From: Clostridium sp.
GTDB taxonomy: Bacteria; Bacillota_I; Bacilli_A; RF39; UBA660
Direction of reading: 5' to 3'
Length of the DNA: 50,554 nt
NCBI GenBank assembly: GCA_023665725.1
Contig: JAMPDH010000005.1
Coordinates: 16,716 to 67,269 of the forward strand
Part shown: piece by piece, positions 1 to 50,554 of the stretch
How the letters are laid out: each line of letters begins with the position of its first letter
Numbering within the stretch: position 1 is the first letter of the stretch
Notes under the pieces: model-generated
What the model saw: only the letters and a program-made list of their open reading frames with translations
Databases searched by the model: none
What the model was told of the DNA's origin: nothing
Program-made: the position numbers and the translations under genes

Positions 1-298
1 GTGCTAAGCCTTCTTTAAAATCAGAAGCATTTCTATACTGACATGGAATTACTTCTTTTCCTTCTTTATCTATATAACCCCAAAGACTTTGTTTATTTTT
101 AACACGTCCTAAGCCTTCTTTAAAATCAGAAGCTTCTCTATACTTACATGGAATTACTTCTTTTCCTTCTTTATCTATATAACCATAAAGATATTGTTCA
201 TTTTTAACAAGTGCTAAATCTTCATTAAAACCACTTACTATAATATACCTTTGTTGTATATAAATTCCTGTTGAATTTTCATTACATTCTTTATCCAT
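1..298 (-). CDS. WG-repeat protein, N-terminal part (runs off window)
   Basis: Only the first 99 codons are in the window; the gene continues past base 1. The translation shows two near-identical repeats built on LWGYIDKEGKEVIPCQY followed by ASDFKEGL, the signature of WG (KWG) repeats, which are thought to form beta-propeller-like binding surfaces. There is no signal peptide, so this part looks cytoplasmic. The start is an ATG placed 6-7 bases after AAAGGAGGG, and a promoter lies just upstream at 324-352. The repeats are also near-identical at the DNA level, suggesting recent repeat expansion. No specific function can be given. Confidence 0.85.
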   Translation of the reverse strand, partial: MDKECNENSTGIYIQQRYIIVSGFNEDLALVKNEQYLYGYIDKEGKEVIPCKYREASDFKEGLGRVKNKQSLWGYIDKEGKEVIPCQYRNASDFKEGLA

Positions 299-323
299 AT
301 AAACCCTCCTTTAAATTTATTTT

Positions 324-352
324 ATTCTATACTTTTTTTATTATTATGTCAA
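324..352 (-). promoter_or_regulatory. Sigma-A promoter of the WG-repeat gene
   Basis: On the minus strand TTGACA (347-352) is followed after 17 bases by TAGAAT (324-329). It sits in the 59-bp gap between the stop of the lipoprotein gene and the WG gene start. Confidence 0.7.
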
Positions 353-357
353 TTATT

Positions 358-1245
358 TTAAATAACTCCTTTAAACTTTCCATACCAATTTTTTATCTTT
401 TCTTTAGAACTTTCATATATATCTTTTGTATCTTCTTTCATATCTTGCCATACATCACTAGATGCATTTTTAAATTTATCTTTAAATTCTTTTATCTTAT
501 TATAATTATCTTCTCCTAATTTTTCCTTTGAAAATTCCTTAATATTATCAGAACCTTTTTTTATAAGTTCTGCTGCCTTATTATAAGCTTTACTTGTAGA
601 ATCACTTATATTTTCTTTATAATCAGGAAATTTTTTCATAATTAATTCATCAATAGTAGAAGCATCTTTTAATATTACTTCTTTAGCGGTATCGCTTAAA
701 TCATCAAAAGTAATTCCCTTAATTGTTCCATCATAAAATATAAAATCTACTACTGTTATAAAAACATTTTTGCAATCTTCTTTAAATTCCATAACATTAT
801 CACTATTTATAATATTAGTAATTTGATTTTTTAATGTATCAAATTCTTCTATTACAGCTTGTTCTATATCTGATTTATCGAATGATTCTGTTGTAACAAT
901 ATTCTCATATGTTGTTTGTTCTATAATAGTAATATCTTCATTTTCTTGTCCTTCTGATATGGTAACCTCTTCTATAATTTCTGTAAATATTGTTTCTTCA
1001 GGGGTTGTTTGTTCTATCATAGTGATTTCTTTATTTTGTGATTCCTTTGGTTCTGTAATTTCTGCAATTGTTATTTTTTCTAAAGTAGTCATAGTTTCAA
1101 TTTCTGTACTAGTTGTTAAAGGAGCATCAAAATTATCTATAGTAGACTCACCATTATCTATACTCTTATTAGAGCACCCACTTAATACTATACTTCCTGT
1201 TATAAATAAACTAATAAATTTTTTGTTAATTTTAAAATTATTCAA
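358..1245 (-). CDS. Lipoprotein with Thr/Glu-rich linker, unknown function
   Basis: A 295-aa protein with a basic N-terminus, a hydrophobic segment and the lipobox VLSGC (Cys about residue 24), so it is predicted to be lipid-anchored on the outer face of the membrane. Residues about 30-130 form a low-complexity Thr/Glu/Ile-rich linker with internally similar stretches such as TIIEQTT and TMIEQTT. The C-terminal 150 residues are charged and helical and match no family I recognise. The open frame begins at a GTG inside the ribosome-binding site AAAGGTG, so the TTG at 1245 is the better start. The overall plan (lipobox, T/E linker, helical domain) resembles the lipoprotein at 15564-16430. Confidence 0.75.
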   Translation of the reverse strand: MNNFKINKKFISLFITGSIVLSGCSNKSIDNGESTIDNFDAPLTTSTEIETMTTLEKITIAEITEPKESQNKEITMIEQTTPEETIFTEIIEEVTISEGQENEDITIIEQTTYENIVTTESFDKSDIEQAVIEEFDTLKNQITNIINSDNVMEFKEDCKNVFITVVDFIFYDGTIKGITFDDLSDTAKEVILKDASTIDELIMKKFPDYKENISDSTSKAYNKAAELIKKGSDNIKEFSKEKLGEDNYNKIKEFKDKFKNASSDVWQDMKEDTKDIYESSKEKIKNWYGKFKGVI

Positions 1246-1262
1246 TTTAATCACCTTTATAT

Positions 1263-1290
1263 ATTATATTTAAAAATATTTAAAAAGCAA
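1263..1290 (-). promoter_or_regulatory. Promoter of the lipoprotein gene, abutting the rpoC terminator
   Basis: TTGCTT (1285-1290), 16-base spacer, TATAAT (1263-1268). The -35 begins immediately after the T-run of the rpoC terminator. Confidence 0.55.
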
Positions 1291-1314
1291 GAAAAAAGAC
1301 ACAATAAAGTGTCC
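1291..1314 (-). terminator. rpoBC terminator
   Basis: Minus-strand GGACAC, loop TTTATT, GTGTCT then TTTTTT. The stem begins at the last base of the rpoC stop codon. Confidence 0.8.
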
Positions 1315-4300
1315 TAATTCATTAAATCTTGCTCTAATACTTCAAGCGGTTCTTCATTTAAAATATCTACAGCTAGATCATAGTTAGCATCTCTATATTC
1401 TCTCGCACCTGTTCCAGCAGGGATTAATTTACCTATAATAACATTTTCTTTTAATCCGTTTAATTCATCTACTTTACCATGTATAGCAGCATCAGTTAAT
1501 ATTCTAGTAGTTTCTTGGAATGATGCAGCAGATAAGAATGAATCCGTTTCAAGGGATGCTTTCGTAATACCAAGTAATACTGGTCTTCCTGTTGCAGGGC
1601 GTTTGCCTTCAATAATAAGGTTTTTATTAATATCTGCAAAGTGATTTATATTTACTAGTGTACCTGGTAAGAACATTGTATCTCCACTGTTTATAATTTT
1701 AATTTTTGAAATCATACGTTTTGCAATAATTTCAACGTGTTTATCAGAAATATCAACACCTTGTAATCCATAAACTTTTTGAATTTCAAGCAATATATAT
1801 TGTTGAACTGTAATTGGATCTGTAACGACTAACAATTCCTTAGGACTAACTGCACCAAATGTAAGCCTTTGTCCAGCAACAACTTCACTATTTAGCTCAA
1901 CTGCAAGTTTTGCACCATAGTTAGTAGTATGTTCCCTACTTTCTGCATCATTTGAAACAGTTATTACAAACTTACCATTATCTTCTTCAATCTTAGTAAC
2001 TTTACCAACTATTTCAGAAATAGTAGCCTTTCCTTTTGGATTACGAGCTTCAAATAATTCTTGTACACGAGGTAAACCTTGAGTAATATCATCTCCAGCA
2101 ACTCCACCTGTATTAAATGTACGCATAGTAAGCTGTGTTCCTGGTTCTCCAATTGATTGCGCTGCCATGATACCCACAGCTTCACCTATTTCTACAATTG
2201 ATCCAGTTGCTAAATTACGACCATAACATTTTTTACATACACCATGTTCTGTCTTACAAGTTAAAACTGTTCTTATTGGTACTTTAGTAATTCCTGCAGA
2301 AATAATTTTATCAGCTACTTGTTCTGTTATATAAGTATCTCTATCATACATAACTTCTTTAGTTTCTGGATTTATTATCTTTTTATTAGTATAACGACCT
2401 AAAATACGGTTATAAAGTGATTCTATTACAGTGCCATCTTTATCATTAATAAATGCTTCAACTGTTACTCCTTGTTCAGTACCACAGTCTTCTTCCTTAA
2501 CAATTATATCTTGTGAAACATCTACAAGTCTTCTTGTTAAATATCCAGCATCTGCAGTTTTTAAAGCTGTATCAACAGCACCTTTACGGGCACCATGTGT
2601 TGATAAGAAGAATTCAGATATTGAAACGCCTTCACTAAATGATGACTTAACAGGTATTTCTACATATCCACCACTTGGTTTCGAGAATAATCCACGCATA
2701 CCAACAAGTTGTGTGTGTGAACTAATATCACCACGTGCTTTACTCATCATCATAATCGAAATAGGATTGTCACTATCATTTTTTACCATAGTTTCAAGTT
2801 CATCTTGTATTTGCTTTTTAGCGTCGTTCCAAACATCTACAACCTTATCATATCTTTCACTATCTGTAATTAAACCACGTTTAAATTGTTTATTAATACT
2901 ATCTACCTTATCTTGGCTTTCCTTTAAAACCTGAGGTTTAATTTTACTTTCTTTTATATCACTTATTGCGATACTAATACCAGATAATGTTGAATACTTA
3001 AATCCTAAATCCTTTAATTTATCAAGCATTACTGAAGTTTCAGTAGTTTGATATCTTTTATAAATTTGTGCAATTAATTTACCTAAAGTGCCTTTATTAA
3101 ATGCATTAACTAAAGGCATTTCTTTAATTTTTTCAGGAATATTTTCGCCTCTATTTATAAAATATTTATTAGGTGTTATTCCCTCTATATTTTCAACACT
3201 GCCATCATTTATATATTGGAATGTATCCGGAAAAATTTCATTAAATAATAATTTTCCAACAGTTGTAACAAGGTATTTATCTTGATATTCATCTGGAAAA
3301 AGTTTATGTTTAAAAGAATTAACAGGAATAGCTATACGGGTATGTAAAGTTATTTCTCTTCTTTCATAAGACATTATAGCTTCAGAGTCATTTTTAAAAA
3401 CTCTTCCTTCTCCCTCTAAACCACTTTTTTCCATTGTTATATAATAGTTACCTAATACCATATCCTGAGAAGGAGTAACTATTGGTTTTCCATCTTTTGG
3501 AGATAGTATGTTATTAGCGCCCAACATAAGAATTCTAGCCTCTGCTTGTGCTTCATCACTAATTGGTACATGGACTGCCATCTGATCTCCATCAAAATCT
3601 GCATTAAATGCTGCACAAACAAGTGGGTGTAATCTTATAGCACGTCCACCTATTAATTTAGGTTCAAATGCTTGAATACCTAATCTATGAAGTGTTGGTG
3701 CACGGTTAAGCATTACAGGATGTTCTTTTATTTTTTCTTCAACAATATCCCATACACGAGGGTCTTGATTTTCTATCATTTTTTTAGCAGCTTTTATATT
3801 ACCTGCAATTTCTTTACTAACTAAGCCATTTATAACATGTGGTTTAAATAATTCCAATGCCATTTCTTTTGGGATACCACATTCATACATTTTTAAACTT
3901 GGTCCTACAACTATAACTGAACGTGCAGAATAGTCAACACGCTTACCAAGTAAGTTTTGACGGAAACGACCTTGCTTTCCTTTTAACATACTTGATAATG
4001 ACTTCAATGGTCTATTACCTGCGCCTGTTACATTTCTACCACGTCTTCCATTGTCAAATAATGCATCAACAGCTTCTTGTAGCATACGTTTTTCATTTTG
4101 AATTATTATAGATGGTGCACCTAATTCCATTAATTTTTTTAAGCGATTATTACGATTTATTACACGTCTATATAAATCATTTAAGTCACTTGTTGCAAAT
4201 CTACCACCATCAAGTTGTATCATTGGTCTAAGTTCTGGAGGTATAACTGGTAGTGCGTTTAAAATCATCCATTCTGGTCTATTTCCGGATTGTTTAAATG

Positions 4301-4949
4301 CATCTAACACATCTAAACGCTTAATTAATCTAACTCTCTTTTGACTAGAAGGATCTTTAATTTCTTCTATTTCTGATTTAATTGTTTCAATTTCTTTATC
4401 TAAATCCACTTCTTTTAGAAGTTCCTGAATAGCTTCAGCACCCATACCTACTCTAAATGTATTACCATATTTTTCATAATAAACTCTATATTCTTTATCA
4501 CTTATAGTTTGCTTCTTTTCTAACGTTGTACTACCTGGATCTAATACTACATATGAAACAAAATATAAAACTTCCTCTAAGTCTCTTGGAGACATATCAA
4601 GTACAAGTCCCATACGTGATGGAACTCCTTTAAAGAACCAAATATGACTACAAGGAGTAGCAAGTTCTATATGACCCATTCTTTCTCTACGAACCTTGCT
4701 TCTTGTTACTTCTACTCCGCATCTATCACATACGATATTTTTATATCTTACTCTTTTATATTTTCCACAGGAACACTCAAAATCTTTCGTTGGACCAAAT
4801 ATTTTTTCACAGAAAAGTCCATCTCTCTCAGGTTTTAAAGTACGATAGTTTATCGTTTCTGCCTTTTTAACTTCTCCATATGACCACGCACGAATTTTTT
4901 CAGGTGAGGCTATTGCTATTTTTAATCCTTGAAATTGATTAACATCCAT
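1314..4949 (-). CDS. rpoC: DNA-directed RNA polymerase subunit beta'
   Basis: The 1211-aa beta' subunit forms the catalytic cleft of RNA polymerase with RpoB. The N-terminal zinc-binding cysteines are visible (C59, C61, C74, C77), the catalytic Mg motif is [12 protein letters not shown] at about residue 450, and a second cysteine cluster [11 protein letters not shown] lies near residues 860-880. Length matches compact Firmicute/Mollicute RpoC. The ATG shares one base with the rpoB stop (TAATG), so the two are translationally coupled. A terminator starts at the final base of the stop codon. The gene is complete and nothing suggests damage. Confidence 0.99.
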
Positions 4950-7900
4950 TATTCCTCTTCCCCTTCCATCATTTTTTCAAAACCTTTTTCTATTTCTTCA
5001 TCGATTTCTTCTTCAGATTCTTCATAGAAATCTGAATTCTCATAATCATCATTTGGGTCTTCATCTGGTAATTCTGGTTCCTTATCCTCAAAACCATTTT
5101 CAACTATGTCTACTTCTTCACCAGTTAAATAACTATCTTGCTCGCTTTCTTCTAAATCATTTAGTTCAACATAATTTCCATCTTGATTTAATACTGTAAT
5201 ATCAAGACCTAAGGCTTGAAATTCTTTTATAAGTACCCTAAATGATTCAGGTATACCAGGTTTAGGAATTGGAGTTCCTTTTACAAGTGACTCATATACT
5301 TTAACACGACCTACTACATCATCTGATTTAGTAGTTATCATTTCTTGTAATACATGAGCAGCACCATATGCATATAATGCCCAAACTTCCATTTCTCCAA
5401 ATCTTTGACCACCAAATTGAGCCTTACCTCCAAGTGGTTGTTGTGTTACTAAAGAGTATGGTCCTGTTGAACGAGCATGTAATTTATCATCAACCATATG
5501 GTGAAGCTTAATCATATACATAACTCCTACACTTATTCTATTATCAAATGGTTCTCCTGTTCTACCATCATAAAGAACCGTTTTTCCATCTTCATCAAGT
5601 CCTGCTTCTTTTAATGCATCTATAATTTCTTCACGATTTGCTCCATCAAATACTGGTGTTGCTACATAAATACCAAGATTTTTTGCAGCAATTCCTAAAT
5701 GCATTTCAAGAATTTGACCTATATTCATACGTGATGGAACTCCAAGTGGATTAAGAAGTATATCAACTGGTGTACCATCTGCCATATATGGCATATCTTC
5801 TTCTGGAAGTATAAGTGAAATAACTCCTTTGTTTCCATGACGTCCAGCCATTTTATCTCCAACACTTATTTTACGTTTCTGAGCTATATATACACGAACA
5901 ATTTTTGAAACACCTGCTGGAAGTTCATCAGTATCTTCTTTAGTAAATATTTTTACATCATGAACTATACCTTCTCCTCCATGAGGCACACGTAAAGATG
6001 TATCTCTTACTTCACGCGTTTTTTCACCAAATATTGCATGTAATAACTTTTCTTCAGAAGTAAGTTCAGCCATACCTTTTGGTGTTACTTTTCCAACTAG
6101 TATATCATCATCTTTTACTTCTGTTCCTATGATTACAATACCATTTTCATCTAAGTTTTTACGAGCGTCTTCTCCAATATTTGGAATATCTCTAGTAAAT
6201 TCCTCTGGTCCTAGTTTTGTATCTCTACATTCTATTTGATAATCTTCTATGTGTATAGATGTATAAACATCATCTTTTACAAGTCTTTCGTTTAATATTA
6301 CTGCATCCTCATAGTTATATCCATTATAGTTCATGAAAGCAACTGTGACATTACGTCCAAGTGCCATTTCACCCATTTCTGTACTAGGTCCATCTGCAAT
6401 AACCATTCCTCTTGTTACTTTATCACCTAATTTTACAATTGGTACTTGGTGATAACAAGTTCCAGCATTACTACGTTCAAAACCGTTTAAGTAATAAGTA
6501 TCTTTAGCTCCTATAGTTTTAACTACTATTTTTCTGGCATCCACATACTCTACTACTCCATCAGCAGATGCTATTACAACAGCGCCTGAATCACGTGCTG
6601 CAATTGCTTCTACACCTGTACCCACTATTGGAGCTTCTGGTTTTAAAAGTGGAATAGCTTGACGTTGCATGTTAGCTCCCATCAAAGCTCTTTTTCCATC
6701 ATCATGTTCAAGGAAAGGAATTCCTTGAGTTGTAATTGATACAACTTGTTGAGGTGACACATCTATATAATCTATTTTTTCTTTTTCAATTATTATATTT
6801 TCACCACGGTAACGAGCTGGTACCCTATCTTCTAATAATAAATTATCTTTGTCTACTTTTACTGTTGCTTGTGAAATATAATGTTCTAATTCCTCATCTG
6901 CTGTCATATAAACTATTTCATCTGTGATTTTACAATCCTTAACTTTACAATAAGGTGTCATTATAAAACCATAGTCATCAACTCTTGCATAACTAGCTAA
7001 AGAAGTTATAAGACCTATATTTGGTCCTTCTGGAGACTCAATTGGACAAATTCTTCCATAGTGAGATGGATTAACATCACGCACTTCCATTCCAGCTCTA
7101 TCACGTGAAAGTCCTCCAGGTCCAAGACTAGATAAACGTCTTTTATTTGTTAACTCGGCAACTGGATTTGTTTGATCCATAAATTGTGATAACTGACTGC
7201 TACCAAAAAACTCTTTCATAGCAGCAGTAAGTGGCCTAATATTTATAAGTGATTTAGGAGTTACATCTTCTATTTCTTGTGTTGACATTCTATCTCTAAT
7301 AACTCTTTCAATACGACTTACACCAATTCTAAATTGATTTTGTAATAGTTCTCCAACTTGTCTAACACGACGATTGGATAAATTATCTATTTCATCAAAG
7401 TTTCCAATACCATCTAGTAAATTTAAATAGTAAGAAATAGAAGCATATATATCTGATATTGTTAAACGTTTTTCTGTAATAGTTTGATCATTTCCTATTA
7501 CATTTATTATATTATTAGGATTTACTTTAGAATAAACTTTTATTATTTGCACTTTATTATAAGAATCTAATTCTTCATTAATTTGTACTTGAGTTAAACC
7601 ATATCCATTGCTAAATATTTCTTTTAATTGTTCTAAAACTTCCCTAGTAATTAAAGTATCCTTCTTTATTATTACTTCTTTTCCTATTTTTATATCTTCA
7701 GCTAAAACACAATTAAGTAGTCTATCTGTTATATTTAGTTTTCTATTAAATTTATAACGCCCAACTTTAGCAAGATCATATCTAAATGCATCAAAAAATC
7801 TAGAAATAAGTTGATTTTTAGCACTATCCAAAGTAGATGGTTCCCCAGGTCTTAATTTAGAATGTATATCAATTAATGCTTCATCTGTGTTTTTATTAGG

Positions 7901-8575
7901 ATCCTTAGCAATTGTTTTATTAATATACTCATTTTCTCCGAATAATCCAATTATATCATCGTCACTTGATAAGCCTAATGCTCTAAGTAAGGTAGTAATA
8001 GTTACTTTTCTAGTTCTATCAATTCTAACATACAATATATCCCTAGCATCAGTTTCATATTCAAGCCATGTTCCACGCGTTGGAATAATTTGAGATGTTA
8101 TTATTAATTTGCCATTTTTCTTATCTATTTCTTTTCCAAAATAAACACTTGGTGAACGAACTAATTGTGAAACTATAACACGTTCTGCTCCATTAATTAC
8201 AAATGTTCCACTATCAGTCATTATAGGCATGTCCCCTAAAAATATATCCTGTTCTTTTACCTCACCAGTTTCCTGATTAAAAAGTCTTGCAATAACTTTT
8301 AAAGGCGAAGCAAAAGTAGCATACCTTTCCTTACACTCTTTTATTGTATATCTTGGTGCGTCAAAAGTATACTCTCCAAATTCTAATGATAAATTTCCTG
8401 TAAAACTTTCCACAGGAAAAATATCTTCAAATACTTCTTTTATTCCATCTGTTATAAACCAGTCATAAGATTTTTTTTGAATTTCTAATAAATTACCTAA
8501 TTCTATTGCATTTTTAGTTTTTGCATACGTACGTCTTTCTCGGTGATCTCCAATTTTTTTTACTCTATAAGCCAC
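4949..8575 (-). CDS. rpoB: DNA-directed RNA polymerase subunit beta
   Basis: The beta subunit, about 1208 aa. The rifampicin-pocket segment [20 protein letters not shown] is intact apart from Asn (codon at 7145-7147) where E. coli numbering has His526. Downstream lie the conserved [11 protein letters not shown] and the C-terminal [18 protein letters not shown]. The last about 55 residues are an unusually acidic, Asp/Glu-rich tail (ending MMEGEEE). The frame opens at a GTG inside the ribosome-binding site (ATAGGGGTG); the next GTG at 8575, giving (M)[14 protein letters not shown], has proper spacing and matches the family start. It has its own promoter and ends coupled to rpoC. Confidence 0.99.
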
Positions 8576-8604
8576 TAATTTCACCCCTATAAACTATGAT
8601 AATA

Positions 8605-8640
8605 TTTAATGCATATACTGACTTAAAGTATATGCCACCA
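8605..8640 (-). promoter_or_regulatory. Hairpin in the rpoB 5' leader
   Basis: The leader contains the inverted repeat GCATATACT ... AGTATATGC (9-bp arms, 7-base loop, about 8612-8636) between the rpoB promoter and the ribosome-binding site. No T-run follows, so it is not a plain terminator. It may stabilise or regulate the rpoBC message; this is inference. Confidence 0.45.
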
Positions 8641-8647
8641 ATTTATA

Positions 8648-8676
8648 ATTATACCAAACATTAAACAACCTGTCAA
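8648..8676 (-). promoter_or_regulatory. Consensus promoter of rpoBC
   Basis: TTGACA (8671-8676), 17-base spacer, TATAAT (8648-8653): an exact consensus sigma-A promoter placed between the 73-aa ORF and rpoB. Confidence 0.85.
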
Positions 8677-8769
8677 CGATAAATATGTCGATTTTTAGTA
8701 TATTTAATATTAATATTTATTTTATAATAAATCTAGATTTATTATTTATTGTTACTTAAAAATATATAT

Positions 8770-8991
8770 TTACTTTTCATTTGATAAACATTGTCTTATT
8801 AAGTTTAACTTTTTAATTTTTTTATTAAGCTTTTCATAACATTTATATATATAATCCGGTGAGTAGTAAGCATATTCCTCATAATTTTCTGTTTCCTTTT
8901 GAATAGAATATATATTTTGCATTAATCTAGCAATTTTTTTCTCTTCGATATTTATAATACCCCATTTTATTTTCAGACTCAAACAATTCAT
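8770..8991 (-). CDS. Small hypothetical protein between rplL and rpoB
   Basis: A 73-aa basic, Lys/Ile/Tyr-rich ORF that I do not recognise. It starts at ATG with AGGTGAT five bases upstream, which supports translation. It lies downstream of the rplL terminator hairpin and upstream of the rpoB promoter. In many Firmicutes a methyltransferase gene occupies this position; this ORF shows no methyltransferase motif. It could be a real lineage-specific small protein or a chance frame in AT-rich DNA. The SD and the nearly full use of the gap favour a gene. Confidence 0.5.
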   Translation of the reverse strand: MNCLSLKIKWGIINIEEKKIARLMQNIYSIQKETENYEEYAYYSPDYIYKCYEKLNKKIKKLNLIRQCLSNEK

Positions 8992-9029
8992 TTTATATCA
9001 CCTTGCACTATAAGTTTTAAATGGTTAAA

Positions 9030-9056
9030 GCCCATACTAAAACTTAGTATAGGCCC
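9030..9056 (-). terminator. Terminator-like hairpin after rplL
   Basis: Minus-strand GCCTATACTAA, loop GTT, TTAGTATGGGC (11-bp stem, one wobble) followed by only TTT. It is probably a partial terminator or processing site. Confidence 0.55.
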
Positions 9057-9070
9057 TTTAAAATATTTAA

Positions 9071-9451
9071 TTATTTTAATTCAATAGAAGCTCCAGCTTC
9101 TTCAAATTTAGCTTTAAGTTCGTTTGCTTCTTCAGTTGAAACATTTTCTTTAACTACTCCACCATTGTCAGCAATATCTTTTGATTCTTTTAATCCTAAA
9201 CCTGTTAAATCACGAATCAATTTAATAACCGCTATCTTATTTGCTCCAGCGTTTGCTAAAACAATATTAACAGTACTTGGACCAGCTTCTTCAGTTGAAG
9301 CTTGAGCAGGTGCTGCTACAGCTACTGCACTTGGATCAACTCCAAATTCCTCCTTAAACGCATCTAACAAATCTTTAACTTCTAAGATTGTCATTCCTTT
9401 TACTATATCAATTACTGTTTTAATTTTTTCTTCTGTACTTAATTTTTCCAT
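9071..9451 (-). CDS. rplL: 50S ribosomal protein L7/L12
   Basis: A 126-aa acidic stalk protein that recruits translation GTPases to the ribosome. The N-terminal dimerisation helices (MEKLSTEEKIKTVIDIVKGM), an Ala/Pro/Glu hinge (about residues 42-56) and the C-terminal domain containing LIRDLTGLGLKESKDI are all present. The start is an ATG after a strong AAGGAGG. It follows rplJ by 18 bases in the rplJL unit, which starts at a consensus promoter and an L10 leader. Length is normal. Confidence 0.98.
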   Translation of the reverse strand: MEKLSTEEKIKTVIDIVKGMTILEVKDLLDAFKEEFGVDPSAVAVAAPAQASTEEAGPSTVNIVLANAGANKIAVIKLIRDLTGLGLKESKDIADNGGVVKENVSTEEANELKAKFEEAGASIELK

Positions 9452-9469
9452 TTTACTTTCCTCCTTATT

Positions 9470-9958
9470 TTAATTTTCTAAATTTTGACTATGCAAATCT
9501 AAACAAATTGCAAGTTTCTTTACATTTTCCATTAAACCTGCTGCAATCATTGTAAGTAATGTATCTCTTGATGGTATTGACGCAAGTTTATTAAGCATAT
9601 CTATATCAGCAATATTGCCATCTACTATTCCAGCTTTTAATTGTAATGCAGGATGTTTTTTTGCAAAATCGCTTAATACCTTTATAGATGTTATTGTATC
9701 ATTACCGAAAGCTATTGCTCTAGGTCCTTCTAAAAAACCTAAATCTATTTTTAAAGAATCTAACGCTCTCATTGTAAGTGTATTTTTATATACCTTAAAA
9801 TCAGATTCACTTTCACGTAATTTTTTTCTTAACTCATCTGTTTCTTTAACAGTTAAGCCTTGATATTCAAAAAATACAACACTTGAAGAGTTTTTAATCT
9901 TATCACTAATCTCATCAATAATAGTTTGCTTTTTTTCAAGAATTTTCACGTTTGCCAC
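9470..9958 (-). CDS. rplJ: 50S ribosomal protein L10
   Basis: L10 anchors the L7/L12 dimers on the ribosome. About 162 aa with the typical N-terminal KILEKKQTIIDEISDKIKNS and the core VFFEYQGLTVKETDELRKKL; the C-terminal helix that binds L12 is present. The frame opens at a GTG inside the ribosome-binding site GAGGAGGTGG; the next in-frame GTG at 9958, giving (M)ANVKILEKK, is correctly spaced and is the likely start. It is preceded by an L10-binding leader and co-transcribed with rplL. Confidence 0.97.
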   Translation of the reverse strand: MANVKILEKKQTIIDEISDKIKNSSSVVFFEYQGLTVKETDELRKKLRESESDFKVYKNTLTMRALDSLKIDLGFLEGPRAIAFGNDTITSIKVLSDFAKKHPALQLKAGIVDGNIADIDMLNKLASIPSRDTLLTMIAAGLMENVKKLAICLDLHSQNLEN

Positions 9959-9984
9959 TACTTCCACCTCCTCTTTTGTTTTAC

Positions 9985-10090
9985 ATTATAAAAGGTCTTA
10001 CGTAAACATAAGGCCTATTAAAATTTTAGTAAGCCTCGGTAGGAAATATTAAGCAAATAATTTGCTCCTACTGTCTACGGTATAACTTCA
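9985..10090 (-). promoter_or_regulatory. Ribosomal protein L10 leader
   Basis: The rplJ 5'UTR carries the hallmarks of the L10 leader family: CGTAGACAGTAGGAGC, a second arm TTTCCTACCGAGG, then a stem AGGCCTTATG ... CGTAAGACCT (9993-10016) just before the rplJ ribosome-binding site. L10, or L10-(L12)4, is known to bind such leaders and repress its own operon. Confidence 0.8.
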
Positions 10091-10100
10091 AAACGTATTA

Positions 10101-10129
10101 ATTATAACATTTTATAAATTAATTGTCAA
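10101..10129 (-). promoter_or_regulatory. Promoter of rplJL inside the 3' end of rplA
   Basis: TTGACA (10124-10129), 17-base spacer, TATAAT (10101-10106), full consensus. The -35 lies in the last codons of rplA, so the L10 leader transcript starts just after that gene. Confidence 0.85.
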
Positions 10130-10814
10130 AACTAGTAACATCAACTTTAATTCCTGGACCCATCGTAGACGAAATTGATATTCCCTTTACATATGTTCCT
10201 TTAACTGTAGCAGGTTTTGATTTAATTATTAATGATACAAATGATTTAATATTTTCTATTAACGCATTTTCATCAAAACTTACCTTTCCAACTAGCGTAT
10301 GTATAATTCCATATGAATCTGTACGATACTCTATACGACCTTTTTTTACATCTAAAACAGCTTTCTTAGTATCAACTGTAACTGTCCCTGTTTTAGGGTT
10401 TGGCATTAATCCTTTTGGTCCTAAAATTTTACCAATTTTACCAAGTGAAGGCATCATATCTGGAGTTGCTATCATGACATCAAAATCAAACCAATTTTCT
10501 TTTTCTATTTTTTCTATTAAATCAATATCTCCAACATAGTCTGCTCCTGCTTCTTTAGCATTTGTAGCATTCTCGCCACGAGCTAAAACTAGGACTTTTT
10601 TAGTTTTACCTGTACCATTAGGTAAAACAACAGCTCCTCTTAGTTGTTGATCGGCTTTTTTAGTATCTAAGTTTAATCTAATAGACACTTCAACTGAAGC
10701 ATCAAACTTTGTAATTGATGTTTCTTTTACAAGTTTTACAGCTTCTTCTAATGTATAAGCTTTTTGTTTTTCAATTTTTTTACTTGCTTCTACATACTTT
10801 TTACTTCTTTTCAT
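10119..10814 (-). CDS. rplA: 50S ribosomal protein L1
   Basis: A 231-aa protein of normal length that binds the mobile L1 stalk of 23S rRNA. Recognisable blocks are [20 protein letters not shown] near the N-terminus and [16 protein letters not shown] at about residues 127-142. The ATG follows AAGGAGGTAAAT. It is downstream of rplK. In many bacteria L1 represses the rplKA message, and sequences resembling its rRNA target occur before both genes here (see 10829 and 11345). The rplJL promoter overlaps its 3' end. Confidence 0.98.
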
Positions 10815-10828
10815 ATTTACCTCCTTAT

Positions 10829-10876
10829 GTGGTTTAACACTTCTTTTTTAAGCGTATAACGGAGTTTCCCTCCCAC
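10829..10876 (-). promoter_or_regulatory. Candidate L1-binding site before rplA
   Basis: Minus strand has AAAGTGGGAGGGAAACTCC followed about 25 bases later by TTAAACCAC. GUGGGAG paired with ACCAC resembles the L1 site in 23S rRNA helices 76-78. The same pair precedes rplK. Inference from motif similarity. Confidence 0.45.
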
Positions 10877-10889
10877 TTTTAGGATTTCC

Positions 10890-11315
10890 TTAATCGGAAA
10901 CTTTAACGCCCATGTTACGTGCAGTACCTTCAACTATTTTCATAGCTTGTTCAACGGTATATGCATTTAAATCAGGCAATTTAATTTCTGCTATTTCTTT
11001 TAATTGTTCTTTAGTTATAGTCGCAACTGTTTCGTTTGCTCCTTTAGATGAACCAGATTTAATCTTGGTGTACTTTTTAATCAAGAAAGAAGCTGGTGGA
11101 GTTTTAATTACAAAGTCAAAAGTTCTATCTTCATATACAGTTATTTCAACTGGTAATATATCTCCCATCTTATCTTTAGTTGCATCGTTATATTTTGTAC
11201 AGAACTCCTGTAAATTTATTCCTGTTGGTCCTAATACAGTTCCACATGGTGGAGCTGGTGTAGCTTTTCCTGCAGGTATCTGTAACTTTACTATTTTTTG
11301 TACATTTTTTGCCAC
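10890..11315 (-). CDS. rplK: 50S ribosomal protein L11
   Basis: L11 binds the GTPase-associated centre of 23S rRNA. The 141-aa product matches the family's usual length, with the N-terminal [19 protein letters not shown] and the C-terminal rRNA-binding domain ending [10 protein letters not shown]. The open frame begins at a GTG within the ribosome-binding site; the GTG at 11315, giving (M)[13 protein letters not shown], follows AGGAGGTG at correct spacing. It has its own promoter and a leader with a possible L1-binding site. Confidence 0.98.
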
Positions 11316-11344
11316 GAAAAACACCTCCTATATTTTTTTCGCGT

Positions 11345-11384
11345 GTGGTATAATGATATACGCTTTAAAATTCTAATCTCCCAC
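11345..11384 (-). promoter_or_regulatory. Candidate L1-binding site in the rplK leader
   Basis: Minus strand AAGTGGGAG (from 11384) and ATACCACAC (to 11345) bracket a 30-base arm. The pair GTGGGAG/ATACCAC copies the strands of the L1 target in 23S rRNA. It sits between the rplK promoter and start. Confidence 0.5.
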
Positions 11385-11418
11385 TTACTGTTTTTATTTA
11401 ACAAATTACAGCAATATG

Positions 11419-11447
11419 ATAATACCATATTTTAAATATTTTGTAAA
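11419..11447 (-). promoter_or_regulatory. Promoter of rplKA
   Basis: TTTACA (11442-11447), 17-base spacer, TATTAT (11419-11424), immediately downstream of the nusG stop. Confidence 0.75.
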
Positions 11448-11458
11448 TGCTTTTTTTA

Positions 11459-11992
11459 TTAACTTTTAGATATTTGAGATATTTGTAATTCTACAATTGT
11501 TTCTTGACCAAATAAATCTAATGAAACAGATACTTTGTTATTTTGAATATCAATGGTTTTAATTGTTCCAAACATTCCTTCAAATGGACCATTATTAACT
11601 TTTACTGTATCATCAACATTTAAATCATTTACTATGTCAAGTCTGCTCATTCCCATAGAAGATAATATTCGATCAACTTCTTCAGGAGTTAAAGGAAATG
11701 GTTTAGTTCCTTTTCCAGATGATCCTATAAATCCTGTAACACCTGGTGTATTACGTACAATAAACCATGCCTCATCTGTCATTATCATTTCAACTAAAAT
11801 ATATCCTGGGAACATTTTTCTTATTTTTTCTTTTTGAACGCCATCTTTAAGTTCTACTTCTTTTTGTTCGGGAACAACTACTCGCAAAATGTAGTCTTCC
11901 ATTCCCATAGTACTAGCACGCATTTCTAATTTTTCTTTTACCTTATTTTCATGTCCTGAATAAGTATTTACTACATACCATTCTTTTTCCAT
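11459..11992 (-). CDS. nusG: Transcription termination/antitermination factor NusG
   Basis: 177 aa. The NGN domain begins KEWYVVNTYSGHENKVKEKL and binds RNA polymerase; the C-terminal KOW domain contains VNNGPFEGMFGTIKTID. Length fits bacterial NusG without insertions. The longer open frame overlaps secE; the ATG at 11992 gives the conserved start MEKEWYVV and shares one base with the secE stop (TAATG), so the pair is coupled. An AAGGATG lies about 11 bases upstream. Confidence 0.98.
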   Translation of the reverse strand: MEKEWYVVNTYSGHENKVKEKLEMRASTMGMEDYILRVVVPEQKEVELKDGVQKEKIRKMFPGYILVEMIMTDEAWFIVRNTPGVTGFIGSSGKGTKPFPLTPEEVDRILSSMGMSRLDIVNDLNVDDTVKVNNGPFEGMFGTIKTIDIQNNKVSVSLDLFGQETIVELQISQISKS

Positions 11993-12321
11993 TATACAAA
12001 TATCATCCTTATTCCAGTAATAATTAAATGACATGCAAGGAAAAATAATGCGAATATTATTATCATTAATATAGTTGCTACACTATAGGTTATCATTTCT
12101 TTTTTTAATGGCCATCTAACCTTTTTCATTTCATTTTTAACATCCTTTAAAAAATGTTTATCATGTTTTTTTTCTCTTGGTGATTTCTTTAATGAATTAG
12201 ATGTTTTTGAAATATCTTTTTTGGGTTTTTGTTGTTCAATTTTTTCCACTTCTTTTTTGCTTACTTCTTCAACTTTTGTTTCTTTTTTCCTATTACTTGT
12301 TTTTTTCGTTTCTTTTGCCAT
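11992..12321 (-). CDS. secE: Preprotein translocase subunit SecE
   Basis: 109 aa. SecE clamps SecY in the Sec channel. A long Lys/Glu-rich N-terminal extension (about 55 residues) precedes the conserved amphipathic helix FLKDVKNEMKKVRWPLKKEM and one transmembrane helix (TILMIIIFALFFLACHLIIT). The ATG at 12321 follows AGAGGAGTTATT; the open frame further upstream lies in the promoter region. The secE-nusG order is standard. The charged extension is longer than in Bacillus subtilis SecE. Confidence 0.95.
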   Translation of the reverse strand: MAKETKKTSNRKKETKVEEVSKKEVEKIEQQKPKKDISKTSNSLKKSPREKKHDKHFLKDVKNEMKKVRWPLKKEMITYSVATILMIIIFALFFLACHLIITGIRMIFV

Positions 12322-12360
12322 AATAACTCCTCTTTTAATATTATGCTTTTTATGTAAAAT

Positions 12361-12400
12361 AAAAACACCTTCGTGCATATAGATTATAGCACAAAGATGT
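12361..12400 (-). terminator. Terminator of the coiled-coil genes, enclosing the secE -10
   Basis: Minus strand ACATCTTTGTGC, 12-base loop, GCACGAAGGTGT then TTTTTATTTT: a 12-bp stem with two G-U pairs. The loop (12377-12388) contains the TATAAT of the secE promoter. Confidence 0.8.
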
Positions 12401-12411
12401 ACCTATGTCAA
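12383..12411 (-). promoter_or_regulatory. Promoter of secE-nusG, nested in a terminator
   Basis: TTGACA (12406-12411), 17-base spacer, TATAAT (12383-12388), full consensus. The -35 overlaps the stop region of the upstream gene and the -10 is in the terminator loop; initiation would fall after the loop, so the new transcript contains only one arm. Confidence 0.85.
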
Positions 12412-13049
12412 TTTTCTTTATTAGAAACAGTATTTTTATCTTTTAACCTACTCATACCATTGCCAATATTTACAACTAAAGAATTAAATCTCTCTAAATT
12501 ATTAGCTAATTCTCTTTTCTTAGCTTCAAATTCTATCATATCATATTCTAATGTTTTTCTAAGAGATTCAATTTTTTCTTTCTTAAGTTTTAAGTTTAGT
12601 TCTATAGATTCAAGCTCATTCTTTTTTGTATCAAGTAATGCAGCTTGTTTATCCTTTCTAAGTTTAAAATTCATTTGTTGTCTCTTCTTTAAAACTTCAA
12701 AAGCTTTTCTATTTTTATCTAATTCTTCTTGTTCTAACGTTAATTGTTCACGTTCTTTGGCAATTTCTTTTCTGTTTTTTTCTAATATTAAGGTCATATC
12801 TTTTTTATACTGATTTAACTCTTTATATTTTTGTGTCATTTCTATTTCAAACGTTTCTCTCGCATGTTTTAATGCTCTCTTATCTTTTTCAATCTGTTGT
12901 TTTAAAAGATAGTTTTTTTTATATAGTGTTTCAAGTTCTTTAACATTTACACTAGATTTTTTAATAGCTTGGTCAAGACTATCATTTTTATTTTGTAGTG
13001 CCTCGCTTTTATTTATAGTATCACTAATATGTTCTACTTTACTATTCAT
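12408..13049 (-). CDS. Coiled-coil protein of unknown function
   Basis: 213 aa with no signal peptide or membrane segment. From residue about 25 to 195 it is almost continuous heptad-like, Lys/Glu/Leu-rich helix, for example QKYKELNQYKKDMTLILEKN, predicting a long coiled coil. It starts 11 bases after the stop of another coiled-coil gene (13061-13963) with only a weak ribosome-binding site, implying coupling. It ends just before the secE promoter. The two proteins may form a shared filament or scaffold; I do not recognise a named family. Confidence 0.75.
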   Translation of the reverse strand: MNSKVEHISDTINKSEALQNKNDSLDQAIKKSSVNVKELETLYKKNYLLKQQIEKDKRALKHARETFEIEMTQKYKELNQYKKDMTLILEKNRKEIAKEREQLTLEQEELDKNRKAFEVLKKRQQMNFKLRKDKQAALLDTKKNELESIELNLKLKKEKIESLRKTLEYDMIEFEAKKRELANNLERFNSLVVNIGNGMSRLKDKNTVSNKEN

Positions 13050-13060
13050 TAAATGAAAAC

Positions 13061-13963
13061 CTATTTATTTTCTGGTAATTTTGAAAAATTATTATTAAAT
13101 TGAGATACTAATTGTTTAAATTTAGCACAAGATTGAGCCAATGATTCTCTTTCAAAAGCGATTTTCTTTTCCTCTGCTTCTTTTTGTTGATTAAAGTGTT
13201 CTTTTTCAGTTTCTAAATCCTTTTTTTCATTTTCTATTGTCTGTAAACTAAGTGCAGTGTCTTTTTCTAATTGTGCTTCCTCATTTGCTATTCTTTCTCT
13301 TTCTAAATTCAATTTAGATTCTTCTGTTTCTTTATATTTTCCGAATTGTTCCTTATCAGCATCTAATTTTTCTCTTTCAATTTTGATTGCATTTTCTTTT
13401 AAATTTAATTCTCTATTTTTAACTTCTGCGTCAGACTTTATTTCTTGTTCCTCTTCTAATAATCTTTCCTTTTGAAGTTTCATTGATTCCTCAAATTGTT
13501 TCTTTTCTAATTCTAAACTTTCTTTTTGTGAATCAACAAATTTTTGAAATTCAAGTCTTTCTTTTTCAAGATTTTCTCTTGTTTGATTAATAGTATTTTC
13601 GTCTTCTTTAATAGTTTTCTTTTTTTCAATTATTTGAGAAATTAAATTATTAGCGCCTTCCACATCATCGTATAAGCTATCAAAGAAAGCATCAAAATCG
13701 CTTGTTTTTTCTTCATCATCTTTAGATTCTAAAGTCACGAAATCATCTTTAACAGTTTCGTTTGTTACAATAGGTTCTGATTTTTCTAACGAATCAACAG
13801 CATTTAAAACAGCATCATCATTCCATTTAGTTTCTTGAACTTTTTCTTCATTACCATCTTCATCTTGGTCAAAGAAATCATCTGAAAATTCAGCTGGTTC
13901 AATTTCTTCTATCATTGGTTTTTCATTTTCTTCAACGTTTAATGTTTCTATATTCTCGTTCAT
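13061..13963 (-). CDS. Acidic-headed coiled-coil protein
   Basis: 300 aa. Residues 1-95 are strongly acidic and likely disordered (DDFFDQDEDGNEEK). Residues about 100-290 form a long coiled coil with repeated KERLEFQ/KEQFGKY-type heptads. No signal peptide or transmembrane segment is visible, so it should be cytoplasmic. The ATG follows AGAGGGGAATGTTAT. It is followed by a second coiled-coil gene 11 bases on. Both C-termini end with similar segments (LAQSCAKFKQLVSQFNNNFSKL here, NNLERFNSLVVNIGNGMSRL in the neighbour), suggesting an ancient duplication. Function unknown. Confidence 0.75.
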   Translation of the reverse strand: MNENIETLNVEENEKPMIEEIEPAEFSDDFFDQDEDGNEEKVQETKWNDDAVLNAVDSLEKSEPIVTNETVKDDFVTLESKDDEEKTSDFDAFFDSLYDDVEGANNLISQIIEKKKTIKEDENTINQTRENLEKERLEFQKFVDSQKESLELEKKQFEESMKLQKERLLEEEQEIKSDAEVKNRELNLKENAIKIEREKLDADKEQFGKYKETEESKLNLERERIANEEAQLEKDTALSLQTIENEKKDLETEKEHFNQQKEAEEKKIAFERESLAQSCAKFKQLVSQFNNNFSKLPENK

Positions 13964-14003
13964 ATAACATTCCCCTCTACTATTCTTTTATTATAACGTT
14001 AAT

Positions 14004-14012
14004 ATTGTACCA
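14004..14012 (-). promoter_or_regulatory. Extended -10 promoter of the coiled-coil pair
   Basis: TGGTACAAT on the minus strand (TGn plus TACAAT) with only an AT-rich -35 region, 41 bases upstream of the ATG at 13963. Confidence 0.45.
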
Positions 14013-14040
14013 CATTTTTTAATAAAATAAAACATTTTTT

Positions 14041-15462
14041 TTAAAAAATTGTATTTTTTTCATTTTTTATTTCATAATGAGTTCCTTCACGTGTATCTTT
14101 AAGTATTATACCACGGTTTAATAATTCATCTCTTATTTGATCACAAAGTTCAAAATTTTTTTCCTTTTTAGCAGCATTTCTCTTTTCAATTTGTTCCTCT
14201 ATATATTTTTTTAAATCATTATCTATTATAATTTCTTCATTTTTTAGTAAATCGAGAGATAAAATTTTATCAAAGTCATCTATTAAATATAATTTTGTAT
14301 TATTATTTAAATCCGATTTTACTACATCATAAAGTATTGTAAGCGCGAAAGATGTATTCAAATCATCTTCTAGTGCATCCTTAAACTTTTGTTGATAAAT
14401 TTTAGCTTTTTCCTCATCAACTTCGCCAAATTTATTATCAAATATGTTTTTGATTTTTTGTTTTAATTTATTATATATATTAACTGTCCCATCTAATATA
14501 TCGTAAGAAAATAATAATGGCTTCCTATAATGAGATTGTAAGCAAAATAATCTATAACATATAGGATTATATCCTTTTTCTTCTAATAGTGAAACTGTCA
14601 AAAACTCACCTTTACTTTTACTCATCTTACCAGTATCATCGTTTAAATGTTCTACATGAAACCAATAATTACACCATTTGTGCCCTATGTAACTTTCAGA
14701 TTGCGCTATTTCATTTGTATGATGTGGAAAAATATTATCCACTCCTCCACAATGTATATCCAAGTATTCACCTAAATATTTTATAGCAATATTAGAGCAT
14801 TCTATATGCCAACCTGGATATCCAATTCCCCATGGACTATCCCATTTTAATGCCTGATCTTCAAACTTGGATTTAGTAAACCACAATACAAAGTCATTTT
14901 TATTTTTTTTATTTTTATCTTCTGTAACACTTTCTCTTACCCCAACTAACATCTCTTCTTTATTATTATTTGTTAATTTGTAATATTCTTCCAATCTTGA
15001 AGTATCAAAATAAACATTACCATCAGATATATATGCAAAATCTTTTTCTAGTAACTTCTCTATCATATTTATATATGTATCTATGCAAGATGTCGCTCTA
15101 ACTACAATATCTGGTTTTTTTATATTTAATTTATCACAGTCTTCAAAAAAGGCATTTGTATACATATCGGCTATTTCTTGTATAGTCTTATGTTCCCTTT
15201 GAGCGCCTTTTAACATTTTATCTTCGCCAGTATCTGCATCACTTGTTAAATGACCTACGTCCGTTATATTCATACATCTTTTAACTTTATATCCTATATA
15301 ATTAAAGGTTTTTTCTAAAACATCTTCCATTATATAGCTTCTTAGATTACCTATATGTGCATAATGATATACTGTAGGCCCACAAGTATACATTTTGATA
15401 CTTTTATTGTCCATAGGAATAAAATGTTCAATCTTTCTTGTTAAAGTATTATATAGTTCCAT
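14041..15462 (-). CDS. cysS: Cysteinyl-tRNA synthetase
   Basis: 473 aa, class I synthetase charging tRNA-Cys. CGPTVY (Cys27, zinc ligand) is followed by the nucleotide-binding HIGN at residues 36-39. GWHIECSNIA and GVDNIFPHHTNEIAQSE carry the remaining zinc ligands, and KMSKSKGEF is the second ATP motif. Length is typical. The start ATG follows AGAGGAGAG, with a promoter (15484-15512) directly upstream. No T-box leader is visible. The stop is followed directly by the coiled-coil promoter, without an obvious terminator. Confidence 0.98.
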   Translation of the reverse strand: MELYNTLTRKIEHFIPMDNKSIKMYTCGPTVYHYAHIGNLRSYIMEDVLEKTFNYIGYKVKRCMNITDVGHLTSDADTGEDKMLKGAQREHKTIQEIADMYTNAFFEDCDKLNIKKPDIVVRATSCIDTYINMIEKLLEKDFAYISDGNVYFDTSRLEEYYKLTNNNKEEMLVGVRESVTEDKNKKNKNDFVLWFTKSKFEDQALKWDSPWGIGYPGWHIECSNIAIKYLGEYLDIHCGGVDNIFPHHTNEIAQSESYIGHKWCNYWFHVEHLNDDTGKMSKSKGEFLTVSLLEEKGYNPICYRLFCLQSHYRKPLLFSYDILDGTVNIYNKLKQKIKNIFDNKFGEVDEEKAKIYQQKFKDALEDDLNTSFALTILYDVVKSDLNNNTKLYLIDDFDKILSLDLLKNEEIIIDNDLKKYIEEQIEKRNAAKKEKNFELCDQIRDELLNRGIILKDTREGTHYEIKNEKNTIF

Positions 15463-15483
15463 TTAATTTCTCTCCTCTATTTA

Positions 15484-15512
15484 ATTATAACATGATATAA
15501 ATAATAAGTAAA
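15484..15512 (-). promoter_or_regulatory. Promoter of cysS
   Basis: TTTACT (15507-15512), 17-base spacer, TATAAT (15484-15489), about 20 bases before the cysS ATG. Confidence 0.7.
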
Positions 15513-15536
15513 TTAATTAAAAACCCCATTAAAAGC

Positions 15537-15565
15537 AAAAAAAGTGCAAATATATGCGCTTTTTT
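15537..15565 (-). terminator. Terminator of the duplicated lipoprotein gene, copy 1
   Basis: Minus strand AAAAAAGCGCA, loop TATATT, TGCACTTTTTTT. It overlaps the stop codon and is repeated exactly in copy 2 at 17022-17050. Confidence 0.75.
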
Positions 15566-16357
15566 AACTTAAACTATATACTTTTTCACAAGAGTCTACT
15601 TCTTCGATTGAATATCCTATAATATCGCTTAATGATGTATCTAGATTAAATTCTGTTATCATACTATATAATTCTTCATATAAATCATTGTATATCTCTT
15701 CTTCTACGTTATTTGGCATATTTTCTCCATAGATACTATTTACATATCCCCATACTGGTAAATATGCATCACGTACTTCCTCTATTGTTTTTGCAGCTCC
15801 TATTTTTTCATATACCTCATCTAATACTTTATATGTTTCATATTCACTTGAATTTTTTGATACCATATTTGATACATGTATTGCTTTTCCATGTTCATTA
15901 TATTCTTGAGCTGTTTCCTTATCTATTTCTAAAAAAGTTTCATATACATTTTCAAAATACATTGCATCTCTTGTTTTATCTATTGTATTTTGATAATTTT
16001 TTCTTACTAAATCTTCGTCTCCACTTATTACTCCTGTTTCAACTAAAACCCCTTTTAATTCTGAATTTATTACTGTTTTATTAATAGTATATACAAACGC
16101 ACACAATTCTTCTAATGTTACTTCTGTTCCTTCGAACTCTTTTTCTGCTTTTTTTAATATTTCTGCAAGTTCTTTTTCATCAATATATTTTATTGCTGTA
16201 TATTTTTCTAATTCGCTTTCTTCTTTTGTTGTTTCTTCTGGTTTTGTTGTTAAAATTACTGTTTCTTCTGTAACTATTGATGTTGTTTTTTCTACTAATT
16301 CATCGTCTATACTTATTGCTTTTGTATTTTCTAATTCTTCCTTATTTTCTTTTGAAG
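15537..16357. repeat. About 820-bp direct repeat, copy 1
   Basis: This segment is repeated at 17022-17842 at a constant offset of 1485; I saw no mismatch, only one extra C at 15536 at the edge. It encodes residues from about 26 to the end of the first protein plus its terminator. The tRNA pair lies between the copies. Confidence 0.95.
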
Positions 16358-16430
16358 TTGAACAAGCAGTTGAAGTTACAGCTATACTTGCAGCAGTAAG
16401 AGTAGCTAATAATCCTTTTAAATTTTTCAT
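15564..16430 (-). CDS. Lipoprotein, duplicated C-terminal domain (copy 1)
   Basis: 288 aa from the ATG at 16430; the frame extends upstream to a TTG inside the ribosome-binding site GAAGGGGG. The signal peptide ends in a lipobox (TSTAC, Cys23), so the protein is membrane-anchored outside. A short Thr/Glu linker (residues about 45-75) leads to a helical domain of about 210 residues with no family I know. From Ser26 onward it is identical to the C-terminal 264 residues of the protein at 17049-18350; only the anchor differs. Promoter and 5'UTR match those of two neighbouring surface genes. Confidence 0.8.
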   Translation of the reverse strand: MKNLKGLLATLTAASIAVTSTACSTSKENKEELENTKAISIDDELVEKTTSIVTEETVILTTKPEETTKEESELEKYTAIKYIDEKELAEILKKAEKEFEGTEVTLEELCAFVYTINKTVINSELKGVLVETGVISGDEDLVRKNYQNTIDKTRDAMYFENVYETFLEIDKETAQEYNEHGKAIHVSNMVSKNSSEYETYKVLDEVYEKIGAAKTIEEVRDAYLPVWGYVNSIYGENMPNNVEEEIYNDLYEELYSMITEFNLDTSLSDIIGYSIEEVDSCEKVYSLS

Positions 16431-16461
16431 AAATTTTTCCCCCTTCAAATTTATGGCTTGT

Positions 16462-16490
16462 ATAATATCACTTTATCTATGATTTGTCAA
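16462..16490 (-). promoter_or_regulatory. Promoter of lipoprotein copy 1 (shared module)
   Basis: TTGACA (16485-16490), 17 bases, TATTAT (16462-16467), then the leader ACAAGCCATAAATTTGAAGG also found before 18350 and 20599. Confidence 0.8.
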
Positions 16491-16699
16491 GTTTTACAAG
16501 AAAATATGTTATAAATATTTACTTAATCCATATTTTATACTAATTTTGTAAAAAAATAAAACTTTAATGTATGCTTTTATAATAATTATCTATCTATATT
16601 AATAATATATATTAATACAGTTAATTATCAAAAATATTAATCCAATAAATAAACTTTGATATTTTTAATAATATTTTTTAGTATTTTTCAAAAAAAATA

Positions 16700-16728
16700 T
16701 TGCACAAATTTTTTCATTATGTTATTAT
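16700..16728 (+). promoter_or_regulatory. Promoter of the tRNA-Met/tRNA-Leu unit
   Basis: TTGCAC (16700-16705), 17-base spacer, TATTAT (16723-16728), 20 bases before the first tRNA. Confidence 0.7.
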
Positions 16729-16748
16729 ATAATAGCAGTGTTTGAAAT

Positions 16749-16825
16749 GGACCCTTAGCTCAGTTGGTTAGAGCATCCGGCTCATAACCGGGCGGTCGTA
16801 GGTTCGAGTCCTACAGGGTCCACCA
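16749..16825 (+). tRNA. tRNA-Met (anticodon CAT)
   Basis: The 77-nt cloverleaf has acceptor strands GGACCCT and AGGGTCC, D-arm AGCTCAGTTGGTTAGAGC, anticodon stem-loop with CTCATAA, T-arm GGTTCGAGTCC and an encoded CCA end. It reads CAT; elongator Met is likely, though a lysidine-modified Ile tRNA cannot be excluded from sequence alone. Confidence 0.9.
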
Positions 16826-16833
16826 CTGTTGTT

Positions 16834-16918
16834 GCAGGTGTGGCGAAATTGGTAGACGCACTAGCCTTAGGAGCTAGCGCCTCACGGCATGGGGGTTCAA
16901 GTCCCTTCACCTGCACCA
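16834..16918 (+). tRNA. tRNA-Leu (anticodon TAG)
   Basis: 85 nt with acceptor GCAGGTG/CACCTGC, a long variable arm (CGCCTCACGGCATG), anticodon stem CTAGC/GCTAG with loop CTTAGGA, T-arm GGTTCAAGTCC and encoded CCA. It starts 8 bases after tRNA-Met. Confidence 0.95.
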
Positions 16919-16978
16919 AAGTTACTAAAAAGGGCATTGAAATGCAAAATAATGCATGTCACAACCTATTTTAAAATT

Positions 16979-17003
16979 GAGTAGTCCCACTACTCTTTTT
17001 TTC
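16979..17003 (+). terminator. Terminator of the tRNA unit
   Basis: GAGTAGT, loop CCC, ACTACTC followed by TTTTTTT. Confidence 0.9.
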
Positions 17004-17021
17004 ATTTATCTTTATTAAAAG

Positions 17022-17050
17022 AAAAAAAGTGCAAATATATGCGCTTTTTT
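17022..17050 (-). terminator. Terminator of the duplicated gene, copy 2
   Basis: Exact repeat of the 15537-15565 hairpin, overlapping the stop codon. It faces the plus-strand tRNA terminator. Confidence 0.75.
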
Positions 17051-17842
17051 AACTTAAACTATATACTTTTTCACAAGAGTCTACTTCTTCGATTGAATAT
17101 CCTATAATATCGCTTAATGATGTATCTAGATTAAATTCTGTTATCATACTATATAATTCTTCATATAAATCATTGTATATCTCTTCTTCTACGTTATTTG
17201 GCATATTTTCTCCATAGATACTATTTACATATCCCCATACTGGTAAATATGCATCACGTACTTCCTCTATTGTTTTTGCAGCTCCTATTTTTTCATATAC
17301 CTCATCTAATACTTTATATGTTTCATATTCACTTGAATTTTTTGATACCATATTTGATACATGTATTGCTTTTCCATGTTCATTATATTCTTGAGCTGTT
17401 TCCTTATCTATTTCTAAAAAAGTTTCATATACATTTTCAAAATACATTGCATCTCTTGTTTTATCTATTGTATTTTGATAATTTTTTCTTACTAAATCTT
17501 CGTCTCCACTTATTACTCCTGTTTCAACTAAAACCCCTTTTAATTCTGAATTTATTACTGTTTTATTAATAGTATATACAAACGCACACAATTCTTCTAA
17601 TGTTACTTCTGTTCCTTCGAACTCTTTTTCTGCTTTTTTTAATATTTCTGCAAGTTCTTTTTCATCAATATATTTTATTGCTGTATATTTTTCTAATTCG
17701 CTTTCTTCTTTTGTTGTTTCTTCTGGTTTTGTTGTTAAAATTACTGTTTCTTCTGTAACTATTGATGTTGTTTTTTCTACTAATTCATCGTCTATACTTA
17801 TTGCTTTTGTATTTTCTAATTCTTCCTTATTTTCTTTTGAAG
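17022..17842. repeat. About 820-bp direct repeat, copy 2
   Basis: Same orientation and sequence as 15537-16357. Homology stops abruptly inside the codons for SKENKEE, where this copy fuses to a different N-terminal half. Confidence 0.95.
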
Positions 17843-18350
17843 ATTTTGAAAATGCATTTGCACCTGCTATTAAAAATCCAAACACTGCTATACCTATAAC
17901 TGAGTTTCTTATTAATTTCTTTTTTGATTTTTTGGATTTTTCATCATCATCTATATTAGAATTATTACTGCTTTCATCAACTATTATGGTATCCGCATTA
18001 GTATTGTCATTAACATTACTAGTATTAGAAACTTCATCAGTATTATTCTCAACCACGGAATCTGAATTAATAGAAGAATTGTTATCAGAAATATTTGTAG
18101 CTATATTATCTATAGTAACAGGATCAACGCTAGGAGCATCAGGTATTTTATAATCTGGTATAGTTACATTTTCAATATTTTCATAACCTGAATTATTATC
18201 ATTTTGATTTTCCAAATTAACATGCTCAAATTTTTCAGTTTCATCAATTGACTCAACTGATGGCGTAGTGTTTTGATTACTATTAGTTTTTATATATCCA
18301 TTTCTAATAAGATCTCCTAATGACATATTAATATTTTTATTATTTTTCAT
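17049..18350 (-). CDS. Single-pass membrane protein, duplicated C-terminal domain (copy 2)
   Basis: 433 aa. Residues 1-145 are cytoplasmic-looking, Asn/Asp/Ser-rich and low complexity; KSKKSKKKLIRNSVIGIAVF starts one transmembrane helix at about residues 145-165. The remaining 264 residues are identical to the lipoprotein domain at 15564-16430. So the same extracellular domain is shown by two anchors, lipid or transmembrane. The ATG follows AAAGGGGG in the shared leader. The perfect identity, including third codon positions, indicates very recent duplication or gene conversion. Domain function is unknown. Confidence 0.8.
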   Translation of the reverse strand: MKNNKNINMSLGDLIRNGYIKTNSNQNTTPSVESIDETEKFEHVNLENQNDNNSGYENIENVTIPDYKIPDAPSVDPVTIDNIATNISDNNSSINSDSVVENNTDEVSNTSNVNDNTNADTIIVDESSNNSNIDDDEKSKKSKKKLIRNSVIGIAVFGFLIAGANAFSKSSKENKEELENTKAISIDDELVEKTTSIVTEETVILTTKPEETTKEESELEKYTAIKYIDEKELAEILKKAEKEFEGTEVTLEELCAFVYTINKTVINSELKGVLVETGVISGDEDLVRKNYQNTIDKTRDAMYFENVYETFLEIDKETAQEYNEHGKAIHVSNMVSKNSSEYETYKVLDEVYEKIGAAKTIEEVRDAYLPVWGYVNSIYGENMPNNVEEEIYNDLYEELYSMITEFNLDTSLSDIIGYSIEEVDSCEKVYSLS

Positions 18351-18381
18351 AAAATTTTCCCCCTTTAAATTTATGGCTTGT

Positions 18382-18410
18382 ATGTTAACACATTATTATT
18401 AATTTGTCAA
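18382..18410 (-). promoter_or_regulatory. Promoter of copy 2 (shared module)
   Basis: TTGACA (18405-18410), 17 bases, TAACAT (18382-18387), then ACAAGCCATAAATTTAAAGG as in the sister modules. Confidence 0.75.
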
Positions 18411-18504
18411 GTTTATTTAGCATTTATTATTAAATAATGTTACCATTAAACTTACTATATAATAATATTGTTAAATAATTAATTTTATACTAAATATATT
18501 CATC

Positions 18505-18530
18505 AAAAAAACAGCGATAAATCACTGTTT
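18505..18530 (-). terminator. Terminator of the 139-aa gene
   Basis: Minus strand AAACAGTGA, loop TTTA, TCGCTGTTT followed by TTTT. Confidence 0.8.
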
Positions 18531-18534
18531 CAAC

Positions 18535-18954
18535 TTATTTATTTAACATATTAAGTAAATTAATTTTAAACATATCTTTTTCAGAATGTTGTTTTGAAAC
18601 CATAACACCCTTATAAGTAACTAATTCAGATTGATGTCCTTCTCCAAGTATTCCCTCTGGCATTAATGTATCCAAAACTATTGTTTTTTGATTTTCGTAT
18701 ACATGATATTTTAATTTTATATCTCCATGTACCTTAGAAAATAGCTCATCTGTTGGTAATTTTAGTTCATAAGTAACATAATGATCTTCATCATTAGTAA
18801 GTATAGATTCACCTAAAAGTTTTCCTTCTTTTAAGGAAGGATAAATTTCAAAATACAATTTTTTATATGCTAGCATATTATATTTTTTTAAAGATCTTTC
18901 CAATTTATGAAACTCATTTTCATTAATATACTCAAATACATATACATCTTTCAT
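18535..18954 (-). CDS. Hypothetical 139-aa cytoplasmic protein
   Basis: It starts MKDVYVFEYINENEFHKLER with a strong AGGAGGG upstream. There is no signal peptide or membrane segment. The middle has alternating beta-like segments (HYVTYELKLPTDELFSKVHG, IKLKYHVYENQKTIVLDTLM), suggesting a small alpha/beta or beta-barrel fold. It has its own promoter and terminator, so it is a single-gene unit between two surface-protein genes. I do not recognise the family. Confidence 0.7.
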   Translation of the reverse strand: MKDVYVFEYINENEFHKLERSLKKYNMLAYKKLYFEIYPSLKEGKLLGESILTNDEDHYVTYELKLPTDELFSKVHGDIKLKYHVYENQKTIVLDTLMPEGILGEGHQSELVTYKGVMVSKQHSEKDMFKINLLNMLNK

Positions 18955-18979
18955 GGTATCCCTCCTATATTATAATAAA

Positions 18980-19009
18980 ATTATAACATTGCCTATATTT
19001 AATTGTCAA
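18980..19009 (-). promoter_or_regulatory. Promoter of the 139-aa gene
   Basis: TTGACA (19004-19009), 18-base spacer, TATAAT (18980-18985). Confidence 0.7.
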
Positions 19010-19022
19010 ATAAAATAAAAAG

Positions 19023-19055
19023 AAAAAGCACTTCGGTTTACACTCGAAATGCTTT
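19023..19055 (-). terminator. Terminator of the Cys-rich surface gene
   Basis: Minus strand AAAGCATTTCG, loop AGTGTAAAC, CGAAGTGCTTT then TTCTTTTT; 11-bp stem. Confidence 0.85.
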
Positions 19056-19060
19056 AATTA

Positions 19061-20599
19061 TTATTTTACTACTTTTTTATTTCCAGTTAATACATATCCT
19101 TTTTCTAGTAATGTTTTATCAGTTTTGCTTAAACTCCATTTTGTATCCTTAGTTCCAGATATGAATTCTCTTGTTTGATATCTATAATATGTATATGTTG
19201 TATATACAGGTACAGATTTAACACATTTTGTTCCACTTAACTTATAATCACTATCTGCACAGCTATATGTTACAGTTGGATTTACAATACTATATTCAGT
19301 TGTTGATACATTTCTATAACATGTTGATCCACTTAATGTATATCCTGATGGACATGATGGTGATGCTGTTGATGTAAAAGTTATTCCTAATGATACACAT
19401 TTTCCAGTTGAAGAATCATATGATCCTGATGAACATGATGGTGTTGTAGTTGTTTTATATGTTGGTGAAACTGTTTCTGTTTTAGTAGCTGTTTTAGCGC
19501 TTCTTGTATATATTGCATATGTATATTTATTTGTTGTACAACCTGTTCCACAACTTACATTAAGTGATGAACCAAGAAGTGCATATTTAGTAGTATTACT
19601 TGATGTCTGTCTAGAACTATAAGTAGCTGTTCCTGTTCTAACCCAATCTGTATACTCACCTGTATTATATGAATAAGTACGAGTACATGTTGATCCACTT
19701 AATGTATATCCTGATGGACACACTGGTTCGCTAGTTGTTTTATATGTTGGTGTTGAATAAGATGTTGATGATTTTGTTGTTTTAGTACATTTTGATCCAC
19801 TTAATGTATATCCTGATGGGCATGATAATGATGCAGTTTCTGTTCTACTTGAACTTACAGGTATATAACACTTACCAGATCTTAATTCACCTTGTGTACA
19901 TGTTGTATTTACTTTAGCATCTTTATATACTAATTCTGTTCCTGTTTGAACAGTTGATTTTTTTGTTTCAACTCTTCTATAATCAGTTTGTGTGTAACTA
20001 TTAAGTTCCCACTTTGACCAATCAGACCATTCTCCCCATTTACCATTTGTGATCTTTTCATATTCATATTGGTATTTTACAGTTGTTGTAGGTTTTACTG
20101 TAGTTGGTTTTTTTACAGGTTCTTTCTTTTCACAAACTCCTGATGGGCAATAATTATAACATCCTAGATAAACATCTATATAATCTGTTACATCAGAACA
20201 TGATAACTTAACAGTTAATACATATTCTTTATCCTTTTTAGTAAGTTTTACATAAGATTCTGTTAAACTACAAGAATTATTATTTGTATCCTTCAAATCT
20301 AATACAAGTTTCTTTTCTTGCATTTCTCCTAATGTCATTGTAATTGAATCTCCAACTTTAGAAGGTAATCTATCAGTTGTAAAATAACTAATAGATGCTT
20401 CTTTCATTGTATCAAGATTTTGAGCATATATTTGATTATATAATGGTTGTAACTTATTTGTAAAAGTATCATCCACATAATTCTTTATATAACTCTTTGT
20501 TGGAAATAACCATAATAGTATAAATACTAATAATACCACAACTAATATCTGTAATATTAAGTCCTTAAATGAAAAATTATTCTTTCTTTCTTCGTACAT
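19061..20599 (-). CDS. Membrane-anchored surface protein with Cys-rich repeats
   Basis: 512 aa. One N-terminal transmembrane helix (about residues 13-32) leaves a long exterior part. Residues about 50-160 form a domain with ISYFTTDRLPSKVGDSITMT and GCYNYC. The rest carries at least five short modules of the type CPSGYTLSGSTC, with variants CSSGSYDSSTGKC and CADSDYKLSGTKC, separated by Thr/Ser/Tyr-rich linkers. Each module has two cysteines about 11 apart, suggesting small disulphide loops. The ATG is in the shared promoter/leader module, with a second promoter copy upstream. A surface adhesin or envelope structural role is plausible but unproven. Confidence 0.75.
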   Translation of the reverse strand: MYEERKNNFSFKDLILQILVVVLLVFILLWLFPTKSYIKNYVDDTFTNKLQPLYNQIYAQNLDTMKEASISYFTTDRLPSKVGDSITMTLGEMQEKKLVLDLKDTNNNSCSLTESYVKLTKKDKEYVLTVKLSCSDVTDYIDVYLGCYNYCPSGVCEKKEPVKKPTTVKPTTTVKYQYEYEKITNGKWGEWSDWSKWELNSYTQTDYRRVETKKSTVQTGTELVYKDAKVNTTCTQGELRSGKCYIPVSSSRTETASLSCPSGYTLSGSKCTKTTKSSTSYSTPTYKTTSEPVCPSGYTLSGSTCTRTYSYNTGEYTDWVRTGTATYSSRQTSSNTTKYALLGSSLNVSCGTGCTTNKYTYAIYTRSAKTATKTETVSPTYKTTTTPSCSSGSYDSSTGKCVSLGITFTSTASPSCPSGYTLSGSTCYRNVSTTEYSIVNPTVTYSCADSDYKLSGTKCVKSVPVYTTYTYYRYQTREFISGTKDTKWSLSKTDKTLLEKGYVLTGNKKVVK

Positions 20600-20629
20600 A
20601 TTTTTTCCCCCTTTAAATTTATGGCTTGT

Positions 20630-20658
20630 ATAATATCACTTGTTTTATACTTTGTCAA
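20630..20658 (-). promoter_or_regulatory. Proximal promoter of the Cys-rich surface gene
   Basis: TTGACA (20653-20658), 17 bases, TATTAT (20630-20635), followed by the shared leader ACAAGCCATAAATTTAAAGG. Confidence 0.85.
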
Positions 20659-20711
20659 GTTTTTTTTACTTTTTTAATAAATTATACAATTTCCCTCGGT
20701 TGTTGCGGTGT

Positions 20712-20740
20712 ATAATACCACTTGTTTTATATTTTGTCAA
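20712..20740 (-). promoter_or_regulatory. Distal tandem promoter of the Cys-rich surface gene
   Basis: TTGACA (20735-20740), 17 bases, TATTAT (20712-20717). Spacer and flanks nearly copy the proximal promoter 82 bp downstream, so it looks like a local promoter duplication. Confidence 0.75.
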
Positions 20741-20816
20741 GTTTTGTAGAAAAAAAATTTTAAACTTATTCAATAAGGTCTTTCTACTTATAATATGCGA
20801 CTAAAAATAAAATATG

Positions 20817-20845
20817 AAAAAAAAGGAATAAAAATCTATTCCTTT
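20817..20845 (-). terminator. Terminator of the pfkB-smr unit
   Basis: Minus strand AAGGAATA, short loop, ATTCCTT followed by seven or more T. It overlaps the Smr stop codon. Confidence 0.8.
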
Positions 20846-21117
20846 AACTTATTAATATTTATTTTAACAATTGTGCAGCCTATATTATTAAAAGCAAGTT
20901 TATATTCAATTACATCTTTATTATTTTTTAAAACTTCATTAGTTACTTTTCTAAGTACCCCACTGCCATTTCCATGTATGATAATTAAAAACTCATTTCT
21001 TAAAATTTTATTATCCCTTATAAAATCATTAATGCATACTCTCGCTGTATCTGAATCAAATGCGTGCAAATCAAGACTAGGAAGATTTGATGTAAATATT
21101 ATATCATCTATACTCAT
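20836..21117 (-). CDS. Stand-alone Smr-domain protein
   Basis: 93 aa, essentially only an Smr (small MutS-related) domain: LPSLDLHAFDSDTAR near the start, HGNGSGVLRKVTNEV in the middle and a final beta strand GCTIVKI. Smr domains act as nucleases on DNA or RNA, for example at the MutS2 C-terminus. The usual LDLHG is LDLHA here. It overlaps the kinase gene by 14 bases, so the two are one translationally coupled unit. No MutS2 portion is present, so this is a free-standing domain rather than a fragment. Confidence 0.8.
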   Translation of the reverse strand: MSIDDIIFTSNLPSLDLHAFDSDTARVCINDFIRDNKILRNEFLIIIHGNGSGVLRKVTNEVLKNNKDVIEYKLAFNNIGCTIVKININKLKE

Positions 21118-22003
21118 CTAATATTCTTTTAACCTTATCATAATCAGGTATAGATAATCTACCACCTATAATAGTTGTAGATATTGCTCCTGCTATATTA
21201 GATAATTTTATTATTTCATTAAACGGTAATTTTTTAGCTATACCATACGTAAATGCCCCATGAAATATATCACCTGCTCCTGTTGTATCAATAGCATCAA
21301 CTGTCAAAGATTTCATTATGTTTATTTTATTATCTTCTTCATAAAGAGCTCCCATATTTTCAAGTGTCACTATTATTTTACCATTAAAATCATTTTTTAA
21401 TTTTAAGTATATTTCTTTTATAATCTTAGTATCATTATAATCTATATCTATGCCTGTTATCTTTTCTGCAAATTCTTTAGAGCAAACAACATAATTTGAC
21501 ATTTTAGATAATTCGATTATTTCATCTGTCACTGTTCCTGCATCCATAATACTTATAGCATCGGGATATTTTTTTAAAAGTTTTTTTGACATTTCATACT
21601 CGTAACCATCCATTAAAATTATATCAGGTGTTATATTAATATCAATTTCACTCATTTTCATATCATTAGGTGTGCAACTTAAAATAGTTCTACTTCCATT
21701 ACTTTTATTTGCAATAATTATACTACTAGTTGTTTTATAATCTCTCGATAGTTCTAAATAGGATGTATCAACATTAACACTTTCTAATTCACTTTTTATT
21801 TTTTTTCCATAATTATCTATACCGACAATCCCGGCAAAATACACCTGCATTCCCCATTTACCAAGCAAATATGAAGCATTTGCAGCAGAGCCACCACCGC
21901 ATTGTACACGATCCTTTACTCTATTTTTAGTATTTTCTTTTATAAACTCGTCTACTGGAAATGTAATATCATATGTAGCATGTCCAATACATAATATTTT
22001 CAT
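21104..22003 (-). CDS. PfkB-family carbohydrate/nucleoside kinase
   Basis: 299 aa. The ribokinase-type fold shows the N-terminal GHATYDITFPVD, the substrate-binding CGGGSAANASYLLGKWG (about residues 37-53) and the catalytic anion-hole motif DTTGAGDIFHGAF with the base Asp near residue 245. It phosphorylates a sugar or nucleoside with ATP; the substrate cannot be read from sequence. The ATG at 22003 follows AAAGGTGA; the open frame's first GTG lies inside that site. Transcribed with the Smr gene from a promoter nested in the preceding terminator hairpin. Confidence 0.88.
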   Translation of the reverse strand: MKILCIGHATYDITFPVDEFIKENTKNRVKDRVQCGGGSAANASYLLGKWGMQVYFAGIVGIDNYGKKIKSELESVNVDTSYLELSRDYKTTSSIIIANKSNGSRTILSCTPNDMKMSEIDINITPDIILMDGYEYEMSKKLLKKYPDAISIMDAGTVTDEIIELSKMSNYVVCSKEFAEKITGIDIDYNDTKIIKEIYLKLKNDFNGKIIVTLENMGALYEEDNKINIMKSLTVDAIDTTGAGDIFHGAFTYGIAKKLPFNEIIKLSNIAGAISTTIIGGRLSIPDYDKVKRILDEYR

Positions 22004-22033
22004 CAATTTCACCTTTTCTATTCTATAACTTAA

Positions 22034-22062
22034 ATTATATATTAAAAAAAGATTCTAATCAA
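22034..22062 (-). promoter_or_regulatory. Promoter of pfkB-smr, nested in a terminator
   Basis: TTGATT (22057-22062), 17-base spacer, TATAAT (22034-22039). The -35 lies in the loop and arm of the hairpin at 22044-22067. Confidence 0.65.
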
Positions 22063-22067
22063 TCTTT
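22044..22067 (-). terminator. Terminator upstream of pfkB
   Basis: Minus strand AAAGATT, loop GATTAG, AATCTTT then TTTT. It would stop transcripts entering from upstream. Confidence 0.65.
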
Positions 22068-22184
22068 ATTAATTAATTTTATCATTTATTATATACCTCT
22101 GCTTTGTTTGGAAAGCTATATATAAATCAACCTAGAGAATGAATTATATCACATCCAAATTAATCATAACATAATTTATGCATT

Positions 22185-22253
22185 AAAAATACCCAGTTAT
22201 AAAAACTGAGTACTGAATGACTCAGGGCTTCATAAGTTTCCTGAGTACCAATC
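22185..22253 (-). ncRNA. Candidate small structured RNA
   Basis: Downstream of a promoter (22260-22288) the minus strand encodes stem ACTCAGG ... CCTGAGT, then a terminator stem TACTCAGTT ... AACTGGGTA followed by TTTTT (22190-22212). The CTGAGT strand could instead pair with the later ACTCAG and break the terminator. The transcript would be about 65-70 nt, with no SD-preceded ORF. It matches no riboswitch I know. It could be an sRNA or an attenuated leader. Confidence 0.45.
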
Positions 22254-22259
22254 AATATA

Positions 22260-22288
22260 AATATGTCAGATATTAATTTTATTGTCAA
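22260..22288 (-). promoter_or_regulatory. Promoter of the candidate small RNA
   Basis: TTGACA (22283-22288), 17-base spacer, CATATT (22260-22265); the -10 is imperfect. Confidence 0.5.
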
Positions 22289-22466
22289 TTAAATTTTTCT
22301 GTTTTTGATAATTTTCTCAATTCTCAAAGTATCTAAAAATCTTAAAACATCATCTTTTGAAACGATTAATGCGAGTTAAAAAGAGTTCATAATCACTTTC
22401 TATTTGTTTACCTTTTCGAGGATACTTGCTTGTGCCACCGCCTAATATAAGAGGAAGTTTACCCAA
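22289..22466 (-). pseudogene. Decayed gene fragment, related to 40768-40898
   Basis: The minus strand encodes GKLPLILGGGTSKYPRKGKQ and then YELFLTR before a frame break; in the next frame it continues IVSKDDVLRFLDTLRIEK. The stretch ELFLTR-II-(T/S)KDDVLR is also found after ppdK at 40.8 kb, and the DNA core ACATCATCTTTTG is identical. No start codon or ribosome-binding site remains. The parent family is not recognised. Confidence 0.45.
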
Positions 22467-22539
22467 TTACATGTATCCTAACATCTTCATATATAATTCT
22501 GCATTGTATTAATTATAGCATATATTTAAACAAATAAAA

Positions 22540-22566
22540 ACTAAGACATATTATTACATCTTAGTT
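22540..22566 (-). terminator. Terminator after the YxeA-like gene
   Basis: Minus strand AACTAAGA ... TCTTAGTT followed by TTTATTTG. Confidence 0.7.
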
Positions 22567-22571
22567 ATACC

Positions 22572-22937
22572 TTATATGTATATCTCCACTATTAATGGTT
22601 CTTTAAGATAAACTCTTGAAAGTTCATCATATTGTACTTCTGCCCAAGTATGCACTCCTGTAATTTCCATATATTCTATAATTAAGTAAGCATCTTCTCT
22701 TAATTCTCTACTTGTTTTGAACTTAAGAGTTTTTTTCTTACCATTTTCTCTATAACTATCCAAAGTATATTCATATTTCATATCATCAGAAGTATTTAAT
22801 TCAACAATTTTAGTATTATCTATTTGAGTATAGTAAACAGTTTCTTTTATAAATAAGAAATAATATGCCACTGCACAAAGTGCAATAAATACTATAACTC
22901 CCATAACCATTGGTATTTTTTCTTTTATATCTTCCAT
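22572..22937 (-). CDS. YxeA-family membrane/secreted protein
   Basis: 121 aa. A hydrophobic N-terminal segment (residues about 9-30) is followed by a YxeA-like (DUF1093) domain: YEYTLDSYRENGKKKTLKFK and then LREDAYLIIEY. YxeA-family proteins are small extracytoplasmic proteins of unknown function, often found near Bce-type transporter systems. It ends with an extra LKEPLIVEIYI tail. It lies 11 bases after the stop-interrupted lipoprotein gene and has a downstream terminator. The context next to a Bce module fits the family's usual neighbourhood. Confidence 0.7.
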   Translation of the reverse strand: MEDIKEKIPMVMGVIVFIALCAVAYYFLFIKETVYYTQIDNTKIVELNTSDDMKYEYTLDSYRENGKKKTLKFKTSRELREDAYLIIEYMEITGVHTWAEVQYDELSRVYLKEPLIVEIYI

Positions 22938-22948
22938 TTTTAATTCTC

Positions 22949-23401
22949 CTATTCTATTTCAATATTTATTTTTCCAGAGTATTTGTCAGCATCTATTATC
23001 AAGTAATTACTTCCATCTTTAACATTAAAATCAAATTCATAATTACCATCCTCAGTTGCCAATACCTCTTCTTTTTCTTTTAATTTCATAAAGACTTTTA
23101 AATCGCCTTTGGAGTCTTCTATATTAAGAGTAATATGAATATTTTTTTCATCTCTTTCAATAGTTGTTCCTCCAAAAACTACTTCTTCGCCTTTAAAGTT
23201 TTTATAAGTCACTTTATATGTGCCTGTATAATGATCTTAGCCAAATTTTCTATCGCCTTTTAACTTAATATTATTAGTTAAAACTGTATCTCCTATTTTT
23301 TCATTAACACCTTTATAAAAATCTAAAATACCATCTTTAGAACATCCAGAACAAAGTGTTAATGTAATGAATATAGCAACTAATATTCCTATCTTTTTCA
23401 C
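22949..23401 (-). pseudogene. Lipoprotein gene interrupted by an in-frame TAA
   Basis: From a GTG at 23401 (preceded by AAGGAAGGTGG) the frame encodes a lipoprotein signal with lipobox LCSGC, then continues to KLKGDRKFG, where TAA (23237-23239) occurs as codon 55. The same frame resumes DHYTGTYKVTYKNFKGEEVV and runs 96 codons to the natural stop at 22949. The part after the stop has beta-rich segments (TLNIEDSKGDLKVFMKLKEK). The gene is about 150 codons, broken by one nonsense base, unless it is read through or is a sequencing error. An 87-aa fragment could be re-initiated, but without a signal peptide. Confidence 0.7.
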
Positions 23402-23415
23402 TTATTCCACCTTCC

Positions 23416-23778
23416 TTATAATTTAGAGATTTCTTCTTTAATTTTTTTAAGCAAATTTAAATTACCTTTATCTAAAAATATTCCATCTTGTTGTTCTACC
23501 ATATATTGCAATTCGCTACTATCATTTCCTGTTAGCATAATAAATTTTGCATTATCATTATTGTTTCTTAAATTCTTTAAAATTGACAAACCATTATCAT
23601 TTCCCATATTATAATCTGAAATAATTAAATCAAATTTTACATTATTTATTTTATCTATTGCCTCTTCTACACAAGAAGCAGTTATAATATTATTTTTTTT
23701 ATCATTTAAAGAATAAGTCAGTATTTTAAGAAAAGATATGTCATCATCAACTAATAAAATCATCTTCATATTTATCAT
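23416..23778 (-). CDS. Stand-alone response-regulator receiver domain
   Basis: 120 aa, one CheY-like receiver and no output domain. The acidic pocket DDD (about residues 11-13), phospho-acceptor Asp in IISDYNMGN (about residue 55), Thr in MLTGND and Lys in LDKGN are all present. It overlaps the upstream VanZ-RDD gene by 32 bases and is coupled to it; the ATG at 23778 follows AAAGGAGAAGA. No dedicated kinase is adjacent, so the partner is unknown; the Bce-type kinase lies 4 kb away. Confidence 0.85.
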   Translation of the reverse strand: MINMKMILLVDDDISFLKILTYSLNDKKNNIITASCVEEAIDKINNVKFDLIISDYNMGNDNGLSILKNLRNNNDNAKFIMLTGNDSSELQYMVEQQDGIFLDKGNLNLLKKIKEEISKL

Positions 23779-24868
23779 TCTTCTCCTTTATAGTATTTCT
23801 ATATTTAACTTTAAATAGATTATCGTAAAACATTTCTTTGTTCTTAACAAGAATCAATATATTTGATAAGTAAAATAGCAATATACTTAATATAGTTACT
23901 ATATAAAACCATGTTGTTTCAAAAATTTCCAAACTCATCGTTTCAGCAATAAGAGTAACGATAAATAGTAATATAAATAAACTACCAAAATAATAAGTAA
24001 ATAAGAATATGATTCTTAATAATAACTTAATAAGTTTATACTTACCAAACTCTAATCTTACTCCCAAAAACTTACTACCCAATGTTTCACCTTTTTTGAA
24101 ATATGGATACACCACATAATAAATAATAAATGTGATATATATTAAATAACTTATTCTAATAAATAAACTTACGAATAATGTTAGAAATGTATACAGAAAT
24201 AAATCTAATGCAAATATTGTCACTCTTCTAAACCCTGATACTACCTCTCCATCTTTAAATGATTCTCTGTCTATCTCATCTCTCGTAGGTAGAAAATTAT
24301 CAATTATCCCCATAAGAAAGTAGCCTAATGTTCCACCTAATGTATTCATGATTAAGTCATCAACATCAAATACTCTGTATGGATGAGGATAAAAGAAATA
24401 TAATCCTGTTACTTGTGTTATTTCAAAAAATAATGATAATAAGAAACTAATTAATATTGTTTTCTTTAAATTACACTTAAAATAATATCTCAAATACATT
24501 CCAAAGGGAATTGTCATAAAAATATTAAATATTACAGTATAAAAGCATGGCTCTTTTAATGCTTTTATATATGTTGCAGGATTAGTTAATACAAGAGAAG
24601 ATTCTTTTATAATATCACTTATAAATCCAAAAGGAATTAATCTTATCATATTAGGTTTATATACGACTTCACTTCTATTTGGAAGTGGAAGAATAACTAA
24701 AAAATATATAGTTATCATATATAAAATAAATGAATAAACAATTATAACTCTTAATAGATTTATTGATCCATATTTATGATATTGATGTAATATAAATGGT
24801 ACTCCGAAAAGACAAGCAATTAAAGGAAACACTAAAATTGCAGTTTTTATTGAAATTAAATAACTCAT
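23747..24868 (-). CDS. VanZ-RDD fusion membrane protein
   Basis: 373 aa with about nine hydrophobic helices. The N-terminal half is VanZ-like: MIRLIPFGFI, then FFEITQ and DVDDLIMNTLGGTLGYFLMG. The C-terminal half is an RDD domain: FRRVTIFALDLFLY followed by KKGETLGSKFLGVRL. VanZ proteins are linked to low-level teicoplanin or other envelope-drug tolerance; RDD proteins to transport or membrane insertion. It sits directly downstream of the bceB-like gene. The ATG lacks a nearby ribosome-binding site; AGAAAGGG lies in the far arm of the hairpin just upstream. Confidence 0.85.
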   Translation of the reverse strand: MSYLISIKTAILVFPLIACLFGVPFILHQYHKYGSINLLRVIIVYSFILYMITIYFLVILPLPNRSEVVYKPNMIRLIPFGFISDIIKESSLVLTNPATYIKALKEPCFYTVIFNIFMTIPFGMYLRYYFKCNLKKTILISFLLSLFFEITQVTGLYFFYPHPYRVFDVDDLIMNTLGGTLGYFLMGIIDNFLPTRDEIDRESFKDGEVVSGFRRVTIFALDLFLYTFLTLFVSLFIRISYLIYITFIIYYVVYPYFKKGETLGSKFLGVRLEFGKYKLIKLLLRIIFLFTYYFGSLFILLFIVTLIAETMSLEIFETTWFYIVTILSILLFYLSNILILVKNKEMFYDNLFKVKYRNTIKEKNDKYEDDFIS

Positions 24869-24873
24869 TTTTA

Positions 24874-24905
24874 AGAAAGGATTAGTAAAACACTAATCCC
24901 TTTCT
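24874..24905 (-). terminator. Hairpin between the Bce-type permease and VanZ-RDD
   Basis: Minus strand AGAAAGGGATTAGT, loop GTTTT, ACTAATCCTTTCT; about 13-bp stem without a T-tract, only 5 bases before the VanZ-RDD ATG. It may be a terminator, or it may carry the purine-rich ribosome-binding segment close to the start. Confidence 0.6.
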
Positions 24906-24939
24906 ATTATTAAATGATGTATAAATTTTACTTGCATTA

Positions 24940-27015
24940 TTAGTATCTCTCTTTGATTATATTTTTACTGCAATAATAAGTTATTAAGAAATACCCACCA
25001 TAGATAAATACTATAAACACTGCTGTTAATATAATTGATGGTAATAATTGTTCATTACCAAATACTTCTAATATTTGCATAGCAAAGTTTATACCAAACA
25101 CAGAGTGAACTATTGCTAGGATTAAAGGTAATATAAAAATGGTTCCAATCTGTCTAAATAAGACTTTGTTTAGCATATGTTCATCTGTACCGATTTTTCG
25201 CAAAACGATAAATCTTTCTTTGTTGTCGCTACTTTCGGATAATTCCTTTAAACCAATAATCGCGGCACTACTAATTAAGAAGATAACACCTAAATACAGA
25301 CCAATAAATGTTACCATAGCTGTGAGGCCAATTGTTACTTCTTTTATACTTAGTTTTGTTGTGCCATCGGCTAAAATATACTCTTTGGAAAGCGGGTTTT
25401 TTGCTAAAGAATTAATTGTATCTTCAATTTTTCTAATCTCCTCTTTATCGGTTGTATTATAATTACCGATAATAGCATTTTGATATAGGTAATCTTCATC
25501 GACTACATTATCAGCTACTAGGATAATACCTATATTGATATGTTGACTAGACATTTCGACAAAACCATCTTTACATTCAGTATATTTTGGCTTTAATGTC
25601 CTACCAAATAAGTTAATCGATTCCTTATTCTCTAAAGCTATATTTCTTACTTCAACCATAGATTTAAAATCAGCTACAATCATGTATTCATTACTATTTA
25701 AAGAATATTCCTCATTTCCATAAAGTCTTGCTACTTTATTGTAATCGCTAATTTTCATGATTGGTTCCATTGTATCATAAGCTAAGAAAGGAAAACTTGT
25801 TCTAATAGTATCTAGTTTAGATCCTAGTGTATGATTCATAGTTAAATCTGGTGTTGCATAAGTATTAACTTCAATGTATTCATTAGAATAATCGTTAATA
25901 TCAAAATTAAATACATTAAATATTTCTTTAACTCCTAAATTAGAATTTTTAATTTGAGTATCATTATATCCATAATTTCGATAAGTATCGTAGTATTTTT
26001 CCATATTCATTGTATTAGTGAATTCAAAATCTACTGGTGCTAATTCTTTTATGTTCGCATTCATTGAATTTTTCATTGTAAGACAAGCTGATAATAAACA
26101 AATAGTTACAAATAACATTAAACATATAATTGTAGTAGAAAATACAGTTGTGTTTATCTTGCTACTAAACTGTCTTAATGTAAAACTATTTAAGCCTTTA
26201 TAATAGAACTTCTTTCTGCTTTGTGCTATTCGTAAGATTAATCCTGATAAAGACCAGAAGATAAAGAATGTAGAAACGCAGCCCATTATAATTGGTTTTA
26301 TAATATCAGTTACTTCTTGCAAAGTAAGAAACTTTACTGTAACTATATAATAAGCATATCCTAATACAGCACTAGCTATAATAAAAATTAAAATACAAAG
26401 GATTGGATTTTTTAACTTTATGCTCTCTGATTTTTTAGCACCATGTAATAAATCAATTAATTTGCATTTACTTACACTATAAGTGTTAAATATCATTACA
26501 AATAAATACATAATACTAAAGTAAATTACTGTCTTTATACAAGCAGATGATGAGAATACAAAAGCAAATTTAGTTAAGTCTGCTTCAAACATATTAGCGA
26601 CAATTAAACTCATAAATTGCGATAAAAGCACACCAACTCCAAGTCCTACAATTAATGATAGAATACCTATAAATAATGTTTCAAAGAATAGTATCATAGA
26701 TATTTTTCGTTTACTCATTCCAAGTGTTAAATAAACACCAAATTCTTTATTTCTTCGCTTTATCAAAAATCTAGAAGCATATATAATTAAGAATCCTAAA
26801 ATAAACGATACAAATACACTAACACTAGATAACATAGTCATCATCAGTTCAATTAACTCTTGTGTTGATGATGATACATCCATCATAACTGTTTGACTTT
26901 CTAGTGCATTAAACACATAAAATATTGCTACACCAAGAATTAGAGTAAAAAAGTAGATGGCATAGTCTTTCATACTTTTCTTGATGTTTTTTAGTGATAA
27001 TTTAAAGAGCATCAT
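24940..27015 (-). CDS. Bce-type ABC transporter permease (FtsX-like)
   Basis: 691 aa. The N-terminal helix (about 19-40), an FtsX domain with NKEFGVYLTLGMSKRKI (about residues 85-105), several helices, then a large exterior domain at about residues 310-540 before the last three helices: the BceB layout of ten helices with a sensory loop. Such permeases shield lipid II-cycle targets from bacitracin-like peptides and signal flux to their kinase. The start overlaps the ATPase gene by 14 bases. The substrate cannot be read from sequence. Confidence 0.93.
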   Translation of the reverse strand: MMLFKLSLKNIKKSMKDYAIYFFTLILGVAIFYVFNALESQTVMMDVSSSTQELIELMMTMLSSVSVFVSFILGFLIIYASRFLIKRRNKEFGVYLTLGMSKRKISMILFFETLFIGILSLIVGLGVGVLLSQFMSLIVANMFEADLTKFAFVFSSSACIKTVIYFSIMYLFVMIFNTYSVSKCKLIDLLHGAKKSESIKLKNPILCILIFIIASAVLGYAYYIVTVKFLTLQEVTDIIKPIIMGCVSTFFIFWSLSGLILRIAQSRKKFYYKGLNSFTLRQFSSKINTTVFSTTIICLMLFVTICLLSACLTMKNSMNANIKELAPVDFEFTNTMNMEKYYDTYRNYGYNDTQIKNSNLGVKEIFNVFNFDINDYSNEYIEVNTYATPDLTMNHTLGSKLDTIRTSFPFLAYDTMEPIMKISDYNKVARLYGNEEYSLNSNEYMIVADFKSMVEVRNIALENKESINLFGRTLKPKYTECKDGFVEMSSQHINIGIILVADNVVDEDYLYQNAIIGNYNTTDKEEIRKIEDTINSLAKNPLSKEYILADGTTKLSIKEVTIGLTAMVTFIGLYLGVIFLISSAAIIGLKELSESSDNKERFIVLRKIGTDEHMLNKVLFRQIGTIFILPLILAIVHSVFGINFAMQILEVFGNEQLLPSIILTAVFIVFIYGGYFLITYYCSKNIIKERY

Positions 27016-27766
27016 TCAAATCTCCACCAAGTAAAGTAACAACATCTATAATCTTATCAAAAAATTCTTTACGAGTATCATTTCCTTTATGAATCTCTTT
27101 AAAAATTTTACCATCTTTGATAAAGATTACTCTTCTTGCGTAACTTGCTGTAAATGCATCATGTGTTACCATTAAAATGGTAGCTCCAAGTTCATCTAAG
27201 TAGTTAAATTTTTCAAGTAGCATTTTAGCAGATTTAGAATCCAATGCTCCTGTTGGTTCATCAGCAAGTATTAGTTTAGGATCTGTTACAATTGCCCTAG
27301 CTGATGCTACTCTTTGCTTTTGTCCCCCACTCATTTGATAAGGATATTTCTTTAAAACATCTTTAATATCTAGTTCTTCAGCAACTTTTTTTATTCTTCT
27401 ATCAATTTCAGAAGAACTAACACTTTGAATAGATAAAGCAAGAGCAATATTTTCATAAGCAGTTAAAGTATCTAATAAATTAAAGTCTTGAAAGATAAAT
27501 CCTAATTCTTCTCTTCTAAATTTATTAAGACTATTTCCTTTTAACTTTGTAATATCTTCCCCACCAACATAGATGTGTCCACTTGTTACCTTATCAATAG
27601 TTGATATAACATTTAAAAGAGTTGTTTTTCCACTACCTGAAGCACCCATGATAGCAACAAATTCGCCCTTTTGTACTTCAAATGATAAATTATCAATTGC
27701 TTTGGTAAGAGATGAACGACTACCATAGTATTTTTCAATTTTGTCAACTTTTAAAATATTTTCCAT
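27002..27766 (-). CDS. Bce-type ABC transporter ATP-binding protein
   Basis: 254 aa. Walker A GASGSGKTTLLN (about residues 40-51), Q-loop FQDFNLLDTLTAYENIALAL, signature MSGGQKQRVASARA, Walker B LILADEPTGALD and the switch VTHDAFTASYA are all intact. The pattern is of the MacB/LolD/BceA exporter subgroup. It drives the adjacent FtsX-type permease. The ATG follows GGAAGGAGAAATTTT. The operon is preceded by a TTACA-N4-TGTAA box at 27834-27855, the known type of BceR binding site. Confidence 0.95.
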   Translation of the reverse strand: MENILKVDKIEKYYGSRSSLTKAIDNLSFEVQKGEFVAIMGASGSGKTTLLNVISTIDKVTSGHIYVGGEDITKLKGNSLNKFRREELGFIFQDFNLLDTLTAYENIALALSIQSVSSSEIDRRIKKVAEELDIKDVLKKYPYQMSGGQKQRVASARAIVTDPKLILADEPTGALDSKSAKMLLEKFNYLDELGATILMVTHDAFTASYARRVIFIKDGKIFKEIHKGNDTRKEFFDKIIDVVTLLGGDLNDAL

Positions 27767-27833
27767 AAAATTTCTCCTTCCATCAACAATAATAAATCAA
27801 AAATATTATTTTGTCGTTCGTTTAATATTACAG

Positions 27834-27855
27834 AACATTACAATTTTGTAATGTT
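27834..27855. promoter_or_regulatory. BceR-type operator upstream of the transporter genes
   Basis: Near-perfect 22-bp palindrome AACATTACA-N4-TGTAATGTT. It contains TTACA-N4-TGTAA, the consensus reported for BceR-like regulators, and overlaps the kinase stop codon. The promoter that follows lacks a good -35, as expected for an activated promoter. Confidence 0.8.
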
Positions 27856-28879
27856 ACTTTATAACTTCGTAATAATTATTTTTAGCAAAAGTGATATACA
27901 CTCTTGTATAGTTGTTTTCCTCTGATTTAATATCTATTCTATGACCAAGTTTTTCACACATATTTTTAGAAATAAATAAACCCATTCCTGTTGATTTACC
28001 TTTTATTCTTCCGTTTTCTCCTGTAAATGTTTTATCAAATACTTGTTTTAAGTCAGATTCTTTTATTCCAATACCATTATCTTCAATTATAAGAGTTGTT
28101 TTATTCTTTTCATCGCACACCTGTATTTTAATATAAGAATCTTCAATGTCTTTCTTATACTTAATACTATTATTGATAATTTGCCCTAATATGAATTCTA
28201 ACCATTTAGAATCAGTTAATACTTTCACATTAGTTATTGTGTTATCTACAATGTAATCAATCTTGTTTTCAAGCAAGTCATCCATGTTTTTAAGACCTAC
28301 ATTCTTTATTACTTTTGATAAACTAATTTCTTTAATAAGATAATCTTTTTCCGCATTTTCGCTTCGAGCATAGTACAATACTTGATCTACATAATCTTCC
28401 AACCTCTTTAACTGTACTTTTATTTTTTTATCAAATTTATCTTTATGATTATTACTAATAAGAATTAAAGCAGATAACGGAATTTTTACTTCATGTATCC
28501 ACATTTCTATATAATCTTTAAAATCATGCCATTGTTCTTCTATTTTGTTTATATTTTCACTCATTGATTTATTAATTTCATAAAGAGCTTGAAATAATAA
28601 CTCTCCCTCATAAAACTCTGGTTTCGTAAGAGTTTCTAATACTAAATAACTCTTATCTAGTGATTCAATATTAGCAAGCAAATTTGTATAAAACTTTCTC
28701 TTTCTAAAATAATCAATCAAGAAAAGGATTATAAATAAAATGATTAAAACGAAAATTGTGGCTAATATTACATCTTTATCTACTTTAAAAGCAAAAAATA
28801 TAAGCAGTAAGATTACAAAAGTAAATAATGTTAATGTGATTGCATATAACTTATCTTTTAAATAACGCATAAACCTCAT
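27854..28879 (-). CDS. Bce-type intramembrane-sensing histidine kinase
   Basis: 341 aa. Two transmembrane helices close together (about residues 12-31 and 38-55) leave almost no exterior loop, the mark of BceS-type kinases that sense via the transporter. The phospho-His lies in EMWIHEVKIPLSAL (about residue 130). The ATPase domain has N box NNSIKYKK, G1 EDNGIGI and G2 GKSTGMGLFISK. Its start overlaps the regulator stop by four bases. It ends in the operator of the transporter operon. Confidence 0.95.
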   Translation of the reverse strand: MRFMRYLKDKLYAITLTLFTFVILLLIFFAFKVDKDVILATIFVLIILFIILFLIDYFRKRKFYTNLLANIESLDKSYLVLETLTKPEFYEGELLFQALYEINKSMSENINKIEEQWHDFKDYIEMWIHEVKIPLSALILISNNHKDKFDKKIKVQLKRLEDYVDQVLYYARSENAEKDYLIKEISLSKVIKNVGLKNMDDLLENKIDYIVDNTITNVKVLTDSKWLEFILGQIINNSIKYKKDIEDSYIKIQVCDEKNKTTLIIEDNGIGIKESDLKQVFDKTFTGENGRIKGKSTGMGLFISKNMCEKLGHRIDIKSEENNYTRVYITFAKNNYYEVIK

Positions 28880-29538
28880 GATAGAATATACCCCATTCCT
28901 TTTCTAGTGTCGATTGCATCTTCATATCCAATACTTTTTAATTTAGCTCTTAATCTACTGATATTAACTGTTAAAGCATTATCATTGATAAATTCTTCAT
29001 TATTCCATAAATCTGTCATTAGTTCATCACGAGTTACAATTTTATTTTGGTGATTTAGTAAGTAACTAAATATAATCATTTCATTTTTCGTAAGAATTAT
29101 TTCTGTATCATTTCGTTTTATAATACCTTTACCTATATTAATACTTAAATCTTTATAGGTCATAATATTCGATTCAGCATTAACTCTTTTTAAAACAGCT
29201 CCTATTCTTAAAAGAAGAATATTTGGATTATATGGTTTAGTTATATAGTCATCTGCTCCATAAGTAATAGATAAGGCTTCATCAGTTTCTGAGTTTCTAC
29301 TTGTAACCATAATAACAGGAATATTTGAGGTTTTCCTTAAACTTTGTAATAATGTTTCTCCATTCATATATGGTATATTTATATCAAGTAATATCAAATC
29401 TGGAAGACACTCTAATATTTCATTTATAGGATTCTTAAAATCTTTTAATACAAGAACTTTATAATTGTTGCTTTCCAATAATTCTGATAGTTCGTTACAT
29501 ATTGCTTCTTCATCTTCCACAATCATAATTTTCTTCAT
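28876..29538 (-). CDS. OmpR-family response regulator (Bce-type)
   Basis: 220 aa. The receiver domain has acidic residues EDEE, phospho-Asp in LLDINIPYMNG (about residue 51), Thr in VTSR and Lys in ITKPYNP. The C-terminal winged helix has LTKNEMIIFSYLLNHQNKIV and VNISRLRAKL. The ATG at 29538 follows GGTGATAT. Its own promoter carries a BceR-like box at 29593-29606, suggesting positive autoregulation as well as control of the transporter genes. Confidence 0.95.
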   Translation of the reverse strand: MKKIMIVEDEEAICNELSELLESNNYKVLVLKDFKNPINEILECLPDLILLDINIPYMNGETLLQSLRKTSNIPVIMVTSRNSETDEALSITYGADDYITKPYNPNILLLRIGAVLKRVNAESNIMTYKDLSINIGKGIIKRNDTEIILTKNEMIIFSYLLNHQNKIVTRDELMTDLWNNEEFINDNALTVNISRLRAKLKSIGYEDAIDTRKGMGYILS

Positions 29539-29563
29539 ATATATCACCACATTTCTACCTATT

Positions 29564-29606
29564 ATTATACCATGAATCTAGTGTATCTTTCCTTACAGTT
29601 TTGTAA
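29564..29606 (-). promoter_or_regulatory. Autoregulated promoter of the Bce regulator/kinase genes
   Basis: TATAAT at 29564-29569 with no good -35 (GGAAAG). Directly upstream is TTACA-N4-TGTAA at 29593-29606, the same box type as before the transporter genes. A terminator lies just upstream (29612-29638). Confidence 0.75.
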
Positions 29607-29611
29607 CATTT

Positions 29612-29638
29612 AAAAAAAGCAAATCATTATGATCTGCT
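29612..29638 (-). terminator. Terminator of the DUF3267 gene
   Basis: Minus strand AGCAGATCA ... TGATTTGCT followed by TTTTTT. Confidence 0.8.
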
Positions 29639-29653
29639 CTATAAATTTAATTT

Positions 29654-30247
29654 TCATTTTTTAAACCAACACATTCCATTAGCATCATCTTGTATATAAG
29701 CACATTCTGGAACTTGCTTTAATACACAATATACATTTAGATAATCTGGAGATGGTGATACTAACCCAATCATTGCCATAGTCCACATAATCGAATTTAG
29801 TATTTGATTATTAGAAATCATAAATATTACTAACGGAACAATGCCTAGTATAATAGGTAGTAACTCCATTAATATAAATCTTCTTTTGCTAAGCGGTTCT
29901 TTGCATTTCATATAAAACATAAACTTTGACGGTATAAAGCCAATATAAACTTTAGCATCTTTTGGTTGTGGTAGTGCGTGTAATAACTCATGAATAAAAC
30001 AAAATACTATTCCAAGTATAATTCCTACTGGAATAAAGGTTCTAACCATAGGAAAATCTCCCATCATCTTTTTCTTTACATATACTAATCCAAAACAAAG
30101 AAGCATAAATGGAATAGCAAATATCAAAGATACTACCATATTATTTTTAGGTATATTTAATATATTAGCATTCTTTGGTCTTTCATTCACTTCATCAAAT
30201 ATCGGATCATTCTCTTTTGTTAATCCTTTAAAAATAATATTTGGCAT
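29654..30247 (-). CDS. DUF3267-type putative membrane zincin metallopeptidase
   Basis: 197 aa with four hydrophobic helices. HELLHALPQ (HExxH at about residue 85) in a membrane context, followed by FIPSKFMFYMKCKEPLSKRR and a LPIILGIVP helix, is typical of DUF3267 proteins, predicted membrane metallopeptidases. It starts after GAAAGTGAGGAAAGAAAA, part of a leader motif that recurs before many genes in this block. It follows the broken CPBP gene by 60 bp and ends at a terminator in front of the Bce regulator promoter. Confidence 0.8.
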   Translation of the reverse strand: MPNIIFKGLTKENDPIFDEVNERPKNANILNIPKNNMVVSLIFAIPFMLLCFGLVYVKKKMMGDFPMVRTFIPVGIILGIVFCFIHELLHALPQPKDAKVYIGFIPSKFMFYMKCKEPLSKRRFILMELLPIILGIVPLVIFMISNNQILNSIMWTMAMIGLVSPSPDYLNVYCVLKQVPECAYIQDDANGMCWFKK

Positions 30248-30307
30248 TTTTCTTTCCTCACTTTCAAATTGAATTGCTATTTATTTTTTATAATTAATGA
30301 TTCATAA

Positions 30308-31125
30308 TCATCCTTTAATCTTACTGTCTCTCTTTAACTTTCTAGCTTTTAAAATACGAATACCTACAATAATAATTCCTAATGCTATAATTACTGGATG
30401 CAACATATTGTAACCATTTATTTCATACTGCAAAGGCATTCCAAAAAGTTTTACATTATTATGTTCCAACAAATTCATAACCACCGAAAATGTATTACAG
30501 CCAATATGGGAAATTATGCTATATCCTATATTTCCTGTTTTCAAATAAATGATTGAAAATACTACTCCTGCACAAAAGCAAGGGATAATTACTTGTAATT
30601 GGTATCCGTGAAAAAGAGAGAAAATAATGCTACAAACAATTATTGATACATACTTATCAAATTTTTTATTCAAGAAATTCAATAGTCCATATCTACACAT
30701 CAATTCTTCAAAAATAGGCGATATTAAAACTCCAAATATTATAATCAATACAGAATTTTGTATATTCCCAGAAGATTCAAGTGGTAATATTTTAGAAAAT
30801 AATAGTGTTGGTATTATTTCTATAATACACTTACAAATGCAAATACTTAATAGCATATAGATCAGTGAGTGAATAATACTAAACTTTTCATTTTTTGAAA
30901 CTGCAATTTTTTTCTTTTTACATATAATGCTATATAAATTGCACTACATATTATCCCTATGCTACCACTAAGACTATAAAATTCATCTTCTGTTATTGAT
31001 AAACTGGTATGTTTGCAAATTAAATCTATTAGTAATTGAGAAATTCCCGTTCCTACAAATAGTATTACTAACATAAAAAATACTAATTTTACTAAATCTT
31101 TAAATGTATTTTTTTTCATATTCAT
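30308..31125 (-). pseudogene. CPBP intramembrane protease gene with a frameshift
   Basis: Two adjacent frames form one CPBP (Rce1-like/CAAX protease) gene. The upstream frame (to 30862) gives the first two helices; the downstream frame gives SPIFEELMCRYGLLNFL (catalytic EExxxR-like motif), FSLFHGYQ and ISHIGCNTFSVVMN. The join is at a homopolymer: the minus strand has CAAAAAATG with six A (30891-30896), and a seventh A would give QKNEKFSIIHSLIYML in one frame. So it is a one-base deletion or a sequencing error. The start is ambiguous (ATG at 31125 or 31119). Such proteases are often linked to bacteriocin immunity or prenyl-protein processing. Confidence 0.75.
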
Positions 31126-31152
31126 CACTTCTTTTTTACTCACTATTAAATC

Positions 31153-31341
31153 TTATTTTTCTTTTCTAAAGAAACTAATTATCAATTTCCCAATAGTCCA
31201 TCCTATTGTTAATGCTAGAGAATATAAATATATATTTCCTTCTATCCAACCAAATTTCATAAAAATAAATGAAATTAATAATGCTGATAAATAATATATA
31301 ACTATATCCACAATTATATCTATTATCTTTTTTCTCATCAT
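31153..31341 (-). CDS. Small two-helix membrane protein
   Basis: 62 aa. Hydrophobic segments at about residues 8-28 and 33-55 with a basic tail (FFRKEK) predict two transmembrane helices. The ATG follows TTTGAAAGTGAGGTAAA, a clear example of the leader motif shared by several genes in 29.6-35.8 kb. It lies directly downstream of a broken small membrane gene and directly upstream of the CPBP gene. No family recognised. Confidence 0.6.
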   Translation of the reverse strand: MMRKKIIDIIVDIVIYYLSALLISFIFMKFGWIEGNIYLYSLALTIGWTIGKLIISFFRKEK

Positions 31342-31368
31342 TTTACCTCACTTTCAAATTACAACTTT

Positions 31369-31511
31369 TTATTTTGATTCAAAAATACTTATTATTGATA
31401 AAATTAATCCCACTATTCCAATGCCTAGTGTTAATATTTTCATTCCTGTTGAACATATTGCAACAAAATTGCAAACAATATTAGACTAATTCCTACTCCT
31501 GATTTTTTCAT
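31369..31511 (-). pseudogene. Frameshifted small membrane protein gene
   Basis: Minus strand ATG at 31511, after a GAAAGGATGGTATTT leader, encodes MKKSGVGISLILFAILL; the frame then shifts and continues as ICSTGMKILTLGIGIVGLIL and on to SIFESK and a stop at 31369. With one base restored in TTGTTGC the product is a two-helix protein of about 47 aa. The 143-bp length is one short of a whole number of codons, as expected for a one-base deletion. Confidence 0.55.
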
Positions 31512-31555
31512 AAATACCATCCTTTCAACAAATTAAAATTTATCTATTTGTGTCA

Positions 31556-31786
31556 TTAATCCATGAAAAGAATTAAATCTGATTCTTCTTCAGTCCAAGA
31601 TTTATTATAATCCCTATAATGCCAATGTTCTGCATTGTCAACTTTATTTTTTATTTTCCTTTTTACTTCAGTTAAAAATTCTATAATTTTGTCTAAATCT
31701 TCTTTTTTACAACTTAAAGTAACTTGACTTAGCTCCAAAATTTTTTCAAATTCTTCATCGTTTTTGTTGTATCCAAAAGCTTTCAT
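31556..31786 (-). CDS. Small hypothetical soluble protein
   Basis: 76 aa from the ATG at 31786; an earlier in-frame ATG lies inside the ribosome-binding site AATGGAGG. The sequence has MKAFGYNKNDEEFEKILELS, then a Lys-rich helix (DLDKIIEFLTEVKRKIKNK) and an aromatic tail AEHWHYRDYNKSWTEEESDL. It resembles a common but uncharacterised family of short Firmicute proteins; no function can be stated. It carries the recurrent leader (CACAATTTGAAATGGAGG). Confidence 0.65.
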   Translation of the reverse strand: MKAFGYNKNDEEFEKILELSQVTLSCKKEDLDKIIEFLTEVKRKIKNKVDNAEHWHYRDYNKSWTEEESDLILFMD

Positions 31787-31821
31787 TAATTTTACCTCCA
31801 TTTCAAATTGTGATTTTACAG

Positions 31822-32103
31822 TTATCTTGTCGATTTCTTTTTTATATAGATGTTTTTAAATTTAATAATACTTGCTATAAAAAATACAATTCCTAATACT
31901 ATAAATATAATTCCACATATTTTGTTTATTTTTTGATATGATAATATTCCAGTAAAAAAGATAAGCAATGTAACACCTAAAAATAACAGCAATATGAAAA
32001 TCATTAAAGGGTATCTTATCAATTTAGGCACTTTTTGATTTTTACTAATTTGTATTGTTCCATCTAGTATTAGTTCCACTACAAACTCAAATATAAATTC
32101 CAT
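31822..32103 (-). CDS. Small membrane protein
   Basis: 93 aa. An amphipathic N-terminus (MEFIFEFVVELILDGTIQIS) is followed by two hydrophobic helices (about residues 33-53 and 60-80) and a basic end KKKSTR. The ATG follows CGGAGGATAAT. It is 17 bases downstream of the 62-aa membrane gene and likely in the same transcript. Its family is not recognised; the position in a run of small membrane genes beside ABC transporters suggests an accessory or immunity-like role, which is speculation. Confidence 0.6.
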   Translation of the reverse strand: MEFIFEFVVELILDGTIQISKNQKVPKLIRYPLMIFILLLFLGVTLLIFFTGILSYQKINKICGIIFIVLGIVFFIASIIKFKNIYIKKKSTR

Positions 32104-32120
32104 ATTATCCTCCGAATCTA

Positions 32121-32309
32121 TTATTTATTTTTATAATTGGAAATATTTATAAATAGTAAACTCAAGTTGCTAAAGCCAATAACCAACCATATCATAATAT
32201 CATTATCTTTTTCAATAAATATACCATATAGGATAAACCCAATACATATTAATATTGCTATTAAAGATAATACTATGGATATTTTTACTAATGTTTTCTT
32301 TTCTTTCAT
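32121..32309 (-). CDS. Small two-helix membrane protein
   Basis: 62 aa. Basic start MKEKKTLVK, helix 1 at about residues 10-30 (ISIVLSLIAILICIGFILYG), charged loop EKDND, helix 2 at about 38-55. The ATG follows TTGAAGGGAGGGATACTGA, a variant of the shared leader. It lies 23 bp downstream of the ABC-2 permease gene, so it probably belongs to that operon. Not recognised as a family. Confidence 0.6.
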   Translation of the reverse strand: MKEKKTLVKISIVLSLIAILICIGFILYGIFIEKDNDIMIWLVIGFSNLSLLFINISNYKNK

Positions 32310-32332
32310 TCAGTATCCCTCCCTTCAAATTA

Positions 32333-33064
32333 CTAATTATTATCACTTATCATTTTCTTTTTAAAAATAACTACTGATAATATCAAAATACATATTGTAT
32401 ATATACAAAACACAATTATATTCTTAGAACTAATTACTTCTAAATTATTATTCATAATACCTTTTATTATCGTAACAGAGGATTCAAAAGGTAGATATTC
32501 ACATACTTTAGAAAATCCATCTCCTAACAATTCTTTTGGAAAATACATTCCACTTGTAAAACATACTAGCTGAACAATAATACTTGATATTCCAGATGAG
32601 GCTTTTTCCGTAAAAATACTACCTATTATTATGCCTATCGCTATAAAGAGTATTGCAATTAGTATTGATACAAATGCACTCCAGATAATATTTATGCTAA
32701 AACTTAAGCCCATTATTATTGCAAGTATGTAAAACAATATATTTTGAATAATTATAATTGGTATAATTGATAACATATAGCCTAAAATATACTCGTATGA
32801 TTTCATGGGACTTATTCCAAGTCTTATTAAAAGTGATGTAGTTCGATCTTTACTAATTAACATTGCTGTGAATAATGTTATAAAGGAAAACCCAAATACA
32901 ATAATGCCTGGCGTAAAATTTTCTAATTTATAACTATCATTTGGTATATTGAATTGTTGGAATATAAATAGTAAAAATAATGGTAATAAACAAGCAAATA
33001 TTATACTTAATGGATCTCTTATTAATTCTTTAAAATTTCTTTTAGCAAAATTAAGTGTTCTCAT
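32333..33064 (-). CDS. ABC-2 type transporter permease
   Basis: 243 aa, six hydrophobic helices in the ABC-2 membrane pattern. It begins MRTLNFAKRNFKELIRDPLS, a typical cytosolic entry helix, and ends with a helix plus KKKMISDNN. It overlaps the ATPase gene by four bases, so the two are coupled and form one exporter. Substrate unknown; drug, lantibiotic or lipid export are the common roles in the family. Confidence 0.88.
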   Translation of the reverse strand: MRTLNFAKRNFKELIRDPLSIIFACLLPLFLLFIFQQFNIPNDSYKLENFTPGIIVFGFSFITLFTAMLISKDRTTSLLIRLGISPMKSYEYILGYMLSIIPIIIIQNILFYILAIIMGLSFSINIIWSAFVSILIAILFIAIGIIIGSIFTEKASSGISSIIVQLVCFTSGMYFPKELLGDGFSKVCEYLPFESSVTIIKGIMNNNLEVISSKNIIVFCIYTICILILSVVIFKKKMISDNN

Positions 33065-33786
33065 TGTATTTCACCACCTGTAGCAATAGTAACAAAAGCA
33101 TCTTCAAAGTTTTTTGTTTTTGCTTTCTTTATCAATTCTTTACTTGTTCCTGTAAGAACTAATTTACCATTTGCCATAATTCCTATTCTGTCTGATAAAC
33201 TTTCAGCTTCTTCCATATAATGAGTTGTTAGAATAATTGTAATACTTCCTTTTAATTTTTCTATAACTTGCCATAATTCTTTTCTAGCAATTACATCTAA
33301 ACCAAGTGTTGGCTCATCTAAAAACAATATTTTAGGTTCATTGATTAAAGATAATGCTATTGATAATTTTCTTTGCCATCCTCCTGATAAAGTCTTTGCT
33401 TTTTGTTTTAAAACACTACTTAAATTAAACATTTTGATTAATTCTTGTATTTTTTTATTCTTATCTTTTATTTCATAAACACCTGCCATGAAATCCAAAT
33501 TTTCTAATACTGAAAGATTTGGAGCTATTGCAGTTTCTTGTGGAGAAACATTTAATACTTCTTTTATCTTTTGTCTATCTTTAACAATGTCTAATCCATT
33601 TATTTTTATATCACCAGATGTTGGTAATATCAGTGTTGAAAGCATTTTTATTGTTGTTGTTTTTCCTGCTCCATTTGTTCCAAGTAATGCAAATAGTTCA
33701 CCTTCATTTATCTTTAGATTTATAGCATTTACAGCAGTCTTATCTTTAAACTTTTTTGTTAGATTCTTAGTTTCAATAGCAAACAT
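33061..33786 (-). CDS. ABC-2 type transporter ATP-binding protein
   Basis: 241 aa. Walker A LGTNGAGKTTTIKML (about residues 35-49), Q-loop SPQETAIAPNLSVLENLDF, signature LSGGWQRKLSIALSL, Walker B KILFLDEPTLGLD and the H-loop LTTHYMEEAE. This is the drug/antibiotic exporter (DrrA-like) subfamily. The open frame begins at a GTG inside the SD AAAGGGTG; the ATG at 33786 is better placed. It starts one base after the AbrB-like stop, so the regulator and transporter are translationally coupled. Confidence 0.92.
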   Translation of the reverse strand: MFAIETKNLTKKFKDKTAVNAINLKINEGELFALLGTNGAGKTTTIKMLSTLILPTSGDIKINGLDIVKDRQKIKEVLNVSPQETAIAPNLSVLENLDFMAGVYEIKDKNKKIQELIKMFNLSSVLKQKAKTLSGGWQRKLSIALSLINEPKILFLDEPTLGLDVIARKELWQVIEKLKGSITIILTTHYMEEAESLSDRIGIMANGKLVLTGTSKELIKKAKTKNFEDAFVTIATGGEIQ

Positions 33787-33787
33787 A

Positions 33788-33991
33788 TTATTTTTCACCC
33801 TTTGGAAGTATTTTATCAGTCAAATCTTCAATTACATCTGCTTTTACAAGTGCGATTCCTCTTTCTTTATCACAAAGAACAATTATTGAATCACCAGATT
33901 TTATATTAAACATATCCCTTGCCTCTTTTGGAATTACTATTTGTCCTTTTTCTCCCACTTTACTTATTCCTACAAATTTATCTTTTTCCAT
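33788..33991 (-). CDS. AbrB/SpoVT-family transition-state type regulator
   Basis: 67 aa. The swapped-hairpin AbrB DNA-binding domain is clear: GISKVGEKGQIVIPKEARDM followed by FNIKSGDSIIVL. The protein has a short C-terminal tail (DLTDKILPKGEK). The ATG at 33991 follows CGGAGGTAAAT; the longer frame upstream is not needed. It heads the ABC exporter operon and probably controls it. Three spaced AAGTATAA-like repeats lie in the promoter region just upstream (about 34005-34036). Confidence 0.9.
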   Translation of the reverse strand: MEKDKFVGISKVGEKGQIVIPKEARDMFNIKSGDSIIVLCDKERGIALVKADVIEDLTDKILPKGEK

Positions 33992-34050
33992 ATTTACCTC
34001 CGTATGTCTTGTTATACTTTTCATACTTATTATACTTTACGTGCATAAAA

Positions 34051-34084
34051 AAAGCAATAGATTTTCCTAAATATCTATTACTTT
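34051..34084 (-). terminator. Terminator of the XRE-SRPBCC unit
   Basis: Minus strand AAAGTAATAGAT, loop, ATCTATTGCTTT followed by TTTT; 12-bp stem with one G-U. Confidence 0.9.
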
Positions 34085-34112
34085 AATTAAATATATAAAA
34101 ATGTAGTTTAAA

Positions 34113-34511
34113 TTACTTGTTTACTTCTTGTTCTAAATCTCTCATATATCTTTTTTGCATACTTTTCAAATAAGGTTTAGCAAGTATTTTCATAATGAGA
34201 TTATTTGTTTCTATTTCTTCTGTAAAATCCAATAATACATTTCCATTATCTAATTTTTTAAATATCCCTATCCATTTACCTTTAATATTTGCATTTTCTA
34301 TATCAAATTTGTATTCTTTTAGTTTTTTCTTTGATGTTATTGTAAAATAGGTAGGATAATTATTTGTGGTAAATTCTATAAAATTGCTATCATCTATTAT
34401 CTCAATTTTAGATAGATCACTTCTCCAAGCATATTTTGTATTATCAGTAATAACATCCCATAACTTTTCTATATTACAATTAAATTCTTTTTTTATATTT
34501 GATTTTACCAT
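34113..34511 (-). CDS. SRPBCC-superfamily protein
   Basis: 132 aa from the ATG at 34511, which follows the leader AATTTAGGAGTGTGTGT. It has the START/SRPBCC pattern: an N-terminal strand with IKKEFNCNIEKLWDVITDN, beta strands in the middle (FIEFTTNNYPTYFTITSKKK) and a long C-terminal helix (ILAKPYLKSMQKRYMRDLEQ). Such proteins bind hydrophobic ligands. It is the second gene of a unit with the membrane-anchored XRE regulator and ends at a strong terminator. Ligand unknown. Confidence 0.75.
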   Translation of the reverse strand: MVKSNIKKEFNCNIEKLWDVITDNTKYAWRSDLSKIEIIDDSNFIEFTTNNYPTYFTITSKKKLKEYKFDIENANIKGKWIGIFKKLDNGNVLLDFTEEIETNNLIMKILAKPYLKSMQKRYMRDLEQEVNK

Positions 34512-34533
34512 ACACACACTCCTAAATTGTAAT

Positions 34534-35091
34534 TTATTCACAAATTCCATTGTTATTTATAAAATACTGTTCTATCTTATAAATACTATCTTCCGTTGTG
34601 TTAGAATCAACAATATCTTTTAAGTCTTTATTTATCTCGTTAGAACAGTTATTACATACATAAAAATTATCTGTTCCAAATTCAATAGCATATTTTTGAT
34701 TATTTAAGGAACATGACATTTCAACAGTCTCTACAGAAAAATTTTCTTGATTTGTTCTTAAAACAGTAAATAAAATTAAACTTATTATGTCTATTACTAA
34801 AAAGATAAGAAAGAGTATCCCAATTGCTTTTAATATTTTTATAATAATACCTGCTAATTTTTCCGTATTACTAACTTTAGTTTCTAATATACCTCTAATA
34901 TCATTATCTAATAGTTCGTCAACACTAATATTAAGTGCTTTAGATAATAACTTTAACTGTTCTGGATTAGGTGTGGTTTCTCCTAATTCCCAATTTGAAA
35001 TAGTTTGCCTTGTAACATTAACCTTTTCTCCTAATTGTTCCTGTGAAAGATTTTTTTTCTTTCTTAATTTTAAAATATTCTCTCCTAACAT
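34534..35091 (-). CDS. XRE-family regulator with a membrane segment
   Basis: 185 aa. The helix-turn-helix domain (MLGENILKLRKKKNLSQEQL through VTRQTISNWELGETTPNPEQ) is followed by a linker and a transmembrane helix at about residues 85-110 (GILFLIFLVIDIISLILFTV); the remaining 70 residues contain two cysteines (CNNC) and would be exterior. A membrane-tethered repressor with an outside sensor is plausible. The ATG at 35091 follows AAAGGAG. The promoter has a palindrome CCAAAGGGCTTTGG next to the -35. Confidence 0.85.
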   Translation of the reverse strand: MLGENILKLRKKKNLSQEQLGEKVNVTRQTISNWELGETTPNPEQLKLLSKALNISVDELLDNDIRGILETKVSNTEKLAGIIIKILKAIGILFLIFLVIDIISLILFTVLRTNQENFSVETVEMSCSLNNQKYAIEFGTDNFYVCNNCSNEINKDLKDIVDSNTTEDSIYKIEQYFINNNGICE

Positions 35092-35114
35092 TTTATTTTC
35101 TCCTTTCATAAACA

Positions 35115-35157
35115 ATTATAGATATTTGATGTTTACAAGTCTACCAAAGGGCTTTGG
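35115..35157 (-). promoter_or_regulatory. Promoter and palindromic operator of the XRE unit
   Basis: TAGACT (35138-35143), 17-base spacer, TATAAT (35115-35120). Abutting the -35 is the palindrome CCAAAGGGCTTTGG (35144-35157, 12 of 14 bases symmetric), a likely repressor site. Confidence 0.6.
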
Positions 35158-35199
35158 AACTTTGTCAAAGACTTTTAACAATTATCAAATTATAAATTT

Positions 35200-35481
35200 T
35201 TAAAACAAAATAAATATTGCTACTATGAATATAAATATTGCCACAAATAATGAATAGTATGCAGTCTTTTTGTTAGAATTCCAATTTTCTATTGTTTGAA
35301 TTAACATTAAAACTCCTAATAGTGGTTCAAAAATATTGATTGCTTTATCCCATATATCAAATATTTGTAGAAATGATAGTATTATTACTGAGGCTGAAAT
35401 AATAAAGCCAACTATTGTTAAGATTTTCATAAATAATGTTTTTTGCTCCCAATTTTCAATTTTAAAATCTTTAATTGCCAT
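35200..35481 (-). CDS. Small membrane protein
   Basis: 93 aa from the ATG at 35481, preceded by AATTTAGGAGTGTGATTAAA, almost the same leader as the SRPBCC gene. The N-terminus MAIKDFKIENWEQKTLFMKI is cytoplasmic; three hydrophobic helices follow (about residues 20-38, 46-61 and 74-92). No known family. It sits at the end of a run of genes starting with flavodoxin at 36886 and may share that transcript. Confidence 0.6.
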   Translation of the reverse strand: MAIKDFKIENWEQKTLFMKILTIVGFIISASVIILSFLQIFDIWDKAINIFEPLLGVLMLIQTIENWNSNKKTAYYSLFVAIFIFIVAIFILF

Positions 35482-35518
35482 TTTAATCACACTCCTAAAT
35501 TGTAATTTGTTACACACT

Positions 35519-35776
35519 TTAAAAATTAAACCATTTAATGTTTTCGTATTCTTTTGGTATATTACTATAATCAAACCATCCTAAATTTTTAATAAATTTT
35601 ATTGCATCATTTCCATATTTTTGTTGTAGAAATTTTACAAATAACTGTTCATCATAACAAGTTGTTTTCTTCCACTTGAAAAATTGCTCAATCAAATTAT
35701 CAAAATCATATAATATTTTCTTATCAACTTCATATAGCATAATATCGCCATCTGCACTTAACATTAATTTTTCCAT
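35519..35776 (-). CDS. Small hypothetical soluble protein
   Basis: 85 aa beginning MEKLMLSADGDIMLYEVDKK, with no membrane segment or signal. The second half is aromatic-rich (FFKWKKTTCYDEQLFVKFLQ, then NLGWFDYSNIPKEYENIKWF). The ATG follows a full copy of the shared leader AAATTACAATTTGAAAGTGA. Similar short proteins occur in Firmicute genomes, but I cannot attach a function. Confidence 0.6.
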   Translation of the reverse strand: MEKLMLSADGDIMLYEVDKKILYDFDNLIEQFFKWKKTTCYDEQLFVKFLQQKYGNDAIKFIKNLGWFDYSNIPKEYENIKWFNF

Positions 35777-35822
35777 AATACTTATCTCACTTTCAAATTG
35801 TAATTTGAATTATTGTAAATAG

Positions 35823-36473
35823 TTATAGCATTGTTAATCCTAAACTAATCATTATTATATACATTATCGTTTTTGGTATCATAAGCATTCCTATTTTAGG
35901 GTTTTCTTTAGCAAACAATGTAACAGGAATATAAAATACAAAACTTAATATGATACATATTGCCATAGTTATTCCAAATGTTCCACCTGATATTAGAAAT
36001 AAAATTACTTCAATTCCACCAGTAATAGCAAATAGAACATTTCTACATAAAGATAATTTTTTATTACCATTCTTAAACCAATTATTTTGTGGCAATAAAC
36101 ATATTATAATTCTCATTAATGCTGTACTCCAAATAAGTATAGGGATAATACTATGGACTGTTTTATCATAATTCATTTTCCAAATATAAAATAAAAGTAT
36201 ATAAAATATTGTCATAGAAATGGAAGTGACTACTAAACCAAGATTCATCCACCATTTTACTTTTTTTGATTCACCTTTTATATTTTTTATTACTCTTGGA
36301 ATCAAATGAAAAGAATCACCAAATCCCAGAATTAAAGTCATAATACCATAAAGTAAGAATAATTCTCGTGAACTGTTTTTCAAAAATATTATTCCTGCTA
36401 TTAAATCAAATAATAAATAACCTATAACAAATACAGATTCACCTATACGCATTCCAATTTTTCCTTTAGACAT
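35823..36473 (-). CDS. Multi-pass membrane protein, unknown
   Basis: 216 aa with about seven hydrophobic helices over its whole length. The N-terminal GESVFVIGYLLFDLIAGIIF and the loop GFGDSFHLIPRVIKNIKGES give no family I recognise. It starts 17 bases after the flavodoxin stop, so the two are probably co-transcribed. The weak ribosome-binding site (AAAGGAATTATTACT) is adequate. A transporter or redox-linked membrane partner of the flavodoxin is possible but unsupported. Confidence 0.7.
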   Translation of the reverse strand: MSKGKIGMRIGESVFVIGYLLFDLIAGIIFLKNSSRELFLLYGIMTLILGFGDSFHLIPRVIKNIKGESKKVKWWMNLGLVVTSISMTIFYILLFYIWKMNYDKTVHSIIPILIWSTALMRIIICLLPQNNWFKNGNKKLSLCRNVLFAITGGIEVILFLISGGTFGITMAICIILSFVFYIPVTLFAKENPKIGMLMIPKTIMYIIMISLGLTML

Positions 36474-36490
36474 AGTAATAATTCCTTTCT

Positions 36491-36886
36491 TTAAGCAATA
36501 AAACTTTTGGCAAAATCTTCTGCCTTTTTTAGTTCTTCATCTGTTGGCTTATTTTTAGCATAAAAATATTCTTCTTCTACTTTAATACCTTTATCTGTTA
36601 ATTCCTTTTTTAATAGTTCTATTGAATGCTTTGAAATCCAAGAAGTTGAAAATACTACTGCTTTGTTAATATTTTCAGGATTTAGATTTGCTATATATTT
36701 TTTTAATTTATTATCTAAACCATACATATATAACGCACCACCTATAAATAAACAATCAACTTTTTCATTGATTAATGCTCCGATTTTGTCAATTGAAACA
36801 GCGTCTGTATTAACTCCTTTAGCAATTGCCTGTGCTAAAGATTTTGTGTTTCCACTTCTTGAATAATATCTTACTTGAATATTCAT
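36491..36886 (-). CDS. Flavodoxin-like protein
   Basis: 131 aa. The FMN phosphate-binding loop is YSRSGNTKSLAQAI (about residues 8-21), followed by the alternating alpha/beta flavodoxin fold: DCLFIGGALYMYGLDNKLKK and VVFSTSWISKH. It carries electrons in place of ferredoxin or acts as a quinone/nitro-reductase-like domain. The ATG follows GAGGAGGAAAAT. Promoter with extended -10 at 36941-36949, whose upstream part overlaps the preceding terminator. Confidence 0.88.
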   Translation of the reverse strand: MNIQVRYYSRSGNTKSLAQAIAKGVNTDAVSIDKIGALINEKVDCLFIGGALYMYGLDNKLKKYIANLNPENINKAVVFSTSWISKHSIELLKKELTDKGIKVEEEYFYAKNKPTDEELKKAEDFAKSFIA

Positions 36887-36940
36887 ATATTTTCCTCCTC
36901 TACTCGATAAATTACTATTTATCTCTTTGTTTCACTCAAT

Positions 36941-36949
36941 ATTATACCA
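36941..36949 (-). promoter_or_regulatory. Extended -10 promoter of the flavodoxin unit
   Basis: TGGTATAAT on the minus strand without a good -35; the T-run of the upstream terminator occupies the spacer. Confidence 0.6.
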
Positions 36950-36988
36950 CGAAAAAAAGCTAATTTCCTATGTTGGATAATTAACTTT
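36950..36988 (-). terminator. Terminator of the XRE/107-aa unit
   Basis: Minus strand AAAGTTAATT, 13-base loop, AATTAGCTTT then TTTT. Confidence 0.75.
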
Positions 36989-37007
36989 ATCACTTATCAT
37001 TTATCAT

Positions 37008-37331
37008 TTAACTTTTATCATCTACTATATTAATAGAAACAATTTTGTTAAGTCTATAATAATATTGTTCTTTTTTATTCTTTTTATTCGTAGTTTCAAT
37101 TACTATCCAAGTATCATTAAAACATTTTAATACTCCTTCAGTAGCACTACCAAAAGCTATAACTAATTCGTCGCTTGTTTCAATATTTATTTTTTTACCT
37201 ACTAATTCTTGCAAAGATGGAAATTTATTTTTATTTTCTTTAAATTGTTTATTTATTATCTTGTCTAGCTTAGAGGAAAGCCCACAATATGTTCCAACTA
37301 TTGCTAGAATAATCAACCATGTATAATCCAT
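37008..37331 (-). CDS. Membrane-anchored small protein in an XRE operon
   Basis: 107 aa. One N-terminal hydrophobic helix (DYTWLIILAIVGTYCGLSSK), then a soluble part with beta character: VGKKINIETSDELVIAFGSA and TWIVIETTNKKNKKEQYYYR. It starts two bases after the stop of the XRE gene at 37334-37771, so it is translationally coupled to it. The C-terminal region of the XRE protein has similar beta-rich segments (LIGKTCYLTISEDFFDIYLN), hinting that the two share a domain. Function unknown. Confidence 0.7.
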   Translation of the reverse strand: MDYTWLIILAIVGTYCGLSSKLDKIINKQFKENKNKFPSLQELVGKKINIETSDELVIAFGSATEGVLKCFNDTWIVIETTNKKNKKEQYYYRLNKIVSINIVDDKS

Positions 37332-37333
37332 AA

Positions 37334-37771
37334 TTAATCTTCCTCCACAACTTTAATTGAAGTTATCATATCAGCATCAATTAATTTAATACATTTTTCT
37401 TTCTTTTTTTGATATTCAATTTTTATAAAATCTCTATTTATATCCATCACCTTTACAGGTTTATCACCATTTAGATAAATATCAAAAAAATCCTCTGAAA
37501 TAGTAAGATAACAAGTTTTACCAATTAAGTTATTAAATACATCATCTTTTATGTTATTGCTACATAAAATTTCTAAATTATTATTAGCAAGTTCATCTAA
37601 ACTGATTTTTAAATATTTTGATAATAACTTTGCTTGATTCAAATCTGGATAAGTTACACCACTTTCCCAATTTGCTAATGTTTGCCTAGAAACTCCAACC
37701 TTTTCTGCTAGTTTTTCTTGAGTTAGATTAAATTTTTTTCGTAGTTCACTTATTTTTTCACCAATATTCAA
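37334..37771 (-). CDS. XRE-family transcriptional regulator
   Basis: 145 aa. N-terminal Cro/CI helix-turn-helix: LRKKFNLTQEKLAEKVGVSR followed by QTLANWESGVTYPDLNQAKL. The C-terminal 75 residues are a beta-rich domain. The start codon is TTG at 37771, with GGGTGATG upstream; no ATG fits. It forms a two-gene operon with the 107-aa membrane protein. The resemblance to the XRE protein at 34534 is limited to the DNA-binding domain. Confidence 0.85.
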   Translation of the reverse strand: MNIGEKISELRKKFNLTQEKLAEKVGVSRQTLANWESGVTYPDLNQAKLLSKYLKISLDELANNNLEILCSNNIKDDVFNNLIGKTCYLTISEDFFDIYLNGDKPVKVMDINRDFIKIEYQKKKEKCIKLIDADMITSIKVVEED

Positions 37772-37855
37772 TTTTCATCACCCATAAACATTTTATTATT
37801 TTCTCTGCACATAATAAAGAAAATTTATTTAACATTTTGTAAAAATAATTTAACA

Positions 37856-37905
37856 AAAGCAAGATAATTAACTTTTAATTGTTAAATTACTATCTATCTC
37901 GCTTT
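37856..37905 (-). terminator. Hairpin between the 123-aa gene and the XRE operon
   Basis: Minus strand AAAGCGAGATA ... TATCTTGCTTT (11-bp stem with one G-U, long AT-rich loop) followed by a weak T-rich tract. Confidence 0.5.
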
Positions 37906-37949
37906 AATTATATCAAAAATATGCTATCTTTTATAGACAATCTACTTAA

Positions 37950-38321
37950 TTAAATATCTTTTCTTTTTAATAAAATATGAGCATGAGGATACCTAATTCC
38001 TTCTTTTGTTATTTGTTTTCCATGAACCACTCCAATACATATTTCAAAATCTTTATTTTGACTTATTATTTCATCTGTTATACTTTGTAAAAATATTGCC
38101 AATTCATGACTAGGATTATCAAAAATAGCATCAACCTCTTCTATATGTTCTTCATTTATAAATTCAATATTTTGACAAACATATAAAGTATCATCAAATA
38201 CATAATGATTCCATTTCTTAGAAATCTCCTCTCTATCTTTTTCATCATTGTTGAAAATTTTAAAGTTTTTTTTATTCATTGGTTCATAGAAGATAAAGTT
38301 TTTTGACATATCACTTTTCAT
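37950..38321 (-). CDS. Hypothetical protein of the replication remnant
   Basis: 123 aa from the ATG at 38321, preceded by AAAGGTG; the frame is open to an ATG at 38408 that has no ribosome-binding site. The C-terminus has IGVVHGKQITKEGIRYPHAH then ILLK. The His-x-His followed by hydrophobic residues resembles the HUH metal site of rolling-circle Rep/relaxase proteins, but no second motif or catalytic Tyr region is obvious. It is downstream of the replisome-organiser-like gene and probably belongs to the same mobile remnant. Confidence 0.5.
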   Translation of the reverse strand: MKSDMSKNFIFYEPMNKKNFKIFNNDEKDREEISKKWNHYVFDDTLYVCQNIEFINEEHIEEVDAIFDNPSHELAIFLQSITDEIISQNKDFEICIGVVHGKQITKEGIRYPHAHILLKRKDI

Positions 38322-38490
38322 ATAGTCTGCACCTTTTTTATTTTGTATTAAATATCTAGTAAAACCTTTATATGGAGTAGTTATTTCCATTGCTTCAGTA
38401 AAAAACATACTACTATTTAATAAATCAATATTTATTATAATTAATCTCTCCTTTTCTATATTCTTTTAAGTCTTTTGTATAATGGCTTAA

Positions 38491-39261
38491 CTAATAATCA
38501 TAATCAATTTCTATATCATTATCTTCTTTAAACCACCCTGTTTCTTCATCCCACTCTATTTCTTGATTTTTTAGTTTATCAATATTATTTAATACTGCTG
38601 ATTTAAAGTAACCAAATTTATTCTCTATTTTTTCCCCATCTTCATCACAAAAATCATGTTCTACTACTCTAGGTATAATATAGTGATTTATTGCTATCAA
38701 ATCTTTGAAATCATACTTATCTAACAAATTATCAAATAAATCATCATAATAAAAGATTTGAATATCCTCTTTTTCAATAAATCCCCTATTCACTAAATCT
38801 ATTGTCAAAGGATTATGATCTTCAACAAAAAAAGTCGATTTGGTTTTATCGGCTTTATCAATTTGTTCTTCAGTATTTGTTTTATTAGTATTTATTTGGG
38901 TATCATTTTCCACCAGTGGAACATCCACAGGTGGATTTTGTACCTCTGGATTATCTTTATTCTTTTCTAATTCTATTGGTTGCTCATAAATTAAATAATT
39001 ATATTCAAAATAGCCTTTTTCACCTCTTACCTTTTCAATGACTAAATAACCGTACTCCTTTAATTCTTTTAATGTGGATTTAATTGCTCGTTCTTGTTCC
39101 TTGCAAACAGCACATAATCCATTTAGTGAGTAATCCCAGTTTTCTGGAAGACTCAACATGAAAGACAATAAACCTTTAGCTTTAAGACTTAAATTTTTAT
39201 CACGCAAATGATAATTAGACATTACTGTGTAATTCTTTGTTTTTTCTATTTTAAATACCAT
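38491..39261 (-). CDS. Replisome-organiser-like protein (winged-helix N-domain)
   Basis: 256 aa from the ATG at 39261 (AAGGGTGATAAAC upstream). The first about 90 residues, KNYTVMSNYHLRDKNLSLKA followed by LPENWDYSLNGL and ERAIKSTLKELKEYGYL, are the winged-helix domain of plasmid/ICE replication initiators and phage replisome organisers. A low-complexity linker (about residues 95-140) precedes a C-terminal domain with FGYFKSAVLNNIDKLKNQEI, similar to the DUF6017/DnaD-type tail. It fits replication of a former plasmid or integrative element together with the ParB-like gene upstream. Confidence 0.75.
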   Translation of the reverse strand: MVFKIEKTKNYTVMSNYHLRDKNLSLKAKGLLSFMLSLPENWDYSLNGLCAVCKEQERAIKSTLKELKEYGYLVIEKVRGEKGYFEYNYLIYEQPIELEKNKDNPEVQNPPVDVPLVENDTQINTNKTNTEEQIDKADKTKSTFFVEDHNPLTIDLVNRGFIEKEDIQIFYYDDLFDNLLDKYDFKDLIAINHYIIPRVVEHDFCDEDGEKIENKFGYFKSAVLNNIDKLKNQEIEWDEETGWFKEDNDIEIDYDY

Positions 39262-39314
39262 GTTTATCACCCTTTCTTCTTTCAAATAAAAAAGACATAT
39301 TTCTATGCTCTTTT

Positions 39315-40211
39315 CTATACTTTTAAATTATTTATATCAATATCGTTCATTTTTTCTTTATTTAACTCATTATAACTCTTTATTGCCTCTATTATGTATT
39401 GTTCTATATACCTTTTATCTCTTTTTAACAATTCACATGGTAATACAGATTCTATTTTATCTTTATTAAAAGATATTTGTTCATTTTGATTACCTTTATT
39501 TTGAGATAGAATTTTTTCTAATGAATTATAATTTAATAATTTATTTTTACTAAGTTCTCTTATTTTAATAGCTTGAGCATGACTAGGAGTTAAATCTTCG
39601 TATGTTATTGAAGCATAAACTAAGTTTTGCTCATCTTTGTTCAAATACGATAATTCTACAGCAGGCTTTATTCCCATAGTTAGATAAGTCCTTTTGTCGT
39701 ATTTAATAGTATTATCTACCAAATCTAATAATTCTGGTATTAATTTAGTCAGCCTTATATACTTTTTTACTGTAGATGCTGATTCTCCATGTTGTTTGCC
39801 GATTTTTTCACTAGATAACTTCGGTTCCTCGGTGTCCGAAGTTGTTTTTCCTTGATGCTTAATAGCATCCATTTTCATTTTATATGCAAATGCTTTTTCT
39901 GATGGTAATATTTTTTCTCTATATATATTTGAATCTACCATATACACTATTGCTTCATCATCATTAAGATCTTTTACATAAGCGTCTGCTTCTTCTATTC
40001 CAATTAATTCAAGAGCTAATTTTCTTCTATGTCCTGAAATCATCTCATATTTATCATTATCTTTTTTTCTCACAATTAAAGGATTGAGTAAACCATTCTC
40101 TTTGATGCTTTGAGTAAGTTCCCTTAAAGAATCATCATTATTTACTAAAAAAGGATGATTTTTAAAAGAATCTATATCTTTAATTTTTATTTTGATTAAA
40201 TTGCTATTCAT
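39315..40211 (-). CDS. ParB/RepB/Spo0J-family partition protein
   Basis: 298 aa. The ParB N-domain is present: SIKENGLLNPLIVRKKDN followed by MISGHRRKLALELIG (the GxxRR box, about residues 55-70) and then the helix-turn-helix region KIGKQHGESASTVKKYIRLT. ParB binds centromere-like sites and, with CTPase activity, loads partition complexes. The start is the ATG at 40211 after AAAGGAG, overlapping the XRE gene by 8 bases. No ParA gene is adjacent and the setting is not the chromosomal parAB locus, so it looks like an element-borne copy. Confidence 0.85.
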   Translation of the reverse strand: MNSNLIKIKIKDIDSFKNHPFLVNNDDSLRELTQSIKENGLLNPLIVRKKDNDKYEMISGHRRKLALELIGIEEADAYVKDLNDDEAIVYMVDSNIYREKILPSEKAFAYKMKMDAIKHQGKTTSDTEEPKLSSEKIGKQHGESASTVKKYIRLTKLIPELLDLVDNTIKYDKRTYLTMGIKPAVELSYLNKDEQNLVYASITYEDLTPSHAQAIKIRELSKNKLLNYNSLEKILSQNKGNQNEQISFNKDKIESVLPCELLKRDKRYIEQYIIEAIKSYNELNKEKMNDIDINNLKV

Positions 40212-40686
40212 AATCAACTTCTCCTTTAATTGTGAAATTTAATTTCCATTCAATATAATCCTCGTAAGATATTTCTCTCCGTTTTCTTTTAATCCTCATT
40301 GTATTCCATTCATCTAAGCATCTTTTGAGGATTAAAATCTTTTTGTCATTTATATTAGGAATATTAGATAAATCTATATAATAATTTGGTATTAATTCTT
40401 CTAACCACATTAAAGTATAAATTATATCTATTGGTTCTTTATATTCATACTTTTTGATAGAATTAATATTTACATTTAAGATTTGAGCTATTTCTAATGT
40501 TCTATCTTCTTTCGGATTTCTATCTCCTTTCTCATACCTAGTCATTGTTCTTCTTTTACATTCTCCAGTCAATCCTAACTTATCCGATACATCATCCTGT
40601 GTCATTAATCTAAATTGTCTTGCAAAAGCAATACGAGATCCTTGAGATAAATCTCTTAATTTTGGTTTTGTGTACATTAATCGCAT
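40204..40686 (-). CDS. XRE-like regulator of the replication remnant
   Basis: 160 aa from the ATG at 40686, preceded by TTGGAGGTAATAAAA. The helix-turn-helix lies at about residues 17-70: RIAFARQFRLMTQDDVSDKL and TMTRYEKGDRNPKEDRTLEI. The remainder is helical with charged segments (RIKRKRREISYEDYIEWKL). It heads the XRE-ParB-replisome-organiser cluster and overlaps ParB by 8 bases. The inverted repeat GTCGTA/TACGAC flanking its -10 region may be its operator. Confidence 0.8.
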   Translation of the reverse strand: MRLMYTKPKLRDLSQGSRIAFARQFRLMTQDDVSDKLGLTGECKRRTMTRYEKGDRNPKEDRTLEIAQILNVNINSIKKYEYKEPIDIIYTLMWLEELIPNYYIDLSNIPNINDKKILILKRCLDEWNTMRIKRKRREISYEDYIEWKLNFTIKGEVDYE

Positions 40687-40705
40687 TTTTATTACCTCCA
40701 ATTTC

Positions 40706-40743
40706 TTGTCGTACATTATATAAAAAAGACTAAGATATACGAC
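40706..40743 (-). promoter_or_regulatory. Promoter region of the XRE-ParB cluster with inverted repeat
   Basis: TATAAT at 40715-40720, with GTCGTA (40738-40743) at the -35 position and its mirror TACGAC just downstream of the -10 (40708-40713). The spacer includes one arm of the ppdK terminator. Confidence 0.5.
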
Positions 40744-40763
40744 ATAATAGTCATCTTAGTCTT
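40721..40763 (-). terminator. Terminator of ppdK
   Basis: Minus strand AAGACTAAGAT, 16-base loop, ATCTTAGTCTT followed by TTTT; perfect 11-bp stem. Confidence 0.85.
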
Positions 40764-40767
40764 AAAT

Positions 40768-40898
40768 TTATATATAAATGTCAACAAATATTGGCTTCTT
40801 TAAACTTACATACTTACATTCAGGTACTCTATCTGAATACCTTAATACATCATCTTTTGTAATGATTATGCGGGTTAAGAACAATTCAATATCTTGAT
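40768..40898 (-). pseudogene. Gene-tail relic downstream of ppdK
   Basis: Directly after the ppdK stop, and continuing into it in another frame, the minus strand encodes DIELFLTRIIITKDDVLRYS then VPECKYVSLKKPIFVDIYI and a stop at 40768. There is no start or ribosome-binding site. ELFLTR-II-KDDVLR also occurs in the relic at 22.3 kb. The last residues resemble the YxeA-like tail KEPLIVEIYI. Probably the 3' remnant of a lost gene. Confidence 0.45.
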
Positions 40899-43526
40899 TT
40901 AATCCTGCTTCCCGAGTTTGATTGCGGCTTGTGCTGCTGCTAAACGAGCCGATGGAACTCTAAATGGAGAACAAGATACATAATCAAGTCCTATTCTATG
41001 GCAAAAATCTATACTTGATGTTTCTCCACCATGTTCGCCACATATTCCAAGTTCTATATTAGGTTTTACATCTTTTGCTTTTCTTGTAGCATAAAATAAT
41101 AATTTACCTACACCCTTTTGATCTATTTTAGCAAATGGATCTTGTTCAAAAATATTGTTTTTATAATAATCATTTAAAAATTTACCAGCATCATCTCTTG
41201 AAAAACCAAATGTAAGTTGCGTTAAATCATTCGTTCCGAATGAGAAAAATTCTGATTCTTGCGCTAATTCATCAGCATATAAAGCAGCACGTGGTGTTTC
41301 TATCATTATTCCAACATAATATTTTATATTTACTTTTTCCTCTTTTATAATAGAGTCTGCTGTTTCACAAACTATTTTTTTTACATATTTTAATTCTTCA
41401 ATGTCAACTATAAGAGGTATCATTATTTCAGGGGATACAATTATTCCTTTTTTACTTACATTAATTGCTGCTTCAATTACAGCTCTTGTTTGCATTTTAG
41501 CAATTTCAGGATAAGTTACTGATAAACGACAACCTCTATGTCCCATCATAGGATTAAATTCTTTTAATGAATTAACTCTTTCCTTTAAACTTTCAAAACT
41601 CATCTCTAAATCATGAGCTAAAGCTTTAATTTCTTCATCTGTATGAGGTAAAAATTCATGCAAAGGTGGATCTAAATACCTAATTATTACAGGATAACCT
41701 TGCATTGCTTCAAATAAAGCTTCAAAATCATTTCTTTGATAAGGTAAGATTTTAAGAAGTGCAATTTCTCTTTGTTCCTTAGTCTCCGCAACTATCATTT
41801 TTCTAAAATTAAATATTCTTTCCTCATCAAAGAACATATGCTCTGTACGACAAAGGCCAATTCCTTCAGCCCCAAATTTACGTGATTGCTCTGCATCTTT
41901 TGGAGTATCTGCATTTGTTCTTATTTTTAATCTTCTGGTCTCATCTGCCCATGACATAAATGTTTCAAAATCCCCACTTATTTCAGGTTCTATAGTTTTT
42001 ATTTTTTCACCATATACATATCCTGTTGTTCCATCTAAAGATAAATAATCTCCTTCTTTATATATAGTACCATCACTTGCTGTTAATATTTTCCTTTCCT
42101 CATCTATTTTTAGTTCTCCACATCCACAAATACAACATCTTCCCATTCCACGAGCAACAACAGCCGCATGACTTGTCATACCACCACGTATGGTTAATAC
42201 TCCATTTGCATCATTCATTCCTTGTATATCTTCTGGAGAAGTTTCTAGACGAATAAGTAACGTTTCCTCTCCTCTTTGTTTAGCTTTAGTTACATCTTCA
42301 GCATTAAAGTATATTTTTCCAGTTCCTGCCCCTGGAGAAGCTGCAAGACCTTTAGCAATTACTTTATTATTTTTTAAACTTTCTATATCAAAATTAGGAT
42401 GTAATAACTGTTCTAATTGCTTTGGTTCAACTCTAAGCAAAGCCTCTTCTTTGGTAATCATACCTTCGTTATATAAGTCAACTGCTATTTTTAAAGCGGC
42501 TTGTGCAGTACGCTTACCATTTCTTGTTTGAAGCATATAAAGACGTCCAGATTCTATAGTAAATTCCATATCTTGCATATCTTTATAATGAGTTTCTAAC
42601 TTTTTGGCAATATTTGCAAACTCATTATATATATCAGGCATAACATCTTCTAATGTAGAAATTGATTTTGGCGTACGAATTCCTGCAACAACATCTTCTC
42701 CTTGAGCATTAATTAAATATTCACCATATAATTTATTCTCTCCTGTTGCTGGATTTCTTGTAAATGCAACTCCAGTTCCTGATGTTTCACCTTTATTACC
42801 ATATACCATTTCCTGCACATTAACTGCAGTTCCCCAACTACTTGGTATATCATTCATTTTTCTATAAATATTTGCTCTTTCATTATTCCAAGACCTAAAT
42901 ACTGCTGTAACAGCTTCAATTAATTGAACTTTAGGATCTTGTGGGAAATCTTCGCCTGAAATGTTTTTATAAATTTCTTTAAATTTCATTGCGATATTAT
43001 ACATATCCTCAGAATCTAAATCTGTATCATATATTAGACTTTTTTCATTTTTAAAATCATCTAATGCTTTTTCAAAAGAGGATTTTGGATAGCCCTTCAC
43101 TACATCTGCAAACATTTGAATAAGTCTTCTATAAGAGTCATATGCAAACCTTTTATTATTAGTTGAAATTGCAAAACCTTCTGTAACTATATCATTTAAA
43201 CCAAGATTTAGTATTGTATCCATCATTCCCGGCATCGAAGCACGTGCACCACTTCTTACAGAAACAAGCAATGGATTACTAGAATCTCCCATTTTTTTAC
43301 CTGTTAAGTTTTCTAAATTATTTATATGTTCAAAAATTTCATTTTCTAGATCTACACTTATAGTTTGATTATCATCATAATACTTATTACATGCTTCAGT
43401 TGTGATTGTAAATCCTTGAGGTACAGGAAGTCCAATACTTGTCATTTCAGCAAGATTAGCGCCCTTTCCCCCTAATAGATTTCGCATATCCTTATTTCCT
43501 TCTTTAAAGTCATAAACAAACTTCAT
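40899..43526 (-). CDS. ppdK: Pyruvate, phosphate dikinase
   Basis: 875 aa. Catalyses ATP + pyruvate + Pi to AMP + PEP + PPi, run towards pyruvate/ATP in many anaerobes with PPi-linked glycolysis. The N-terminal ATP-grasp domain opens with GGKGANLAEMTSIGLPVPQG. The phospho-His is in GGMTSHAAVVARGMG (about residue 455). The C-terminal PEP/pyruvate barrel has MFFDEERI and GICGEHGG. The open frame starts at an ATG inside the ribosome-binding site AGAGGATG; the ATG at 43526 is preferred. Complete, own promoter, terminator at 40721-40763. Confidence 0.98.
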   Translation of the reverse strand: MKFVYDFKEGNKDMRNLLGGKGANLAEMTSIGLPVPQGFTITTEACNKYYDDNQTISVDLENEIFEHINNLENLTGKKMGDSSNPLLVSVRSGARASMPGMMDTILNLGLNDIVTEGFAISTNNKRFAYDSYRRLIQMFADVVKGYPKSSFEKALDDFKNEKSLIYDTDLDSEDMYNIAMKFKEIYKNISGEDFPQDPKVQLIEAVTAVFRSWNNERANIYRKMNDIPSSWGTAVNVQEMVYGNKGETSGTGVAFTRNPATGENKLYGEYLINAQGEDVVAGIRTPKSISTLEDVMPDIYNEFANIAKKLETHYKDMQDMEFTIESGRLYMLQTRNGKRTAQAALKIAVDLYNEGMITKEEALLRVEPKQLEQLLHPNFDIESLKNNKVIAKGLAASPGAGTGKIYFNAEDVTKAKQRGEETLLIRLETSPEDIQGMNDANGVLTIRGGMTSHAAVVARGMGRCCICGCGELKIDEERKILTASDGTIYKEGDYLSLDGTTGYVYGEKIKTIEPEISGDFETFMSWADETRRLKIRTNADTPKDAEQSRKFGAEGIGLCRTEHMFFDEERIFNFRKMIVAETKEQREIALLKILPYQRNDFEALFEAMQGYPVIIRYLDPPLHEFLPHTDEEIKALAHDLEMSFESLKERVNSLKEFNPMMGHRGCRLSVTYPEIAKMQTRAVIEAAINVSKKGIIVSPEIMIPLIVDIEELKYVKKIVCETADSIIKEEKVNIKYYVGIMIETPRAALYADELAQESEFFSFGTNDLTQLTFGFSRDDAGKFLNDYYKNNIFEQDPFAKIDQKGVGKLLFYATRKAKDVKPNIELGICGEHGGETSSIDFCHRIGLDYVSCSPFRVPSARLAAAQAAIKLGKQD

Positions 43527-43555
43527 TGTTATCATCCTCTCTTTATTCTTTATTT

Positions 43556-43584
43556 ATTATAACAAATACATAAGTTTTAAACAA
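43556..43584 (-). promoter_or_regulatory. Promoter of ppdK
   Basis: TTGTTT (43579-43584), 17-base spacer, TATAAT (43556-43561). Confidence 0.65.
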
Positions 43585-43629
43585 TAATTTGATAAAGGTT
43601 TTGAAAATCTTTTAATAGTTTTATCATAT

Positions 43630-44520
43630 TTATCTCCTTGCTCTTGGATGAGCATTTAAATAAACTTGTCTTAATCTTTCATTTGATATATGAGTATATA
43701 TTGATGTTGTTGATAAGCTATCATGTCCTAGAAGTTCTTTTACACTCATAAGATCTGCTCCACTATCAAGTAAATGTGTTGCAAAGGTATGTCTTAATGT
43801 ATGTGGTGATATATTATATTTTAAAGAACTCTCTTTTAGGACATTTTCAACAATCAATTGTATTCCCCTCACACTTAATTTTGTACCATTTTTATTAATC
43901 AATAAATATTCTATATTATTTTTGTTTAACTCGCATCTAGATGATTTTATGTAATCATTTAATAAATTTAAACAAATATCTCCAAATAAGACAATTCTTT
44001 CTTTAGAACCCTTTCCTAAAATTTTTATTTGTCTTTCTTTAAAATCAATATCGCTCACTTTTATATTAGATAACTCACTAACCCTTATACCTGTTGAATA
44101 TAGAAGTTCTAATATAGTAGCATTTCTAAGACCTAAAGTTGTAGATTTATCCGGAGTATTTAAAAGTAGATCTATATCTTTATAATTTAAATATTTGGGA
44201 AGTTTATGTTCAACTTTTGGATTAGATACTAAAACAACAGGGTTATCTTTAATAATATTTTCCTTTTGTAAATACTTAAATAATTTTCTCAAACTACTTA
44301 TATGTCTACACATTGATTTACTAGAATACTTCTTTTCATATAAAAAATTCAAATATCTTCTTATAAATTGATAGTCAATGTTTTTAAAATCATTTATTTT
44401 ATTTTGTTTACAAAATTCTATAAACTGATCTATATCTTTTTTATAATTATTAACTGTATGAATAGAATAATTTTTTTCATATTCCAAGTATTCATAAAAA
44501 TCCATCTTTATTTTATCCAT
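43630..44520 (-). CDS. xerC: Tyrosine recombinase XerC/XerD type
   Basis: 296 aa, full length. The N-terminal SAM-like DNA-binding domain (residues 1-90) is followed by the catalytic domain with R in STGIRVSELSNIKVSDID, HTLRHTFATHLLDSGADL (HxxR), the second His in KELLGHDSLS and nucleophile Tyr in SIYTHIS. It resolves chromosome dimers at dif. The neighbourhood next to topA is that of Bacillus xerC (codV), hence the symbol; XerD cannot be fully excluded. Nothing links it to the accessory block as an element integrase. Confidence 0.85.
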   Translation of the reverse strand: MDKIKMDFYEYLEYEKNYSIHTVNNYKKDIDQFIEFCKQNKINDFKNIDYQFIRRYLNFLYEKKYSSKSMCRHISSLRKLFKYLQKENIIKDNPVVLVSNPKVEHKLPKYLNYKDIDLLLNTPDKSTTLGLRNATILELLYSTGIRVSELSNIKVSDIDFKERQIKILGKGSKERIVLFGDICLNLLNDYIKSSRCELNKNNIEYLLINKNGTKLSVRGIQLIVENVLKESSLKYNISPHTLRHTFATHLLDSGADLMSVKELLGHDSLSTTSIYTHISNERLRQVYLNAHPRARR

Positions 44521-44537
44521 ATTTTATCACTATACAT

Positions 44538-44566
44538 ATTATAATAAAAATAAATTTTTATGTAAA
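44538..44566 (-). promoter_or_regulatory. Promoter of xerC
   Basis: TTTACA (44561-44566), 17-base spacer, TATAAT (44538-44543). The -35 directly follows the T-run of the preceding terminator. Confidence 0.75.
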
Positions 44567-44607
44567 GAAAAAGATAGCACTATCTCCTATGTCTATAATA
44601 GCTATCT
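44567..44607 (-). terminator. Terminator of the topA unit
   Basis: Minus strand AGATAGC ... GCTATCT followed by TTTTC; the left arm lies within the last codons of the 289-aa gene. Confidence 0.65.
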
Positions 44608-45449
44608 TCAGGATCTAATTTTTTTAAATCAATATCACAATCTGTTTCAAAACTATCTGGATTATTGTCTATATAATTTCTCGTTACACCATTAGAATAA
44701 TAATAATCTTGATTATATTCACTATCTTCATTTATATAATCATCAGATATTATAGATTGAAAGCTTATCTTACCACTTAGATTATTTTTATATAATTTAT
44801 TTTTCTTTAATAATGTTCTATTTTTATATCTATTAACCAAAGTATTTAATGATTCCATTTCTTTTCCTGTAGAAATCATTTTAGAATATAAAGAATTATA
44901 TATCTTAAACACTTCCCTAATAGTAGAAAAATATTTAGGTGATTTTATTAGATTTTCTTTATATTTTTTTAAAACCTTTCTATATAAAGGTTTACCATAA
45001 CTTTTATAAAATGTAAAAATTTTACTATCATATTCACTTAGCTGATATATACTTGATGCTTCTTCGCTTACCCTATTTTTAATTTCGTAATAACTTCTAA
45101 CAGATAACATCTTCATTAGTTCTTTATTTTCTATTAAATCATTAAATAAATCTATATGATAACTATATAAAACCATTTTTCTTTCATTAGAAGGAATTCT
45201 ATTGTTATCAGTTATTGTATATAGTGTTATATCACCAGTTTCTCTTCTCCCATTTTGTTCGATACTATTAATATAATTTTCGTTTTCTATTCTAAATAAA
45301 GATATCTCATTTTTATAATACTCTCTTATTTCATTAGAATTATTAAATTTTGTTGTAAATTTATCCAATTCTTCTAACTCATCTGTTTTTAAAGTTTTAG
45401 AAATATTACAGTTTTTATCAAATGCATATGATAAATAATACTTTCCCAT
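44580..45449 (-). CDS. Hypothetical protein cotranscribed with topA
   Basis: 289 aa, Lys/Asn/Tyr/Ser-rich and mostly helical, without signal peptide or membrane segment. It opens MGKYYLSYAFDKNCNISKTL and ends in an acidic/aromatic stretch (YINEDSEYNQDYYYSNGVTR). The ATG follows AAGGATG and lies 10 bases after the topA stop, so it is in the topA operon. It matches no family I know and may be specific to this lineage. Confidence 0.7.
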   Translation of the reverse strand: MGKYYLSYAFDKNCNISKTLKTDELEELDKFTTKFNNSNEIREYYKNEISLFRIENENYINSIEQNGRRETGDITLYTITDNNRIPSNERKMVLYSYHIDLFNDLIENKELMKMLSVRSYYEIKNRVSEEASSIYQLSEYDSKIFTFYKSYGKPLYRKVLKKYKENLIKSPKYFSTIREVFKIYNSLYSKMISTGKEMESLNTLVNRYKNRTLLKKNKLYKNNLSGKISFQSIISDDYINEDSEYNQDYYYSNGVTRNYIDNNPDSFETDCDIDLKKLDPEDSYYRHRR

Positions 45450-45459
45450 ACTATCATCC

Positions 45460-47481
45460 TTACTCCATATAATCGCAATTAGAACATTTTATTTTTTTAT
45501 TTTTTTCTAACAACATATTACCACAATTTGGACATTTTTTCCCTATAGGTTTATCCCAATAAGCAGTACTACATTTTGGATAGTTATTACATCCATAGAA
45601 TACTTTACCTTTTCTACTTTTCTTTTCTACTATTTTTCCGTCACAATTTGGGCAATCAATTATTTCTATAATCGTTTTTTCATCTTGTTTTATATATTTA
45701 CAACTTGGGAAATTACTGCAAGCTATAAACTTACCATATCTACCGTCTCTATATACTAATGGATTTCCACATTCTGGACACATTTCCCCAGTAGGTTCTG
45801 CCTCTTTTTTAGGAAGTTTGTCAAATGCATCTTTAACATTTGCCTCAAAATCACTATAAAACTCTTTTAAAGTTTCATGCCATACTAATTTCCCCTCTGC
45901 TATTTCATCTAATTCATCTTCCATCTTTGCAGTATATTCAACATTAATTAGATTGCTAAAACATTCCTGTAACTTATCTGTTACCTCTATTCCTATTTCA
46001 GTTGGTTCAAATTTTTTTTCAACTACAGTTACATATCCTCTTGTTTTAATATTATCTATTGTTTTAGCATAGGTACTAGGTCTACCTATTCCTAACTCTT
46101 CCATTTCCTTAATAAGTTTAGCCTCGGTAAACCTTGCAGGTGGTTGCGTAAAATGTTGCTTCTTTTCTATATCATCAGATGTAATTATATCATTTTTTGT
46201 CATATCTGGAAGTATAGTATCAGCTGTATCTTCATATTCACTATAAACTTTTAAATAGCCATCAAAGGTAAGTTCTTGGGCAGTTGCTTTAAATTTGTAA
46301 TCATTATTTTCTAAGGTTAAAGTTGTAGCAATAGTTTTAGCATCACTCATAAGACTTGCTAAAGTTCTAAAATAAATCATTTTATATAATTTATATTCAT
46401 CGTTTGTTAAATACGCTTTTACACTAATAGGAGTTCTATCTATACTTGTAGGTCTTATTGACTCATGAGCATCTTGAACATTTTCTGTTTTATTACTCTT
46501 TTTTACATATCCTATATAATTTTCTCCATAATTATTTTTAATATACCCGAATGCCTGGCTAACAAATAAATCTGAAAGTCTTACAGCATCTGTACGCATA
46601 TAAGTTATGAGTCCAACCGTTTCATTTTCTAACTCTATCCCTTCATACAGTTTTTGAGCGATACTCATAGTTTTTTTAGCACTCATTCCTAATTTATTTG
46701 AAGCGTCTTGTTGTAAAGTACTTGTGGTATAAGGAAACTTAGATTTTTTACTTTTAGATTTTTTATCCATTTCTAATACTTTAAATTCTTTACTTAGCGA
46801 ATTCAAAACTTTATCCGCATCATTTTCTGTTTTGATTTCTATTTCCTTATCTTTGTATAAGAAAAGTTCTGCTGTAAAATCATTAAATATTGCATCAATT
46901 GTCCAATATTCTTCTTGATTAAATATAGCTATTTCTCTTTCTCTATCAACTATTAATTTTAAAGCTACACTTTGTACACGTCCTGCACTTGTACCTGATG
47001 TTTTAGATTGTATAAGTTTACTTAATCTAAATCCTATTATTCTATCAAGTATTCTTCTAGTTTCCTGGCTATTAACTAAATCATAATCTATTTTTCTAGG
47101 TGATTTAAGTGAATCGATTATCACTGGCTTTGTAATCTCATTAAATACAATTCTATCATAGTCTTTATCACTAAGCTCTAGTACATCATATAAATGCCAC
47201 GCAATTGCTTCACCCTCACGGTCTGGGTCAGTTGCTATATATACATGACTTGATTCTTTTGCTGCTTTTTTTAAAAAATCGATATCTTTCTTTTTACCTT
47301 TTATAGTAACATAATCTGGTTTAAAATTATTCTCAATATCTACTCCTAATCCATATTTACCCTTGGTAGATAAATCTCTTACATGACCTTTACTTGATAA
47401 AACAGTATAATCTTTTCCTAAATATTTTTCTATAGTTTTAGATTTACTAGGTGATTCAACTATTACTAAATTCTTGCTCAT
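45460..47481 (-). CDS. topA: DNA topoisomerase I
   Basis: 673 aa, type IA topoisomerase relaxing negative supercoils. The Toprim domain begins LVIVESPSKSKTIEKYLG and carries the acidic ATDPDREGEAIAWHL; the active-site Tyr is in GLITYMRTDAVRLS (about residue 300). The C-terminus holds zinc-finger modules: CPECGNPLVYRDGRYGKFIA with CSNFPSC, CPNCDGKIV with CNNYPKC, and CPNCGNMLL with CSNC. The ATG follows AAAGGGGATAAGTT. Promoter TTGACA-N17-TATAAA upstream. Confidence 0.98.
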   Translation of the reverse strand: MSKNLVIVESPSKSKTIEKYLGKDYTVLSSKGHVRDLSTKGKYGLGVDIENNFKPDYVTIKGKKKDIDFLKKAAKESSHVYIATDPDREGEAIAWHLYDVLELSDKDYDRIVFNEITKPVIIDSLKSPRKIDYDLVNSQETRRILDRIIGFRLSKLIQSKTSGTSAGRVQSVALKLIVDREREIAIFNQEEYWTIDAIFNDFTAELFLYKDKEIEIKTENDADKVLNSLSKEFKVLEMDKKSKSKKSKFPYTTSTLQQDASNKLGMSAKKTMSIAQKLYEGIELENETVGLITYMRTDAVRLSDLFVSQAFGYIKNNYGENYIGYVKKSNKTENVQDAHESIRPTSIDRTPISVKAYLTNDEYKLYKMIYFRTLASLMSDAKTIATTLTLENNDYKFKATAQELTFDGYLKVYSEYEDTADTILPDMTKNDIITSDDIEKKQHFTQPPARFTEAKLIKEMEELGIGRPSTYAKTIDNIKTRGYVTVVEKKFEPTEIGIEVTDKLQECFSNLINVEYTAKMEDELDEIAEGKLVWHETLKEFYSDFEANVKDAFDKLPKKEAEPTGEMCPECGNPLVYRDGRYGKFIACSNFPSCKYIKQDEKTIIEIIDCPNCDGKIVEKKSRKGKVFYGCNNYPKCSTAYWDKPIGKKCPNCGNMLLEKNKKIKCSNCDYME

Positions 47482-47505
47482 AACTTATCCCCTTTGTTAA
47501 ATTAA

Positions 47506-47534
47506 TTTATACACTATTAAATATAAAATGTCAA
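47506..47534 (-). promoter_or_regulatory. Promoter of topA
   Basis: TTGACA (47529-47534), 17-base spacer, TATAAA (47506-47511), directly after the stop of the upstream gene. Confidence 0.8.
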
Positions 47535-47535
47535 G

Positions 47536-48471
47536 TTACTTTATCTTGCCACACATGCTTCCCCATGAATCAACTTGTTCGTTATTTTTATAAATTCTTA
47601 AAATTTCACAATTATTAGGACATCTCCCACATTCTACTGCACGAGTATCAAATTTAATATCTTTAATATCTAAATCATATACAATGTCTTTACTAGATTT
47701 TTTAGCCATATTTGCAATTCCAATTGCCCCCATAAGATGTGAATTATTATCTACAATAACATCCTCATTTAAAATTTCTTTAAAATATTTTAAAACGCCT
47801 TTATTTTTACTTACCCCACCCTGAAATACAATAGGACCTTTTATTTTCTTACCTTTTCCAACATTATTTAAATAATTTACAACAATACTTTTACATAATC
47901 CTGCAATTATATCTTCCTTACTATAACCAACCTGTGCTTTATGAATAAGATCAGATTCAGCAAATACGGTGCACCTAGCTGCAATTTTAGCAGGAGTTTT
48001 GGATTTTAGAGCAATACTACCAAATTCTTCTATTGGTATACCAAGTCTTTTAGCTTGACTGGATAAAAATGAACCAGTTCCTGCTGCACATAATGTATTC
48101 ATAGCATAATCTACTATGATTCCATCTCTTAATATTATTATTTTAGAATCTTGACCTCCTATTTCTAATATTGTTTTAGCATCAGGGTAAGTCATGAGTG
48201 TTCCAACTGCATGAGCGGTTATTTCATTTTTAATAACATTTGCATTTAACATAAGTCCGATTAATTTTCTCGCACTTCCAGTTGTTCCTATGCCATATAT
48301 TTTATAATTACTTGGAAGATCTTTTTTTAAAATATCAATAAGTTTTTTTACTGCCTCTACAGGATTTCCTTCCGTCCATATGTAAGATGAGGCAATTATA
48401 TTATTAGATTCATCTATAATTACACCTTTTGTGGATATTGAACCTATATCAATCCCTAAATAACTTTTCAT
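47536..48471 (-). CDS. 2-hydroxyacyl-CoA dehydratase activase (BadF/BadG/BcrA/BcrD ATPase)
   Basis: 311 aa. ASKHA ATPase fold: phosphate loop GIDIGSISTKGVIIDES at the N-terminus, IGTTGSARKLIG, EIGGQDSKIIIL, and the helix-cluster-helix MNTLCAAGTGSFL whose Cys with ARCTVFAES ligates the bridging [4Fe-4S] of HgdC-type activators. A C-terminal extension has ECGRCPNNCEILRIY, a cysteine cluster usually seen in the large fused activases. It couples ATP hydrolysis to electron injection into its dehydratase partner. The start overlaps the upstream gene by 23 bases. Confidence 0.9.
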   Translation of the reverse strand: MKSYLGIDIGSISTKGVIIDESNNIIASSYIWTEGNPVEAVKKLIDILKKDLPSNYKIYGIGTTGSARKLIGLMLNANVIKNEITAHAVGTLMTYPDAKTILEIGGQDSKIIILRDGIIVDYAMNTLCAAGTGSFLSSQAKRLGIPIEEFGSIALKSKTPAKIAARCTVFAESDLIHKAQVGYSKEDIIAGLCKSIVVNYLNNVGKGKKIKGPIVFQGGVSKNKGVLKYFKEILNEDVIVDNNSHLMGAIGIANMAKKSSKDIVYDLDIKDIKFDTRAVECGRCPNNCEILRIYKNNEQVDSWGSMCGKIK

Positions 48472-49543
48472 CGCGTTTCCTCATTTCTATCATTTCATAA
48501 AAGGCTTCTAATCTAGTCTTTATTCCAACTTCACTAGTATTTGAATCAAAACTAAAAAATATAACTGGTACATCATATTTATTACAAACTTTTTCTATTA
48601 TACTCATTGCTCCAATTTCTGGAGTACAAAAAGATGATTTTATATGAATTATACCATCAATTCCTTTTCCACATAACTCTTTTGCACGAGCTATATTATC
48701 ATGAGCATCAGCACCCATTTTATATTTAATAAAATCTTTTGCTTTTTTTAAATATTTTTTTTCACATTTGCTTTTTTCAAATAGCAAATAATGTGCATTA
48801 GTAAACCTTGTTATTTCTATTCCAAATGTAGCAAGTTCTTTTTCCAGGAAATAATTTGCAAATGGTTCCATAACAGTATACAATTCACCTATTACACCAA
48901 CACGTAAAACATCTTTCTTATCTACTTTAATACTTTTTATTAATTTAAAATATTTTTTATATATTTTTCTTAAACTTCTATATGATTTTACATTACTAAA
49001 TTTTGATAACATCTCCTTATTTAATCTTTCAAAATTCCCTTTATTTACCTCAAACCCTATATTTTTTCTTATATAATTATCTACTATATCCATATATTTA
49101 ATCATTTTAACTGTTATAAATAAATAATATATAGCTTTAATTATATTAAATTTTTTATCCACTTTTTTTAGTGATTTATATATTTTTTTTAAATCTGTCC
49201 TACCTCCTGTTACGAAATTTATATATGTAAATTTATATCCTAAGCCTTTTAGGATTTCTTCTTGTAATTCACTGTAATAACCATATCTACAACCGCCTCC
49301 CATTTGAAGTAATATATTTGCGCCATTTTCTAGTCCTTCTATTAGAGTGCCTATAGTATATTTAAAAGGGGTACACACAAATGATGGACTATATTTTGTA
49401 CCAAGTTCTATTGTTTTGGATGTGATTTTTGGAGATTTTAAAACCTCTGCATGTAAGCAATGTGAAAAAAAGTAATTAGCTGGAATATAATAATTACCCA
49501 TATGTGGAAAACAAATTTTTTTAGTATTCAAATATATCAACAA
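48449..49543 (-). CDS. 2-hydroxyacyl-CoA dehydratase subunit-like protein (HgdB/DUF2229 C-part)
   Basis: About 360 aa. Conserved cysteines in SPSFVCTPFKYTIG, QMGGGCRYGYY and KSSFCTPEIGAM, together with HDNIARAKELCGKGIDGIIH and FFSFDSNTSEVGIKTRLEAF, match the HgdB-like dehydratase half of fused activase proteins. The start is uncertain: no ATG fits; TTG codons at 49543 or 49531, overlapping the previous gene, are likely. The three genes 50405-47536 overlap in series. Whether it dehydrates a CoA ester or acts as a regulator is unknown. Confidence 0.8.
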   Translation of the reverse strand: MLIYLNTKKICFPHMGNYYIPANYFFSHCLHAEVLKSPKITSKTIELGTKYSPSFVCTPFKYTIGTLIEGLENGANILLQMGGGCRYGYYSELQEEILKGLGYKFTYINFVTGGRTDLKKIYKSLKKVDKKFNIIKAIYYLFITVKMIKYMDIVDNYIRKNIGFEVNKGNFERLNKEMLSKFSNVKSYRSLRKIYKKYFKLIKSIKVDKKDVLRVGVIGELYTVMEPFANYFLEKELATFGIEITRFTNAHYLLFEKSKCEKKYLKKAKDFIKYKMGADAHDNIARAKELCGKGIDGIIHIKSSFCTPEIGAMSIIEKVCNKYDVPVIFFSFDSNTSEVGIKTRLEAFYEMIEMRKRDEKLFRD

Positions 49544-50405
49544 AACTTTCTATACGAGTTTCCATTCCAGCATCTCCACTCAAATCATCTAATATTAAGT
49601 TTAAATAAGGTTTATCTATTTTCCTAAATATTAACTCGTTGACTAAAGAGTCTAATCCACAAGGAAAAACACTTAAAAAAACTATACCATCAATTTTATC
49701 TAAATATTTTAAACTTGCTACATTTTCTTTACTATATTTCCAATATAAGTTTTCAGAATATTTTTTTACTTCATCTTTTATAGCTTGGAAGTCAAACCTA
49801 TCGCAATAAATTATCTCACAATTTAGTTTTTGTAAATAATTTATAACTGGTTTTCCTATTAAAGCATCATTTATATTATAAGAGTGACCAATTAATAAAA
49901 TTTTAAGTTTAGTAGATGAAAGTTTATTCATATTATTTATAATTACTCTTTTCCTATCTTTTGAGTCTTTAATACATGCATATTCATAAGCCCTTTTTAT
50001 TTCCATTTTAGTTTTATTTAAAATTTTACTAAATTTTAGTAATCCTTTTAACTCCGTTTCTTTGTTTTCTAAATTAATATTATAATCTAATATATTAATA
50101 TTAAAAATATTATTAATAATATCATAAACAGCTAAAAAATTAGTACAAGTCTGATCTCTTATACCATAATTATCAATTCTTGGAATTAAAACATAATCAC
50201 ATTTATCTTTTAAATAATTTACATGTCCAATATAACTTTTTAATGATAGGCACATTTCATCTTGAGAAAGTCTACTACCATTATCAAGTATTTCTCTATT
50301 AGTTTTAGGGCTTATAATTGTGTTTATTTTTAAATATTCAAAAAAATATTTCCACTTTCCGCCTAAATAATAATAAAACATACTTCTAGGTATTCCTATA
50401 GTCAC
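49521..50405 (-). CDS. DUF2229-type acyl-CoA dehydratase activase-related protein
   Basis: About 294 aa. VTIGIPRSMFYYYLGGKWKY and SRLSQDEMCLSLKSYIGHVN are the DUF2229 pattern, with conserved cysteines also in DQTCTNFLA and VFPCGLDSLVNEL. In many Firmicutes DUF2229 is the middle of a polypeptide of about 1400 residues that begins with activase domains; here it is separate and first in the operon. The preferred start is the GTG at 50405, after AGAGGTG; the frame's earlier GTG is inside that site. A terminator for an upstream gene lies at 50473-50500. Confidence 0.8.
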   Translation of the reverse strand: MTIGIPRSMFYYYLGGKWKYFFEYLKINTIISPKTNREILDNGSRLSQDEMCLSLKSYIGHVNYLKDKCDYVLIPRIDNYGIRDQTCTNFLAVYDIINNIFNINILDYNINLENKETELKGLLKFSKILNKTKMEIKRAYEYACIKDSKDRKRVIINNMNKLSSTKLKILLIGHSYNINDALIGKPVINYLQKLNCEIIYCDRFDFQAIKDEVKKYSENLYWKYSKENVASLKYLDKIDGIVFLSVFPCGLDSLVNELIFRKIDKPYLNLILDDLSGDAGMETRIESFVDIFEY

Positions 50406-50472
50406 TTTTATCACCTCTCGTATAAATATATTTCAAATAATGATAATTATGTATATTAAACTTATGCGATAC

Positions 50473-50500
50473 AAAAAAATCTATTGATTTATCAATAGAT
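50473..50500 (-). terminator. Terminator of a gene beyond the window
   Basis: Minus strand ATCTATTGAT, loop AA, ATCAATAGAT followed by TTTTTTG. The plus side has no T-run, so it ends a minus-strand gene outside the window. Confidence 0.8.
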
Positions 50501-50554
50501 CAGACTGTTGACAAAGTCAATGGTCTTTTCTTTTATTGAAATATATTGTATAAT

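Follow-up and report, generated by a model that had tools for sequence, protein, structure and literature searches.

Possible gene conversion between two surface-protein genes that share an exact 821-bp tract on either side of a tRNA pair

The repeat, its two genes and the tRNA pair

The stretch of DNA analyzed here (the window; 50,554 nucleotides of contig JAMPDH010000005.1, assembly GCA_023665725.1, Clostridium sp.) is part of a 1.09-Mb draft genome of 29 contigs. In the window, 821 bp are repeated exactly and in the same orientation: positions 15537-16357 (copy A) are identical to positions 17022-17842 (copy B), with an offset of 1485 and a gap of 664 bp. These were the only two copies in the whole assembly, and chance was ruled out as the origin of the exact match by its length. 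The exact duplication around a tRNA pair reported in the initial annotation (there as 820 bp) was confirmed with this correction. Read on the minus strand, each copy contains the final 263 codons of its gene (A or B) with the stop codon, followed by the terminator region; the earlier statement of a shared C-terminal coding sequence and terminator held, with 263 codons plus stop in place of 264 codons. The identity had also been said to end sharply. The base-for-base match does stop at the edges, but these are imperfect, as residual similarity of 8-10 bases between A and B follows a gap of 1 nt past the left edge and of 3 nt past the right edge.

Gene A (15564-16430, minus strand) encodes a protein of 288 amino acids with an N-terminal lipoprotein-type signal (MKNLKGLLATLTAASIAVTSTAC). 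The signal region through the lipobox Cys (16362-16430, minus strand) was read directly and has a short basic n-region, a hydrophobic stretch and a Cys with a small residue at -1 (MKNLKGLLATLTAASIAVTSTA followed by the C). The residue at -3 is atypical, being Ser and not the canonical Leu, Val or Ile. Despite this Ser, lipidation of the product is likely, if not assured, and Lgt is encoded in the genome (TIGR00544 above cut-off). Gene B (17049-18350, minus strand) encodes a protein of 433 amino acids, which consists of an acidic, Asn-rich tail of about 148 residues, hydrophilic and expected to be cytoplasmic, a transmembrane (TM) helix predicted from the sequence and from alignment with the TM segments of congeners (amino acids ~149-167; 17850-17906, minus strand), and the same ectodomain as in gene A. 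The N-termini of the two genes differ as had been described, and the proposal of one ectodomain on two kinds of anchor was borne out by the sequence, apart from the atypical lipobox. The cell would be expected to present the ectodomain in two forms, one held by a lipid and the other by a TM anchor that has a cytoplasmic tail.

The ectodomain matched no Pfam or NCBIfam family above cut-off, and nothing credible was found among PDB sequences (best E 0.36). AlphaFold models of three sequences were all helical with a mean pLDDT of 47, too poor for a fold search. A search of 291 genomes of the family placed the ectodomain in three species of one genus only, and as judged from these comparisons it is a genus-restricted orphan, a status that narrows the wider meaning of the case. 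A viral origin was rejected, as no relatives were found in viral contigs. Other weak translated matches, one to a brief segment of a PolC-like DNA polymerase and one to an unrelated 269-aa protein, were judged to be due to chance. In the first of these, the ectodomain motif YGENMPNNVEEEIYNDLY (gene A, 15564-16430) resembles YGDNLPYNIEERIAKELYGD of the PolC-like polymerase in genomes of the same family (L035, L036), with E about 1e-3 per genome; this likeness was likewise taken as chance.

The gap between the copies contains two tRNA genes on the plus strand (16749-16825 and 16834-16918), and behind them a terminator-like hairpin with a T run (16979-17002, plus strand). The copies had been said to flank the only plus-strand genes, which is correct as regards RNA genes, since no others were found on that strand in the window; plus-strand ORFs do exist, and those of at least 100 amino acids are largely antisense to minus-strand ORFs. 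The first tRNA was called Met by ARAGORN from its CAT anticodon. This label, also used in the initial annotation, was not borne out: since the best E. coli match, over the full length (80.5-81.8%), is annotated as tRNA-Ile with anticodon CAT, the gene was assigned to tRNA-Ile2(CAU). The other two CAT tRNAs of the genome look like an initiator (CGCGGAG..., GGGCTCATAACCC) and an elongator. The tRNA-Ile2 reads AUA after the addition of lysidine. The second tRNA is tRNA-Leu(UAG). Each of the two was the only copy of its kind among the 33 tRNAs found in the assembly, a MAG about 95% complete from which second copies could be missing. In 24 ORFs of the window (10,143 codons) ATA was used 478 times (4.7%) and CTN 278 times. 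Because both tRNAs are sole copies and these codons are in use, a cell that lost either of them through crossover of the repeats should not survive. The earlier remark that such recombination would delete the tRNAs was upheld, and the cost would be very high.

Promoters and a shared leader

Genes A and B each have their own promoter of the TTGACA-17-TATTAT type with an extended -10. That of gene A, with a conserved 5'UTR (AAGCCATAAATTTGAAGGGGG), occupies positions 16431-16490 and that of gene B positions 18351-18410 (both minus strand), and the two leaders are identical at 51 of 60 positions. A genome-wide search gave three copies of this leader of about 60 nt (TTGACA...TGnTATTATACAAGCCATAAATTTAAAGGGGGA), all at this locus. 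The third and last (20600-20658, minus strand) stands before the neighboring gene for a 512-aa protein and is identical to that of gene A at 54 of 60 positions. Congeners have retained the leader as well, in front of the ectodomain gene and of the 512/770-aa gene alike. Its core, CCwTAAATTTAwGG, is nearly palindromic, and before the 770-aa gene of one congener (G001) the leader has two additional bases, the palindrome being retained. It is possible that this element is an operator or a regulatory leader. Since the unrelated 512-aa gene also has it, the shared leader alone is no proof of whole-gene paralogy of A and B and counts as weaker evidence for it. The 512-aa protein (19061-20599) is TM-anchored and carries Cys-rich CPSGYTLSGSTC-type repeats. 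In G001 the orthologue has 770 amino acids, so the length of the repeat region varies between species.

The locus in related genomes

The congener records were 'Lapin' (rabbit) MAGs of uncultured Bacilli with SPAdes-style contig names, one genome per species. In each of two congeners (G001 and G002) a single TM-type gene, with a tail and a TM helix, separates cysS from the same tRNA pair, and the ectodomains of the window share 41-46% of their amino acids with those of the congeners. Since the single gene of both congeners lies between cysS and this pair, gene A occupies the old position, as the positional orthologue of that gene (cysS / gene / tRNA-tRNA). Gene B is in the new position, on the far side of the tRNAs, although it has kept the ancestral architecture. 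Upstream of gene A, towards the tRNAs, the DNA was 86% identical to that of G001 over 64 bp and 71% over 138 bp, and the terminator region after the stop codon was recognizable in both copies as well as in G001. The tRNA pair, cysS and a 139-aa gene still lie side by side in several other genera, without the ectodomain gene.

Among 154 TM-like segments, the signal of gene A gave its top score with the TM segment of the G001 orthologue, CSTS being common to both, and in the same comparison the TM segment of gene B showed no resemblance to the gene A signal. Judging from this top score, the lipoprotein signal of gene A may derive from a TM anchor whose N-terminal tail was lost, which hints at how a membrane-spanning protein may become a lipoprotein by such a loss.

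The far side of the tRNA pair differs from species to species (L009:230-1150; L008:10090-11795). In G002 it carries a phage-type integrase. In G001 a GNAT-like ORF and two orphan ORFs stand there, followed by the orthologues of the 139-aa and 512-aa genes of the window, and in the window it is occupied by gene B. By this variation it looks like a site beside tRNAs that is prone to insertion.

Origin of the identical tract

Within the tract, A and B are closer to each other (100% over 821 bp) than to the orthologues in the congeners. The homologous flanks are more diverged, with 74% identity of the upstream regions over about 130 bp and the 51 of 60 positions of the leaders, a comparison to be read with the caveat that the leader also stands before a third gene. 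Against the two congeners, the leader of A was identical at 51 (G001) and 50 of 60 positions and that of B at 48 (G001) and 51. As far as these alignments tell, the divergence between the flanks of A and B is similar to that seen between species. Because they are no closer to each other than either is to other species, the 821-bp tract appears to be younger than the genes around it, which is the pattern expected for a recent conversion of older paralogues. We therefore lean, with modest confidence, towards the view that A and B are older paralogous surface-protein genes which gene conversion has kept identical in their ectodomains. The suggestion of gene conversion between the copies in the initial annotation is supported by the homologous but diverged leaders around the identical tract and by the presence of RecA; MutS is encoded in the genome as well. 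Conversion as the process, its timing and direction, and the origin of the signal from a TM segment are all inferred from one snapshot, a single genome of the species, in which the residual similarity at the edges is short.

The history could have been as follows. An ancestral gene with cytoplasmic tail, TM helix and ectodomain would have been located between cysS and the tRNA-Ile2/tRNA-Leu pair, and a copy with its own promoter and terminator would have arisen across the tRNAs to become gene B. Gene A, at the original site, would later have lost the cytoplasmic tail, after which either the old TM segment or some substitute for it would have come to act as an N-terminal lipoprotein signal. A recent non-reciprocal transfer of 821 bp would then have erased all differences between the ectodomains and between the terminators but left the anchors and leaders diverged. 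The locus would be a compact natural case in which conversion homogenizes a single domain of two genes whose anchoring parts diverge. A swap of domains between anchors had also been proposed; of this, the data bear out homogenization of the ectodomain alone, and no exchange of anchors was seen.

Tandem duplicates normally collapse via RecA-dependent crossing-over. Here a crossover between the repeats would delete the sole tRNA-Ile2 and tRNA-Leu(UAG) genes and probably kill the cell, so that this usual route of loss would be blocked by essential genes in the gap, whereas a non-crossover exchange would be survivable and would homogenize the tract and leave the anchors apart. Since a crossover would delete two sole-copy tRNAs, the duplication would not be lost. 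The bracket thus explains persistence, and this does not in itself demonstrate an adaptive arrangement. Selection had been invoked as holding the arrangement. This stands only in a weak form, namely that a loss through crossover would probably be lethal; the bracket is not necessary for the tRNAs, because the congeners keep one copy beside the same tRNA pair, and it need not have been selected, since they do without it. We consider it very doubtful that the placement around sole-copy tRNAs is a recombination lock, in which collapse is lethal, the pair persists, anchors diverge and conversion homogenizes, of a kind that is selected or recurrent around essential single-copy tRNAs. Direct repeats around an essential gene are also found in S. 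pneumoniae merodiploids, where the interval is gained or lost when the repeats recombine (PMC3784515). Those repeats give large unstable tandem duplications, whereas the interval here is small and present once.

The identity of the tract could be explained by recent capture instead of conversion. In that case an 821-bp segmental duplication would have supplied the ectodomain and terminator of B to a gene that had a lipoprotein signal and the shared leader, or to the leader and signal only, giving a new fusion. The N-terminal coding DNA of A and B shows no convincing homology once the repeat is excluded, which favors such a fusion, and the leader before the non-homologous 512-aa gene indicates that it can be shared without the body of a gene. 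However, gene A is located exactly where the congeners have their ectodomain gene, with matching upstream DNA, its signal resembles the ancestral TM segment, and residual similarity continues past both edges. Capture therefore seems unlikely to us, though still to be weighed seriously.

An effect of assembly would be another source of exact identity, either by collapse of similar ectodomains or mixed-strain variants to one consensus that was written twice, or by joining of two strain arrangements. The genome is a draft of 29 contigs, the contig names of the congener MAGs are SPAdes-style, the 821 bp exceed a typical short-read length, and, by reasoning, a linear chromosome together with a circle would give the same four junctions. 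Against this, the four junctions are distinct with a sensible gene at each, each copy has its own promoter and an intact frame, and the contig continues through both copies, a simple loop having one linear path only. The four distinct junctions speak for the existence of two copies, and we regard this explanation as less probable still than capture. The exactness of the duplication, rather than its existence, may be a consensus effect of the draft assembly, in which case the identity would be slightly overstated.

One of the copies might serve as a store from which ectodomain sequence is recombined into the other, as in antigenic variation. Direct repeats, a surface protein and the possibility of conversion are all present, but each copy has its own promoter and a full frame, a search of the rest of the genome gave no further cassettes, and the copies are identical rather than diverse, which makes such a system extremely unlikely.

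Concerted gene pairs are known in many prokaryotes (PMC6053082). The closest parallel is tufA/tufB of Salmonella and many other bacteria, where two copies are likewise kept identical by non-reciprocal conversion (PMC5485169, PMC6053082); in Salmonella this occurs at about 2e-8 per cell per generation with mismatch repair and 2e-5 without it, at one tested position (PMC5485169). In contrast to tuf, a conserved housekeeping gene that is near-identical over its whole length, the gene here is an orphan at the level of the genus, its copies are 664 bp apart, and only ectodomain and terminator are shared while the anchors differ. The tandem pair PE_PGRS17/PE_PGRS18 of M. tuberculosis also consists of neighboring duplicates with evidence of gene conversion (PMC1762029). 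There, converted and unconverted states were seen across many strains, whereas the present comparison has a single strain, and the two N-terminal anchors are of different kinds.

Two further features were observed elsewhere in the window. At its edge (1-210) there are two tandem copies of 105 nt that are 90% alike. A ribosomal protein L10 leader (Rfam RF00557) lies on the minus strand at 9979-10098, just upstream of a minus-strand ORF at 9470-9967, and is ordinary.
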